The notes under the pieces: generated by a model
The model's input: the letters and a program-made list of their open reading frames with translations, nothing else
What the model was told of the DNA's origin: nothing
The model's database searches: none
In this document: piece by piece, positions 1 to 41,981 of the stretch
How the letters are laid out: every line of letters starts with the position of its first letter
Numbering within the stretch: position 1 is the stretch's first letter
Made by a program: the position numbers and the translations under genes
Origin: Chloroflexota bacterium
GTDB lineage: Bacteria > Chloroflexota > Limnocylindria > Limnocylindrales > CSP1-4
Length of the DNA: 41,981 bases
NCBI GenBank assembly: GCA_003141955.1
Contig: PLOC01000101.1
Location: 584 to 42,564 of the forward strand
Direction: 5' to 3'

Positions 1-1325
1 GCGGCGTTCTCCAGCAGGTTCGTCAGGATCTGGTCGACGAAGATCGCGTCGATGCGGACCGGCGGCAGATCGCCCGGAATCGAGACCTCTACCAGTGCGG
101 GCGCGAGCACCGGCGCCAGGCGTTCGACCACCGGGTCCACCAGGTCGGCCAGATCGTACAGCTCGAGCGACGGGTGGAGCGCTCCGCCCTCGATCCGGCT
201 CAGGTCGAGCATGTTGCGCACTAGGCGGCTCAGGCGCTGAGCCTCCGCGTCGATCGAGCCGGCGGCGGCACGCTCCTCGTCGCGCGTCCAGTCGACATCC
301 GGATCCATGAGATTCCCGGCGGCCGCCCGAATCGCGGCCAGCGGCGTGCGCAGGTCATGCGACACCGAATCGAGCAGGGCCGATTTGAGCGCGTCTCCCT
401 GGCGGGCGACCTCGGCGGCGGTAGCCTCGGCGGCGAGGCGGTCCCGTACGACCGACTGGCCGAGCTGGTCGGCGGCGGCGGCGAGCAGGCGGGTGTGCGA
501 GCGGCCGGGGAACGGGTCGCCGTGGACGCGGGTCGCCCACACCGAGCCGATGACCTCGCCGCCGGCCTGGATCGGGACGCGGAAGACGGTCACCGGTTCG
601 TCGCGCCCGCGCTCGTGGGCTTGCTCGCGGCCGGCCTCGCGGCCGGCCTCGTGGCCCGGCTCGTGGACTCGGCCCCCGGCTGTCTCCCGCACCCGAGTCC
701 AGCTCGGCTGCGCCTCCGCCGAGCTCGAGTGCACGACCCAGCGAGAGACGAGCGACGGCCGGGGCTCCCCGGGCCGGCTGTCGGCCACGACGCGTTCGGC
801 CGCGACGGACCCGCCCAAGCCGACCCAGACACGCTCCATCTCGGCCTCGCGCACCAGCCGGCTTGCCAGCAGCGGAGCCGCCTCGAGGGCGGTGGCCGCG
901 TTGGCAGCGTCGCGGCTCATGGCGAACATGGCGCGAGCCTCGGAGGTGCGCAACTCCGCTTCGCGCCGGCGCTGGAGCTGCATGGCGCTGAGGCGGCCGA
1001 TCGCGATCGCCACGACCAGGAAGAGCAGCAGATCCAGCCACTCCTCCGGCGCGGCGACGGAGAAGGTGTAGAGCGGCTTCACGAAGAAGAAGTCGTATGT
1101 GAGGAACGAGGCGACGGAGGTTGCGATGGCGAGCCGGCTGCCGTACGCCATGCCGACGGCCACTACTGGCAGCAGGTATACGATCGAGGCGTCGGGCACC
1201 TTGAGCGTGTGAACGATGACGGCGGCGAGCGCCGTCGTCAGCACCAGTCCGACGCCCGCCACCGCCAGCCCCCCGAGCGACGGGCGGCCTGGTCGCGCGA
1301 TGGAGATGCGGGCTCGGCTAAGCAC
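1..1325 (-). CDS. KdpD-like (DUF4118) sensor histidine kinase, 3' end cut by window edge
   Basis: A membrane sensor kinase expected to autophosphorylate on His and pass phosphate to an OmpR-type regulator. The reading frame is open from the left edge to a GTG at 1325, with an upstream in-frame stop at 1364. Its N-terminus has several hydrophobic helices and the DUF4118 signature YDFFFVKPLYTF (around 1065-1100), closely matching the kinase at 3875-5488. A GAF-like region and the H-box SVSHDLRTPLA (around 340-370) follow. The sequence leaves the window just after the N-box LLENA, so the ATP-binding G-boxes lie outside. It lacks the N-terminal KdpD and Usp domains of full-length KdpD. The linker contains a short duplicated charged segment (EAGREAGRE) from a 12-base tandem repeat near 626-650. 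Its regulator gene is probably just left of the window. The GTG start has only a weak ribosome binding site, so the exact start is uncertain. Confidence 0.85.
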   Translation of the reverse strand, partial: MLSRARISIARPGRPSLGGLAVAGVGLVLTTALAAVIVHTLKVPDASIVYLLPVVAVGMAYGSRLAIATSVASFLTYDFFFVKPLYTFSVAAPEEWLDLLLFLVVAIAIGRLSAMQLQRRREAELRTSEARAMFAMSRDAANAATALEAAPLLASRLVREAEMERVWVGLGGSVAAERVVADSRPGEPRPSLVSRWVVHSSSAEAQPSWTRVRETAGGRVHEPGHEAGREAGREQAHERGRDEPVTVFRVPIQAGGEVIGSVWATRVHGDPFPGRSHTRLLAAAADQLGQSVVRDRLAAEATAAEVARQGDALKSALLDSVSHDLRTPLAAIRAAAGNLMDPDVDWTRDEERAAAGSIDAEAQRLSRLVRNMLDLSRIEGGALHPSLELYDLADLVDPVVERLAPVLAPALVEVSIPGDLPPVRIDAIFVDQILTNLLENA

Positions 1326-1443
1326 GCGCTCATGGTAGGCCGACGGGCTCGCGGCGCGGCATCAGAAGTCGCCGCTGGCCTCGCGGGTCGGAGGTTCGCG
1401 AGTGAGGCATTTGGGCTGCTTCGCCCTTGACCGGCAGCCGACC

Positions 1444-1461
1444 TCAAGCGAATGTTGAAGC
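1444..1461. promoter_or_regulatory. Candidate Kdp-type regulator box upstream of kinase 1
   Basis: The 18-mer TCAAGCGAATGTTGAAGC lies between the divergent kinase gene (start 1325) and the small gene at 1498. It matches 12 of 18 positions of TTGAGCGGATGTTGAGCG, which sits in the equivalent divergent region beside the second kinase (5542-5559). The conserved core is AGCG-N-ATGTTGA. Two similar motifs at the same relative place beside paralogous kinases suggest a binding site for OmpR/KdpE-type regulators. This is inference from two instances only. Confidence 0.35.
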
Positions 1462-1497
1462 TGTCAGGAGAGTCGACTGAACCCGGAGGTTGAGACG

Positions 1498-1860
1498 ATG
1501 ACTCAGAACTTCGATGCTGCCGAGGAACGAGCACGCCTTGCCGCCGCAGACCTCTCGGCCGCTGCCAACGATGTCATAAAGCGGCACTCGATCAGCTGGC
1601 GAGACGCGCGGGACGAGGTGGACTTCGCGGAGCTTTCGCGGTGGACCAGGTACTACCCGGAGCGGAAGTTGGACGATGCACGAGAGGACCTGGGCTTCGC
1701 GAGCCGAGCTCAGACTGAGATCGAGAGCATCTCGGCCTCTCTAGGAGCGTTGGCATCGGGGCGCAGCGGAGACGCCGGTGCGGCCGGCGCAGAGCTCACC
1801 GGCCGTCTCGCCGTCCTGGCCGCCAATTGCGAGCGACGGGCGATTTACCTCAGGTCGTGA
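1498..1860 (+). CDS. Small hypothetical protein, 120 aa
   Basis: I do not recognise a family. The start is well supported: GGAGG at 1485-1489 lies 8 bases before ATG. The protein is soluble-looking, with no signal peptide or membrane segment. It is rich in Ala, Glu, Arg and Asp, with probable amphipathic helices in the first half and in residues 60-118. A Trp/Tyr/Pro-containing stretch (SRWTRYYPERK) in the middle may be a conserved core. The gene is divergent from kinase 1, with the candidate Kdp-type box between them, so co-regulation with that kinase is possible. It converges on the gene ending at 1881, with only 20 bases between them. Function unknown. Confidence 0.6.
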   Translation: MTQNFDAAEERARLAAADLSAAANDVIKRHSISWRDARDEVDFAELSRWTRYYPERKLDDAREDLGFASRAQTEIESISASLGALASGRSGDAGAAGAELTGRLAVLAANCERRAIYLRS

Positions 1861-1880
1861 GGCCCGTCAGACGGCCCGCA

Positions 1881-2915
1881 TCAGATCCACCGCACGGCGG
1901 GTCCGAACGCTCGCCCCATCGCCTCGACGAGGCGTGGATCGAGCGGCAACTCGACGGAGGAGCAGTCCTCGACCCGTACCTGGTCCGGGGCAAGGTGCAC
2001 TGTCAAAGCGCGGCCGTCCCAGCTGAGTGAGTCCAGATGCTGACGCGGCACTGCCAGAAGGTCGATCCCATACCGGGCGAAGTCGACACTCGCGGAGGGC
2101 TCGTTCGCGATCACCAGCTCCCTTGACCCGAGGACGGCGACACCGGAGGGTGGACCCGTACGGCCACGGCGGATCCGGGCGACGTCGCCGGCGGCGATCA
2201 CGACCGGCTCGCGCAGGTTGGGCCGAACGGTCGGATAGTCGAACACCGCCTGCCACCTGAACGGCAGATCGGACTGTCGCATCTGTTCGCTCCGAGGATC
2301 GAGCCACAGGAACCCGGATTCGACCGGGAAGTCCTTGCGCGCCAGCTGGCCTCGGAGGTCGCGCAGGTTCTCTTGCAGGTCGTCTCGGTAGACCGAGTTA
2401 TACCGGACGACGAGCTGGGCATTCGCGGCGAGGAGCCGCACCCGGCCATAGAGCAGGATCGAGCGATCGTCGACCGCGATAAGCCGATCGATGGGAATCG
2501 ACGAGACCCGACCGCCGGGGCAGTCGTCGACCCAGAGGGCGACGTCCTTGACGCCGAAACCGAGGACCCTGGCCGGCGTGATGACGCAATGCCTGGGGGA
2601 GACGAGACGAGTCGTCTTCGGGACGATGAACAGGCGCTCGAGGGGGAGCGGGCCGCAATCGACCTCCAGAGCCGACCGCGCCGACGGTGGCACATCCTCC
2701 GGCCGCGAGGGGCGGAACGGAGGGCCAGGTGGCCGGCCGCCGATCTTGTACCGGTCCCGCGACGAGACCGGTATCTCCCCGGGTTCAGCCGGGTCGGTCA
2801 AGGACCAACGAGAGCCCGGGGTCAGCCGCCCTCTGAGTCGAGTCCATCTCCTTTCCGGCGAAGAATAGGAACTCGATGGCCCAGGTCCGGGGAGGGTCCT
2901 CATGAGGTAAAGCAT
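1881..2915 (-). CDS. Conserved-looking hypothetical protein, about 344 aa
   Basis: I do not recognise a family. The frame is open up to 3050, but the part upstream of the ATG at 2915 looks non-coding, so I place the start at 2915 or at the nearby ATG at 2903. Both are tentative. The protein has no membrane segment or signal peptide. Its body (around residues 50-340) alternates hydrophobic beta-like stretches with charged loops, for example VLGFGVKDVALWVDDCPGG and SVDFARYGIDLLAVP, which would suit a largely beta-sheet soluble protein. The N-terminal 40 residues are Pro/Ser/Arg-rich and probably disordered. It lies alone between the tRNA fragment (3107) and the convergent small gene (1860), and its origin may be tied to the integration history suggested by that fragment. 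Confidence 0.5.
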   Translation of the reverse strand: MLYLMRTLPGPGPSSSYSSPERRWTRLRGRLTPGSRWSLTDPAEPGEIPVSSRDRYKIGGRPPGPPFRPSRPEDVPPSARSALEVDCGPLPLERLFIVPKTTRLVSPRHCVITPARVLGFGVKDVALWVDDCPGGRVSSIPIDRLIAVDDRSILLYGRVRLLAANAQLVVRYNSVYRDDLQENLRDLRGQLARKDFPVESGFLWLDPRSEQMRQSDLPFRWQAVFDYPTVRPNLREPVVIAAGDVARIRRGRTGPPSGVAVLGSRELVIANEPSASVDFARYGIDLLAVPRQHLDSLSWDGRALTVHLAPDQVRVEDCSSVELPLDPRLVEAMGRAFGPAVRWI

Positions 2916-3106
2916 GCCCGACCCACCCCGTTTCTGCCGACTGGCGACGGAGGCAGGGGCGGCCAGGGCCGGCAAATGCTGGCCACGGCCTCGTTCGACC
3001 AGATCGACGGGCTGGGGATGCACGAGACGACCGTCTCTCTCAGCGCGCACGCGGTCCGCAACGGGGTGGGGGCGGTGATGCCGGCTGAGCTGCGATTACC
3101 CGTATG

Positions 3107-3146
3107 TGGTCGGGGCGAGAGGACTTGAACCTCCGACCTTGCGGGA
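3107..3146 (-). pseudogene. tRNA 3' fragment (probably tRNA-Pro), possible att site remnant
   Basis: Read on the minus strand, this is the 3' half of a tRNA. It has the 3' anticodon-stem strand CCGCA, variable loop AGGTC, a T-arm GGAGG-TTCAAGT-CCTCT whose five pairs all form (one G-U), acceptor strand CGCCCCG, discriminator A and encoded CCA. The acceptor and T-arm resemble bacterial tRNA-Pro. The 5' half is absent: immediately upstream is the stop codon and coding sequence of the response regulator (stop at 3147). A 3' tRNA piece starting near the anticodon loop is the typical footprint left by a tyrosine integrase that used the tRNA gene as attachment site. No integrase and no intact tRNA-Pro are visible in the window. 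Confidence 0.7.
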
Positions 3147-3878
3147 TCAGGCGGGTCCTGGGGGCGGCACTTCGCGGAGCGAGTCGCCGTCGGCGACGCG
3201 ATAGCCGATGCCGGGCTCGGTCTCGATCAGGCCTTCGAGCGAGACGTCGCTGACGGCCGAGAGCTTGCGGCGCAGGCGATTGACGTACACGTGTAGGTAG
3301 GTGCTTTCCTCGGCGTAGGCCAGGCCCCAGACCGCGCGCAGCAGCCGGGCCTTGGTGAGGACCCGGCCCTGGTTCGAGAGCAGCACCTTGAGCAGCTCGT
3401 ACTCGCGTGGGGTCAGGCGGACCGGCGTGCCCGCAACCCTGACCTCGCGGCGCACCTGATCGAGCTCGATCGGCCCGAGCCGCAGGCAGCCCGCGGCGTC
3501 CGCGTCGGGTCCGCCAGCGCGCCGCAGCACGGCCCGGATCCGGGCGTTCAGCTCGTCGGTGGCGAACGGCTTGGTCAGATAGTCGTCGGCGCCCGCCTCG
3601 AGGCCGCCGATCTTGTCCCGTTCGTCGCCCCGAGCCGAGAGGATGATGATCGGCGTCGTGGCTTCGCGCCGGATGCGCCTGATGACGTCGACGCCATCGA
3701 GATCCGGCAGGCCGAGGTCCAGCAGCACCAGATCGGCCCGGTGCGCGTCCCAGAGACGCATCGCCTCCTTCGCCGTGGCGGCCTCGAAGACGTCGTAGCC
3801 GCGCCGGGTCAGGTACGCAGCCAGGGTTCGTCGCGCCCCGTCCTCATCCTCGACGAGAAGGATTGCCGGCCCGCTCAT
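3147..3878 (-). CDS. OmpR/KdpE-family response regulator
   Basis: A DNA-binding response regulator of 243 aa. The receiver domain (residues 4-118) shows the acidic pocket E10/D11, phosphoacceptor D54 in LVLLDLGLPD, S81 and K103 (LTKPF). The C-terminal winged helix (around 130-230) has the OmpR-type LTPREYELLKVL and VYVNRLRRKL motifs. Its ATG overlaps the stop codon of the upstream kinase by 4 bases (ATGA, 3875-3878), so the two are translationally coupled and almost certainly partners. The pairing with a DUF4118 kinase points to a KdpE-like role in potassium or osmotic control. No kdpFABC pump genes are in the window; the nearest plausible target is the divergent KimA-type transporter unit. 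The last codons abut the tRNA fragment. Confidence 0.93.
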   Translation of the reverse strand: MSGPAILLVEDEDGARRTLAAYLTRRGYDVFEAATAKEAMRLWDAHRADLVLLDLGLPDLDGVDVIRRIRREATTPIIILSARGDERDKIGGLEAGADDYLTKPFATDELNARIRAVLRRAGGPDADAAGCLRLGPIELDQVRREVRVAGTPVRLTPREYELLKVLLSNQGRVLTKARLLRAVWGLAYAEESTYLHVYVNRLRRKLSAVSDVSLEGLIETEPGIGYRVADGDSLREVPPPGPA

Positions 3879-5488
3879 GCCATCTCGCCCGAGGGTGGGG
3901 CCGAAACCCGGTCGGCGGGTATGGCCGTGGGATCGGCCGTCTGCTCGGGGACGAATGCCCGGCGGAGCCGGACGTCCACGTGCAGGCCGCCGAGCTCGCT
4001 GCGGCAGGCCGACACCTCGCCCTCCATTGCCCGGGTCAGGCCCTCGACGACGGTCAGGCCGATGCCCATTCCCCGCCGCTGCGCCTCGCCGGGCGGTCCG
4101 GCCTGGTAGAACTTCTCGAACAGGTGCGGCAGAGCGGCGTCCGGCACACCGCGCCCGTCATCCTCGACGCTGACCTGCACGAGCCCGTCGTCCAGGTCGC
4201 AGCCGCGCACGCGGATCGTTTCGCCGCCGTATCGGATTGCGTTCTCGAGCAGGTTGGCCAGAACCTGGCCCAGGTACAGCTCGTCCGCCAGCACCGGCGA
4301 GAGGGAATCGGGCAGCTCGACGAGGATGCGCTTGCCCGGATCGGGTCGGGCCCGCTTGACTGCCTGACGGACCACGTCCTCGAGGTCGCACGGCTCCAGC
4401 TCCGGCTTGAGGGCACCGCCTTCGATGCGGCTCAGGTCGAGCAGGTTCCGGACCAGCCTGCCCATCCGCTCTGCCTCCGCGTCGATCGCCAGGAACGCCT
4501 CCCGGTGGTCGTCCTCGGACCACTTCACTGACTCGTCGAGCATGCTGCCGGCCGCCGCCCGGATCGTCGCCAGCGGCGTGCGCAGGTCGTGGGAAACGGA
4601 GTCGAGCAGGGCCGTCTTCAGGGCCTCGCTCTGGCGGGCGATCTCGGCGCTGGTCGCTTCCTGGGTCAGCCGGTCGCGGACGATGGCCTGGCCGAGCTGG
4701 TCCGCCGCCGCGGACAGGATTCTCGTCTCGGCCCGATCGGGCTCCAGCTCGTTGCGCGCCCGGAGCGCCCACAGCGAGCCCAGGGTCTCGCCCGCCACTT
4801 CGATGCGGACCCGATGCAGCGCGGCGCGCGGAGCGCGCCGCGCACTCCCCGTCGCCACGTGAGCCCGGACCCAGCGCATCTGACCGTCCGGCCGGCGCTG
4901 CAGGACCACCTGCCAGCCCGGCATGGGGAGGGGCTCGGACGCGGCCGTGTCGGCGAGGGAGCGTTCCTCGGACGGGTTCGCGCCCAGGCTGACCCAAACC
5001 CGATCCATGGCCGTGATCATCTCCAGCCGCGTAACCACGGCCGGGGCCGCCTCGGCGACGGTCCGGGTCGCCGCGAGCACCCCCGTGATGGCGTGGAGCG
5101 CTTCTGCCTCGCGGGCCCGGTCCGCGGCCTCCCTCGCTCGCTCCGCCTGCAGTGCCGCCAGCCGACCGATCACAGAGGCGACGGCGAGCAGAAGGAGCAG
5201 GTTCAACCACTCGTCGGGGCTGTTGATGGTCAGGGTGTAGAGCGGCTGGACGAAGAGGAAGTCGTACAGCAGGAATGCCGCGACCGAGGTCAGCATCGCC
5301 GGCGCCGTGCCATAGCGCATGCCGACGGCGAGCACCGCCAGCAGGTAGACCGGCGCCGGGTAGGTCACGTGGATGCCGGCTCGAAGGAGGGCGATCGTCA
5401 GCGTGGAGGCGCCGAGCGCGGCAAGCGCCAGCGCGGCCATCCCGATCAGATCCGCTCGCCTGGGGAGCCTGACTCGCCAAAGATCCAT
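3875..5488 (-). CDS. KdpD-like (DUF4118) sensor histidine kinase
   Basis: Membrane sensor kinase of about 537 aa. The frame extends to 5749, but similarity to kinase 1 begins near an ATG at 5488, preceded directly by a GTG at 5491. Residues 12-110 form hydrophobic helices of the DUF4118 module (YDFLFVQPLYTL). A coiled linker and a GAF-like region (around 135-285) follow, then the H-box SVSHDLRTPLA, N-box LLENAIRYG, G1 box EDDGRGVP and G2 box GMGIGL. It lacks the KdpD turgor-sensing Usp domain, so it is a shortened KdpD-type sensor. It is first in a two-gene unit with the regulator at 3147-3878 and is divergent from the KimA-type unit, separated by 125 bases containing an 11-base-period direct repeat. 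It is a clear paralogue of the kinase at 1-1325. Confidence 0.92.
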   Translation of the reverse strand: MDLWRVRLPRRADLIGMAALALAALGASTLTIALLRAGIHVTYPAPVYLLAVLAVGMRYGTAPAMLTSVAAFLLYDFLFVQPLYTLTINSPDEWLNLLLLLAVASVIGRLAALQAERAREAADRAREAEALHAITGVLAATRTVAEAAPAVVTRLEMITAMDRVWVSLGANPSEERSLADTAASEPLPMPGWQVVLQRRPDGQMRWVRAHVATGSARRAPRAALHRVRIEVAGETLGSLWALRARNELEPDRAETRILSAAADQLGQAIVRDRLTQEATSAEIARQSEALKTALLDSVSHDLRTPLATIRAAAGSMLDESVKWSEDDHREAFLAIDAEAERMGRLVRNLLDLSRIEGGALKPELEPCDLEDVVRQAVKRARPDPGKRILVELPDSLSPVLADELYLGQVLANLLENAIRYGGETIRVRGCDLDDGLVQVSVEDDGRGVPDAALPHLFEKFYQAGPPGEAQRRGMGIGLTVVEGLTRAMEGEVSACRSELGGLHVDVRLRRAFVPEQTADPTAIPADRVSAPPSGEMA

Positions 5489-5539
5489 CACCGGGATCGT
5501 AGTCCCGTCAGTGGCGGTGGCGGCCCTTTTCGGTGGCTC

Positions 5540-5560
5540 TGTTGAGCGGATGTTGAGCGG
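5540..5560. promoter_or_regulatory. Direct-repeat operator candidate between kinase and KimA units
   Basis: The 10-mer TGTTGAGCGG occurs twice, at 5540-5549 and 5551-5560. This is an 11-base period, about one helical turn, the spacing typical of OmpR-family dimer sites. It lies 52 bases from the kinase start at 5488 and 54 bases from the divergent gene at 5614, so it could control both directions. A diverged copy is found at 1444-1461 beside the paralogous kinase. Binding by the regulator encoded at 3147-3878 is inferred. Confidence 0.5.
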
Positions 5561-5613
5561 CGGGACGCACCAGTTCGGGGTTTCCTCGTGGCCCCTCGGT
5601 CTAGGTTGAGGGT

Positions 5614-6015
5614 GTGACATTCGCTGAAAGCGTGCTAAGGCTGGTTCGGGCTGGATCTCGCGTCGATTCGGAGGGAGATCGGTCCCCGACCAAGGTCGCC
5701 CTTGCGGTGACGGCCGAGCCGACCGACAATTCCTTCGCGGTCGAACCATTCGCCGTGGACGATCAGGACGCCGAGCCGGCGCCGGAGTTGTCCCCGCTCG
5801 AGCCCGGCTTCGCCGACATCGAGGCCGCCGTGGCCCTGGTCGAGACCGGGTTGGCGACTCGGGTCGTGCTCACCGGCTTCCCATCGTGGCCCGGCCTGTT
5901 GTGGCAGGCCTACCAGCTCGCCGAAACCTCCAACGTAATGATCCTGCCGACCGTCGTCCGTCCCGGGGGCCGCGTGGACATCGTGATCGCGAGGGACACC
6001 CGCCCAGATGAGTGA
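5614..6015 (+). CDS. Hypothetical protein translationally coupled to KimA-type transporter
   Basis: Unrecognised protein of 133 aa starting at GTG. The N-terminal half is acidic and Pro-rich and probably flexible. The C-terminal half (around residues 65-128) looks like a small alpha/beta fold, with a helix (DIEAAVALVETG) followed by strands RVVLTGF and VDIVIARD. No membrane segment or signal peptide is visible. Its stop overlaps the start of the transporter by 8 bases (6008-6015), which implies co-expression and possibly a role in controlling transport. It sits at the promoter-proximal end of a unit divergent from the Kdp-like two-component genes. The ribosome binding site is weak and no other start is available in frame. 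Confidence 0.65.
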   Translation: MTFAESVLRLVRAGSRVDSEGDRSPTKVALAVTAEPTDNSFAVEPFAVDDQDAEPAPELSPLEPGFADIEAAVALVETGLATRVVLTGFPSWPGLLWQAYQLAETSNVMILPTVVRPGGRVDIVIARDTRPDE

Positions 6016-8002
6016 ACAACAACAACTGCGTGGCCGGAAATTGGGAGACCGGCGCGTCGTCGTTGATCGTCCACACGCCCGCTACTTCCGTTACGTCGCG
6101 CCCGGCGTCCTGGAGGCCAAGCTCGAAGCCCAGGCGCCGCGGACGGCCTACCAGCGTCGCATGGGCACTATCCGTGGCATCCTGTTTGGCCGGCCGCTCT
6201 CATCCGCCGCGGAGCTAAGCGAGCGCCTGCCCAAGTGGAAGGCCCTGCCGGTCTTCTCTTCGGACGTGATGTCCTCCGTCGCGTACGCGACCGGAGCCAT
6301 GATGCTCATCCTGGTCGGCGCGGGGCAGGACAGTTTCAAATACGTCCTGGGGCTGTCGGTCGTCGTCGTCGCCCTGCTGGTCATCGTCACCTTCAGCTAC
6401 CGCCAGACGATCCGGGCCTATCCCAACGGCGGCGGCAGCTACATCGTGGCCCACGCCAACCTGGGCGTACTGGCCGGCCTCACGGCCGCCGCATCGCTGC
6501 TCACCGACTACGTGCTGACCGTGGCGGTGAGCGTGTCGTCCGGCGTCCAGGCGCTCTACTCCGCCTTCCCGGCCATCTATGACTGGCGCGTACAGCTGAT
6601 CGCGCTCTCGATCCTGCTGGTAATGGTCGTGAACCTGCGCGGGCTTCGTGAGAGCGGCACGCTGTTCGCCAGCCCCACGTACATCTTCATCGGCTCGATG
6701 CTGCTGCTGATCACGGTCGGTGTGATCCGGTCGCTGACCGGTCACCTTCCTCAGGTCGAGAACGTCCCGGCCGTGACCGGCATGCCGGCGGAGACCATGG
6801 GCCTGTTCCTTCTCTGCAAGGCCTTCGCCAACGGCTGCTCGGCCATGACGGGTACCGAGGCGGTGGCCAACGGTGTTCCGGCATTCAAGCCGGTCGAGTG
6901 GAAGAACGCGCAGCAGACCATGATCATCATGGCCACCCTGCTCGGGATCATGTTCCTCGGCACGAGCTACCTGGCCGTCAACGTCGGGGCCCATCCGACG
7001 GGGTTCCAGGCCAACGGTGAGAGCGTGCTGTCGCAGGTCGGGCGGACGGTGTTCGGCGGCCCCGGTGTGCTCTACTACATCCTCCAGCTCTCGACGATGG
7101 GCATCCTGATCCTGGCTGCCCAGACCAGCTTCGCCGACTTCCCCCGCCTCTCATCGATCCTGGCCCGCGACGGCTTCTTCCCTCGCCAGTTCGCCCTGCG
7201 CGGCGAGAGGCTGGCCTTCAACTCCGGCATCGTCGCCCTGGCCCTGGTCTCGATCTTCCTGGTCGTCGCCTTCAACGGCTCGCCCGATCGCCTGATCGGC
7301 CTGTACGCGATCGGCGTCTTCACGTCGTTCACGCTGTCGCAATCGGGCATGGTCCGCCACTGGTTCAGCGGGCGCGGGCCGGGCTGGCGCCGCAGCGCCG
7401 TGATCAATGGCATCGGCGCGGTCGTCACTGCCATCGTGGTCGTGGTCATCGCCATCTCCAAGTTTGACCAGGGCGTGTGGATGATCATCATCGTGGTCCC
7501 GATCCTCATCTCCATGATGCTCTTCATCAAGCACGAGTACGCCCAGGAGGAGGTCGGGCTGGAGGTTCAGCCGGATGTCGTGTTCGGGCCGCCCCATCGC
7601 CGCCAGAGAGTGGTCGTGTCGGCCCAGGCCATGAGCCGGGCCGTGGTCCAGGCCGTGAAGGTCGGCGAGACGATGGGCGAGGAAGTGCAGCTGGTCCACG
7701 TGACGCTGGATCCGGCCGAGGGCGAGCATTTCCGCGAGCGAGTGGAGCGCCAGCTGCCGGGCGTTCGGGTCGTGCTGGTCGAGTCGCCGTACCGGGCCCT
7801 CGTTCGGCCGTTCGTGCGCTACCTGGAGGTTTCGCAGGCCGAGGATCCGGGCCGGCTCACGATCGTCCTGCTGCCGGAGCACCTGCCCCGCCACTGGTGG
7901 GACCGCATCCTGTACAACCAGAACGTGCATCGCATCCGGGCGGCGCTGGTCGGTCGCAAGGACTTCGTGGTGCTGGACACGCCCTACCGGCGAGAGGCGT
8001 AG
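6008..8002 (+). CDS. kimA: KimA-type potassium/proton symporter (APC superfamily)
   Basis: High-affinity K+ uptake permease of 664 aa. The family signature FSSDVMSSVAYAT (around residue 83) is followed by the conserved segments FSYRQTIRAYPNGGGSYIV and NLRGLRESGTLFA. By motif alignment, D86, Y93, D167, T171, T281 and E284 occupy the positions of the K+- and proton-handling residues described for Bacillus subtilis KimA. About twelve hydrophobic helices span roughly residues 80-510. A hydrophilic C-terminal domain (around 515-664) matches the cytosolic Usp-like domain of the family. It overlaps the small upstream gene by 8 bases. The neighbouring KdpD/KdpE-like pair supports a potassium role. 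I see no ydaO-type (c-di-AMP) riboswitch in the short upstream region. A general amino-acid permease is the less likely alternative. Confidence 0.88.
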   Translation: MSEQQQLRGRKLGDRRVVVDRPHARYFRYVAPGVLEAKLEAQAPRTAYQRRMGTIRGILFGRPLSSAAELSERLPKWKALPVFSSDVMSSVAYATGAMMLILVGAGQDSFKYVLGLSVVVVALLVIVTFSYRQTIRAYPNGGGSYIVAHANLGVLAGLTAAASLLTDYVLTVAVSVSSGVQALYSAFPAIYDWRVQLIALSILLVMVVNLRGLRESGTLFASPTYIFIGSMLLLITVGVIRSLTGHLPQVENVPAVTGMPAETMGLFLLCKAFANGCSAMTGTEAVANGVPAFKPVEWKNAQQTMIIMATLLGIMFLGTSYLAVNVGAHPTGFQANGESVLSQVGRTVFGGPGVLYYILQLSTMGILILAAQTSFADFPRLSSILARDGFFPRQFALRGERLAFNSGIVALALVSIFLVVAFNGSPDRLIGLYAIGVFTSFTLSQSGMVRHWFSGRGPGWRRSAVINGIGAVVTAIVVVVIAISKFDQGVWMIIIVVPILISMMLFIKHEYAQEEVGLEVQPDVVFGPPHRRQRVVVSAQAMSRAVVQAVKVGETMGEEVQLVHVTLDPAEGEHFRERVERQLPGVRVVLVESPYRALVRPFVRYLEVSQAEDPGRLTIVLLPEHLPRHWWDRILYNQNVHRIRAALVGRKDFVVLDTPYRREA

Positions 8003-8026
8003 CCGGCGCGGCCCGGCGTGGGTCGG

Positions 8027-8812
8027 TCAGACCTCGATCATGCTTCCCGGGGTCGCCACCTCGATGGCGCCGCGGTAGACCTCGCCGGCCCGCTCGACCG
8101 CCTCCTCGGGCGCGAGACCCGGGGCCAGGTGAGTGAGGACCAGCCGTGCCACGCCCGCGTGCTGGGCGGTCAGGCCGGCGTCCTCGGGGGAGAGGTGGAC
8201 GGACGGGATCTCGATCAGGTCCGTGCCGACCTCGGCGACCAGAACCCGCGCGCCCTTCGCCAGCGTGACGAGGTTGTCGCACGGGCCGGTGTCGCCGCTG
8301 TATGCCAGGCGGTGCTCGCCCAGCCTGGCGGTCAGCCCGAAAGCCGGGACGCCGTGCTCGACGGTCCGAGCCTGGATGCGCAGGTCGCCGATTTCGGCGA
8401 TGCCGCGATCCTTGAGCTCGACCACCTGGAAGAAGTTGCTCATGTGGTGGTCGGCCGCGCTCCTGACGAAATCCTCGACGCGCTTGGCCCAGCCGGCAGG
8501 GGCCAGGACCGGGATCTTGCGCATCGGCTTCTCCGCGTACGCGAAGGCGTAGTAGAGGAGCGGCATGTCGGCGAAGTGGTCGGCGTGCAGGTGGCTGATC
8601 CACACCGCATGGAGATCATCCAGGCTCATGAGGTGCTGCAGCGGGCCCAGCGTGCCGCCGCCGACGTCGACCAGGACGTTCGCGCCGCCGCCCTGCAGGA
8701 GGTAGCCCGAACAGGGCTCGTCGGCCTTGGGATATGGGGCGCTGCCCAGCGTCGTCCACCGGATAGGGCCGTCAGACTTCCTGCCCCTGGCCGCCACGCG
8801 TCTTCCCTCCAC
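8027..8812 (-). CDS. Metallo-beta-lactamase-fold hydrolase (RNase Z-like)
   Basis: Soluble zinc hydrolase of 261 aa. The di-metal site is complete: HLHADH (around residue 94), a His in VEHG, the Asp of SGDTGP, and the late His of LTHL. The order and spacing resemble the RNase Z / arylsulfatase-like branch rather than class B beta-lactamases, so a phosphodiesterase or related esterase activity is likely but unproven. The start is GTG at 8812, preceded by GGAGG 4 bases upstream. A second GTG five codons later also has a good ribosome binding site. It converges with the KimA-type gene, with 24 bases between the stops, and stands alone in its own unit. Confidence 0.88.
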   Translation of the reverse strand: MEGRRVAARGRKSDGPIRWTTLGSAPYPKADEPCSGYLLQGGGANVLVDVGGGTLGPLQHLMSLDDLHAVWISHLHADHFADMPLLYYAFAYAEKPMRKIPVLAPAGWAKRVEDFVRSAADHHMSNFFQVVELKDRGIAEIGDLRIQARTVEHGVPAFGLTARLGEHRLAYSGDTGPCDNLVTLAKGARVLVAEVGTDLIEIPSVHLSPEDAGLTAQHAGVARLVLTHLAPGLAPEEAVERAGEVYRGAIEVATPGSMIEV

Positions 8813-9033
8813 GATGCCTCCACCTGGTGAGTTGCACGGATCGTAGTGCCCGCGGCGGCTCTCTGCTAGGGCCGCTCTCCACCTGCCGGCCCTGCCCGGG
8901 GCGGACGCGGCTGATCGTTCGACCCCCGCGCGAAGTCTGAAGTCGCACGACCACGCTTGTCCGGCTACCCCAACCGGCAGGCTCCACCTACTCCATTCGC
9001 GCTATGGTGAGCTATTCGCGGATGCTGATATTG

Positions 9034-9049
9034 TTCGCTGATGAGCGAA
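9034..9049. promoter_or_regulatory. Inverted repeat over the MarR start codon, candidate operator
   Basis: TTCGCT-GATG-AGCGAA is a perfect 6-base inverted repeat with a 4-base centre. The centre contains the ATG start (9041-9043) of the MarR gene. Direct repeats of ATTCGCG lie just upstream at 8995-9001 and 9014-9020. MarR proteins bind short palindromes and often repress themselves. The site could act as a DNA operator, or as an RNA hairpin hiding the start codon, since no clear Shine-Dalgarno sequence precedes it. Confidence 0.45.
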
Positions 9050-9523
9050 GTACTGCCCAAGCTCATCGAGATCGAAGCGGCACTCGAGGCCCTGGAGAGC
9101 CTGTGGGACCCGAGCGGCCACGACGTGCCGGAGTGGGTGGCGCAGGACCTGACCTTCGGGCAGATGCGCCTGCTCTTCCTGCTCGGCAAACACGGTCCGT
9201 CGCCGGTCAGCCGTGTCGCGGAGTGGCTGGGCGTCGGCCTGCCGGCTGCGAGCGGGATCGTCGATCGTGTCGAGAAGCACGGCCTGGTGACGCGCCAGCA
9301 TCGCCAGGACGACCGGCGCGTCGTCGAATGCGCCCTCACCGACCAGGGGCGCCAGCTGATCGAAGAGATCGGCGGCATGCGCCGGGAGATGCTCCGCCAC
9401 ACCCTCGGAGTGCTCTCGGAGGAGGAGCTCGCCGATTTGACCCGCCTGGTCAAGACCGTCCTCGAACGAGTGAGGACGAGGAGCGAGCGAACGCAACTGC
9501 CGTCTTCTGAGTCCACCTTCTGA
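9041..9523 (+). CDS. MarR-family transcriptional regulator
   Basis: DNA-binding repressor of 160 aa with the MarR winged-helix core. The helices around FGQMRLLFLLGKHG and VAEWLGVGLPAASGIVDRVEKHGLV contain the recognition helix, followed by the wing motif RQDDRRVVECALTDQGRQL. The long C-terminal helices are for dimerisation. It is 47 bases upstream of, and co-directional with, the RND efflux gene, so the usual expectation is that it represses its own transcription and the pump until a ligand binds. The ATG at 9041 has no good ribosome binding site and lies inside an inverted repeat, suggesting a nearly leaderless message or control at initiation. Confidence 0.92.
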   Translation: MSEVLPKLIEIEAALEALESLWDPSGHDVPEWVAQDLTFGQMRLLFLLGKHGPSPVSRVAEWLGVGLPAASGIVDRVEKHGLVTRQHRQDDRRVVECALTDQGRQLIEEIGGMRREMLRHTLGVLSEEELADLTRLVKTVLERVRTRSERTQLPSSESTF

Positions 9524-9570
9524 GCCGCCCCACTCATCCGACATTCGCCGCCTGACCCCGAAAGTGAGGA

Positions 9571-12500
9571 ATGCCCCAAGTGATCCGTTTGACCCAATTG
9601 GCCGTGAGCAAGCGCAGCGTGACTGTGCTCATCACGATCGCCATGCTGCTGGGCGGCATCTTCGCCTGGGCCTCGCTCAAGCAGGAACTGCTGCCTGACA
9701 TCGCGTTCCCGTACGTCGTGGTCATCACGCCGGTCCCGGGCGCCAGCGCGCAGGACGTCTCCACGGCGGTGACCGAACCGATCGAGCGCTCCATCGGCAG
9801 CCTGCCGGCGTTGCAGCACATCGATTCGAGCTCGGTGAACAGCCTCTCGATCGTGGTGGCCTCGTTCGACTACGGCACGGACGTCAAGGGGACGACCGCG
9901 ACGATCGACACGAACGTCAAGGCCCTCGGCCTGACCGCCACGTCCACGGTTGAGTCGTTCGACATCAACGCCCTGCCGCCGCTCACGGTGGCGATTCAGG
10001 CGAAACCAGGCACCACCACCGCGCAGCTGGACGCGCTGGCGGCGTCCACGATCGTGCCGGCGCTGGAAAGCGTCGATGGCGTTAGCACGGTCGATCTGAG
10101 CGGCGCCGCCCAGGAACGCTTGATGGTCGAGCTCGACCCGGCCAAGCTGGCTGCCAACAACATCTCGATCAGCCAGATCTCCGGCTTGCTCGCCGCCAAC
10201 AACCTCGTTCTGCCGGCTGGGTCCCTTCCGACCACGACGGCCGCCGGGACGACGATCAATATTCCGGTCTCGGCCCAGCATCAGCTGCTGCTCAACTCCC
10301 CGAACGACATCCTCTCCCTGGCCGTTGGGGTCAAGACCCCGACGGCCGGCTCCGGCTCGACGGTGCCGACGGTCATCACCCTGGGTGACCTGGGCACCGC
10401 GCAGCTGGTCCCGATCTACGCCAGCGGCTACGCCGAGCTGAACAGCGACCCGAGCCAGGGGCCAGCCGGGTCGTCCCTGGTCCTCTCCGTCTCCAAGACG
10501 TCGGACGCCAACACTGTCGACGTCGTCCAGGCCGTCCAGGCAAAGCTCGCCCAGCTCCAGTCCCAGAGCGGCGCCTTCCAGGTGGTCACCGTCGAGGATC
10601 TGTCGAGCTTCATCATCGAGTCCCGCGACAGCCTGGTCCGCGAGGGCTTGCTGGGCGCGATGTTCGCCATCATCACGATCTTCATCTTCCTGATGAGCCT
10701 GCGCTCGACTCTCGTTGCCGCGGTCAGCATCCCGGTCTCGATCATGACCGCGCTGGTGCTCATGCTCGTGGCGGGGGTCACGATCAACATCATGACCCTG
10801 GGCGGATTAGCGATAGCCGTCGGCCGGGTTGTGGACGACGCCATCGTCGTCCTGGAGAACATCTACCGCCACCGGGGCCGGGGCGATCCAATGCGCGAGG
10901 CGGTCATCTCGGGTACGCGTGAGGTGGCCAGCGCCATCACCAGCTCCACGCTCACGACCGTGGCGGTGTTCCTGCCGATCGGCTTCGTGGGCGGCATCGT
11001 AAGCCAGTTCTTCCTTCCCTTCGCCCTGACGGTGACGTTTGCCCTTCTGGCCTCGCTCGTCTGCGCCCTGACCGTCGTACCGGTCATGGCCTCGCTCTTC
11101 ATCGACCGCATCAAGCTGAACCCGGATGAAGGCGCTCAGCATCACGACACGTTCGTCCAGCGTATCTACACGCCGCTGCTGCGCGCCGCGCTTCACAACC
11201 GGCGCAGCCGCTGGGCCGTGATCGGCATCTCCGCGGTGCTCGTCGTGTTCGCCGGGTTGCTGGTCCCCCACATCCCGACGCAGCTCCTCGACACCGGTTC
11301 GCAGAAGTACCTCCAGATCAGCGTCTCGCCGCCTTCCGGCACGCCGTCGGCTTCAGTTCTCAAAGAGGCCCAGGTGGTCGAGGCCAAGCTAAAGAGCTAC
11401 TCGGAGATCAACCTCATCGAGACGACCGTCCCCGGCGACTCGGACACCGGCTTCTCGGCGCTTGAAGCCGCCTTCACCGGCGGCGCATCGAACAGCGCGT
11501 CGATCGTCGTCCGGCTTGACGACAGCGTCGACCTGAACGCCGAGCAGAAGAAGCTCTCCGACGGCCTCGCCAGTCTCCAGATCGACTCGTGGCAGATACA
11601 GGTCGCCCAGGAGAGCATGACCGGCAGCGGCTCGATCAGCGTGGTCGTCAGCGGGACGAATCCCGCGGACGTTCAGAACGCGACGGCGGCCGTCATCGCG
11701 GCTCTCTCGAACAAGAACGACTTCCCGGATCTGCTGAACGTGAAGAGCGACCTGGCCACCACCGCCTCCGAGGTCGAGATCGACGTCGATCCGAACAAGG
11801 CGATCCTCGACGGGACGACGACGGTCGGAGTCCAGGGTGAGGTCCAGAACGCCCTGACCGGGACGAAGGCGGGGACGGTCAGCCTGGCCGGCGTGCCCGC
11901 CGACGTCTACCTCCAGCTGAACGCTCAGCTGGACTCGCTGCCGGCTCTCCAGCAGCTGCCTGTGGGCGTGGCGGATATGCCGCTCGGTCAGATCGCCACG
12001 GTCTCTGAGCAGGCGACCCAGGCCCGTATCAGCCGCGTCGATCAGTCGCCTGCCGCCACGATCAGCGCCGACACGACAAGCCAGGACACCGGCGGCGTCT
12101 CGACCGAGATCCAGAAGGAGATCAACAACCTCCAGGCCGCCGGCAAGCTCTCCGGCGTGACGGTGACCCTTTCCGGCGTGACCGAAGAGATGAACAGCGC
12201 CTTCGGCGGCCTGCTCGTCTCGATGGCGATCGCGATCCTGCTGGTCTACCTCGTCATGGTCCTGGTCTTCAACTCGCTGATCGACCCGCTGGTCATCATG
12301 TTCAGCCTGCCGCTGGCCACGATCGGCGCCTTCCCGGCCCTGTTCATCACCCAGCGCGCCATCGGCATCAGCTCCATGATCGGCTTCCTGATGCTGATCG
12401 GCATCGTGGTCACCAACGCCATCGTCCTGCTCGACCTGGTCGAACAGCACCGGCGTCGAGGCTTACCCATGTACGAGGCGCTTATGCAGGGCGGGCGGAC

Positions 12501-12756
12501 GAGAGTCCGGCCCATCCTGATGACGGCCATCGCCACGATCCTGGCCCTGATCCCGCTCGGCCTGGGTCTCTCCCAGGGCGAGATCATCGCCTCGGAGCTG
12601 GCGACGGTGGTGATCGGAGGCCTGTTCACCTCGACCTTCCTGACGCTCATCGTGGTCCCCGTCGTGTACTCGCTCGTCGATGACGCGAAGGTGATCTCGC
12701 GCCGCAAGCTCGGCTTCGCTGCCGAGACCGTGGAGGCGGAGCCCGCCCAGCAGTAG
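9571..12756 (+). CDS. RND-superfamily efflux transporter (AcrB/SwrC-like)
   Basis: Inner-membrane drug or lipid exporter of 1061 aa. It shows the full RND layout: TM1 near residue 15-35, a first large extracytoplasmic porter loop, six TM helices around 345-530, a second large loop, and six TM helices around 880-1045. The proton-relay Asp pair is present in GRVVDDAIVVLENIY (D422/D423). Sequences such as QELLPDIAFPYVVV and GGLAIAVGRVVDD are typical of the AcrB-like HAE family, including the SwrC proteins of Gram-positive bacteria. No membrane-fusion or outer-membrane partner is adjacent, so it probably works alone in a monoderm-type envelope. It follows a MarR regulator gene and probably responds to it. 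AGTGAGG lies shortly before the ATG. Confidence 0.93.
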   Translation: MPQVIRLTQLAVSKRSVTVLITIAMLLGGIFAWASLKQELLPDIAFPYVVVITPVPGASAQDVSTAVTEPIERSIGSLPALQHIDSSSVNSLSIVVASFDYGTDVKGTTATIDTNVKALGLTATSTVESFDINALPPLTVAIQAKPGTTTAQLDALAASTIVPALESVDGVSTVDLSGAAQERLMVELDPAKLAANNISISQISGLLAANNLVLPAGSLPTTTAAGTTINIPVSAQHQLLLNSPNDILSLAVGVKTPTAGSGSTVPTVITLGDLGTAQLVPIYASGYAELNSDPSQGPAGSSLVLSVSKTSDANTVDVVQAVQAKLAQLQSQSGAFQVVTVEDLSSFIIESRDSLVREGLLGAMFAIITIFIFLMSLRSTLVAAVSIPVSIMTALVLMLVAGVTINIMTLGGLAIAVGRVVDDAIVVLENIYRHRGRGDPMREAVISGTREVASAITSSTLTTVAVFLPIGFVGGIVSQFFLPFALTVTFALLASLVCALTVVPVMASLFIDRIKLNPDEGAQHHDTFVQRIYTPLLRAALHNRRSRWAVIGISAVLVVFAGLLVPHIPTQLLDTGSQKYLQISVSPPSGTPSASVLKEAQVVEAKLKSYSEINLIETTVPGDSDTGFSALEAAFTGGASNSASIVVRLDDSVDLNAEQKKLSDGLASLQIDSWQIQVAQESMTGSGSISVVVSGTNPADVQNATAAVIAALSNKNDFPDLLNVKSDLATTASEVEIDVDPNKAILDGTTTVGVQGEVQNALTGTKAGTVSLAGVPADVYLQLNAQLDSLPALQQLPVGVADMPLGQIATVSEQATQARISRVDQSPAATISADTTSQDTGGVSTEIQKEINNLQAAGKLSGVTVTLSGVTEEMNSAFGGLLVSMAIAILLVYLVMVLVFNSLIDPLVIMFSLPLATIGAFPALFITQRAIGISSMIGFLMLIGIVVTNAIVLLDLVEQHRRRGLPMYEALMQGGRTRVRPILMTAIATILALIPLGLGLSQGEIIASELATVVIGGLFTSTFLTLIVVPVVYSLVDDAKVISRRKLGFAAETVEAEPAQQ

Positions 12757-12763
12757 ATTCGGG

Positions 12764-12781
12764 GGAACACAGAGGTGTTCC
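12764..12781 (+). terminator. Hairpin after RND gene
   Basis: GGAACAC-AGAG-GTGTTCC is a perfect 7-base stem with a 4-base loop, starting 7 bases after the RND stop codon. It lacks a following T-run, so termination would be imperfect. Its right arm overlaps the only Shine-Dalgarno-like sequence (AGAGGTG) before the M24-fold gene, so it may also limit that gene's translation. Confidence 0.4.
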
Positions 12782-12851
12782 GATAGAACAGCGACCGAAA
12801 CCGCTGATCCCCGCAGCCGAGTACCCGGAGCGCTGGCTCCGGGTACAGGCC

Positions 12852-13961
12852 ATGATGGCCGCCCGGGATCTCGACTTCCTGGTGGCATATGCCGACGACC
12901 GGGCCTCGTTCGGGCCGGCTCATGCCCGCTGGCTGGCGGACTTCCCGGTCCACTTCGAACCTGCCTGCATACTCATCTCCCGTCAGGGTGAGCCGGTGAT
13001 GCTGGTGGGGCCGGAGAGCGACCAGTACGCCCTGGTGGCCGGCCGCATTCCCGACGTGCGGGTCCTGCGCGAGCTGACTCACCCCGACGAGGACTATCCC
13101 TATGCCCGAATCCAGAGCCTCGCAGAGGCGATGGCCGACATCGGCGGGGCGTCCGCGGCCCGGCGGGTGGGCCTGGGCGGCCGGGGCCTGATCGGCGCCG
13201 ACCTCATGGCGGCCTTCAAAGCAGCCCTCCCGGCAGCCGAATGGGTGGACGTGGAGAACGCGCTGTGCGATCTGCGCGCCCAGAAGTCGCCGGCCGAGCT
13301 GGCCGTGATCCGTTATGCGTACAAGATCGCCGAGGTCGGTGTCAACGCCGGGGTCGACGCCGTCGGGGCGGGCATCACCGAGCGAGAGGTCGCCGCGGAG
13401 ATAGAGGCGTCCATGCGCCGGGCCGGCGCCGAGGGGACCGGCATCGACACCATTGTGGCCTCCGGGCCGAACTCCCGGCCCATCCTCGCCCGGTCCACCT
13501 TTCGCCGCATCCAGCCGAATGACCTGGTGCTGCTGACCGTGGCCCCGCGCTACCAGGGATATCACGCCGCAATCGGCCGGGTTGCCCTGGTGGGCAATCC
13601 CGGTCCGGAGGTAAGGCGCGCGCTGGCTACGGCCATCCGGGCCCAGCGGGCCGCATCGGAAGCTCTGCGCCCCGGCCGGGAAGGCCGGCAGGTCGAGGCC
13701 GTCGGCCGCGGCATCGTTGACGACGCCGGCCTGGGGCAGTACTTCCTCTACTCAGGCCTCCACAGCGTCGGCGTCATCGAGTTCGAGCCGCCGATCTTCG
13801 GCCCCAGCAGCCCGGCGACGCTGAGGGAGAACATGGTCATCTCGATCGACATCCCCATGTTCAACACCCCCTGGGGCGGCCTGCGGATCGAAGACGGCTA
13901 CGCGATCACGGCCACGGGCGCCGAGCCGCTCAATCGGACGCCCTATGAGATACAGAAGTAA
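12852..13961 (+). CDS. M24-family (creatinase/prolidase-fold) protein with degenerate metal site
   Basis: A pita-bread-fold protein of 369 aa or somewhat longer. The N-terminal creatinase-like domain covers about residues 1-125 and the C-terminal M24 domain about 130-365. In active M24 peptidases the site has two Asp, one His and two Glu. Here both Asp positions are replaced (VLLTVAPRYQGYHAAIGRV), the His is kept (SGLHSVGVIEFEPP), the first Glu is Asp (ISIDIPMF), and the last Glu is kept (LRIEDGYAIT). A metal-dependent aminopeptidase is therefore unlikely; a metal-free hydrolase such as creatinase, or a non-catalytic protein, is more plausible. Family-like sequence (IPAAEYPERWLRVQ) continues in frame upstream of the first ATG to about 12783, with no ATG, GTG or TTG. 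The true start may be a rare codon (ATA 12783 or CTG 12804). Confidence 0.8.
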   Translation: MMAARDLDFLVAYADDRASFGPAHARWLADFPVHFEPACILISRQGEPVMLVGPESDQYALVAGRIPDVRVLRELTHPDEDYPYARIQSLAEAMADIGGASAARRVGLGGRGLIGADLMAAFKAALPAAEWVDVENALCDLRAQKSPAELAVIRYAYKIAEVGVNAGVDAVGAGITEREVAAEIEASMRRAGAEGTGIDTIVASGPNSRPILARSTFRRIQPNDLVLLTVAPRYQGYHAAIGRVALVGNPGPEVRRALATAIRAQRAASEALRPGREGRQVEAVGRGIVDDAGLGQYFLYSGLHSVGVIEFEPPIFGPSSPATLRENMVISIDIPMFNTPWGGLRIEDGYAITATGAEPLNRTPYEIQK

Positions 13962-13982
13962 GCCCGGATCCACCGGTCACAC

Positions 13983-14005
13983 GCCGCGGATCGCCGGCCC
14001 GCGGC
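13983..14005. terminator. Hairpin between convergent genes
   Basis: GCCGCGG (13983-13989) pairs perfectly with CCGCGGC (13999-14005) around a 9-base loop. It lies between the stops of the M24-fold gene and the MFS gene and could terminate both. No T-run is present. Confidence 0.35.
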
Positions 14006-15274
14006 TCAGCCGGATGTCGCCGCTCGATCGGGCACCGGCACGCGGGCGCCCGTGGCTGCCTCGTCGGCGCGTGGTATGAGCAGGTAGCCGAGGAGCGCCC
14101 CGGCCACGTTCGCAGCCACTCCGAACACGATCGCGGCCTCGATCGAATTGGTCACGATGATGCCGGCCACCGCAGCCCCGATTGGAAAGCCGGAGAAGTT
14201 GAGGTTCATCGAGACCGTGAAGGCCCGGCCCATCCAGGCCGGGTCGGTCCGTCGCTGGCGCAGCGTGAACAGGGCGATGTCGAGCGGGCCGTTGGCCAGG
14301 CCGGAGATGGCCATGCACGCGACGATGGGGAGCAGCCCGGCGGGCCAGAGCAGAATGGCGGTCGTTCCGATGAAACAGATCGCGGGCAGGATGATCAGCC
14401 GGCGCTCGCGACCTTCGGTCCGGAGCCGGCCGCAGACGAAGGCTGAGACGACGCCGAAGGCTCCGCTCAGGCCGAACACATAGCCGACCATGTCCTGGCC
14501 CATGCCGAGGCGCTTCAGGACCAGCAGCGGCACGACGATCTGGATGACGCCGCCGGACAGGTTCAGGGTGGACAGCGAGATGGCCAGGGCCCGCAACGTC
14601 CTGTTGTGCCAGGTGTAAACCAGACCCAGCCAGGCGTCGCGCAGGAGGTTTCCGGTGGAGGCGACCTCGGTGCGCGGGTCGGGGGCGCCGATCATGACGA
14701 GTGCGGCCGCGAGGTAGCCGGCCGCGATGATACCCAGCGCCGGCTCGAATCCGAGCACCTGGGCGAAGACGGCGCCGAAGGGCGCGCCGACGACAGTGGC
14801 CAGGACCCAGCCATTGGAGTCGACGGCGTTGACGCGCTCCCACAGCGGCTCGGGGACCAGCAGCGGGAAGAGGCTGCGCAGGCCGCTGCTGCTCAACGGG
14901 CCGGTCAGGGACGAAATCGTGACGATGGCAAGGAGCAGCCAGGCCGGAAGGTCGCCGGCGAAGGAAAGCGTGGCCACCAGGAGCAGCGAGGTCGAGGCCA
15001 CGAAGTAGTCGAGGATGATCAGCCGCACCCGGCCGTGGCGGTCCAGCAGGGCGCCGGCGATGGGGCTGACGATCATGCCCGGGGCAATGCTGGCGAAGGC
15101 GACGATACCCGCGAGGGGAGGCGAGTCGTAGCGCTGCAGGGCGAACAGGATCACGACGATGCTCACCATCGACTGCGAGATCCTGGCGATCTGCATGCCG
15201 AGCAGAACCCGGCCGAGGGACGGTACGGCCAGGAGCGCGCGGTATGAGGGCGCGGGGGTGACGGGTTCAGCCAC
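14006..15274 (-). CDS. MFS transporter
   Basis: Major facilitator permease of 422 aa with twelve predicted helices. The inter-helix loop signature LLDRHGRVRL follows TM2. The N- and C-terminal halves are separated by a hydrophilic loop near residues 195-215. The pattern (QIARISQSMVSIVVILFALQRY at the start, GLRSLFPLLVP in the middle) resembles MFS drug-exporter-like proteins that expel small molecules, but the substrate cannot be inferred. It is convergent with the M24-fold gene and has no co-directional regulator adjacent. About 160 bases without a gene separate it from the next gene upstream on the same strand. Confidence 0.9.
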   Translation of the reverse strand: MAEPVTPAPSYRALLAVPSLGRVLLGMQIARISQSMVSIVVILFALQRYDSPPLAGIVAFASIAPGMIVSPIAGALLDRHGRVRLIILDYFVASTSLLLVATLSFAGDLPAWLLLAIVTISSLTGPLSSSGLRSLFPLLVPEPLWERVNAVDSNGWVLATVVGAPFGAVFAQVLGFEPALGIIAAGYLAAALVMIGAPDPRTEVASTGNLLRDAWLGLVYTWHNRTLRALAISLSTLNLSGGVIQIVVPLLVLKRLGMGQDMVGYVFGLSGAFGVVSAFVCGRLRTEGRERRLIILPAICFIGTTAILLWPAGLLPIVACMAISGLANGPLDIALFTLRQRRTDPAWMGRAFTVSMNLNFSGFPIGAAVAGIIVTNSIEAAIVFGVAANVAGALLGYLLIPRADEAATGARVPVPDRAATSG

Positions 15275-15433
15275 TGGGCTCCGGCAGGGGTGCGGTTCTA
15301 GGACGCGGAGCGTGCCACAGATTCGCGATCGGTGTCGAGCACGGCGCCTACTCGATCGGGTGAGCCCCCATCTGCGGAGCCACTCGATCGGAGAGGCAAT
15401 GCGAGACCGACCGATGGGGCCAGCCCTGAGCTG

Positions 15434-15931
15434 TCAGGCCTTCACGCCCCAAAGTGGATCGACCACCGTCGGCGTGCTGTCGCTCGTGCTGGCGGCCTGG
15501 TCCAGGTAGGCCTGCGAGGCGGCCTGGGACGTGCTCGCCGTGGTTCCGGTTGCCGCGGAGGTGGCGCTCGAGGCGCTGCTCGGAGCGGGTGTCTGGACTC
15601 CGATCAGCACCAGCGCTTGCGCGGCCGTGGCCGGCGAGAGCGACTGGAGCAGCGGCAACAGGGTATCGCCGGCGAAGAGGCCGCCCGAGTTGGCGGCTGC
15701 GCCGCCGTACACGCCGCCGACGGACGCGGGGTCGACGCCAAACTGGCTCGAGACCAGCAGGCCGTTGAGAGTGTTGACAGAGGCCGCCTGCGCCAGGTAG
15801 GCCGGAGGCAGGCCGAGTTGTGCCAGGTCGGATTGGGCCCGCGTCGTGTTGCCGGCATCGGCATTGGCACTGCTGGCCTGGACCGCCTGCGACGCTGTCG
15901 TGGCGGCGCTTATGGGGTTTATCTGGCTCAT
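15434..15931 (-). CDS. Ala/Ser/Thr-rich protein of unknown function, 165 aa
   Basis: Unrecognised. The composition is strongly biased to Ala, Ser, Gln and Thr. A more ordered middle (residues 35-115) contains LAQLGLPPAYLAQAASVNTL and a Gly-rich segment VGGVYGGAAANSGGLFAG. A low-complexity Ser/Ala/Thr stretch (about 115-145) follows, and the protein ends with PLWGVKA. No signal peptide or membrane helix is visible. The N-terminus (MSQINPIS) has the look of the cytosolic, secretion-apparatus-exported proteins of flagellar type, but this is only a resemblance. It may be a structural or surface protein. It is flanked by the MFS gene and the secreted metallopeptidase on the same strand. Confidence 0.45.
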   Translation of the reverse strand: MSQINPISAATTASQAVQASSANADAGNTTRAQSDLAQLGLPPAYLAQAASVNTLNGLLVSSQFGVDPASVGGVYGGAAANSGGLFAGDTLLPLLQSLSPATAAQALVLIGVQTPAPSSASSATSAATGTTASTSQAASQAYLDQAASTSDSTPTVVDPLWGVKA

Positions 15932-16048
15932 ATGCGAGCAGTCGGTGGCGCCGCGTCGGGCCTTAGGGGATTCCCCCTAGATGTGGTGGCGCGGGGCACC
16001 GCTTTCGCCGGCCCGGCTAGGTCACGAGGAGCGGCTCCGGGCCTCGCG

Positions 16049-18259
16049 TCAGCTCACCGAGTCGCCGCCCTCGCCAGGCGGCATGACCGCCGGCGGGATC
16101 GGGTCCGGAGGCGGCACGACCGCGGGCGGGACGACCGCCGGCGGTGGCGGAGGCGGAGGCGCCCAAGCCTGTGGCGGAGGCGGAGGCGCCCAGCCCTGTG
16201 GTTGGGCCGGAGCCTGAGGCGGCCAGGTGGAAGGGTCGTAGCCAGGTGGCGGACCGAAGGGATAGGCCGCGGCACCGGCAGCCGGCACCATGGCTGCCGC
16301 GACGCGGCGCCGGCGACGCCACAACACGAACAGAACCACGGCGAGCAGGGCCAGGAGCAGCCCGAGCACGGCGCCCAACCTCATCAGGCCCTGGTCGGCC
16401 GACCCGTTGATGGTATCGATCGCCTGCTGAGCCGCGGCGCTTGCGTCGTCGGGCTTTGCACTCGTGAGTGCGCTGGTGGCCTTCGCGATCGACGCCCCGG
16501 GGTCGGTGCCGATCAGCCCGATCGTCTGGAAGATGCTGTGGCTGCCGTCGTTCAGCTGCTTTGCCTGGGCCACCTTGCCGGCCGCGTCGGCTTCGGACTT
16601 GATGAGGGCGAGTACCGCATCCAGATCGGCCTGCGTCTTCGCGGCTTCGAACTGCGTCTGGATGGGTGTCCCATCGAGGCTCAGGCCGGAGACGTTCTCC
16701 TGAATCTCGGTGCGCAACGTCAGGATCTGGGTCACGGTGTCCATCGCGGTCTGGGCGCTCACGAAGTCCCAGGAGGCCATCGGGCCGCGGACCGCCAGCG
16801 GCATGTTCCAGCTGCCGGCCGTGTCGAGGAGCTGGTGGTAGTTGGATCGAGCCGTCGATCGGGCGGCCAGGTCGGTCGAGCTGAAGATGCCGTAAGCGGC
16901 GAACATCTTCTGGGCCTCGTCCAGGTCCTTGACGCCCGCAGGGACCATGCCCCGCTCATCGATCAGGTCCAGCAGGGTCTTGGGGGAGATGGGCGGCCCG
17001 CCCAGGGGCGACTTCTCGGCCGGTGACGCGCCGACGTAGGCGATCTCGCCGTTGGACGCGGCCTCGAGGATGGCCTTGAAGTTGGCCGGCCCGATCGCGC
17101 CGGCCAGCTCGGTCACGAGGTAGCACGAGGCGGCGTACTGCCAATCGGTGACGTTCTCGTCGACCGTCGTGGAGTTGATGTCCAGGTACTGCCAGGTCAT
17201 CAGGTCCGGCGAGCCCGTGCCGGGGTACGCACCCGGGTCCTCGCACGGCTTGTAGCTGCCGGTGCTGGCGACCTTCTCGCTGTAGCCGGCGAACCCCTCG
17301 TCCATCCACGTGGCGGTGAAGAGGATCGAGTTGAACCAGATGTGCGACAACTCGTGCGAGACCGTGGCGTTGTCCGTGTCCTCGGTCACGGTTGCCGTCT
17401 TCGTCGTCGGGGTGTAGCTGCCGGCATAGTCCCCGAGCTGGGAGTTGCCGGCCTCCGTGACATCGATGGTGCCGCCGGGCATCTGGAGGCCGGTCAGATC
17501 CTCCAGCTTCGGGACGTCGCCCCGGACGTCAGCGCCGATGGTGCTGGCCCAGGCCGAGTCCTCGGGCCAGGCCAGGATGTCGAAGCTCTGGTTTCCGGCG
17601 GTCAGGCTCGTGCTGGTCAGGTTGGAGATATCGGTGGCCTCCAGGCACGTCCAGAACTTGTAAGGCGCCGAGATGGTGCCGCTGCCGAAGGTCTGCAACC
17701 CCTTGGCGTCGCCCAACCGAGACAGGTCGGTCCCGGCTTCGAAGACGACATGGAAGCCGTCGGGCACGACCACGTTGAGCGCCCCGGAGTCGAAGCCGTT
17801 GCCGACGGCGCAGAGCTCCGCGTACGCCTTGCCGGCTCGGTAGCCACCGGGCGCATGCGGAGCCGCGGGGATCGCGTAGGTCACGGTGACGACTCGCGTC
17901 TGGCCGTACCAGACCGCCGGATAGGTGAGCTTTATCTCGCGGTAGTACGTGCCGGTCGTGACGAGGCTCTGCTTGACCTTGCCGGCGTTCGATGTCGCCT
18001 TGACCGGCCCGGCCTGGACTTCAACCTCGACACCCGTGGTGGTGTAGTAGTAGTCGTAGAGAGCGTCCGGCGGCTTGGTGTTCTTGATCGACAGCTTGAT
18101 CGTTACGTCGATCTCCGACTTTGCGGTGTTCACGACGTAGGTCGTCGTCCCAGTCTCGATGGCTCCGCCGGCTGCCGCCAGCGCAGGCAGCGGAGAAGCC
18201 AGTGCTGCCATCCCGGCCAGGAGCACGGGTACCAGCCCAAGAACCAGACGCCTGCGCAC
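16049..18259 (-). CDS. Secreted, membrane-anchored HExxH metallopeptidase (M1-like)
   Basis: Extracytoplasmic peptidase of about 736 aa. The frame is open to 18379, but GTG at 18259 is the best start: it has GGAAGGGG 6-7 bases upstream and gives a clean signal peptide (VRRRLVLGLVPVLLAGMAALA, cleavage after ALA). A beta-rich N-terminal region (about 30-290) precedes the zinc motif HELSH (H302, E303, H306). A downstream Glu in WMDEGFAGY (E321) is placed like the third ligand of gluzincins, but the HExxH-to-E spacing is 14 residues rather than the 18 of classical M1. A helical region follows. Near the C-terminus is one TM helix (LGLLLALLAVVLFVLW), then an RRRRR stop-transfer and a cytosolic tail of Pro-rich repeats (WAPPPPPQ). 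The catalytic domain therefore faces outside, anchored at its C-terminus. Confidence 0.85.
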   Translation of the reverse strand: MRRRLVLGLVPVLLAGMAALASPLPALAAAGGAIETGTTTYVVNTAKSEIDVTIKLSIKNTKPPDALYDYYYTTTGVEVEVQAGPVKATSNAGKVKQSLVTTGTYYREIKLTYPAVWYGQTRVVTVTYAIPAAPHAPGGYRAGKAYAELCAVGNGFDSGALNVVVPDGFHVVFEAGTDLSRLGDAKGLQTFGSGTISAPYKFWTCLEATDISNLTSTSLTAGNQSFDILAWPEDSAWASTIGADVRGDVPKLEDLTGLQMPGGTIDVTEAGNSQLGDYAGSYTPTTKTATVTEDTDNATVSHELSHIWFNSILFTATWMDEGFAGYSEKVASTGSYKPCEDPGAYPGTGSPDLMTWQYLDINSTTVDENVTDWQYAASCYLVTELAGAIGPANFKAILEAASNGEIAYVGASPAEKSPLGGPPISPKTLLDLIDERGMVPAGVKDLDEAQKMFAAYGIFSSTDLAARSTARSNYHQLLDTAGSWNMPLAVRGPMASWDFVSAQTAMDTVTQILTLRTEIQENVSGLSLDGTPIQTQFEAAKTQADLDAVLALIKSEADAAGKVAQAKQLNDGSHSIFQTIGLIGTDPGASIAKATSALTSAKPDDASAAAQQAIDTINGSADQGLMRLGAVLGLLLALLAVVLFVLWRRRRRVAAAMVPAAGAAAYPFGPPPGYDPSTWPPQAPAQPQGWAPPPPPQAWAPPPPPPPAVVPPAVVPPPDPIPPAVMPPGEGGDSVS

Positions 18260-18498
18260 GACGAACCCCTTCCCGCTGACGTGGTGCTCGATGGAATCGG
18301 CGCTTCCGCTCGGTGACGGGGCTCCCCAGCCCGCGAAATGCACCGTTCGAGCGCCAGTCAAGCGATGCCGGGCGACCAAGTCAATGGCCGTACGTACCGA
18401 ACGTCAAAATGCCCGAATCGGGGCCCGGCGAAGGGGAAACGATCGGCGGCCGTGAACGGCCGACGTCCGTGACAGGCTAGCTGTCCTCGCCGGGCGCT

Positions 18499-21400
18499 AT
18501 GGTGGTGCCGATGCAGCTCATCGATGGGCAGCCCGTCTTCGCTGCCACGGACCTGGTCGGCTTCCTGGCCTGCGAGCATCTCGTCGGGCTGGAGCTGGCT
18601 GCGCTCGCCGGCCTGGTCGCGAAGCCGGAGCGTCTCGACCCGGAGCTGGATCTGATCGCGAAGCGCGGCGAGGAGCACGAGCGGCGATATCTCGCCGGGC
18701 TGGAGGCGGCGGACCGGCGTGTGACCCGGATCGCGGAGGACAGCGGCCTGTCCGATCGGCGGGCGCGATTGGAGGCGGCGGCCGGGGCCACTCGTGAGGC
18801 CATCGAGCGCGGCGACGACGTGATCTACCAGGCCACGTTCTTCGACGGGCGGTGGCTGGGGCTGGCGGACTTCCTGGTCCGCGTCGATCGGCCCAGCCGC
18901 CTCGGCGCCTGGAGCTACGAGGTGGTGGACACCAAGCTGGCCCGCCACGTCAGGGCGTCCGCGCTGCTGCAGATCTGCTCGTACGTGGAGCAGCTGACCG
19001 CGATCCAGGGGCTGGCGCCCGAGCGGATGTACGTCGCTCTAGGTGGGAGCGCGCGGACCGTCGAATCCCATCGCGTCGCCGACTACATGGCCTACTACCG
19101 CATGATCAAGGCGGCCTTCGAGGAGCGGGTTCGGGCCGATGGCGGGTTCACCGCCGCCGCGTACCCGCCGATCGGGACATACCCGGAGCCGGTCGAGCAC
19201 TGCGAGGTCTGCCGCTGGAGCCAGGTCTGCGCCCGCCGCCGGCGGTCCGACGACGACCTCTCGCTCGTGGCCGGGGCATCGACCCGTATGCGCCGGGCAT
19301 TGAAGGGCAGGGGAGTGCCGACCCGCCGGGGCCTCGCGGGACTGGAGCTACCGCTCGCCGAGCCGCTGGTGGAGGTCGGCGCCGGCGTCCTCCAGACCGG
19401 CCGCGACCAGGCCCGCATCCAGGTCCGCGGCCAGGACGAAGGCCGGACGATCTACGAGCTGCTGCCGCCGGGCCGGCTGGCGGACGGCACGCTCGAGCCG
19501 AACCGCGGCCTCACCAGCCTTCCCCCGCCGCGACCCGGGGATCTCTTCTTCGACATCGAGGGCGACCCGTTTGCGCTGGACGACGGGGTCGACTACCTCT
19601 TCGGGATCCTCGAGCCCGGCCTGATCGGGCCGGATGGCGATCCCGCCTTCCACGTCTTCTGGGCGGTCGACGAGCAGGGCCAGGTGACGCACGAGTCGGA
19701 GAAGCGAGCCTTCGAGCAGGCGATCGACCTGATGATGGATCGGCTGGCGAGGGACCCCGAGATCCACATCTACCACTACGCCGCCTACGAGCCGACGGCC
19801 GCCGGCCGACTGATGGGCCGCCACGCCACGCGTGAGATCGAGGTCGACCGGCTCCTGCGCGGCAAGGTCTTCGTGGATCTATTCCGCGCTGTCCGGCAGG
19901 GCCTGCGCGCCTCGGTGGAGAGTTACTCAATCAAGAAGCTCGAGCCTCTGTATGGGCTCGAGCGCGAGGAGGGCCTGCGCGACGCCGGTTCGAGCATCGT
20001 CGCATTCGAGAGCTGGCTGGCCGAGGCGGAGACTGGGACCGGCGGCGCGGCGGCTCGATCGCCGCAGACGGACGCGACGCTGCGCAGCATCGAGGCCTAC
20101 AACCGCGACGACTGCGTCTCGAACTGGAGGCTGCGCGACTGGCTGGAGGAACGGCGGCCGGAGCTGGCCGCCGAGATGGGCGAGCCGCTGCCGCGCCCCG
20201 GGCCGGCCGAGCCCGAGGCGGCGGAGAAGCTTTCCGACCACCTGGCCCACGTCGCCGACGTGGCGGATCGCTTGTGCGCGGGCGTCCCGGATGAGGAAGC
20301 GGATCGCACGCGCGAGCAGCACGCGCGCTGGCTGCTGGCTCAGCTGCTGAGCTGGCATCGGCGCGAGGAAAAGGCGTTCTGGTGGCGCTTCTTCCACCTG
20401 ATGAACGACCTCACGGACGAGGAGCGAATCGCCGAGCGGGAGCCGATCGGCGGGCTGACGCTGGTCGAATGCCTGGGGCCCGCGGCGCGCTCCACGGATT
20501 ACCGGTATCGCTTCCCCGAGCAGGAGCACGCCATCGACGTCGGGACGGAGGTGTGCGACCCGGCCACGGGACGATCGCCGGGGACCGTGGTGGCACTGGA
20601 CGCCGCGGCGGGCACTCTGGTCCTGCGGCGCGGGCCCCGCACGGACGGGCCGCATCCGACTTCCCTCGTGCCGAGCGGGCACGTGGGCACGGGGCCGCTC
20701 CGCGACAGCCTGCTTCGGATCGGCGAGTGGGTCGCGGAGCGCGGCATCGAAGGGCCGGGCGAATACAGCGCCGCTCGGGAGCTGCTGCTCCGGCTGGCCC
20801 CCGGGGTCCGCGGCGGGGAAGCTCTGTGCCGGCCGGACGAAGAGGCGCTCGACGCCGCCCTGCGGATCGTGCCTGCGTTGCACGGTGGTTGCCTGGCGGT
20901 CCAGGGCCCGCCCGGCTCGGGCAAGACGTACCTGGGCGCGGCCGCGATCGTGGAGCTCGTCCGGCGGGGGCGAACGGTGGGCGTGACCGCAAACAGCCAC
21001 AAGGTCATCGGCAATCTGCTCGATTCGGTCGCCGAGCGCGCCGTCGAGCGCGGCGTGAAGGTACGCATCGGCCAGAAGACGGACATGAGCGGGGACTGCA
21101 CCTCGGACGCCGCGGAGGCGTTCGAAAGTGCCGGCGCGCTGCTCGAGGCGATGGACGCCGATCGATTGGACGTCGTAGGTGGCACGGCCTGGGTCTGGTC
21201 GCGGCCGGATTTCGCCGAGCGACTGGACGTTCTGGTGGTGGACGAGGCCGGCCAGTTCTCGCTTGCCAACGCCGTTGCGGTTTCGCCGGCGGCCCGCAGC
21301 CTGCTCCTGCTCGGCGACCCGCAGCAGCTGGATCAGCCGCTCCAGGGCACCCATCCGCCCGGCGCCGAGGCCTCCGCGCTCGGCCACGTGCTGAGCCGGG

Positions 21401-22056
21401 AATCGACCATGCCCGCGGACCGCGGCCTCTTCCTGGAACGTACCCGCCGGCTCCATCCGGATCTCTGCCGCTTCACTTCGGAGGCCTTCTACGAGGGTCG
21501 GCTCAGCTCCGTGGCCGGCCTGGAGAACCAGGATCTGGAGGCGCCGGGCGCGCTTTCGGGCACGGGCGTGCGCTATGTCGCGGCGCGGCACGAAGGCAAC
21601 AGCAGCGAGTCGCCCGAAGAGGCGGAGGTTGTCGCCCGGCTGGTTCGCGAGCTGGTCGAGGGCGAGGCGATCTGGACGGACCGGCTTGGGCAGACCCGCC
21701 CGCTCACCTGGGAAGACGTCGTGATCGTCGCTCCGTATAACGCCCAGGTCGCGGAGATCGAGCGGCGACTGCCGGCGGCGCGGGTCGGGACTGTCGACAA
21801 GTTCCAGGGCCAGGAGGCGCCTGTATCCGTCTATTCCATGACAACGTCGGGGCCGGACGAGGCGCCGCGGGGCATGGAGTTCCTGTACAGCCTCAACCGC
21901 CTCAACGTGGCCACCTCACGGGCTCGCTGTCTGGCGGCCGTGGTCGCCAGCCCCGCGCTGGTGAGGGTCCGCGCCCGCACGCCCCGTCAGATGCGGCTCG
22001 CCAACGCGCTTTGCCGTTTCCTGGAGCTGGCCGCGCCACGAGCATCGGACTGCTGA
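18499..22056 (+). CDS. TM0106-type RecB-like nuclease / SF1 helicase fusion
   Basis: Large nucleic-acid enzyme of 1185 aa with three modules. The N-terminal RecB/Cas4-like nuclease has Fe-S-type cysteines C25 and C235-x2-C238-x5-C244, active-site GLADFLV and EVVDTKLA, and QICSY. A DEDD-type exonuclease domain begins at DLFFDIEGD (D352, E354) and continues through YHYAAYEPTA and YNRDDCVSNW. The C-terminal SF1 helicase has Walker A GPPGSGKT (803-810), DEAG box (915-918), GDPQQLDQP and motif V/VI elements VDKFQGQEA and LNVATSRAR. This is the layout of the TM0106 family, Dna2-like enzymes thought to act in DNA end processing or repair. Start choice (18499 or the ATG at 18511) is open. It is monocistronic and divergent from the metallopeptidase gene. 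Confidence 0.92.
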   Translation: MVVPMQLIDGQPVFAATDLVGFLACEHLVGLELAALAGLVAKPERLDPELDLIAKRGEEHERRYLAGLEAADRRVTRIAEDSGLSDRRARLEAAAGATREAIERGDDVIYQATFFDGRWLGLADFLVRVDRPSRLGAWSYEVVDTKLARHVRASALLQICSYVEQLTAIQGLAPERMYVALGGSARTVESHRVADYMAYYRMIKAAFEERVRADGGFTAAAYPPIGTYPEPVEHCEVCRWSQVCARRRRSDDDLSLVAGASTRMRRALKGRGVPTRRGLAGLELPLAEPLVEVGAGVLQTGRDQARIQVRGQDEGRTIYELLPPGRLADGTLEPNRGLTSLPPPRPGDLFFDIEGDPFALDDGVDYLFGILEPGLIGPDGDPAFHVFWAVDEQGQVTHESEKRAFEQAIDLMMDRLARDPEIHIYHYAAYEPTAAGRLMGRHATREIEVDRLLRGKVFVDLFRAVRQGLRASVESYSIKKLEPLYGLEREEGLRDAGSSIVAFESWLAEAETGTGGAAARSPQTDATLRSIEAYNRDDCVSNWRLRDWLEERRPELAAEMGEPLPRPGPAEPEAAEKLSDHLAHVADVADRLCAGVPDEEADRTREQHARWLLAQLLSWHRREEKAFWWRFFHLMNDLTDEERIAEREPIGGLTLVECLGPAARSTDYRYRFPEQEHAIDVGTEVCDPATGRSPGTVVALDAAAGTLVLRRGPRTDGPHPTSLVPSGHVGTGPLRDSLLRIGEWVAERGIEGPGEYSAARELLLRLAPGVRGGEALCRPDEEALDAALRIVPALHGGCLAVQGPPGSGKTYLGAAAIVELVRRGRTVGVTANSHKVIGNLLDSVAERAVERGVKVRIGQKTDMSGDCTSDAAEAFESAGALLEAMDADRLDVVGGTAWVWSRPDFAERLDVLVVDEAGQFSLANAVAVSPAARSLLLLGDPQQLDQPLQGTHPPGAEASALGHVLSRESTMPADRGLFLERTRRLHPDLCRFTSEAFYEGRLSSVAGLENQDLEAPGALSGTGVRYVAARHEGNSSESPEEAEVVARLVRELVEGEAIWTDRLGQTRPLTWEDVVIVAPYNAQVAEIERRLPAARVGTVDKFQGQEAPVSVYSMTTSGPDEAPRGMEFLYSLNRLNVATSRARCLAAVVASPALVRVRARTPRQMRLANALCRFLELAAPRASDC

Positions 22057-22228
22057 GGACGCGCCAGATCCGGTGCCGGCGCCCGAGGATGCAGGTGCAG
22101 TGTCGCACCGGGACGACCGATACCCTCGAAGCGAGCCCTGTCGCAGGGAAGGCGCAGCCTGAGCGGCGCGAACCCCGTCGAGCGGGTGAGGCACGAATCG
22201 GCCCGGTAGAGCGCACCGAGGAACTGAC

Positions 22229-24817
22229 ATGCAACCCAGCAACGCCCCGTCCCGTCTCGCCGCCTTGCGCTCCGCGCTCGTTCGTCGCGGCGTCTTCGCC
22301 GGGCTCGGGCTTGCCCTCGCGCTCCTCGCCGCGGGCGGCCTGGCCCTCGCGTCCGGGGTCGCAATGGCCCCCGCGCTGGTGGCACTCGGGTTCGGTGTGG
22401 CGATCGGCTGGGTCGTCACCGCAGCGATCTCCATATTCACCGTCGCGCGGCCCCTGGGCCGGCTCACCCAGACCGTGATCGCTCTCGCCGAGACGGACAC
22501 AGCCGCCGTGCTGGACGCCCTTGGCGCCCTGGCGGAGGGGGATCTGACCCGCAAGCTGAAGATGCAGGTCAGGCCGATTGCCGTCGACGGGACCGTCGAG
22601 GTCACCCGCCTGAGCGACGGGATCGGAGGAATCATCTCCCGGCTCGGCGAAAGCGCTTCTCAGTTCAACACCGTCACCGACGAGGCATGCCGGCGCCTGT
22701 TCTACGTCGGCGGCGACGGGTACCTCCAGGGCCAGACCGGCGGCGACGCCATGGGCCGCGCGCTCGACGGCAGGGGTCAGGTCCTCGTGGTGACCGCCTC
22801 CTTCAACCATCTCAGCCTGGAACTGCGCCGCCATGGATTCGAGGGGATCCTGCGGGAGCGATATCCGGGCGTCGAGATCGTCGAGGCGGTCGAGACTATC
22901 GGCGAGGGGCCGGAGATGTGCGTCGTCACGGCCGCGGCCCTGAGGCGCCACCCGCGGCTGGCAGGCATATACGTCACGGTCGCCGGCGGCGGAGCGGCCC
23001 AGGCCGTGGTCGATGCCGGCCTGGCGGGGAAGCTCACGCTTATCAGCCACGATCTCGTGGACGAGTCGATGCCCTACGTCGTCAACGGCGTCATCACGGC
23101 CGCGATCGGCCAGGACCCGTTTGGCCAGGGGCACGATCCGGTCATCCATCTGTTCAACCACCTGGTCGCCGGCTGGCAGCCGCCCAAGTCGCGCTTGCTG
23201 ACAGCCATGGACCTGGTCACGGCCGCCAACGTGGGCCAGTTCTGGCAGGCAGGGAAGGGCGCCATCGAGTCGGCGGCCGTCGCGGCCCGCCGCCCCAGGC
23301 CGATGCAGGCCGCGCACCGCCGCATCCGCATCGCCGTCCTCGGCCTCGGGGACACCCCCTTCTGGGAGCTTGTCCGTGCCGGAGTGGTAGCTGCCGCCGA
23401 GGAGCTGCGACCCTTCAACGCCGAGGCCGTGTGGATCGTCCCCGAGTCGAGCAGGTCCTTCGACCTGGCGAGTCGCGCGGCGGTGATCGAGGCGCTCCCG
23501 GCGCAGGGCTATGACGCCATCGCGACGATGGTCATGGACACGGGGCTGGTGGCGACCATCAACCGGGTCGTCGCCGCGGGCGTGCCGGTCGCGACGTTCA
23601 ACTCGGAGTCGTCGAGCCTGCGTGGCCTGATGGATCAGCTCTCGCATCGTGCTCAGAAGCTCATGGAGGTGAGCGACGTCATTGCCGGCTCCGCCCAGTC
23701 CTCCGGCCTGGCCACGAGCCAGATCGCCGAGAACATCTCGCAGATGGCAGAGGCGGCCACCAGCGAAGCCGGCGCCATGACCAGGGCTAACGCCAGCATC
23801 GCGCGCATCGCCGAATCCGTCGAAGTCATCGCCAGCGGCGCCCGCGACCAGGCCAAGGCCGCGGACAGCCTGTCCGAGGCCGCCGCCCACATCGCCGAAG
23901 CCGTCGAGGTCGCCGGGTCGAGCTCGGAAACGGTCGTGGCCGCCACAGTCGAGGCCGTGACCACGGCCGAGCGCGGGTCGGACGCCATTCGCCAGAGTCT
24001 GGCGCAGATGAAGTCGATCGAAGGCGCGGTCGACTCTTCGGCGGCGACGATCCAGGAGACCAACGCTCGAGCCCAGCAGATCGGCGAGATCGTCGGCACC
24101 ATCGAAGACATCGCCGCCCAGACCAATCTGCTCGCCCTGAACGCGGCGATCGAGGCGGCCCGAGCCGGGGATCAGGGCAGGGGCTTCGCCGTTGTCGCCA
24201 GCGAGGTCCGCAAGCTGGCCGAGAAGTCGGCGGCGGCGACCAAGGAGATCGGGGCGATCATCACCTCCGTCCAGGCCAGCGCCCAGCGCGCCGCCGAGGC
24301 GATGGACGTCGCCATGCAGAAGGTGCACGACGGTTCCGCGCTGGCACAGCACTCGGGCCAGGCACTCGACCAGCTGCTCGAGTCGGCCAAGACCACGCAG
24401 CGCCAGACGGGCGAGATGGCCAGGGCCAATCAGACCGTGGCCGACGTCATGGTCGATCTGACCTCGGCGATCCTGCGCGTGTCGGCGGTCGTCACGGCCA
24501 ACATGGACCGCTCCGAGATGGCCGCCGGCGGCATTCGGGAAACGCTCGAAATCGTCGAGAGCGTGGCCGCCCTCTCGGAAGAGAACGCGGCCTCGGCGGA
24601 ACGCGTTTCCTGTTCGACGGGTCTGGTTTCGCAGCAGGCGCAGGAAGTGAACGGCGCCGCCACCGAGCTCACCGCCATCGCGCGGGAGCTCGAAGGGGCG
24701 ACCGCTCGATTCAAGCTGGCCCGCGACGGTGAGCCGGCGGAGGTCGCGCCGCCTGGCGCGGCCGAAGAGCAGGCGGCGGATGCGGGTTCGCCTGGCCGAT
24801 CCAGGAAGGCCGCCTGA
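22229..24817 (+). CDS. Methyl-accepting chemoreceptor-like protein with cytosolic, permuted sugar-binding module
   Basis: Signalling protein of 862 aa; GAGGAACTGAC precedes the ATG. Two close TM helices (about 22-43 and 47-71) leave almost no external loop. A HAMP-like segment (72-115) follows. Residues 155-338 match the second lobe of a type I sugar-binding protein ([51 protein letters not shown]). Residues 366-460 match the first lobe ([38 protein letters not shown]). The lobes are thus in reversed order compared with free binding proteins. The C-terminal half is a long coiled coil with the conserved receptor tip ([38 protein letters not shown], around 625-665). The sensor would be cytosolic and read internal sugar. 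The neighbouring aldo/keto reductase and xylulokinase fit sugar sensing. Confidence 0.9.
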
Positions 24818-24892
24818 CCGCGCGCGGGCTACTCTAGTCGCCGGACCGGCCCTCCTTGATGTCGACCGGTCGCCGAGAGAGGAGCCCGGGCA

Positions 24893-25876
24893 ATGCAGTA
24901 CCGCAGGTTGGGAAAGACCGGCCGAGACGTGAGCGCGATCGGATTCGGCGCGTGGGCGATCGGCGCCGACTGGGGGGCCGTGGACGACGCGGAGAGTCTC
25001 CGGGCGCTGCATGCGGCCGCGGACGCGGGCGTGACCCTTATCGACACGGCCGACGTGTACGGCGACGGTCGCAGCGAGAGGGTGATCGGTCAGTTCCTGC
25101 GCGAGCGAAGCGGAGAGCGGTTCTTCGTCGCCACCAAGATGGGTCGGCGGGCACCCCTCGACATGGCGTTGTACACGCCCGAGAACTTCCGGGCCTGGGT
25201 GGATCGAAGCCGGGAAAACCTGCGCATGGATCGCCTCGATCTCGTCCAGCTGCATTGCCTCCCGACCAGCATCTACTACCACCCGGAAACCTTCGCCGCC
25301 CTTGACGATGTGGTGGCCGCGGGCGCGATCGCGAGCTACGGCGTCAGTGTCGAGCGGGTCGAGGAAGGCCTCAAGGCCATCGAATACCCGGGCGTTGCCT
25401 CGGTCCAGATCATCTTCAACATGCTCCGCCAGCGCCCGGCCGACCACTTCCTGGCCGAAGCGAAGCGTCGCGACGTGGGAGTTTTGGCGCGAGTCCCGCT
25501 GGCGTCGGGGCTGCTGACCGGCAAGATGAGCAGACAGACCGACTTCGACGCCTCAGATCATCGTTCCTACAACCGTCATGGCGAGGCCTTCGACGTGGGC
25601 GAGACCTTCGCCGGCGTGGACTACGAGACGGGTCTGGCCTTCGTCGAAGAACTGCGAGGCATGGTCCCGGCCGGCGCCACGATGGCCCAGATGGCCTTGC
25701 GCTGGATCTTGATGTTCGACGGCGTGACTGCCGCGATCCCCGGGGCCAAGTCACCGGAACAGGCCCGGGCTAACGCGGCGGCGGCCGACCTGGCGGCGAT
25801 TCCGCCGGCGACGCTCGAACGGATCCGCGCCATGTACGAGGAGCGCGTCAAGCCTCTCGTGCACCAGCGCTGGTAG
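24893..25876 (+). CDS. Aldo/keto reductase
   Basis: NAD(P)H-dependent oxidoreductase of 327 aa with the full AKR tetrad: D51 and Y56 (DTADVYGDG), K82 (VATKMG) and H121 (VQLHC). The N-terminal strand MQYRRLGKTGRDVSAIGFG and C-terminal AIPGAKSPEQARAN are typical of the AKR groups acting on sugars or small aldehydes. AGGAG lies about 8 bases before the ATG. It follows the chemoreceptor-like gene by 75 bases on the same strand and may be co-transcribed with it. It converges with xylulokinase, with a terminator-like hairpin in between. The substrate is not determined; a pentose or aldose is a reasonable guess from context. Confidence 0.92.
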   Translation: MQYRRLGKTGRDVSAIGFGAWAIGADWGAVDDAESLRALHAAADAGVTLIDTADVYGDGRSERVIGQFLRERSGERFFVATKMGRRAPLDMALYTPENFRAWVDRSRENLRMDRLDLVQLHCLPTSIYYHPETFAALDDVVAAGAIASYGVSVERVEEGLKAIEYPGVASVQIIFNMLRQRPADHFLAEAKRRDVGVLARVPLASGLLTGKMSRQTDFDASDHRSYNRHGEAFDVGETFAGVDYETGLAFVEELRGMVPAGATMAQMALRWILMFDGVTAAIPGAKSPEQARANAAAADLAAIPPATLERIRAMYEERVKPLVHQRW

Positions 25877-25886
25877 CGGGAACGGG

Positions 25887-25903
25887 CGCGGGCGTGGCCC
25901 GCG
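25887..25903. terminator. Bidirectional hairpin between aldo/keto reductase and xylulokinase
   Basis: CGCGGGC-GTG-GCCCGCG is a perfect 7-base stem with a 3-base loop between two convergent stop codons (25876 and 25921). It has no T-run, as often seen in G+C-rich genomes. Confidence 0.5.
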
Positions 25904-25920
25904 TCACCATGTCGCGCCGT

Positions 25921-27408
25921 TCAGCCATGCGGCAACCGTCCGTAGAGCTCGCGGTAGGTGGCGAAAATGCCCGCGTAGAGCTCGACGTTGGCCGGGTCGG
26001 GGTCCATCACGCGTGTGTCGGCAGGCAGCGGCGGAACTCCGTGGGCCGTCGAAGGGATGATCCCGCCGGCAACGGCGCCGAGCAGCGCGGCGCCCCGAGC
26101 CGATCCGTGCTCCGTTGCGCCGAGGGCGACCGGGAGATCCAGCACATCGGCGATGATCTGCTGCCACAGGCGATTGACGCCACCGCCCGCGACCACGCCC
26201 GACGTGGGTTGCACGCCGACGCCACGCATGAGCTCCAGGCCCTCGGCCAGGGCAAAGGCCACTCCCTCCAGAACCGCCCGGGTCAACTCCGGGGCGCCGT
26301 GGCTGATGCGCAGCCCGACCATCGCGCCTCGCGCGGACGGATCGAAATGGGGGGTTCGTTCACCGCGCAGGTACGGCAGGAAGATCAGGCCGTCGCTCCC
26401 GGCCGGGACCTTCGTGGCCGCCGCCAGCAACTCCCGGCTGCCGTTGGGGTCGTCGGGGCGCAGCAGGCGAACAACCCAGTCGAGCGAGGCCGCGGCCGAG
26501 AGGATCGCGGCCATGACGCACCACTGGCCGGGGACCACGTGAGCCAGGCCGTGGAGCCGCCCCTCGGGATCGATGTGCGGCTGAGCTACCGGTGCGAGCA
26601 CCTGCCCACCGGTGCCGAGCGAGATGAGCACGGCGCCCTTTGCGTCTTCCTCCCGGGCCATGCCCAGGCCAAGGGCCGCCGCCGGGGCATCGGCTCCGCC
26701 CACCGCCACGGCGATCCCGGCCGGCAGACCGAGGGCCCTCGCGGCGTCCTCGCGCAGAGATCCGGCATTCGTCTCCGATTCCATGATCGGAGGCAGCAGC
26801 CCCGCGTCGATCCCCAGCTTCTGGCAGATGTCCGTCGCCCACGTTCGGGCCTGCAGGTCGAACAGGAGCGTCGCCGAGGCGTCGGAAACGTCGCTCGCCA
26901 CCTCGCCGGTCAGGCGTGCCCGCAGGGCGTCCTTGGGCTGCACGATCCAGCGCGTCCGGGCGAGGACCTCGGGCTCGTGGACGGCGACCCACATGATCTT
27001 GGGAGCCGTGAAGCTCACGTTCGATCGGTTGCCGGTTCGGGCGACCAGTTCGCCGCGCGGAATTCGCTTCTCGATCTCGGCGGCCTCCGCTCCGGCTCGC
27101 CCGTCTGACCACATTAGCGCGGGTCGAAGCGGCACGCCGTCGGCGTCGAGGAAGACGGCGCTGTGCATCTGGCCGGTAAGGCCGAGGGCGACCACGTCCG
27201 CACCGCGCATGCTCGGGCGGGACAGCATCTCGGACATCCCAAGTCGCAGCGCATCCCACCAGCGATCCGGGTTCTGCTCCGCGTAGCCGGGCTGACGGGA
27301 TTCCGTGGCGTACGAGGCCATCGTCACCCCGAGGGCATTGCCCTCTTCGTCCAGGGCGAGCAACTTGACCCGCGACGACCCAAGATCGATCCCGATCGAG
27401 ACGCGCAC
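25921..27408 (-). CDS. xylB: Xylulokinase (FGGY family)
   Basis: Phosphorylates D-xylulose, feeding the pentose phosphate pathway. The protein is about 495 aa, the usual FGGY length. GTG at 27408 is preferred: GGAG lies 6 bases upstream and the protein then begins VRVSIGIDLGSSRVK, the phosphate-binding motif. Further signatures are MWSDGRAGAEA, the catalytic Asp motif GGADAPAAALG, the SLGTGG phosphate motif, and the C-terminal FGGY stretch VVAGGGVNRLWQQIIADV. It is monocistronic and convergent with the aldo/keto reductase. A 15-base near-palindrome (27493-27507) lies 85 bases upstream. No xylose isomerase is in the window, so a related FGGY substrate cannot be excluded. Confidence 0.92.
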   Translation of the reverse strand: MRVSIGIDLGSSRVKLLALDEEGNALGVTMASYATESRQPGYAEQNPDRWWDALRLGMSEMLSRPSMRGADVVALGLTGQMHSAVFLDADGVPLRPALMWSDGRAGAEAAEIEKRIPRGELVARTGNRSNVSFTAPKIMWVAVHEPEVLARTRWIVQPKDALRARLTGEVASDVSDASATLLFDLQARTWATDICQKLGIDAGLLPPIMESETNAGSLREDAARALGLPAGIAVAVGGADAPAAALGLGMAREEDAKGAVLISLGTGGQVLAPVAQPHIDPEGRLHGLAHVVPGQWCVMAAILSAAASLDWVVRLLRPDDPNGSRELLAAATKVPAGSDGLIFLPYLRGERTPHFDPSARGAMVGLRISHGAPELTRAVLEGVAFALAEGLELMRGVGVQPTSGVVAGGGVNRLWQQIIADVLDLPVALGATEHGSARGAALLGAVAGGIIPSTAHGVPPLPADTRVMDPDPANVELYAGIFATYRELYGRLPHG

Positions 27409-27492
27409 CGATATCTCCAGACTGCTCCCCACACCGTCGACCTGTCGGCTGCTAGGTTACTGCCCGGCGCGAAATCGAGAGGCGAATGCAAA

Positions 27493-27507
27493 GTATCGAA
27501 TCGGTAC
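27493..27507. promoter_or_regulatory. Near-palindrome upstream of xylulokinase, candidate operator
   Basis: GTATCGA-A-TCGGTAC has 7-base arms with a single mismatch around a central base, 85 bases before the xylulokinase start. It lies in an otherwise G+C-rich gap between xylulokinase and the glutamine synthetase stop. Size and symmetry suit a LacI-, ROK- or GntR-type sugar regulator, but no such regulator gene is in the window. Confidence 0.35.
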
Positions 27508-27624
27508 GAGCCGGCGCCGGAGACCCGGCAGCTGGCCTGCCCGGCGGCCCGGCGCACCGAATGGCGCGGGGCGTCAGCGGCCCAACCCAGGCCTGGCGCC
27601 GGCTCCCTGTCATCGCGCGAGGGC

Positions 27625-29091
27625 TCATGAGCGCTGGAAGTAGGCCGCCACCTCCCAGGGTGTGACCTGGCGGCGGTAAGCCTCCCATTCGAGCGACTTG
27701 GCCGACTGGAAGAGCTCGAGCAGCTCGCTCCCGAGGGCGGACATGATCACGTCGTCGTCCTCCAGCGCGGCCAGCGCTTCGCCCAGGGAGGCCGGGAGTG
27801 GCCTGGTCAGGCTGTGGCCGCCGCCGAACCCGTGCTCGACCTCCTCGAGCGGCGGCCCGAGCTCGAGGCCTCGGTCCAGGCCATCCAGGCCGGCGGCGAG
27901 CATGGCCGTGTACGCCAGGTACGGATTGCAGCTGGGGTCGGGGAGGCGCAGCTCCAGGCGCGTCTCGAAGACCTCGGCCGGCGGGTTCTCCTGGCGGACC
28001 TGGGCGGGAACGCGGATCAGGGCGGAGCGGCTGTGGCGCCCCCAGCTCCCCGCGACCGGGGCTTCGTAGCCGGGCACGAGCCGTTTGTACGAGTTGACCA
28101 GAGGAGCGACCAGGGCGCACAGCCCGGGTGCGTGCTCGAGCTGGCCCGCGGCGAAGGCCCGGGCCACGGCTGAGAGCCCGTAGTCCGCCGCCGGGTCGTC
28201 GAAGACGCTGCGCCCCGCGCGATCCACGAGGACCTGGTGGGTGTGCATGCCGGATCCCGCGGCGTCGGCCAGCGGCTTGGGCATGAACGTGGCCTGCATC
28301 CCGCGCTCGCGGGCCAGCTCCTTCACCGCCGGCTTGAGCGTGGTGACCGTGTCGGCGGAGACCAGGGCCGGCAGCATCGGCAGGTCCAGCTCGAACTGCC
28401 CGCTCGCGACCTCGTGGTGGCTCGACTCGATGCGGATCCCCATCGCCTCCAGGCTGGCCACGATCTCGAGCTCGACCTGGCGCGATCGCCCGCGGGCGCG
28501 CTCGAAGTAGCTGCTCGGGTCGTCGGGAAGGGGCTCCACGCCGTCGCCCAGGGGGAAGAGGAAGAACTCGATCTCGGGCGCCACCAGGTAATTGAGCCCG
28601 GCCGACTCGGCCTGCTCCAGGAGCGAGCGGAGCACGGCCCGGCCGTCGCCCGGGTACGGCTCGCCGGTTGGCGTGACGACCTCGCAGATCAGCCGGGCGC
28701 AGGGCACTCCCGCGACCGGCCCGAGGATCGAGAAAGTGGACGGGTCCGGGCGCAGATACATGTCCGACTCGACTTCCCGGGCCAGGCCCTCCAGCGCGGA
28801 TCCGTCGAACCACTCGCCGGCCAGGAGGACATGGGCCAGGCGCCTGGCCGGGACGGCCACGGTCTTGACCGCGCCCGTCACGTCGGCGAACTGGAGCTCG
28901 ATCTGCTCGACCTGGGCCTCTCGGGCGGAGGCGACCAGGCGATCCACCGTGCGGCGGTCCAGATCGGTCAAGCCCAGACCGTTGTCTGCGGCCGTCTCGG
29001 CATCGTCGGCCGCTGCTCCCGTGCCGCCCCCGTTCGAGCGACGCGCCGAGGGTGTGCCCTCGTATGGCGTGGATCCGGTTCTGTCGGGCAT
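27625..29091 (-). CDS. Glutamine synthetase family protein (type I fold)
   Basis: ATP-dependent amide-forming ligase of about 488 aa. ATG at 29091 is chosen because GGAGGA lies 5 bases upstream; a frame extension to 29142 would overlap the kinase gene. Signatures in order are VAPEIEFFLF, HHEVASGQFELD, GSGMHTHQVL, NSYKRLVPGYEAPV, RSALIRVP and RLPDPSCNPYLAYTAML, ending VTPWEVAAYF. The usual AWGRRNRSA is GSWGRHSRSA here. The adenylylation-loop Tyr motif of beta-type enzymes is absent. It could be true GlnA or a gamma-glutamyl-amine or polyamine ligase (PuuA/GlnA3-like). The nearby APC permease favours the latter without proving it. It is the last gene of a PP2C-kinase-ligase unit, 37 bases after the kinase stop. 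The first 35 residues are low complexity. Confidence 0.9.
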   Translation of the reverse strand: MPDRTGSTPYEGTPSARRSNGGGTGAAADDAETAADNGLGLTDLDRRTVDRLVASAREAQVEQIELQFADVTGAVKTVAVPARRLAHVLLAGEWFDGSALEGLAREVESDMYLRPDPSTFSILGPVAGVPCARLICEVVTPTGEPYPGDGRAVLRSLLEQAESAGLNYLVAPEIEFFLFPLGDGVEPLPDDPSSYFERARGRSRQVELEIVASLEAMGIRIESSHHEVASGQFELDLPMLPALVSADTVTTLKPAVKELARERGMQATFMPKPLADAAGSGMHTHQVLVDRAGRSVFDDPAADYGLSAVARAFAAGQLEHAPGLCALVAPLVNSYKRLVPGYEAPVAGSWGRHSRSALIRVPAQVRQENPPAEVFETRLELRLPDPSCNPYLAYTAMLAAGLDGLDRGLELGPPLEEVEHGFGGGHSLTRPLPASLGEALAALEDDDVIMSALGSELLELFQSAKSLEWEAYRRQVTPWEVAAYFQRS

Positions 29092-29128
29092 GTCGTTCCT
29101 CCCGCGCGGACGTGGGCCGTTCGCGCGG

Positions 29129-30118
29129 CTATGCGTGGGCATGGACGAGAAGGTATGCGATCAGGACGAAGAGAATGCTGGCGGCCAGGAAGCCGGCGCT
29201 GATCCCGAAGATGAGGAGGATCAGCTTCTGGTCCGAGGCGCGCGTTACCGGGGCCTCGTCGCCGAAGATGAACTGCGACAGCGGCAGGTCCCGCCAGTGC
29301 TCGAGATCGCTCTCCAGTGAGGCCGCGTCCTCATAGCGCTCGTCGGGGAGCTTGCGCAGGCACTTGCGGACGATCCCCTCTATCGGTGGCGGCACCTCGG
29401 CGTTGATCTCGTGGAGCGCCGGGACCGGCGCGTTAAGATGCTGGCTCATGACCGAGAGAGCGTTGTCACCTTCCCACGGAACCCGACCCGCCAGCATCTC
29501 GAACAGCATGACCCCGATGGCGTAGACGTCCGTCCTGGCATCGCCGCGCTTGCCCTGGATCTGCTCGGGCGACATGTAGTCGGGCGTGCCGAGGGCGGTC
29601 GAGAACCAGCGCCAGGTGAGCCGTCGGGCGCCGGCCATCAAGGCCACGCCGAAATCGGTGACCACCAGCCGCCCGTCCGAGGTCACGAGCACGTTCTCGG
29701 GCTTGAGGTCGCGATGGAAGACCCCCTGCGAATGGGCGTAGGCCATCGCCGCCGCCAGCTGCCGGCCGAAGTCGACCGCCTGCTCGACAGAGAGGCGCTT
29801 CTCGCGGGTCATGTAGGCGCGCAGCGTCTCGCCTTCGATGTACTCCATGACCATGTAGGGGCGGCTGCGGTCCGTCGTGAATTCGAGCGAGCGCTGGATC
29901 CCCGGATGGCGGAGATGGCGGGAGATCTCGAGCTCGCGCCGGAAACGGTCGAAGGTCGAGACGTCGCCCATGATCGTCTCGTGGGGGCACTTGAGGACGA
30001 CCTGGCGGCCGCCGGGATCCTCGGCCAGGAAGACGTCGCTGAAGGCTCCCTGGCCTATCGGCTTGACGATCGTGAACTGGTCGAGTTTCGCGCCCGGCTG
30101 GAGATCAGTCGTGGTCAC
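29129..30118 (-). CDS. Membrane-anchored Ser/Thr protein kinase (Hanks type)
   Basis: Protein kinase of about 329 aa. GTG at 30118 is preferred: GGAGG lies 8 bases upstream and the start overlaps the phosphatase stop as GTGA. An ATG at 30136 is the alternative. Catalytic elements are the Gly loop GQGAFSDV, K43 (VVLKC), HRDLKPEN (D137, N142), DFG (155-157) and the activation-segment end GTPDYMSPEQ. A single TM helix lies near the C-terminus (LILLIFGISAGFLAASILFVLI), with only about six residues beyond, so unlike PknB there is no external PASTA sensor. The kinase faces the cytosol. The upstream PP2C is its obvious antagonist, and the glutamine-synthetase-family enzyme or APC permease are possible substrates. 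Confidence 0.94.
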   Translation of the reverse strand: MTTTDLQPGAKLDQFTIVKPIGQGAFSDVFLAEDPGGRQVVLKCPHETIMGDVSTFDRFRRELEISRHLRHPGIQRSLEFTTDRSRPYMVMEYIEGETLRAYMTREKRLSVEQAVDFGRQLAAAMAYAHSQGVFHRDLKPENVLVTSDGRLVVTDFGVALMAGARRLTWRWFSTALGTPDYMSPEQIQGKRGDARTDVYAIGVMLFEMLAGRVPWEGDNALSVMSQHLNAPVPALHEINAEVPPPIEGIVRKCLRKLPDERYEDAASLESDLEHWRDLPLSQFIFGDEAPVTRASDQKLILLIFGISAGFLAASILFVLIAYLLVHAHA

Positions 30119-30975
30119 GAGAATAACCTCCGCCATCCCTGCGGCGCTTCGGGCGCCTGCCCGGCCTCGCGCACGCGAATGGCCATGGCTGTCGCATTAT
30201 CGTCGCCGCCACGGTCCAGAGCGAGCTTGACCAGCCGGTCGCACGCTTCCGCCGGCGAGTGGGCCAGCGCCTCCGCGATCTCGCTCGCGGTCACGTTGCT
30301 CCACAGCCCGTCCGAGCAGAGGAGAAACGCGTCGTCGGAGTCGAGGCGTTCCGTCCGAACGTCGACCCGGACGGTGATGTCGCCGCCGACCGATCGGGTC
30401 AGGGCGTACCGGGCGGGGTGGTCGATGGCCTGCTCAGGAGTGATGATGTGCATCCGGAGCAGCTCCATTACCTGACTGTGGTCGGCGGTCAGAACCTCGA
30501 GATCGCCGTGGTGGCGGCGGTAGACGCGGCTGTCGCCGACATGGGCAAGGTGCGCCTCGCCGGGTGTAATCGCCAGAGCGCTCAGGGTGGATTGCATCTT
30601 CCGGCCCCCGTGGCCTCCGATGGCGGCGTCGAAGATCGCCTGATTGGCCCGATTGAAGGCCGCCCTCAGGGTGCCCGTGAGGCGCCCGCCGTCGGCCACG
30701 TTCTTCTGGGTGTGCTCGAGGCAGGCCTCGACCGCCAGTCCCGATGCAATCTCGCCGCCGCCGTATCCGCCGAGGCCGTCCGCCACGGCGAAGACCAGAC
30801 CCCGTTGCGAGGTTGCGACCGCCTGAGCGAGCGTGTACTCCTGGGCCGGCATCACGAAGGCCGAGTCGCTGTCGAGGGCAGCCCAGCCGAGCCGGTCCTC
30901 GTTGTGGTCCCGGACGTGGCCTGAGACGGACAGGCCGGCGTACTCGACGGCCAGGGCCGCGGTCACGGCCTGCAT
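30115..30975 (-). CDS. PP2C-family Ser/Thr protein phosphatase
   Basis: Metal-dependent phosphatase of about 286 aa. Conserved motifs are SGHVRDHNEDRLG (start of the domain), FAVADGLGGYGGGEIAS, AHVGDSRVYR, LTRSVGG, LLCSDGLWSNV and GGDDNATAMAIRV, which give the full set of metal-binding Asp residues. The frame runs open far upstream across the APC permease gene, but PP2C similarity begins near the ATG at 30975, so I start there. The ribosome binding site is weak. The stop overlaps the kinase start by 4 bases, so the two opposing enzymes are translationally coupled. A strong hairpin (31031-31059) sits between it and the permease upstream. It probably removes phosphates placed by the adjacent kinase. 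Confidence 0.93.
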   Translation of the reverse strand: MQAVTAALAVEYAGLSVSGHVRDHNEDRLGWAALDSDSAFVMPAQEYTLAQAVATSQRGLVFAVADGLGGYGGGEIASGLAVEACLEHTQKNVADGGRLTGTLRAAFNRANQAIFDAAIGGHGGRKMQSTLSALAITPGEAHLAHVGDSRVYRRHHGDLEVLTADHSQVMELLRMHIITPEQAIDHPARYALTRSVGGDITVRVDVRTERLDSDDAFLLCSDGLWSNVTASEIAEALAHSPAEACDRLVKLALDRGGDDNATAMAIRVREAGQAPEAPQGWRRLFS

Positions 30976-31030
30976 CTGTCTGGCGAAGGAGCGGCCATCT
31001 GCCTGGGCTTTCCTGCTGGAGATTGGGGAA

Positions 31031-31059
31031 GACCGCGCCGGGAACCTGCCGGCGCGGTC
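31031..31059 (-). terminator. Strong hairpin between APC permease and PP2C genes
   Basis: GACCGCGCCGG (31031-31041) and CCGGCGCGGTC (31049-31059) form a perfect 11-base stem with a 7-base loop. Read leftward it is followed by TTCCCC rather than a T-run. It lies 23 bases after the permease stop, so it may terminate or attenuate transcription into the phosphatase/kinase/ligase genes. Confidence 0.6.
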
Positions 31060-31082
31060 TCGATCCTGCGATCCGGTGGCGG

Positions 31083-32627
31083 CTACCGCTCCGGGACCAC
31101 GGTCCGGGGCTTGACGAGAAGACTCTTGTTGGTCGCGGCCGAGTTGAAGACGAGCCAGACGGCGCCGACCACGATCCAGATGACAACCGCACCGAGGGCG
31201 ATCAGCGTGTCGGTCTGGGTCGACCCGCCGGCCGAGACGCTCATGAGGACGACTCCGGCGAGCATGCCGACATTTGCCACCAGCCCCGCCACCGGGACGA
31301 TCACGTGTTTGACGATGTTCCTCTTGTGCCTTCCCCCAAAGGCGAACAGGACCAGCGCGTTCGTCATGCCATAGACCAGGAAGGTGCCGGTGTTGGAGGC
31401 GAGCGTGATCTGGAGCAGGTTGTCGGCCGAGAGGACCGCGTATCCGCCGAGGAGTGCGGAGATGACGGCAAGAGCAATCACGCCGTAGTGCGGAGTCGCG
31501 TGCCGGAAGTGGAGCATGCCAAGGACGCCGGGGACTTCCCTGTCTCGGCCCATGACGTAGGTGATGCGGACGCCGGTGTTCAGGCAGGCCAGCGTGGTGC
31601 CGATGAGCGCGATCAATACGCTCAGCGCGAGGATCAGAACGAGGGCCACGCCGGTGCCTCCCAGCATCTGGTCGCCGATGAAGCGGATCATGTCGCCGAT
31701 CGGGGCTGACGAGGCGGCCGCCGCCGCGTAACCGCCGACGGTCTTGCCGGTCGCGTCGGTAGCGGTGATGCTGCCGTTGACCAGGAAGTTGGCCGAGACG
31801 TACTCGATGACGTAGGCGACGGCTCCCTGGATGGCGAGCGACAAGAGAACCGCCCGCCGGACGTCGCGCTTGGGGTTGATCGCCTCGGCGCCCAGGGCGG
31901 TGACGGATTCGAACCCGACCAGCAACAGGATCGCGATCGTGCCCTGGAAGAGGACGTTTGTGAAGTTGTGCGGCAGGACGACAGAGGCGATACTCGAATG
32001 TGCGTACGCCAGGTCCGGATGTGTGAGCCGGAACGCAATGGCCAGGATTGAGAACCCGACGAGGGCCGTCAGCTGGATCGCGTTGATGATGACGGCCGTC
32101 ATTGTCGAGCCGGAAATGCCGCGATATGCGATCAACCCGACCAGCGCCGAGAATACGAACGCGGCCCCAACTTCGGCCGGTTGATTCAGCGTCACGCCGA
32201 ACAGGCTCATGATGTATACACACAGGATCGCCGTGAACCCGACCATGATGCCCGGGTAGATCCAGTAGTACAGGTGTGAGACCCAACCGACGACGAACTT
32301 GGCCAGTCGGGCGAACTTGTAGTGGATCGCCTCCTCCTTCTCCAGGAAGGCGGCTTCGGCGAAGTAGTATGAGGATCCGGCGCCGGCCTCCGGGTATATG
32401 TTCGACAGCTCGGCATATGAGAACGCGGTGAGGAATGCGAGCACGAGAACGAACAGCAGTCCCGGGACCATGTCCATCGCGGTCGTGATGCCGCCATTCT
32501 GCTGAACGACCTGGGCCTGGAACGTTGTCCAGAGAAACGCGCCGGGCGCAATCAGCGCCATGGCGTTGATCGTCAGCCCGGTCATCGTCAGGGTGCGCTT
32601 CATTTCGGTGCCTGGCGCGGCGGCCAT
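31083..32627 (-). CDS. APC-family amino-acid or amine permease
   Basis: Cytoplasmic-membrane transporter of about 514 aa with around twelve to fourteen helices. ATG at 32627 is chosen because GGAGG lies 5 bases upstream (TTGGAGGACACG). The first helix has the APC pattern LTINAMALIAPGAFLWTTF. YPEAGAGSSYYFAEAAF matches the family Pro/Gly-rich stretch, and GFESVTALGAEAINPKRDVRRA is the conserved helix-6 region. The substrate is likely an amino acid or polyamine. It is upstream of, and co-directional with, the PP2C, kinase and glutamine-synthetase-family genes, separated from them by a hairpin. Such a permease together with a glutamylating ligase recalls putrescine or amine uptake systems (PuuP/PuuA), which is inference. 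Confidence 0.9.
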   Translation of the reverse strand: MAAAPGTEMKRTLTMTGLTINAMALIAPGAFLWTTFQAQVVQQNGGITTAMDMVPGLLFVLVLAFLTAFSYAELSNIYPEAGAGSSYYFAEAAFLEKEEAIHYKFARLAKFVVGWVSHLYYWIYPGIMVGFTAILCVYIMSLFGVTLNQPAEVGAAFVFSALVGLIAYRGISGSTMTAVIINAIQLTALVGFSILAIAFRLTHPDLAYAHSSIASVVLPHNFTNVLFQGTIAILLLVGFESVTALGAEAINPKRDVRRAVLLSLAIQGAVAYVIEYVSANFLVNGSITATDATGKTVGGYAAAAASSAPIGDMIRFIGDQMLGGTGVALVLILALSVLIALIGTTLACLNTGVRITYVMGRDREVPGVLGMLHFRHATPHYGVIALAVISALLGGYAVLSADNLLQITLASNTGTFLVYGMTNALVLFAFGGRHKRNIVKHVIVPVAGLVANVGMLAGVVLMSVSAGGSTQTDTLIALGAVVIWIVVGAVWLVFNSAATNKSLLVKPRTVVPER

Positions 32628-32736
32628 CGTGTCCTCCAATAGGCACACGGCGTAACCTGCGCCGGTCACGAGTCGACCGGTGGCTGCCGTGCCTGGGGCA
32701 AGAATGGGCGACCGGGCCGCGAGATTCAGTATTGCG

Positions 32737-33411
32737 TCAGTGCCGCTTAGGCGGCGGGCGGGTTGCCTTATAGGCCGTCGCAGGTTGTGGCGCGGTTGCG
32801 GGCAGAGTGCGAAATCCGCTCGAAATCGAGCTACCGGGGAATCTGCAGCGTCGGGCTGCCAGGTCGCGCCTCTCGAAGGCGACGACGGCGAGGGCCAGGA
32901 ATAGCGCGGCTACGGCTGCCAGGACGGCCGCGTCGCCCATGTTCAGCCCGTTCCGAAGCGGGTCGTCACCCCATGTATTAGCGGAAGAATGAGAGCGGCT
33001 GGATCGCCCCCAGGCCGTCCACGACGGAACTGAGCGGGTCGCTCCAGGACGACACGGCGGCGCGACACGGGATATGACAGAAGTATGTCGATGGTGCCGC
33101 GCGATTCCTCGCCCGCCGTGAAACCGCTGGCCGTTCCGGCTGCGAATGCAACCAGAGCGGAGGGCAGGATCATCGAGAACAGTTCTATGTGAAGGAAGCC
33201 GATGAGAGTGCTGGCATCGCCCATGCTCGCCCCCAGCGGTTTCGCCGCCGGCCCCATCTTCCTCGAGCATCGAATTCAGATCGAATAGCTTTGAATGAGT
33301 GGGAAACAGAATGGCAAAATAGCCGGTCATTGCCCCACAACCGAGGCTCACCCAGAATGTGGGCCAGCGCAAATCTCGCACGGTCTTGGTGAAGACGTTA
33401 CGCAGCAACAT
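32737..33411 (-). pseudogene. Decayed ABC-2-type permease
   Basis: The remains of the permease partner of the ATPase at 33398-34333, whose stop it overlaps by 14 bases. The N-terminus is good (MLLRNVFTKTVRDLRWPTFW to SMLEE). At about 33258 the family sequence jumps to another frame (STLIGFLHIELFSMILPSALV, GEESRGTIDILLSYPVSRRRVVLE). Roughly a hundred residues that a full-length permease would have are then missing, and the sequence resumes in a third frame as SDPLSSVVDGLGAIQPLSFFR. It hits a TAA at 32978-32980 where Tyr is expected, and after another shift near 32968 ends as DDPLRNGLNMGDAAVLAAVAA...FERRDLA. The outer frame happens to stay open as a 224-residue ORF, so an automated call may look intact. 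The sequence downstream of about 32870 is not recognisable. Confidence 0.8.
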
Positions 33412-34333
33412 GGCCGGCCTCCCCGGCCGCGGTCTTGTCGGCCGCTTCGCCGGATCCGTAGTAGGCCATGAATATCTCTTCGAGGCTCGTGTCGATGCTC
33501 CGTATGTTGTGGACCTCGAAACGGGCAGCCGCTTTGATCAACGCGTCGACGCTTCCCGTGACCGTGCAATGCAGCGTGCCGTCGATTACGGCGAGGTCGC
33601 GCACGCCGGGCAAGTTGGAAAAGGTTGCCGCGTCGACTGGTCCCCCGAAGTCGATCTCGAGCCGGTGCAACGCCCGAGCCTTGAGGTCCGCGATCGTTTC
33701 AACAGCCAGCAGCCTGCCCTCGCGGATGATGCCGACGCGATCGCACAGGTGCTCCACCTCGGGCAGCTGGTGCGACGAGATGAAGACGGTCCGGCCGCCG
33801 CTACGGGCCTCCTCACACAGGCGCTCGAATTCGAGCTGCACGAACGGGTCCAACCCGGCCGTCGGCTCGTCCAGCATCAGCAGCTCCGGGCGGATCATGA
33901 ACGCGGCGACCAGCCCAACCTTCTGCTTGTTGCCGCGCGAGAGCGTCTTGATTCTCTTGAACGGATCGAGCTCGAGCCGTTCGATCAGGCTGTCGCGGTA
34001 GGCCGCGTCCACGTGACCGTGCAGGTTGCCCAGGTAGGTCAGCAGCTGCCGGCCGGTCAGTTCGCTGTATAGCGACAGCTCGCCCGGCACGTAGCTGATC
34101 CGCCGGTCGATGGCGAGCCGGTCCCGATGGATGTCGAGGCCCAGGACCCACGCCTCTCCGCTGCTTGGCCGGATCAGGTCCAGCAGCAGCCTGATCATCG
34201 TCGACTTGCCGGCGCCGTTGGGGCCCAGGAAGCCGAAGATCTGACCTGCCTCGACGACCAGATCGACGTCGACGATGCCGCGCGAACGGCCGTAGCTCTT
34301 GGTCAGACCTCGGGTCTCGATCGCGGCCGTCAT
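33398..34333 (-). CDS. ABC transporter ATP-binding protein, partner permease decayed
   Basis: ATPase subunit of an ABC-2-type exporter, 311 aa. AAGGAG lies 10 bases before the ATG at 34333; the frame upstream to 35455 is antisense to aldose epimerase and not coding. It shows Walker A GPNGAGKST, a signature-like LSRGNKQKVGL, Walker B LLMLDEPTAGLDP and the switch His in ISSHQL. The C-terminal 90 residues are the regulatory extension seen in drug and antibiotic exporters (DrrA/YhaQ-like). Its coding sequence is intact, but the following permease gene, overlapping by 14 bases, is broken. It may be an orphan or may serve another permease. Confidence 0.92.
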   Translation of the reverse strand: MTAAIETRGLTKSYGRSRGIVDVDLVVEAGQIFGFLGPNGAGKSTMIRLLLDLIRPSSGEAWVLGLDIHRDRLAIDRRISYVPGELSLYSELTGRQLLTYLGNLHGHVDAAYRDSLIERLELDPFKRIKTLSRGNKQKVGLVAAFMIRPELLMLDEPTAGLDPFVQLEFERLCEEARSGGRTVFISSHQLPEVEHLCDRVGIIREGRLLAVETIADLKARALHRLEIDFGGPVDAATFSNLPGVRDLAVIDGTLHCTVTGSVDALIKAAARFEVHNIRSIDTSLEEIFMAYYGSGEAADKTAAGEAGHVAA

Positions 34334-34552
34334 GCGGGGGAAACTCCTTTCGCGCAATCGAGCGCTCTTCCTCGCGGCGTTCGAACAGCTGAGGCACTCA
34401 CGCGCGGCGAAGTCTAGAACGTTGGCGCGTCCCAGCTGAGCTCCCAGGCCCTGTCGCTGCAGGACAACACCCTCAGCGATGCCACGCAGCTGGGTAGACT
34501 GCGCTGAGCCTGGCCTGAGCCGGGACCGTGACCCTTGAGGAGCGAGCCAAAC

Positions 34553-35629
34553 ATGACGACGATTACCGGGGCGCCGTTCGGCACGGTCGCCGGCAGGGCG
34601 GTGGACCTCTACACACTGGCCGGCGATGACGGCGCCACGGTCAAGATCTCGACCTACGGCGGCATCGTCACCTCCTGGATCGCGCCCGACAGGACCGGCC
34701 GGCAGGCCGACATCGTCCTCGGCTTCAATGACCTTGCTGGCTACACGAGCGAGAAGTACCTGAAGTCCGGCCCCTACTTCGGCGCGATCATCGGCCGCTA
34801 CGCCAACCGGATCGCCGCCGCCAGGTTCAGCCTGGATGGCGTCGAGCACAAGCTCGCGGTCAACAGCGGCGCGAACAGCCTGCATGGCGGGCGCAGGGGC
34901 TTCGACAAGCAGGTCTGGCAGGGCAGGCCCTCGGTGGCCGGCGTGGATGCGGCCCTGGAGCTGACCTACGTGAGCGCCGACGGCGAGGAGGGCTTCCCCG
35001 GGCAGCTCTCGGCCAGGGTCGTCTACACGCTGTCCCCGGGCAACGTTCTGCGCCTCGAATACTCGGCCACCACGGACAAGACCACCGTCGTCAACTCCAC
35101 CAACCACTCCTACTTCAACCTGGCCGGCGAGGGCAGCGGCGACGTCCTGGGCACCGAGGTCCAGATCGCAGCCAGCAGGTTCACGCCCGTGGACGCGAAC
35201 CTGATCCCGACGGGCGAGCTGCGAGACGTGACCGGCACGCCGTTCGATTTCCGCACGGCGACGGCCATCGGGGCCCGGGTCAACAAGGCCGACGAGCAAC
35301 TCGAGCTCGGGGACGGGTACGACCACAACTGGGTCGTCGATCGCGGCTCGGAGAAGGGCCTTGTTCCGGCCGCGACCGCGTACGAGCCGCGGAGCGGGCG
35401 TCTGCTGGAAGTCTTGACGACCGAGCCCGGGATCCAGCTCTACACCGGCAATCACCTCGATGGGACCTTCGTCGGCAAGGCGGGCAAGCCCTACACGCTA
35501 CGCAGCGCCTTCTGCCTCGAGACGGAGCACTATCCGGACTCTCCCAACAAGCCCGGCTTCCCGAGCGTGACCCTCGAGCCGGGCGAAACCTACTCGACCA
35601 CGACCGTCTTCCGGCTCTCGGCAAGGTAG
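34553..35629 (+). CDS. galM: Aldose 1-epimerase (galactose mutarotase)
   Basis: Interconverts alpha and beta anomers of aldoses, in the cytosol. The protein is 358 aa, the normal family length. ATG at 34553 is supported by GAGGAG 10 bases upstream; a TTG at 34535 is also in frame. Signatures are the N-terminal substrate motif GRYANRIA, NSLHGGRRGFDKQVW, the catalytic His in TNHSYFNLAG, YDHNWVVD, and the late catalytic Glu region FCLETEHYPDSPN. It is a single-gene unit with the divergent ABC ATPase on its left and the convergent HDOD gene on its right. A link with xylulokinase and the aldo/keto reductase in sugar use is plausible but they are about 7 kb away. Confidence 0.94.
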   Translation: MTTITGAPFGTVAGRAVDLYTLAGDDGATVKISTYGGIVTSWIAPDRTGRQADIVLGFNDLAGYTSEKYLKSGPYFGAIIGRYANRIAAARFSLDGVEHKLAVNSGANSLHGGRRGFDKQVWQGRPSVAGVDAALELTYVSADGEEGFPGQLSARVVYTLSPGNVLRLEYSATTDKTTVVNSTNHSYFNLAGEGSGDVLGTEVQIAASRFTPVDANLIPTGELRDVTGTPFDFRTATAIGARVNKADEQLELGDGYDHNWVVDRGSEKGLVPAATAYEPRSGRLLEVLTTEPGIQLYTGNHLDGTFVGKAGKPYTLRSAFCLETEHYPDSPNKPGFPSVTLEPGETYSTTTVFRLSAR

Positions 35630-35656
35630 GGCAAACCAGCCTTCGGCATGGTCGGT

Positions 35657-35674
35657 GCCGACGGCTCCGTCGGC
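35657..35674. terminator. Hairpin between convergent galM and HDOD genes
   Basis: GCCGACGG-CT-CCGTCGGC is an 8-base perfect inverted repeat 28 bases after the galM stop and 49 bases before the HDOD stop. No T-run follows. A bidirectional termination role is likely. Confidence 0.45.
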
Positions 35675-35722
35675 GGCTACTCGGCCGGCCGCCGCCGGGC
35701 CCGGCCTCGAACGCCCGAGGGG

Positions 35723-36604
35723 TCAGACTGCCTGGACGTCGAAGATGGAGAGCAGTTCCTGGAACTGGTCGCGGACGGTGGCCGTCCGCTCGTCCCAGCG
35801 CTCGCGATTGATGCCGAGCGTCGCGAGGGCCGCGTCGCCCTCCATCTGCCGGTCGGCCGCGTCCACGACCGCTGGATAGCTGAGCTCGCGGACCAGCACA
35901 TCGGCTGAGGCGACGAGGGCGCCCAGCGACCCGGGGCTGGGTACGTGGTGGTCCCAAAGAACGCGGGCGATGACCGGCGGGAGGTTCCACTCGTAGGCGA
36001 AGACGGCGCCGACGTCCTGGTGGGTCGTACCGGCGAGCTCGATCTCCATCTCCAGTTGACCGGCGGCATTGCGGGCGTCGTGGGCATGCGGGTCGAGCAA
36101 GTAGCTTGCGTACCGCTCGCCGACGTCGTCCAGCAGGTAGACGTGGCCGAGGTCGTGGAGGAGGCCCGCGGCGAAGGCGGTGTCCGGATCGGTGGTCCGG
36201 GACATCTGGGCCAGGATCTTGCCGACGACGGCGCTGCGAACGGCGTCGCCCGTTAGGCGGGCGGCCGCAAGAGCCTCGCGCGGGCTGCGGTTGCCGGCCC
36301 GGCGCGAGACGATGAGCGAAGTCAGGACCAGCTGTCGCAGGACCGTGTCGCCGAGCAGCGCCACCGCCCGCGAGAGAGTGGTCACGGGTTCTGCGGGGGC
36401 GTAGAAGGCGGAGTTGGCCATGCGCAGCACGCGGGCCGCCAGGGCAGGGGAGCCGTCGATCAGCTTGGCCAGCTGGCGGGCGTTCGAATCGCCCTGCCGC
36501 AGCTGCTGCTCCAGTCGAAGCAGGCTGGCGGACGGGCTGATCGCGTGCGCGTGTTGGACGATCTGGCGCGCCCGGTCGAGAGTGGTGCTGGTCAGTACTT
36601 CCAC
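35723..36604 (-). CDS. HDOD-domain signalling protein
   Basis: Protein of about 293 aa with an HDOD domain (an HD-related output domain that usually lacks phosphodiesterase activity). Key stretches are LEQQLRQGDSNARQLAKLIDGSPALAARVLRMANSAFYAP, SRAVALLGDTVLRQLVLTSL, AAGLLHDLGHVYLLDDVGERY and the C-terminal DHHVPSPGSLGALVASADVLV. Retention of an HD pair (LLHDLGH) and a later DHH leaves open a metal site. The frame is open to 36805, but that would overlap the divergent ABC gene; recognisable protein begins near the GTG at 36604. The ribosome binding site is poor, so the start is uncertain. Members of this family act in motility, stress and c-di-GMP-linked signalling. Confidence 0.85.
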   Translation of the reverse strand: MEVLTSTTLDRARQIVQHAHAISPSASLLRLEQQLRQGDSNARQLAKLIDGSPALAARVLRMANSAFYAPAEPVTTLSRAVALLGDTVLRQLVLTSLIVSRRAGNRSPREALAAARLTGDAVRSAVVGKILAQMSRTTDPDTAFAAGLLHDLGHVYLLDDVGERYASYLLDPHAHDARNAAGQLEMEIELAGTTHQDVGAVFAYEWNLPPVIARVLWDHHVPSPGSLGALVASADVLVRELSYPAVVDAADRQMEGDAALATLGINRERWDERTATVRDQFQELLSIFDVQAV

Positions 36605-36776
36605 GAGAAAGGTGTCGGCGTGCCGGCCCCCGGCTTGAACGATCCAAATGGCCTGACGCGGAGTCTGACGATTCGGACGGATCGACGGGCCCGCGGCGCC
36701 CTCGGACTGAGACGGAGGGCGCGTCGCATGGCTATCATGGGCGCTCAACTCCAGTTGGGGGAGGCAATCTGAGCTC

Positions 36777-37709
36777 ATGGCTCTGATCGAGACTGCGAGT
36801 CTCACGAAGAACTACGGGACCGTCAAGGCCCTTGATCGTCTGGACCTGCAGGTGGAACCGGGGATCATCGGCCTAGTCGGAGCAAACGGCGCCGGCAAGA
36901 GCACGCTGATCAAGATCCTGCTCGGCCTGGTCCCGCCGTCGAGCGGGCGTGCCTCCGTGCTCGGGCTCGACGTGGCGGACGAGACGCGCGAGATCCGCAA
37001 GGTCGTGGGCTACATGCCCGAGAACGACTGCCTCCCGCCCGACGTCGGCGCCACCGAATTTGTCACGCACATGGCCCGAATCTCCGGCCTGCCGCGAACC
37101 GCCGCCCGCGAACGAACCGCCGAGGTGCTGAGGCACGTTGGCCTCTACGAGGAGCGCTACCGCCAGATCGGTGGTTACTCCACGGGCATGAAGCAGCGGG
37201 TCAAGCTGGCTCAGGCGCTCGCCCACGACCCCAAGCTGCTGCTCCTGGACGAGCCGACCAACGGCCTGGATCCGACGGGCCGCGACGAGATGCTGGATCT
37301 CATCAAGCGCACAGGGACCGATTTCGGCATCTCGGTCGTGGTGGCATCGCACCTCTTGGGCGAGATCGAGCAGGTCTGCACGTTCCTGCTCGCGGTCGAC
37401 GCCGGCCACCTCTTGAAGGCCGCCCCGATCTCCACCTTCACTCAGCGCACGCCGGTCCTGGCGGTCGAAGTCGAGGAAGGCGCGGATCGGCTTACGGCAG
37501 CCCTGACCGGTCGCGGCTTCAAGGCCAGGCAGGAAGACCAGTGCGTGCTCCTCGTCCTGGAAAGCGAAACCCTCTACGACGCGGTCCGGGACACCGTTGC
37601 GGATCTCGCGCTGCCGCTGGTTCGAGTCCAGCAGGAGCGCCGCCGGCTCGAGGACATCTTCCGCGAGCCCGAGCAGGGGCTGGAACCGGCCGCCGGAGGT
37701 GCCCAGTGA
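36777..37709 (+). CDS. ABC exporter ATP-binding protein 1
   Basis: First gene of a four-gene exporter operon, 310 aa. It contains Walker A GANGAGKST, the signature YSTGMKQRVKLAQ, Walker B LLLLDEPTNGLDP and the switch His in ASHLL. The last 80 residues form a C-terminal extension ending in a Glu/Pro-rich tail. GGGGGAGG lies about 12 bases before the ATG. Its stop overlaps the next start as GTGA (37706-37709), so it is translationally coupled to the permease that follows. The substrate is unknown. The gene is divergent from the HDOD gene, with about 170 bases between them if the HDOD start is correct. Confidence 0.94.
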   Translation: MALIETASLTKNYGTVKALDRLDLQVEPGIIGLVGANGAGKSTLIKILLGLVPPSSGRASVLGLDVADETREIRKVVGYMPENDCLPPDVGATEFVTHMARISGLPRTAARERTAEVLRHVGLYEERYRQIGGYSTGMKQRVKLAQALAHDPKLLLLDEPTNGLDPTGRDEMLDLIKRTGTDFGISVVVASHLLGEIEQVCTFLLAVDAGHLLKAAPISTFTQRTPVLAVEVEEGADRLTAALTGRGFKARQEDQCVLLVLESETLYDAVRDTVADLALPLVRVQQERRRLEDIFREPEQGLEPAAGGAQ

Positions 37710-38629
37710 GCGCCGGCAACCGCCTGACCGCCAGCTCGCCCGCGGGCAGCATCTACGACCTGGGCTACCGCCACTATGAAGGCAAGCGCCACGGCCGCTG
37801 GTATGCGGCCTGGTCTCTCTACGTCGAGAGCCTGCGAGGCGTCTGGGGCTTCGGGCGACCGATGAGCGCCAAGGCGGCGCCGTTCATCCTTGCCGGGCTG
37901 TATTCCTTCTTCGCCTTCCTGCAGCTTGCTTTCTCTTCCACGCTCGCGAGCGAGATCAGCAGCGGCCAGCAGGTTCAACTGTTCGCGTACGACAGCTACT
38001 TCACCACCTTCAGTCTCCTGCTGGTCCTCTTCTGCGTGGCCCAGGCTCCCGAGGTCGTCTGCCGCGACCAGCGATACCAGGTGCTGTCGCTCTACTTCAC
38101 GCGGGCTATTGGCCGCGCCGACTATGCTCTCGCCCGGGTCGCGTCTCTTTCGACCGCGCTGTTCCTGGCCCTGATCGTTCCGATGATCGCCCTCTTCGTC
38201 GGCGACGTGCTGATGAAGCCGGACACGATCAGCGCCATCGGCGATGAGCTGCCGAAAGCGCTGCCGGCCATCCCGGCCGACCTCCTGATCGCGGCCAGCA
38301 TGGCCTCCATCTCGCTGGCGCTTTCGTCCTACTCGCCGCGGCGCGCCTACTCGGCGATTGGACTGATCGCTTACTTCCTGCTCATGGAAGCAGTCCCGGC
38401 CATCATCTACGCCGTCGCCAATCACGGCGGCTGGAGTTCGGCCGACAAGCTCGTCCTGCTGACGCCCATCACTTCCCTGACCGGCGCCACGGACTGGTTC
38501 TTCGGCAAGGCGCTGACCTCCGACTATCCAGCGACGCTCGGCCCGGCCGCGTATGTCCTGGCCTGCCTTGTCAGCGTGGGCGTGTTCTCGGCGATCCTGC
38601 TCTTCCGCTATCGGAGGATCGCGGCATGA
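37706..38629 (+). CDS. ABC exporter permease 1 (ABC-2 like)
   Basis: Membrane subunit of 307 aa. GTG at 37706 is the start, with GGAGG about 7 bases upstream and a 4-base overlap with the previous stop. A conserved cytosolic N-terminal segment (SIYDLGYRHYEGKRHGRWYA) precedes six hydrophobic helices. The loop PEVVCRDQRYQVLSLYFTRAIGRADYALARV resembles the coupling region of ABC-2 permeases that contact the ATPase. The C-terminus is LLFRYRRIAA. It forms ATGA with the next gene. Strict alternation with ATPase genes suggests a heteromeric complex with permease 2. Confidence 0.88.
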   Translation: MSAGNRLTASSPAGSIYDLGYRHYEGKRHGRWYAAWSLYVESLRGVWGFGRPMSAKAAPFILAGLYSFFAFLQLAFSSTLASEISSGQQVQLFAYDSYFTTFSLLLVLFCVAQAPEVVCRDQRYQVLSLYFTRAIGRADYALARVASLSTALFLALIVPMIALFVGDVLMKPDTISAIGDELPKALPAIPADLLIAASMASISLALSSYSPRRAYSAIGLIAYFLLMEAVPAIIYAVANHGGWSSADKLVLLTPITSLTGATDWFFGKALTSDYPATLGPAAYVLACLVSVGVFSAILLFRYRRIAA

Positions 38630-39579
38630 CGGCGCAGACCATTCCAGCCGCCGATCAGGCGGTGGCGCCTCCCGTGATCGAGCTGGCGAACGCCGCGCGC
38701 TGGTACGGGAACGTCGTTGCCGTGAACGACGTGAGCTTCAGTCTCGGCGCCGGAGTCACCGGACTGCTCGGGCCCAACGGGGCAGGGAAGACAACGCTGC
38801 TGCACATGCTCGCCGGCTTCCTGGCGCCGTCGGCCGGCACGGTCCACGTCCTGGGCCGGAGCCCTCATCGCGACCCGTCCGTATACCGCCAGATCGGGCT
38901 CGTCCCGGAGCGGGAGTCGGCCTACGCGTTCCTCACTGGTTACGAGTACGTGCGCTTCAACGCCCGCCTGCAGGGCATGCGGAACGCGGATTCCGCGGCG
39001 CGCGCCGCCATTGAGCGGGTCGGTCTGGAGGACGCCGCCGACCGCGCCATCGGCACCTACTCAAAGGGCATGCGCCAGCGAGCCAAGGTTGCGGGCGCGC
39101 TGGTCCACGATCCCCAGGTTCTGCTCCTGGACGAGCCTTTCAACGGCATGGACCCGCGCCAGCGCCTGTCGATGATGGACCTCCTGGGAGAGATGGCCGC
39201 GGCCGGCCGCACGATCCTGTTCTCCTCGCACATCCTGGAGGAAGTCGAGAGGATCGGGACCGAGATCCTGGTCCTGGTCTCGGGCCGGCTCGCGGCGTCG
39301 GGCGACTTCCGGGCCATCCGGGCCCTGATGACCGATCGGCCTCATTCGATCACGATCCGTTCCAGCGACGATCGCAGGCTGGCCACGACTCTGATGGCCG
39401 ATCCGGCCGTCTTCGCCGTGGAGCTCAAGGAGAACGCCCTGTCGGTGCAGACCGCCCATCTCTCCGCCTTCCGCAGGATCATCGCCGTCGCCGGCCGGAC
39501 GGCCGGCGTGCGGCTGATGGAGGTCGTGCCGGCCGACGAGTCGCTGGAGAGCGTGTTCGACTATCTGGTGCGCCGATGA
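38626..39579 (+). CDS. ABC exporter ATP-binding protein 2
   Basis: Second ATPase of the operon, 317 aa. It shows Walker A GPNGAGKTT, the signature YSKGMRQRAKVAG, Walker B VLLLDEPFNGMDP and the switch His in FSSHIL. It has its own C-terminal extension of about 90 residues (ADPAVFAVELKENALSVQTAHLS region). It differs clearly from ATPase 1 in sequence, so the complex is likely heterodimeric or there are two exporters made together. The start overlaps the upstream stop (ATGA, 38626-38629) and the stop overlaps the next start (ATGA, 39576-39579). Confidence 0.94.
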   Translation: MTAQTIPAADQAVAPPVIELANAARWYGNVVAVNDVSFSLGAGVTGLLGPNGAGKTTLLHMLAGFLAPSAGTVHVLGRSPHRDPSVYRQIGLVPERESAYAFLTGYEYVRFNARLQGMRNADSAARAAIERVGLEDAADRAIGTYSKGMRQRAKVAGALVHDPQVLLLDEPFNGMDPRQRLSMMDLLGEMAAAGRTILFSSHILEEVERIGTEILVLVSGRLAASGDFRAIRALMTDRPHSITIRSSDDRRLATTLMADPAVFAVELKENALSVQTAHLSAFRRIIAVAGRTAGVRLMEVVPADESLESVFDYLVRR

Positions 39580-40343
39580 GCGAGGCCTCGATGACCGGAC
39601 CCCTGGTTGCTTTTCCGGAGATCGTGCGGCTCACGCTCCGCCAGCAGCTGGGGCGGCGGCGGACCCTCCTCCTCGTGCTGCTCGCCGCGCTGCCGCCGCT
39701 GCTTGCCCTGGTCTACCGCGCCTTTGGAGAGGTGGACGTCAGTGGCTTCACGGACAGTGTCTTCGAGCCGGTGTCCTTGACGATCGTCCTGCCGCTGGCG
39801 ACGGTCCTCTTCGGGACGGGCGCGTTTGGCGCCGAGAACGACGAGGGCACGATCCTCTACCTGCTTGCCAAGCCGATCTCGCGGTGGGTGATAGTGGCGG
39901 CCAAGGCCTTCGCGGCCGTGGCCCTCTCGCTCGTCCTTACGGTCGCCTCCGTCCTGGTTGCGGGCGCGATCGAGGTCGTGCCCGCCGGCTCCGACGGCGT
40001 CTCCGCAACCGAGGCATATGTCGGGGCGATGGTCGTCGGCTCGCTGTGCTATGTCACGCTCTTCCTGACCCTGAGCTTGTTCACCCGCCGGGCGCTTGTG
40101 CTCGGCATCGGCTATTCGCTGGTCTGGGAGGGCGCCCTCTCGTCGCTGCTGCCCGGCATCGCCAACCTGTCCGTGCGGCAGTACGCCCTCGGCGCGGCCG
40201 ATAGCTTCTACCAGCTCCATACGGAAGCAGCCCGACTCTCCCCGACAACCGCTCTGACCCTGTCGGCGATCCTGATCGTGGTCGCGCTCGCGCTGGCGAC
40301 CTGGCGCCTGATGCGCTTCGAGCTGTCGGGCTCGACCGACTGA
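39576..40343 (+). CDS. ABC exporter permease 2 (ABC-2 like)
   Basis: Membrane subunit of 255 aa with six hydrophobic helices. The cytosolic loop GAENDEGTILYLLAKPISRWVIVAAKA is the ABC-2 coupling motif (the usual ENERGTL-like turn followed by P-x-S-R). The sequence before it (IVRLTLRQQLGRRRTLLLVLLAALPPLLAL) forms the first helix. It is the last gene of the four-gene operon and converges with fabI, with 58 bases between the stops. A transported substrate cannot be named; ABC-2 exporters of this kind carry drugs, lipids, peptides or polysaccharides. Confidence 0.88.
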   Translation: MSEASMTGPLVAFPEIVRLTLRQQLGRRRTLLLVLLAALPPLLALVYRAFGEVDVSGFTDSVFEPVSLTIVLPLATVLFGTGAFGAENDEGTILYLLAKPISRWVIVAAKAFAAVALSLVLTVASVLVAGAIEVVPAGSDGVSATEAYVGAMVVGSLCYVTLFLTLSLFTRRALVLGIGYSLVWEGALSSLLPGIANLSVRQYALGAADSFYQLHTEAARLSPTTALTLSAILIVVALALATWRLMRFELSGSTD

Positions 40344-40401
40344 TCGCCCCGAGGTTCGCGCCCCGCCGAGGCCCAAGCCGCGGCCGAGATCCCGTGGCCG
40401 C

Positions 40402-41181
40402 CTACTCCGCGACCGGCAGCCCCAGGATGTTGAAGCCGCCGTCCACGTAGATGACTTCGCCCGTGGTCTGGCCCGATAGTGGGCTGGCCAGGTAGACGGC
40501 GGTGCCGGCCACGTCCTCGATGGTGATGTGAGAGCGGAGCGGAGCCACCTCCGCGAAGGCGCCGTACATCATCTTGAAGCCGGCGATGCCGTGGGCGGAG
40601 AGGGTCCGCACGGGCCCGGCGCTGATGGCGTTTATGCGGATCCCGCTGGGGCCGAGGTCCGCAGCCAGGTACCTGGTGGACGCCTCCAGCGCGGCCTTCG
40701 CCACGCCCATGACGTTGTAGTGGGGCAGGACCTTCTCGGCGCCGTAGTAGGTCATGGTCATGATCGAAGAGCCCGGGGGCATGTACGGCCGAGCCTCGCG
40801 AGCCATGGCGATCAGCGAGTAGACGCTGATGTCGAAGGCGGTGTGGAAGCCGTCGCGGCTGGTGTCGGCGAAGTGGCCGGCCAGATCCTCCTTCTCGGCG
40901 TAGGCGACGGCATGGACGAGGATGTCGAGGTTTCCCTGCCTGGCCTTCCAGCGCGCGAAGACTCGCCGGATCTCGTCGTCGTCGCGGACGTCGCAGGGCT
41001 CGACGAAGGTCGAACCGATCGAGTTCGCCAGAGGGCGGACGCGCCGCTTGATCAGCGAGGGCATCGAGCTGAACCCGACCATCGCTCCGTTGTCGTGGAG
41101 CGCCCTGGCGATTCCCCAGGCGATCGAGTGGTCGTTGGCGACGCCGAATACCAGCGCCTTCTTGCCTTCCAGCAATCCCAT
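40402..41181 (-). CDS. fabI: Enoyl-[acyl-carrier-protein] reductase (NADH)
   Basis: Catalyses the last reductive step of fatty-acid elongation in the cytosol. The protein is 259 aa, the usual FabI size. ATG at 41181 has GGAGGAA about 9 bases upstream; the in-frame extension to 41604 has no recognisable sequence and is excluded. It shows the NAD-binding start ALVFGVANDHSIAWGIA, the FabI site residues Y145/Y146, catalytic Y155 and K162 (Y-x6-K in HYNVMGVAKAALE), and GPVRTLSAHGIAGFK. It stands alone on its strand, with a long upstream region of more than 300 bases that has no other gene on its strand. Confidence 0.95.
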   Translation of the reverse strand: MGLLEGKKALVFGVANDHSIAWGIARALHDNGAMVGFSSMPSLIKRRVRPLANSIGSTFVEPCDVRDDDEIRRVFARWKARQGNLDILVHAVAYAEKEDLAGHFADTSRDGFHTAFDISVYSLIAMAREARPYMPPGSSIMTMTYYGAEKVLPHYNVMGVAKAALEASTRYLAADLGPSGIRINAISAGPVRTLSAHGIAGFKMMYGAFAEVAPLRSHITIEDVAGTAVYLASPLSGQTTGEVIYVDGGFNILGLPVAE

Positions 41182-41700
41182 CCGGTTGGGTTCCTCCGTG
41201 GTCTGCCGCAGCGGGATCGCCGCTCTCCGGCGTGGTGCAATCCTTGCGGCCCGTGGGCTGACGGGCTCGGGCGATTCCGCGGTGACCGGCCCCACCATGT
41301 CCAAACCCCGATCTGCGTACGTTGTTACTCCCTCGGGAGCAATAGCCGTTGTCGCCACCTGCTCAACCTCGCTGGTCGCGCTCAGAGGGGAAGGCTCCGA
41401 CGACGCCGTTCCAGCGTCGCGACCACGATCAACTCCCAGGCCGAGCAGTCGCCGGCCCGCCCAGAATAACCCTAATGTAGTTGCTATACTACTGGACCTC
41501 ACCTGCAGGAGTTGCGCCGCACGGTTCGACTCGCGAAGAGAGTACGATCGAGCCCCTCGCCTACAGTGGGGCGCTCCCACTACAGTAGATATCGCGACGG
41601 TCACGACTACAGCAGTTGGAGCCAGTGGCCGGAGTGTCTCCCGGCGGTGGACTTGGTTGCCTCCGCTCCCCGGGATGCCCTACGTCAGCGTCGGAGACAT
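41182..41700. other. Gene-free region upstream of fabI with repeated CTACAG/GTAGT motifs
   Basis: No convincing coding sequence. The stretch holds GTAGT-TGCTAT-ACTAC (41477-41492, perfect 5-base arms), CTACAG at 41561-41566, CTAC-A-GTAG (41580-41588, a palindrome with a one-base centre) and another CTACAG near 41607-41612. A CTCCC-TC-GGGAG inverted repeat lies near 41327-41338. It is less G+C-rich around 41460-41490 than its surroundings, as expected for a promoter. A regulator of lipid synthesis or of the rightward gene could bind here, but this is inference. Confidence 0.35.
41483..41490 (+). promoter_or_regulatory. Extended -10 promoter element candidate
   Basis: The + strand at 41482-41490 reads TGCTATACT, a good match to the extended -10 pattern TGnTATAAT of sigma-70-type promoters. 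It sits inside the GTAGT/ACTAC inverted repeat. No clear -35 is seen 17 bases upstream. It would drive transcription rightward toward the ORF at 41701, leaving a leader of about 200 bases. Confidence 0.3.
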
Positions 41701-41981
41701 ATGAGCCGCGAAGATGGTCGCTCGCTTTCCGTCGGAGCTATCATCACGAAAGCCCTGGTCGGCATCATTGCCTTGACCGGGTGCTACCTCTCACTCTTCT
41801 CAAGGACGGCGTCGTCCAGGCCGCACGACGACTTGGGCGGGACGCCCGGGCGGGCCAGAGGGTGGGGGAACGGCGACCACGCGCGGCCTGGCTCTGTGTT
41901 CTCGAGGCTAATTGGGATAAGGTCGCCGAGCCCGCTGGGTTCCGCCGCCAAACCTGGGTTTGCCGCCACCGCCTCGACGCG
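41701..41981 (+). CDS. Possible lipoprotein N-terminus, runs off the window
   Basis: A reading frame open from ATG 41701 to the right edge (about 93 codons so far), with GGAG 5 bases upstream of the start. The N-terminus has charged residues, a hydrophobic stretch (VGAIITKALVGIIAL) and LTGC at about residues 25-28, which fits a lipobox (L-T-G-C). After it comes a Gly/Arg/Pro/Ser-rich low-complexity region. In G+C-rich DNA an open frame of this length can occur by chance and no family is recognised. Treat as tentative. Confidence 0.3.
   Translation, partial: MSREDGRSLSVGAIITKALVGIIALTGCYLSLFSRTASSRPHDDLGGTPGRARGWGNGDHARPGSVFSRLIGIRSPSPLGSAAKPGFAATAST

Follow-up and report, generated by a model that had tools for sequence, protein, structure and literature searches.

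A short piece of a tRNA gene lies directly behind the stop codon of kdpE, a potassium-response regulator gene, in the Chloroflexota genome studied here. We asked which kind of integration event could have left it there, and on which side of it the mobile DNA lay. The stretch analysed, 41,981 nucleotides of a single contig, is called the window throughout, and its features are listed in Table 1. In a first-pass annotation of the letters the fragment had been read as the displaced 3′ end of a tRNA gene used by an integrase, with an element extending to its right (higher coordinates) and carrying much of the potassium locus as cargo.

Table 1. Features of the window that bear on the origin of the tRNA fragment (LSR, large serine recombinase)
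Feature	Position	Strand	Evidence
Second kdpD-like kinase	3..1325	-	73-93% identity with the second kdpD of sister species; marks the DNA to the left of the scar as chromosomal
ORF of no convincing family, possibly leftover element cargo	1498..1860	+	Phage_tail_T match only, sub-threshold
ORF of no family, possibly leftover element cargo	1881..2693	-	No Pfam or PHROG match; the compared loci contain no homologue
DNA homologous to the LSR end beside intact tRNA-Pro(CGG) in G019	2950..3137	+	158 identical of about 187
C-terminal 50-codon remnant of an LSR	2976..3128	+	70-78% identical to the G019 LSR C-terminus
tRNA-Pro(CGG) 3′ fragment, putative recombinase attachment site of attL type	3107..3138	-	31/32 against intact tRNA-Pro(CGG) of sister species; same junction in G014
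17-bp core and right half-site TCCTCTCGCCCCGACCA	3107..3123	-	Common to all array junctions; control tRNA-Pro(TGG) 3′ end occurs 0-2 times
Putative attB-type left half-site GGTCGGAGGTTCAAG	3124..3138	-	14/15 against the tRNA left half
kdpE response regulator, core	3147..3878	-	Pfam Response_reg and Trans_reg_C; genus orthologues; synteny
kdpD-like sensor kinase, core	3875..5749	-	DUF4118, HisKA, HATPase; synteny
Amino-acid-permease-fold transporter, core	6008..8002	+	Pfam; 84-92% identical and colinear in 6 relatives

The fragment derives from tRNA-Pro(CGG)

The fragment, GGTCGGAGGTTCAAGTCCTCTCGCCCCGACCA, reads from 3138 to 3107 on the minus strand and consists of half of the variable loop (GGTC), the T-arm, the acceptor 3′ strand and CCA. 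It was compared with the intact tRNA-Pro of anticodon CGG that ARAGORN detected in many sister genomes, and the single mismatch to the 3′ end of this tRNA falls at 3124, where the sister genomes read TTCAAA. Identity starts at 3139, within the variable loop and 8 bases from the kdpE stop codon. Positions 3140-3146 (TCCCGCA on the minus strand, GACGATG in the tRNA) do not match, and the anticodon-stem strand that had been listed among the parts is therefore not there. No 5′ half is present beside the fragment, in agreement with the first-pass annotation, and neither ARAGORN, run on the window, nor Rfam found a tRNA at this position, as expected for half a gene. The assignment to proline also held and could be narrowed to Pro(CGG), since the T-stems of the genome's own intact tRNA-Pro(TGG) and tRNA-Pro(GGG) genes differ from the fragment. 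A chance match is excluded by the length of the match, 32 nt, together with the occurrence of the same kdpE|fragment junction in a sister MAG (G014, contig C231).

The native tRNA-Pro(CGG) gene of this genome sits at the extreme end of contig C113 and has an S9 peptidase as its upstream neighbour, as in the native context. Because the contig end cuts it within the T-stem, the window copy is the sole match in the whole-genome pattern search, where 0 further full copies were found within 3 mismatches (0 also for the reversed pattern, used as control). A tRNA-Pro with the same 3′ region does thus exist elsewhere, as had been anticipated, truncated on C113 and intact in sister species.

The potassium locus on the right is core chromosome

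An element reaching rightwards from the fragment would have the fragment as its displaced 3′ end (attR), the potassium locus as its content, and an intact tRNA-Pro with an integrase at its far right end. Such an element would be in keeping with the orientation of the fragment and with the native tRNA-Pro(CGG) on C113, but not with the DNA that follows on the right. In the sister genome G002 (C19), kdpE, kdpD, the transporter, which we take to be KimA-like, an RND pump and the genes that follow, on to an SDR gene at 41 kb, have the same order and relative orientation, and colinearity with G010 (C57) reaches about 34 kb, with most genes 65-93% identical in these two genomes. The 38 kb to the right are thus colinear core, and the fragment itself is absent behind kdpE in both. 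In these two, as in other relatives, different sequence comes after kdpE, with a receiver-domain gene and kdpA-B-C a few genes further on. (A tRNA-like sequence behind the G002 kdpE was not accepted as tRNA-derived; its alignment is weak, with a score of 19 over 31 bases.) As the locus from kdpE to 41 kb is colinear in two sister genomes that lack the fragment, we judge it by synteny to be core chromosome and not cargo. A conserved core context of the kdp genes in related genomes is the very outcome that the first-pass annotation had named as speaking against mobile cargo, and without this correction of direction the potassium-response genes would be filed as such.

Pfam gave no integrase domain anywhere in the window, and the 13 matches to the tyrosine integrase family PF00589 in the genome include 0 on this contig, which also argues against an element on the right. 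A tyrosine integrase had been considered as the source of the fragment since identity starts in the variable loop; this candidate was dropped, as the fragment is joined to an LSR gene instead.

A recombinase remnant adjoins the fragment from the left

The LSR remnant on the left of the fragment ends in ...PVCGRGERT, with its stop codon inside the fragment. In G019 a complete LSR of 467 aa lies directly behind an intact tRNA-Pro(CGG) in the same geometry, ending in ...PVYGRGERI within the tRNA, and the LSR C-terminus is encoded across the tRNA 3′ end, beside an intact tRNA-Pro(CGG), in G012, G013, G021 and G030 as well. Full-length relatives match PF00239 (Resolvase) and PF07508 (Recombinase), as seen for G019, and the PHROG 95 integrase family, whereas the window keeps only the C-terminal 50 aa. 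An attachment site adjoining the recombinase gene, as expected of an LSR element, is found in the window and in the relatives alike, the LSR stop codon lying inside the tRNA sequence. Homology to the G019 LSR end runs continuously through the fragment and breaks off after about 187 bases, so the LSR of the window is truncated. With the remnant to the left of the fragment, the integrase end of the element points to lower coordinates.

The continuity of this homology also bears on whether the fragment has anything to do with mobile DNA. A tRNA-like terminator of kdpE, or a duplicated tRNA gene in decay, could be suspected from T-arm-like sequence behind kdpE in G003 and G016, where there is no LSR. 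Such an origin is very improbable, because LSR homology runs straight out of the fragment, an identity of 158/187 excludes a chance alignment, and identity to the tRNA breaks at the same position in several unrelated loci.

Further left, the second kdpD-like kinase leads into a second kdpE. The contig begins 583 bases ahead of the window and cuts this gene off. Within the 3.1 kb to the left of the fragment we found no known class of attP-left half-site and no convincing motif that would mark the far (left-hand) end of the element.

The tRNA-Pro(CGG) 3′ end is a repeated cassette junction in the genus

In a sample of 12 genomes of the genus, the 17-bp 3′ end of tRNA-Pro(CGG), counted exactly and with one mismatch allowed, had 1-15 exact copies per genome, while reversed controls were near zero and the corresponding 17-mer of tRNA-Pro(TGG) occurred 0-2 times per genome. 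Outside the genus, 0-2 copies were found in genus g18 of the same order, and 13 in G098, one genome of another genus. Many copies follow one another on the same strand at intervals of about 0.6-13 kb, for example in G012 (C64, L123), G001 (C69, L161), G017 (C75, L162) and on contig C82 of the genome studied here (L160, L092). The cassettes between these junctions hold one to several genes each, among them AbiE-type and YoeB/Phd toxin-antitoxin pairs, a PIN-domain protein, an arginase, an aldo-keto reductase, an MFS transporter and TetR regulators. Some cassettes start with an LSR, such as three in tandem behind the tRNA in G012 (C53), and many have none; the latter may move in trans.

Taken together, the repeated junctions look like an LSR-driven cassette array system that extends across the genus, and this is a more novel observation than the scar in the window. 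Our search, confined to the open literature, found no description of tRNA-Pro LSR arrays.

The fragment is a putative attL-type junction

Bases immediately left of the 17-mer fall into a few recurring classes, e.g. CACCCGTATAGTGTCGG or GGGACATTCAGGTCGCTACGGTCGG, which we read as putative attP-left halves. The left half of the tRNA gene itself, GGTCGGAGGTTCAAA, which would be attB-left, is identical at 15/15 positions in 25/26 intact tRNAs and at 14/15 in the remaining one. Scored against it, the window reaches 14/15, compared with 4-9 for most array junctions. On these grounds the fragment is classified as attB-left joined to attP-right, that is, as a putative attL-type junction and not a displaced attR end, the labels attL, attB-left and attP-left being derived from the sequence pattern.

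Both an attB-type left half and core DNA on the right disagree with a classical displaced-3′-end island, where the fragment is attR, an attP-left half is expected at the junction and the element lies on the 5′ side of the fragment. With the LSR remnant on the left and the attB-like half-site on the kdpE side, an element at higher coordinates is contradicted, and the rightward reading, with its far tRNA and integrase, appears highly implausible. What stands of the proposed integrase footprint is that the fragment is an integration scar tied to an integrase that uses tRNA-Pro; its orientation had been taken the wrong way round.

Probable insertion at a secondary site behind kdpE

We consider it probable, at roughly 70%, that the fragment is the attL-type scar of an LSR element that inserted at a secondary site behind kdpE and whose LSR has since decayed. 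In elements of this family the LSR stop codon would be followed directly by the tRNA-Pro(CGG) 3′ end, a duplicate of the target's right half; they would usually insert into the tRNA-Pro(CGG) gene, which is thereby rebuilt. Here, insertion just behind the kdpE stop codon would have set a chromosomal attB-like left half (AAGGTCGGAGGTTCAAG) beside the right half of the element (TCCTCTCGCCCCGACCA) and its LSR, with the element to the left of the fragment, at lower coordinates. A later deletion would have removed the LSR except for its last 50 codons and left the far end of the element beyond recognition. The fragment, the LSR remnant, their polarity, the core synteny on the right and the identical junction in G014 are observed; the LSR is the presumed agent, and insertion at a secondary site, in preference to rearrangement of an array located at the tRNA, is what the sequences suggest.

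Similar sites behind other core genes are consistent with this reading. An attB-like site lies directly behind the stop codon of acyP (acylphosphatase, next to holB, DNA polymerase III delta′) in G017 (C114, L083/L118), where an LSR follows it, and in G001 (C53, L192), and in degenerate form in G004 (C231, L175); most other sister genomes have none behind acyP. The second kdpE (kdpE2) has a site of the same type in G012 and a degenerate one in G016. Behind kdpE, G014 has the junction of the window at a contig end, with a different element and right flank (kdpE 95% identical). The G003 kdpE is the closest (96%), and its 3′ site is similar up to TCC and then differs, with a related left half, another right half and no recombinase, making it a candidate empty site. 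Such a distribution fits an element that now and then uses attB-like sequence following a stop codon. For the sister genomes draft assemblies, many of them incomplete, were compared, and several of these key junctions lie close to contig ends.

T-arm-like sequences just behind the kdpE stop codon, with no recombinase, were seen in G003 (L095) and G016 (L105) and may be either unoccupied pseudo-attB sites or scars of old insertions.

Three points tell against insertion at a secondary site. The first is that no far end of the element was found in the 3.1 kb on the left. Next, the match of the left half to the tRNA is closer than would be expected of an ordinary pseudo-site, about 0.1 such sites being expected per genome by a rough hand estimate from base composition. 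In addition, the kdp locus is rearranged in this genome, and the scar could have been moved with it. The site may instead have formed in the tRNA-Pro(CGG) island, as a junction of tandem LSR cassettes, and have come to lie beside kdpE when an inversion or deletion, perhaps recombinase-mediated, took place later. Tandem LSR arrays of this kind do lie behind the tRNA in G012 (C53), and the kdpFABC operon of the genome studied here is on another contig, C23, in a gene order suggesting that the kdp segment running from F4 to kdpD2 is inverted relative to G012. Such a rearrangement keeps some weight because of this displaced operon and gene order, but it is unlikely, as the same kdpE|fragment junction recurs in G014 and comparable sites also follow unrelated core genes.

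Ahead of the kdp operon, upstream of F4, we observed a conserved pair, GTTTAGAC..GTGTTTAGC, on C23 (L111), in G003 (C114, L116) and in G014 (C226, L115), which is possibly a KdpE binding site.

Relation to known systems

Secondary chromosomal (pseudo-attB) sites are documented for the phiBT1 recombinase (PMC5937489), and multi-target LSRs are known among other family members (PMC10083194). The elements described here resemble phiBT1/phiC31-type elements in the Resolvase N-terminal and Recombinase domains, in an att site adjoining the recombinase gene and in secondary sites; they differ in their main target, a tRNA-Pro(CGG) 3′ end overlapping the LSR stop codon, and in accumulating in arrays. 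In SCC and the Enterococcus cassette chromosome (ECC), several att sites delimit composite islands, with fewer than five att matches per genome reported for ECC (PMC6222049). These cassettes, moved by Ccr serine recombinases, likewise pair an LSR with a target at the end of a conserved gene, again its 3′ end, and with several att sites. However, ccr insertion takes place at the rlmH 3′ end, while here the target is tRNA-Pro(CGG) together with sites behind other genes, the LSR is different, the units are many more and smaller, and there are several chromosomal anchor sites. SGI1 has a second, intergenic attB, and tandem arrays form at both of its sites (PMC2297512), which parallels the secondary site and arrays seen here, but it uses an unrelated integrase and thdF, and its tandem copies are identical where the cassettes here are varied.

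Like the arrays described here, integrons consist of short, varied cassettes between recombination sites and include toxin-antitoxin genes. In place of the tyrosine integrase intI and attC sites, the recombinase at the sites described here is a serine recombinase and the sites are tRNA 3′ ends; the units are often multi-gene and some have their own recombinase. It is conceivable, and we suggest it only tentatively, that the arrays are a serine-recombinase counterpart of the integron, in which a few LSRs move many short cassettes, most of them recombinase-less, into arrays at tRNA-Pro(CGG) and at several secondary anchors behind core genes (kdpE, kdpE2, acyP), the window fragment being one such secondary anchor. 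The scar also points to what would be a genus-wide system, in which an LSR family causes the 3′ end of a tRNA to recur as the junction between cassettes and naturally occurring attB variants follow several core genes. Should the cassettes prove mobile in trans, a serine recombinase would be driving an integron-like system here, which would also supply a natural data set of LSR attB and attP half-sites.

In the genome studied here a second tRNA-targeting type of LSR was also observed: on C57 (46019-47487, L113), another LSR lies directly behind a tRNA-Arg(CCG) gene, in antisense orientation.

Follow-up and report, generated by a model that had tools for sequence, protein, structure and literature searches.

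How might a membrane-anchored Ser/Thr kinase that has no external sensor domain receive its signal, and what might it act on, when its gene is clustered with those of a PP2C-type phosphatase, an APC-superfamily permease and a glutamine synthetase (GS)-type ligase? An excerpt of PMC6069109 treats the activation of bacterial Ser/Thr kinases as an outstanding question, and such a cluster is found in the Chloroflexota window studied here (the whole stretch of 41,981 nucleotides that was analysed). Its four genes are codirectional and occupy 32627-27625(-), with the following features:

31083..32627, minus strand: APC-superfamily permease, 514 aa, first gene of the module (PF00324, 60 bits)
31029..31061, minus strand: stem-loop between the permease and phosphatase genes, 11-bp stem (RNAalifold, 14 species of the genus)
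30115..30975, minus strand: PP2C-type Ser/Thr phosphatase, 286 aa (PF13672)
29129..30118, minus strand: Hanks-type Ser/Thr kinase, 329 aa, with one C-terminal transmembrane (TM) helix (PF00069, 176 bits)
29159..29215, minus strand: C-terminal TM helix of the kinase, residues ~302-320 (hydropathy maximum of 2.57 over 19 residues)
27625..29091, minus strand: GSI-type ligase, 488 aa, of the module-linked GS clade (PF03951 and PF00120, 338 bits)

This layout confirms the cluster described by the first-pass annotation, including the 4-nt GTGA overlap between the phosphatase and kinase genes and the 37-nt gap from the kinase stop to the ligase start. The permease and phosphatase genes are separated by 107 nt, and the stem-loop in this gap is conserved, since 6 of its 11 pairs are changed on both sides among 14 species of the genus. 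It has no U-run and is possibly an attenuator, a processing site or a 3' stabiliser, so that expression of the permease may differ in level from that of the other three genes, which makes "one cluster" a safer wording than "one operon". An Rfam search of the whole window returned zero matches and thus gave no sign of an RNA switch. A candidate switch in the 37-nt kinase-ligase spacer was also rejected: it folds in the window, but its stem is broken in some relatives.

The kinase and the phosphatase both look like functional enzymes in alignments: the HRDLKPEN, DFG and GTPDYM motifs of the kinase are intact, and the phosphatase displays DG, GD, SDG and DN motifs, which we take to be the catalytic motifs of PP2C enzymes. 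The kinase also has a GARR[LV]TW signature. Only 9 residues follow its single C-terminal hydrophobic helix, a tail so short that the protein indeed has no external domain, as first proposed. Its length and short post-TM tail are kept in the complete kinases of all lineages, meaning that the sensor must sit in another protein. Conservation of the TM helix itself is below that of the catalytic domain (64 versus 74% in family f1, 29 versus 53% overall) and thus gives no special sign of a contact within the membrane. Overlapping PP2C and Hanks-kinase genes are also a feature of the PrkC/PrpC and StkP/PhpP pairs, and among solved structures StkP and PknB match the kinase domain best. The module pair differs from these in that its kinase has no PASTA or other external domain, that it lies beside genes for a permease and a GS, and that both partners fall below the NCBIfam cut-offs: the kinase reaches 279 bits, over its kinase domain only, on the PASTA kinase PknB/Stk1 model NF033483 (cut-off 450), and the phosphatase 187 bits on the Stp1/IreP model NF033484 (cut-off 230).

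Comparison of related loci points to the permease as the partner of the kinase. Among 76 tabulated loci with a permease orthologue, 10 were cut by contig ends and 66 could be judged, and a kinase of the module type lay on the strand of the permease in 65 of these 66. The two genes are also present or missing as one: 36 of 126 genomes of the order contain both orthologues, 89 neither, none the kinase only, and a single one, at a contig edge, the permease only (37 genomes with the permease altogether). The complete four-gene set with an adjacent ligase is present in 36 loci, which come from nine Chloroflexota families and two Actinomycetota genomes; in three of these loci (L200, L260 and L262) the order is cyclically permuted. 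The order is therefore not unique to this genome, and the functional link that the first-pass annotation had drawn between the genes gains support from the pairing and from the matched presence and absence. It had also named a kinase/phosphatase pair travelling with unrelated neighbours as counter-evidence, and this applies in part: 12 loci (genera g5, g6, g11 and g19) contain the permease-phosphatase-kinase trio amid varied flanks and with no codirectional ligase, but the pair still lies beside the permease, making the permease, not the ligase, its constant partner. The ligase is missing in 12 loci of family f1, and both phosphatase and ligase in all 15 judged loci of family f21, so that control of the ligase is not an ancestral or constant role. 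Locus L259 combines permease, phosphatase and module GS without the kinase. Locus L261 was rejected as a four-gene module, as its GS lies beyond the kinase, is non-adjacent and groups with adenylylation-type GlnA, although the signature used in the tabulation still counts it.

Altogether, sequence and conservation show that an APC permease and a short sensor-less membrane kinase are inherited as a pair; a PP2C phosphatase usually accompanies them, and many lineages also have a GS-type ligase that belongs to a subfamily of its own. Judged by genomic neighbourhood, the permease-kinase pair is the core of the module. We considered that the kinase and phosphatase might instead be the general, multi-substrate pair of the cell that merely lies beside nutrient genes, as could be expected from a genome with one PP2C_2 match (the module phosphatase, its sole PF13672 match) and two Pkinase matches, and from a ligase that many relatives dispense with. 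A general pair would, however, hardly be missing together with the permease from 89 of 126 genomes, nor keep the permease on its strand in nearly every judgeable locus; moreover, the gene set survives permutations and a separate PASTA kinase is present in the genome. This explanation is thus quite improbable.

Which substrates the module handles is best approached through the ligase. The first-pass annotation had suggested that an amine or amino acid is imported and then glutamylated. An amine version, in which the permease would import an amine, the GS-like enzyme would glutamylate it and the kinase/phosphatase pair would control both, recalls E. coli, where PuuA and PuuP adjoin, and fits with family scores that set the ligase apart from GlnA. 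It reaches 379 bits on the GlnA equivalog model TIGR00653 (cut-off 429.15), and ten other ligases of its clade reach 284-427 bits, so that 11 of 11 tested are below the cut-off, whereas 10 of 10 GSs from outside the clade pass it (448-562 bits). On the gamma-glutamylputrescine synthetase model NF045547, however, the ligase obtains 266 bits against a cut-off of 650. Among the identified neighbours of the module, no Puu-type oxidase, dehydrogenase or hydrolase was recognised; the module also differs from the PuuA, PauA7 and GlnA2-GlnA4 systems by its kinase and phosphatase. The permease does not help to name an amine either: it lies below every NCBIfam cut-off for named APC subfamilies (best 74 versus 556.8 bits), as do four orthologues, and has no relative by sequence among solved structures at E 0.01.

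The active site points in both directions. With PF03951, PF00120 and the metal and glutamate ligands, the enzyme belongs to the type I GS superfamily, and E129, E131, E212, E220, H269, E357, R321 and R359 are retained in 17 of 17 rows of its clade. So are D50, Y179, E212 and E327, for which E. coli PuuA has P, V, E and Y; loss of D50, Y179 and E327 marks PauA7/GlnA4 in the text available from PMC6529630. Conversely, N264 is lost in all 17 rows and S53 in 11, and the window ligase has neither, as reported for the polyamine ligase GlnA2 in an extract of PMC8998196; actinobacterial rows that look GlnA2-like in our alignment have the same pattern. With D50, Y179 and E327 kept and S53 and N264 lost, the aligned residues decide neither for ammonia nor for an amine. 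The amine chemistry of the first-pass annotation is not supported; overall, the amine reading is unlikely, though with a real chance of being right. The simplest role for the ligase would be that of a glutamate-ammonia ligase, with a gamma-glutamyl-amine ligase as the less certain option.

The first-pass annotation was right that the adenylylation tyrosine is absent: Y397 (E. coli mature numbering) aligns with a histidine in the window ligase, which is thus not of the adenylylated GSI-beta type, and only the L200 row of the 17 has a tyrosine there. Its corollary, that another control mode would be needed, is not supported, because the tyrosine is likewise absent from 27 of the 58 GSs of this alignment that lie outside the module, and non-adenylylated GSI enzymes are common. 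A conserved phosphosite was also sought in the ligase. Its N-terminal extension (~48 residues) bears Ser/Thr but was rejected, being unconserved among 15 sequences of the genus, and the alignment contains no Ser/Thr column specific to the clade.

The phylogeny sets the module ligases apart as well. In a tree with Actinomycetota added and rooted on E. coli GlnA, 16 of 19 labelled module rows form a clade (97/93) that spans two phyla; without PuuA, 15 of 17 lie on one side of a branch (92/74), while rooting on PuuA, a very long branch, divides them into two neighbouring groups. Near-duplicates and part of the non-Chloroflexota rows had been dropped from these trees, in which L262 is a long branch. 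The Micrarchaeota locus L037 carries the label OPERON in the first GS tree. As a kinase-GS pair outside bacteria it was rejected, its kinase being different and longer, with unrelated genes in between.

A separate clade below the GlnA cut-off could also mean that the module GS acts chiefly as a subunit for regulation or sensing, which would bind glutamate/glutamine as a partner of the kinase or permease, and not as an assimilatory enzyme. Besides the general loss of N264, H271, a residue that in GSI serves to coordinate a phosphate of the nucleotide (PMC6529630, in part), is lost in 6 of 17 rows and R355 in 5 of 17, and ordinary GlnA-type GSs coexist in most genomes with a module GS. On the other hand, all metal ligands and E327, R321, R339, R344 and R359 are kept, and the window's genus keeps both H271 and R355; in family f4 no GSI-type match other than the module GS lies under E 1e-40, and genus g1 has no other GlnA-type GS among the matches listed. 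A mainly regulatory subunit therefore seems improbable. In families f10 and f31, a GlnA-like GS occupies the position of the module GS, as if this slot needed a GS.

We favour a reading in which the GS-type ligase is the client of a permease-coupled phosphorylation module, and give it an even chance. An amino acid bound or transported by the permease would produce a signal that passes through the membrane to the kinase, and kinase and PP2C would then adjust, in a reversible manner, how active the permease and (in loci that have one) the ligase are, so that amino-acid uptake may be matched to glutamate/glutamine metabolism. The substrate and phosphorylation targets of the module are candidates; as a parallel, GlnA of B. 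subtilis appears in PMC6213207 (in part) among the proteins on which PrkC acts. The closest parallel is the actinobacterial GlnH-GlnX-PknG system, which, as far as the extracts of PMC6069109 and PMC9769921 go, also combines a conserved operon and a Ser/Thr kinase without a sensor of its own with the sensing of external amino acids and the control of glutamate/nitrogen flow. In that system the kinase is soluble, has a TPR domain, acts on OdhI/GarA and receives its input from a solute-binding lipoprotein and a four-TM receptor. The module has no recognised GlnH- or GlnX-like gene; its kinase consists of a kinase domain and one TM helix and is accompanied by an APC permease, a PP2C phosphatase and a GS-type ligase instead. 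No paper describing this gene set was found in the literature searched, which covered few subscription journals.

The module thus offers a sensor-less kinase that has kept one permease as its neighbour through deep divergence, making this permease a candidate input, and it names a counter-enzyme, the PP2C phosphatase, as well as candidate substrates, the permease and the GS paralogue. It also delineates a GS subfamily whose members would be named glutamine synthetase in domain searches, yet which fails the GlnA cut-off. There is a small chance that the proteins form a transceptor complex, with the permease as the missing sensor of the kinase and the GS turned from assimilation into a cytosolic glutamate/glutamine-sensing or effector subunit; if so, uptake, phosphorylation and intracellular nitrogen status would be read by one complex in at least two phyla. 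The clustering of these genes in some soil and fen bacteria suggests that bacteria may sense and control nitrogen intake in a little-studied way.

The first-pass annotation had proposed, from four neighboring genes, that the uptake and glutamylation of an amine or amino acid are controlled by reversible phosphorylation. This minus-strand cluster was borne out, as were the GTGA common to the PP2C stop and the GTG start of the kinase gene, and the 37 nt that separate the kinase stop from the ATG of the ligase, a glutamine synthetase (GS)-type protein:

32627-31083, minus strand: APC permease (PF00324)
31029-31061, minus strand: stem-loop with an 11-bp stem, in the permease/PP2C gap
30975-30115, minus strand: PP2C phosphatase (PF13672)
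30118-29129, minus strand: kinase (PF00069)
29091-27625, minus strand: GS-type ligase (PF03951 and PF00120)

The stem-loop lies inside the 107-nt gap between the permease and PP2C genes, and its 11 pairs hold almost throughout 14 sequences of the window's genus (g1), with two-sided (compensatory) changes at 6 of the 11 pairs; at locus L140, nearly the whole stem sequence is different and pairing is still possible. Since no U-run was found at this stem-loop, we do not call it a terminator. PP2C, kinase and ligase are likely carried on a single transcript, and we are less sure that the permease is part of it.

Several other features adjoin or lie near this module. A 104-aa ABC-2 permease fragment (32943-33257, minus strand) adjoins an ABC ATPase gene; the gene is intact (266 aa) in L130-L134, L137 and L141, so that the window copy is either broken or affected by a sequence error. 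An FGGY carbohydrate kinase gene (25921-27432, minus strand) follows the ligase gene in g1 (16 loci in the cluster), and none was found beside the module in genera g3 and g23. An MCP-type chemoreceptor (22229-24817, plus strand) displays N-terminal hydrophobic helices, then Peripla_BP_4 and then an MCP signal domain; since the binding domain comes after these helices, it may lie in the cytosol, an odd arrangement if so.

Regulation bound to transport is the best reading of this gene pattern. In the order, a permease orthologue was found in 37 of 126 genomes (mostly 72-97% identity, some fragmentary) and a kinase orthologue in 36 (62-94%), each of which also carries the permease; G071 alone has a permease and no kinase, its permease lying at a contig end, and 89 genomes have neither. 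Ligase orthologues (65-100%) were found in g1, in one g3 genome (G003) and in three g23 genomes (G080-G082). Within the window's family (f1), all 22 loci with a ligase adjoining the kinase are ordered APC-PP2C-kinase-ligase on one strand, 12 others (g5, g6, g11 and g19) have the first three genes and no codirectional ligase, and three are cut by contig ends. The permease-phosphatase-kinase trio is therefore the core in f1. At one of these 12 loci (L155), a divergent GlnA-type GS gene adjoins the permease. An OmpR-type response regulator (cluster c6) is often found immediately upstream of the permease outside g1 (L145-L147, L150, L151, L153, L157-L159, L161, L163 and L166), and was not found there in g1.

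In wider samples, permease orthologues were detected in 41 of 400 genomes for Chloroflexota (E <= 1e-60; 45-61% identity outside f1), 7 of 396 for Actinomycetota and 1 of 398 for Bacillota; a further sample, 37 genomes behind named loci, gave three matches, one of them weak (E 7.8e-26) and left out of the locus table. That table holds 76 loci around permease orthologues, each from a different genome, 37 of them in f1 and 39 outside it; ten are cut before a kinase would be visible (L151, L161, L163, L193, L216, L218, L250, L258, L263 and L274). A same-strand kinase lies within 7 kb in 65 of the 66 judgeable loci, although loci of one genus are not independent and the family count is the fairer measure. 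The exception, L259, retains ligase and PP2C without such a kinase, and this counts against regulation bound to transport. Beside the 22 f1 loci, all four genes, the ligase adjacent, are present in 11 other Chloroflexota loci (L199, L201-L204, L206-L208, L217, L266 and L267) from seven families (f4, f10, f17, f31, f41, f55 and f67). Three more four-gene loci with an adjacent ligase have cyclically permuted orders, PP2C-kinase-ligase-APC in L200 (f9) and kinase-ligase-APC-PP2C in L260 and L262 (Actinomycetota), as would follow from a tandem duplication of the block and the loss of parts. The Bacillota locus (L265) is APC-PP2C-kinase, and family f21 has APC and kinase only (15 loci judged). The ligase is optional, and so is PP2C in f21, which again speaks against regulation bound to transport, as do the permease frame breaks in L136, L139, L167 and L168, which are due either to MAG errors or to decay.

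Complete module kinases stop 1-12 residues past a single C-terminal hydrophobic helix (frame artefacts account for the L168 row and for any row under 30 residues). All 22 aligned sequences have intact catalytic motifs. Most kinases share GARR[LV]TW, a basic signature in the activation loop: 59 of 61 fit our pattern, with small variants allowed, and the other two differ by one residue each. Mean pairwise identity was 74% in the catalytic domain, 64% in the TM helix and 49% in the juxtamembrane region among eight f1 representatives, and 53%, 29% and 21% among all 22. No excess conservation of the TM helix was found in this 22-sequence alignment, another point against regulation bound to transport.

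The window's assembly (2.8 Mb, 95.6% completeness), which within the named genome collection is closest to Chloroflexi MAGs, most of them titled "fen", has one PP2C_2 match and two Pkinase matches, the module kinase and a kinase on contig C18 that reads as PASTA-like from its sequence. Besides the module GSI, it has a GSIII-like protein of 714 aa, encoded on C113, and on C57 (also locus L002) a further GS-like gene that is broken or partly masked.

In a tree rooted on E. coli GlnA, a module clade (97/93) placed among Chloroflexota GlnA-type GSs takes in 16 GSs, those of seven Chloroflexota families and of three Actinomycetota genomes. Three of 19 module-labelled rows fall outside: those of f10 and f31, whose module GSs are GlnA-like, and L261, whose GS is non-adjacent. 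All 11 tested clade members score below the GlnA cut-off (429.15 bits) and all ten other GSs tested above it, including the module GSs of f10 and f31. GlnA-type GSs coexist with the module GS in most genomes that have it; f4 gave no match under 1e-40 other than the module GS, and no GlnA-type copy at ~50% was present among the matches listed for g1. All 17 aligned clade rows retain D50, Y179, E212, E327 (E. coli mature numbering) and the metal ligands, with losses at N264 (17/17), S53 (11/17), H271 (6/17) and R355 (5/17). PauA7 and GlnA4 are reported to be without D50, Y179 and E327 (PMC6529630), and the polyamine ligase GlnA2 is described without S53 and N264; its sequence retains D50, Y179, E327 and W397, although its model has Asp at the Tyr179 place (PMC8998196). 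The window ligase, in which D50, Y179 and E327 are kept, has the same S53/N264 pattern as GlnA2, and so do actinobacterial rows of GlnA2-like appearance, so the substrate is not named by residues alone.

If regulation is indeed bound to transport, its parts would be the permease, a membrane kinase in need of outside input, a phosphatase of this kinase and a glutamate-using ligase: the permease would act on the kinase, which would in turn act on the permease and the ligase. A table entry for B. subtilis GlnA in PMC6213207 offers a precedent for a kinase acting on a GS; the ligase extension showed no conserved phosphosite, which argues against such regulation. The nearest working parallel is GlnH-GlnX-PknG, in which every sensor part differs from those of the module (PMC9769921 and PMC6069109). 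A description of the four-gene set was not found in the literature searched. The module parts are of known kinds; what is new, against the literature searched, is how these genes are combined, together with the permease-bound subfamily of kinases and the clade of module GSs.
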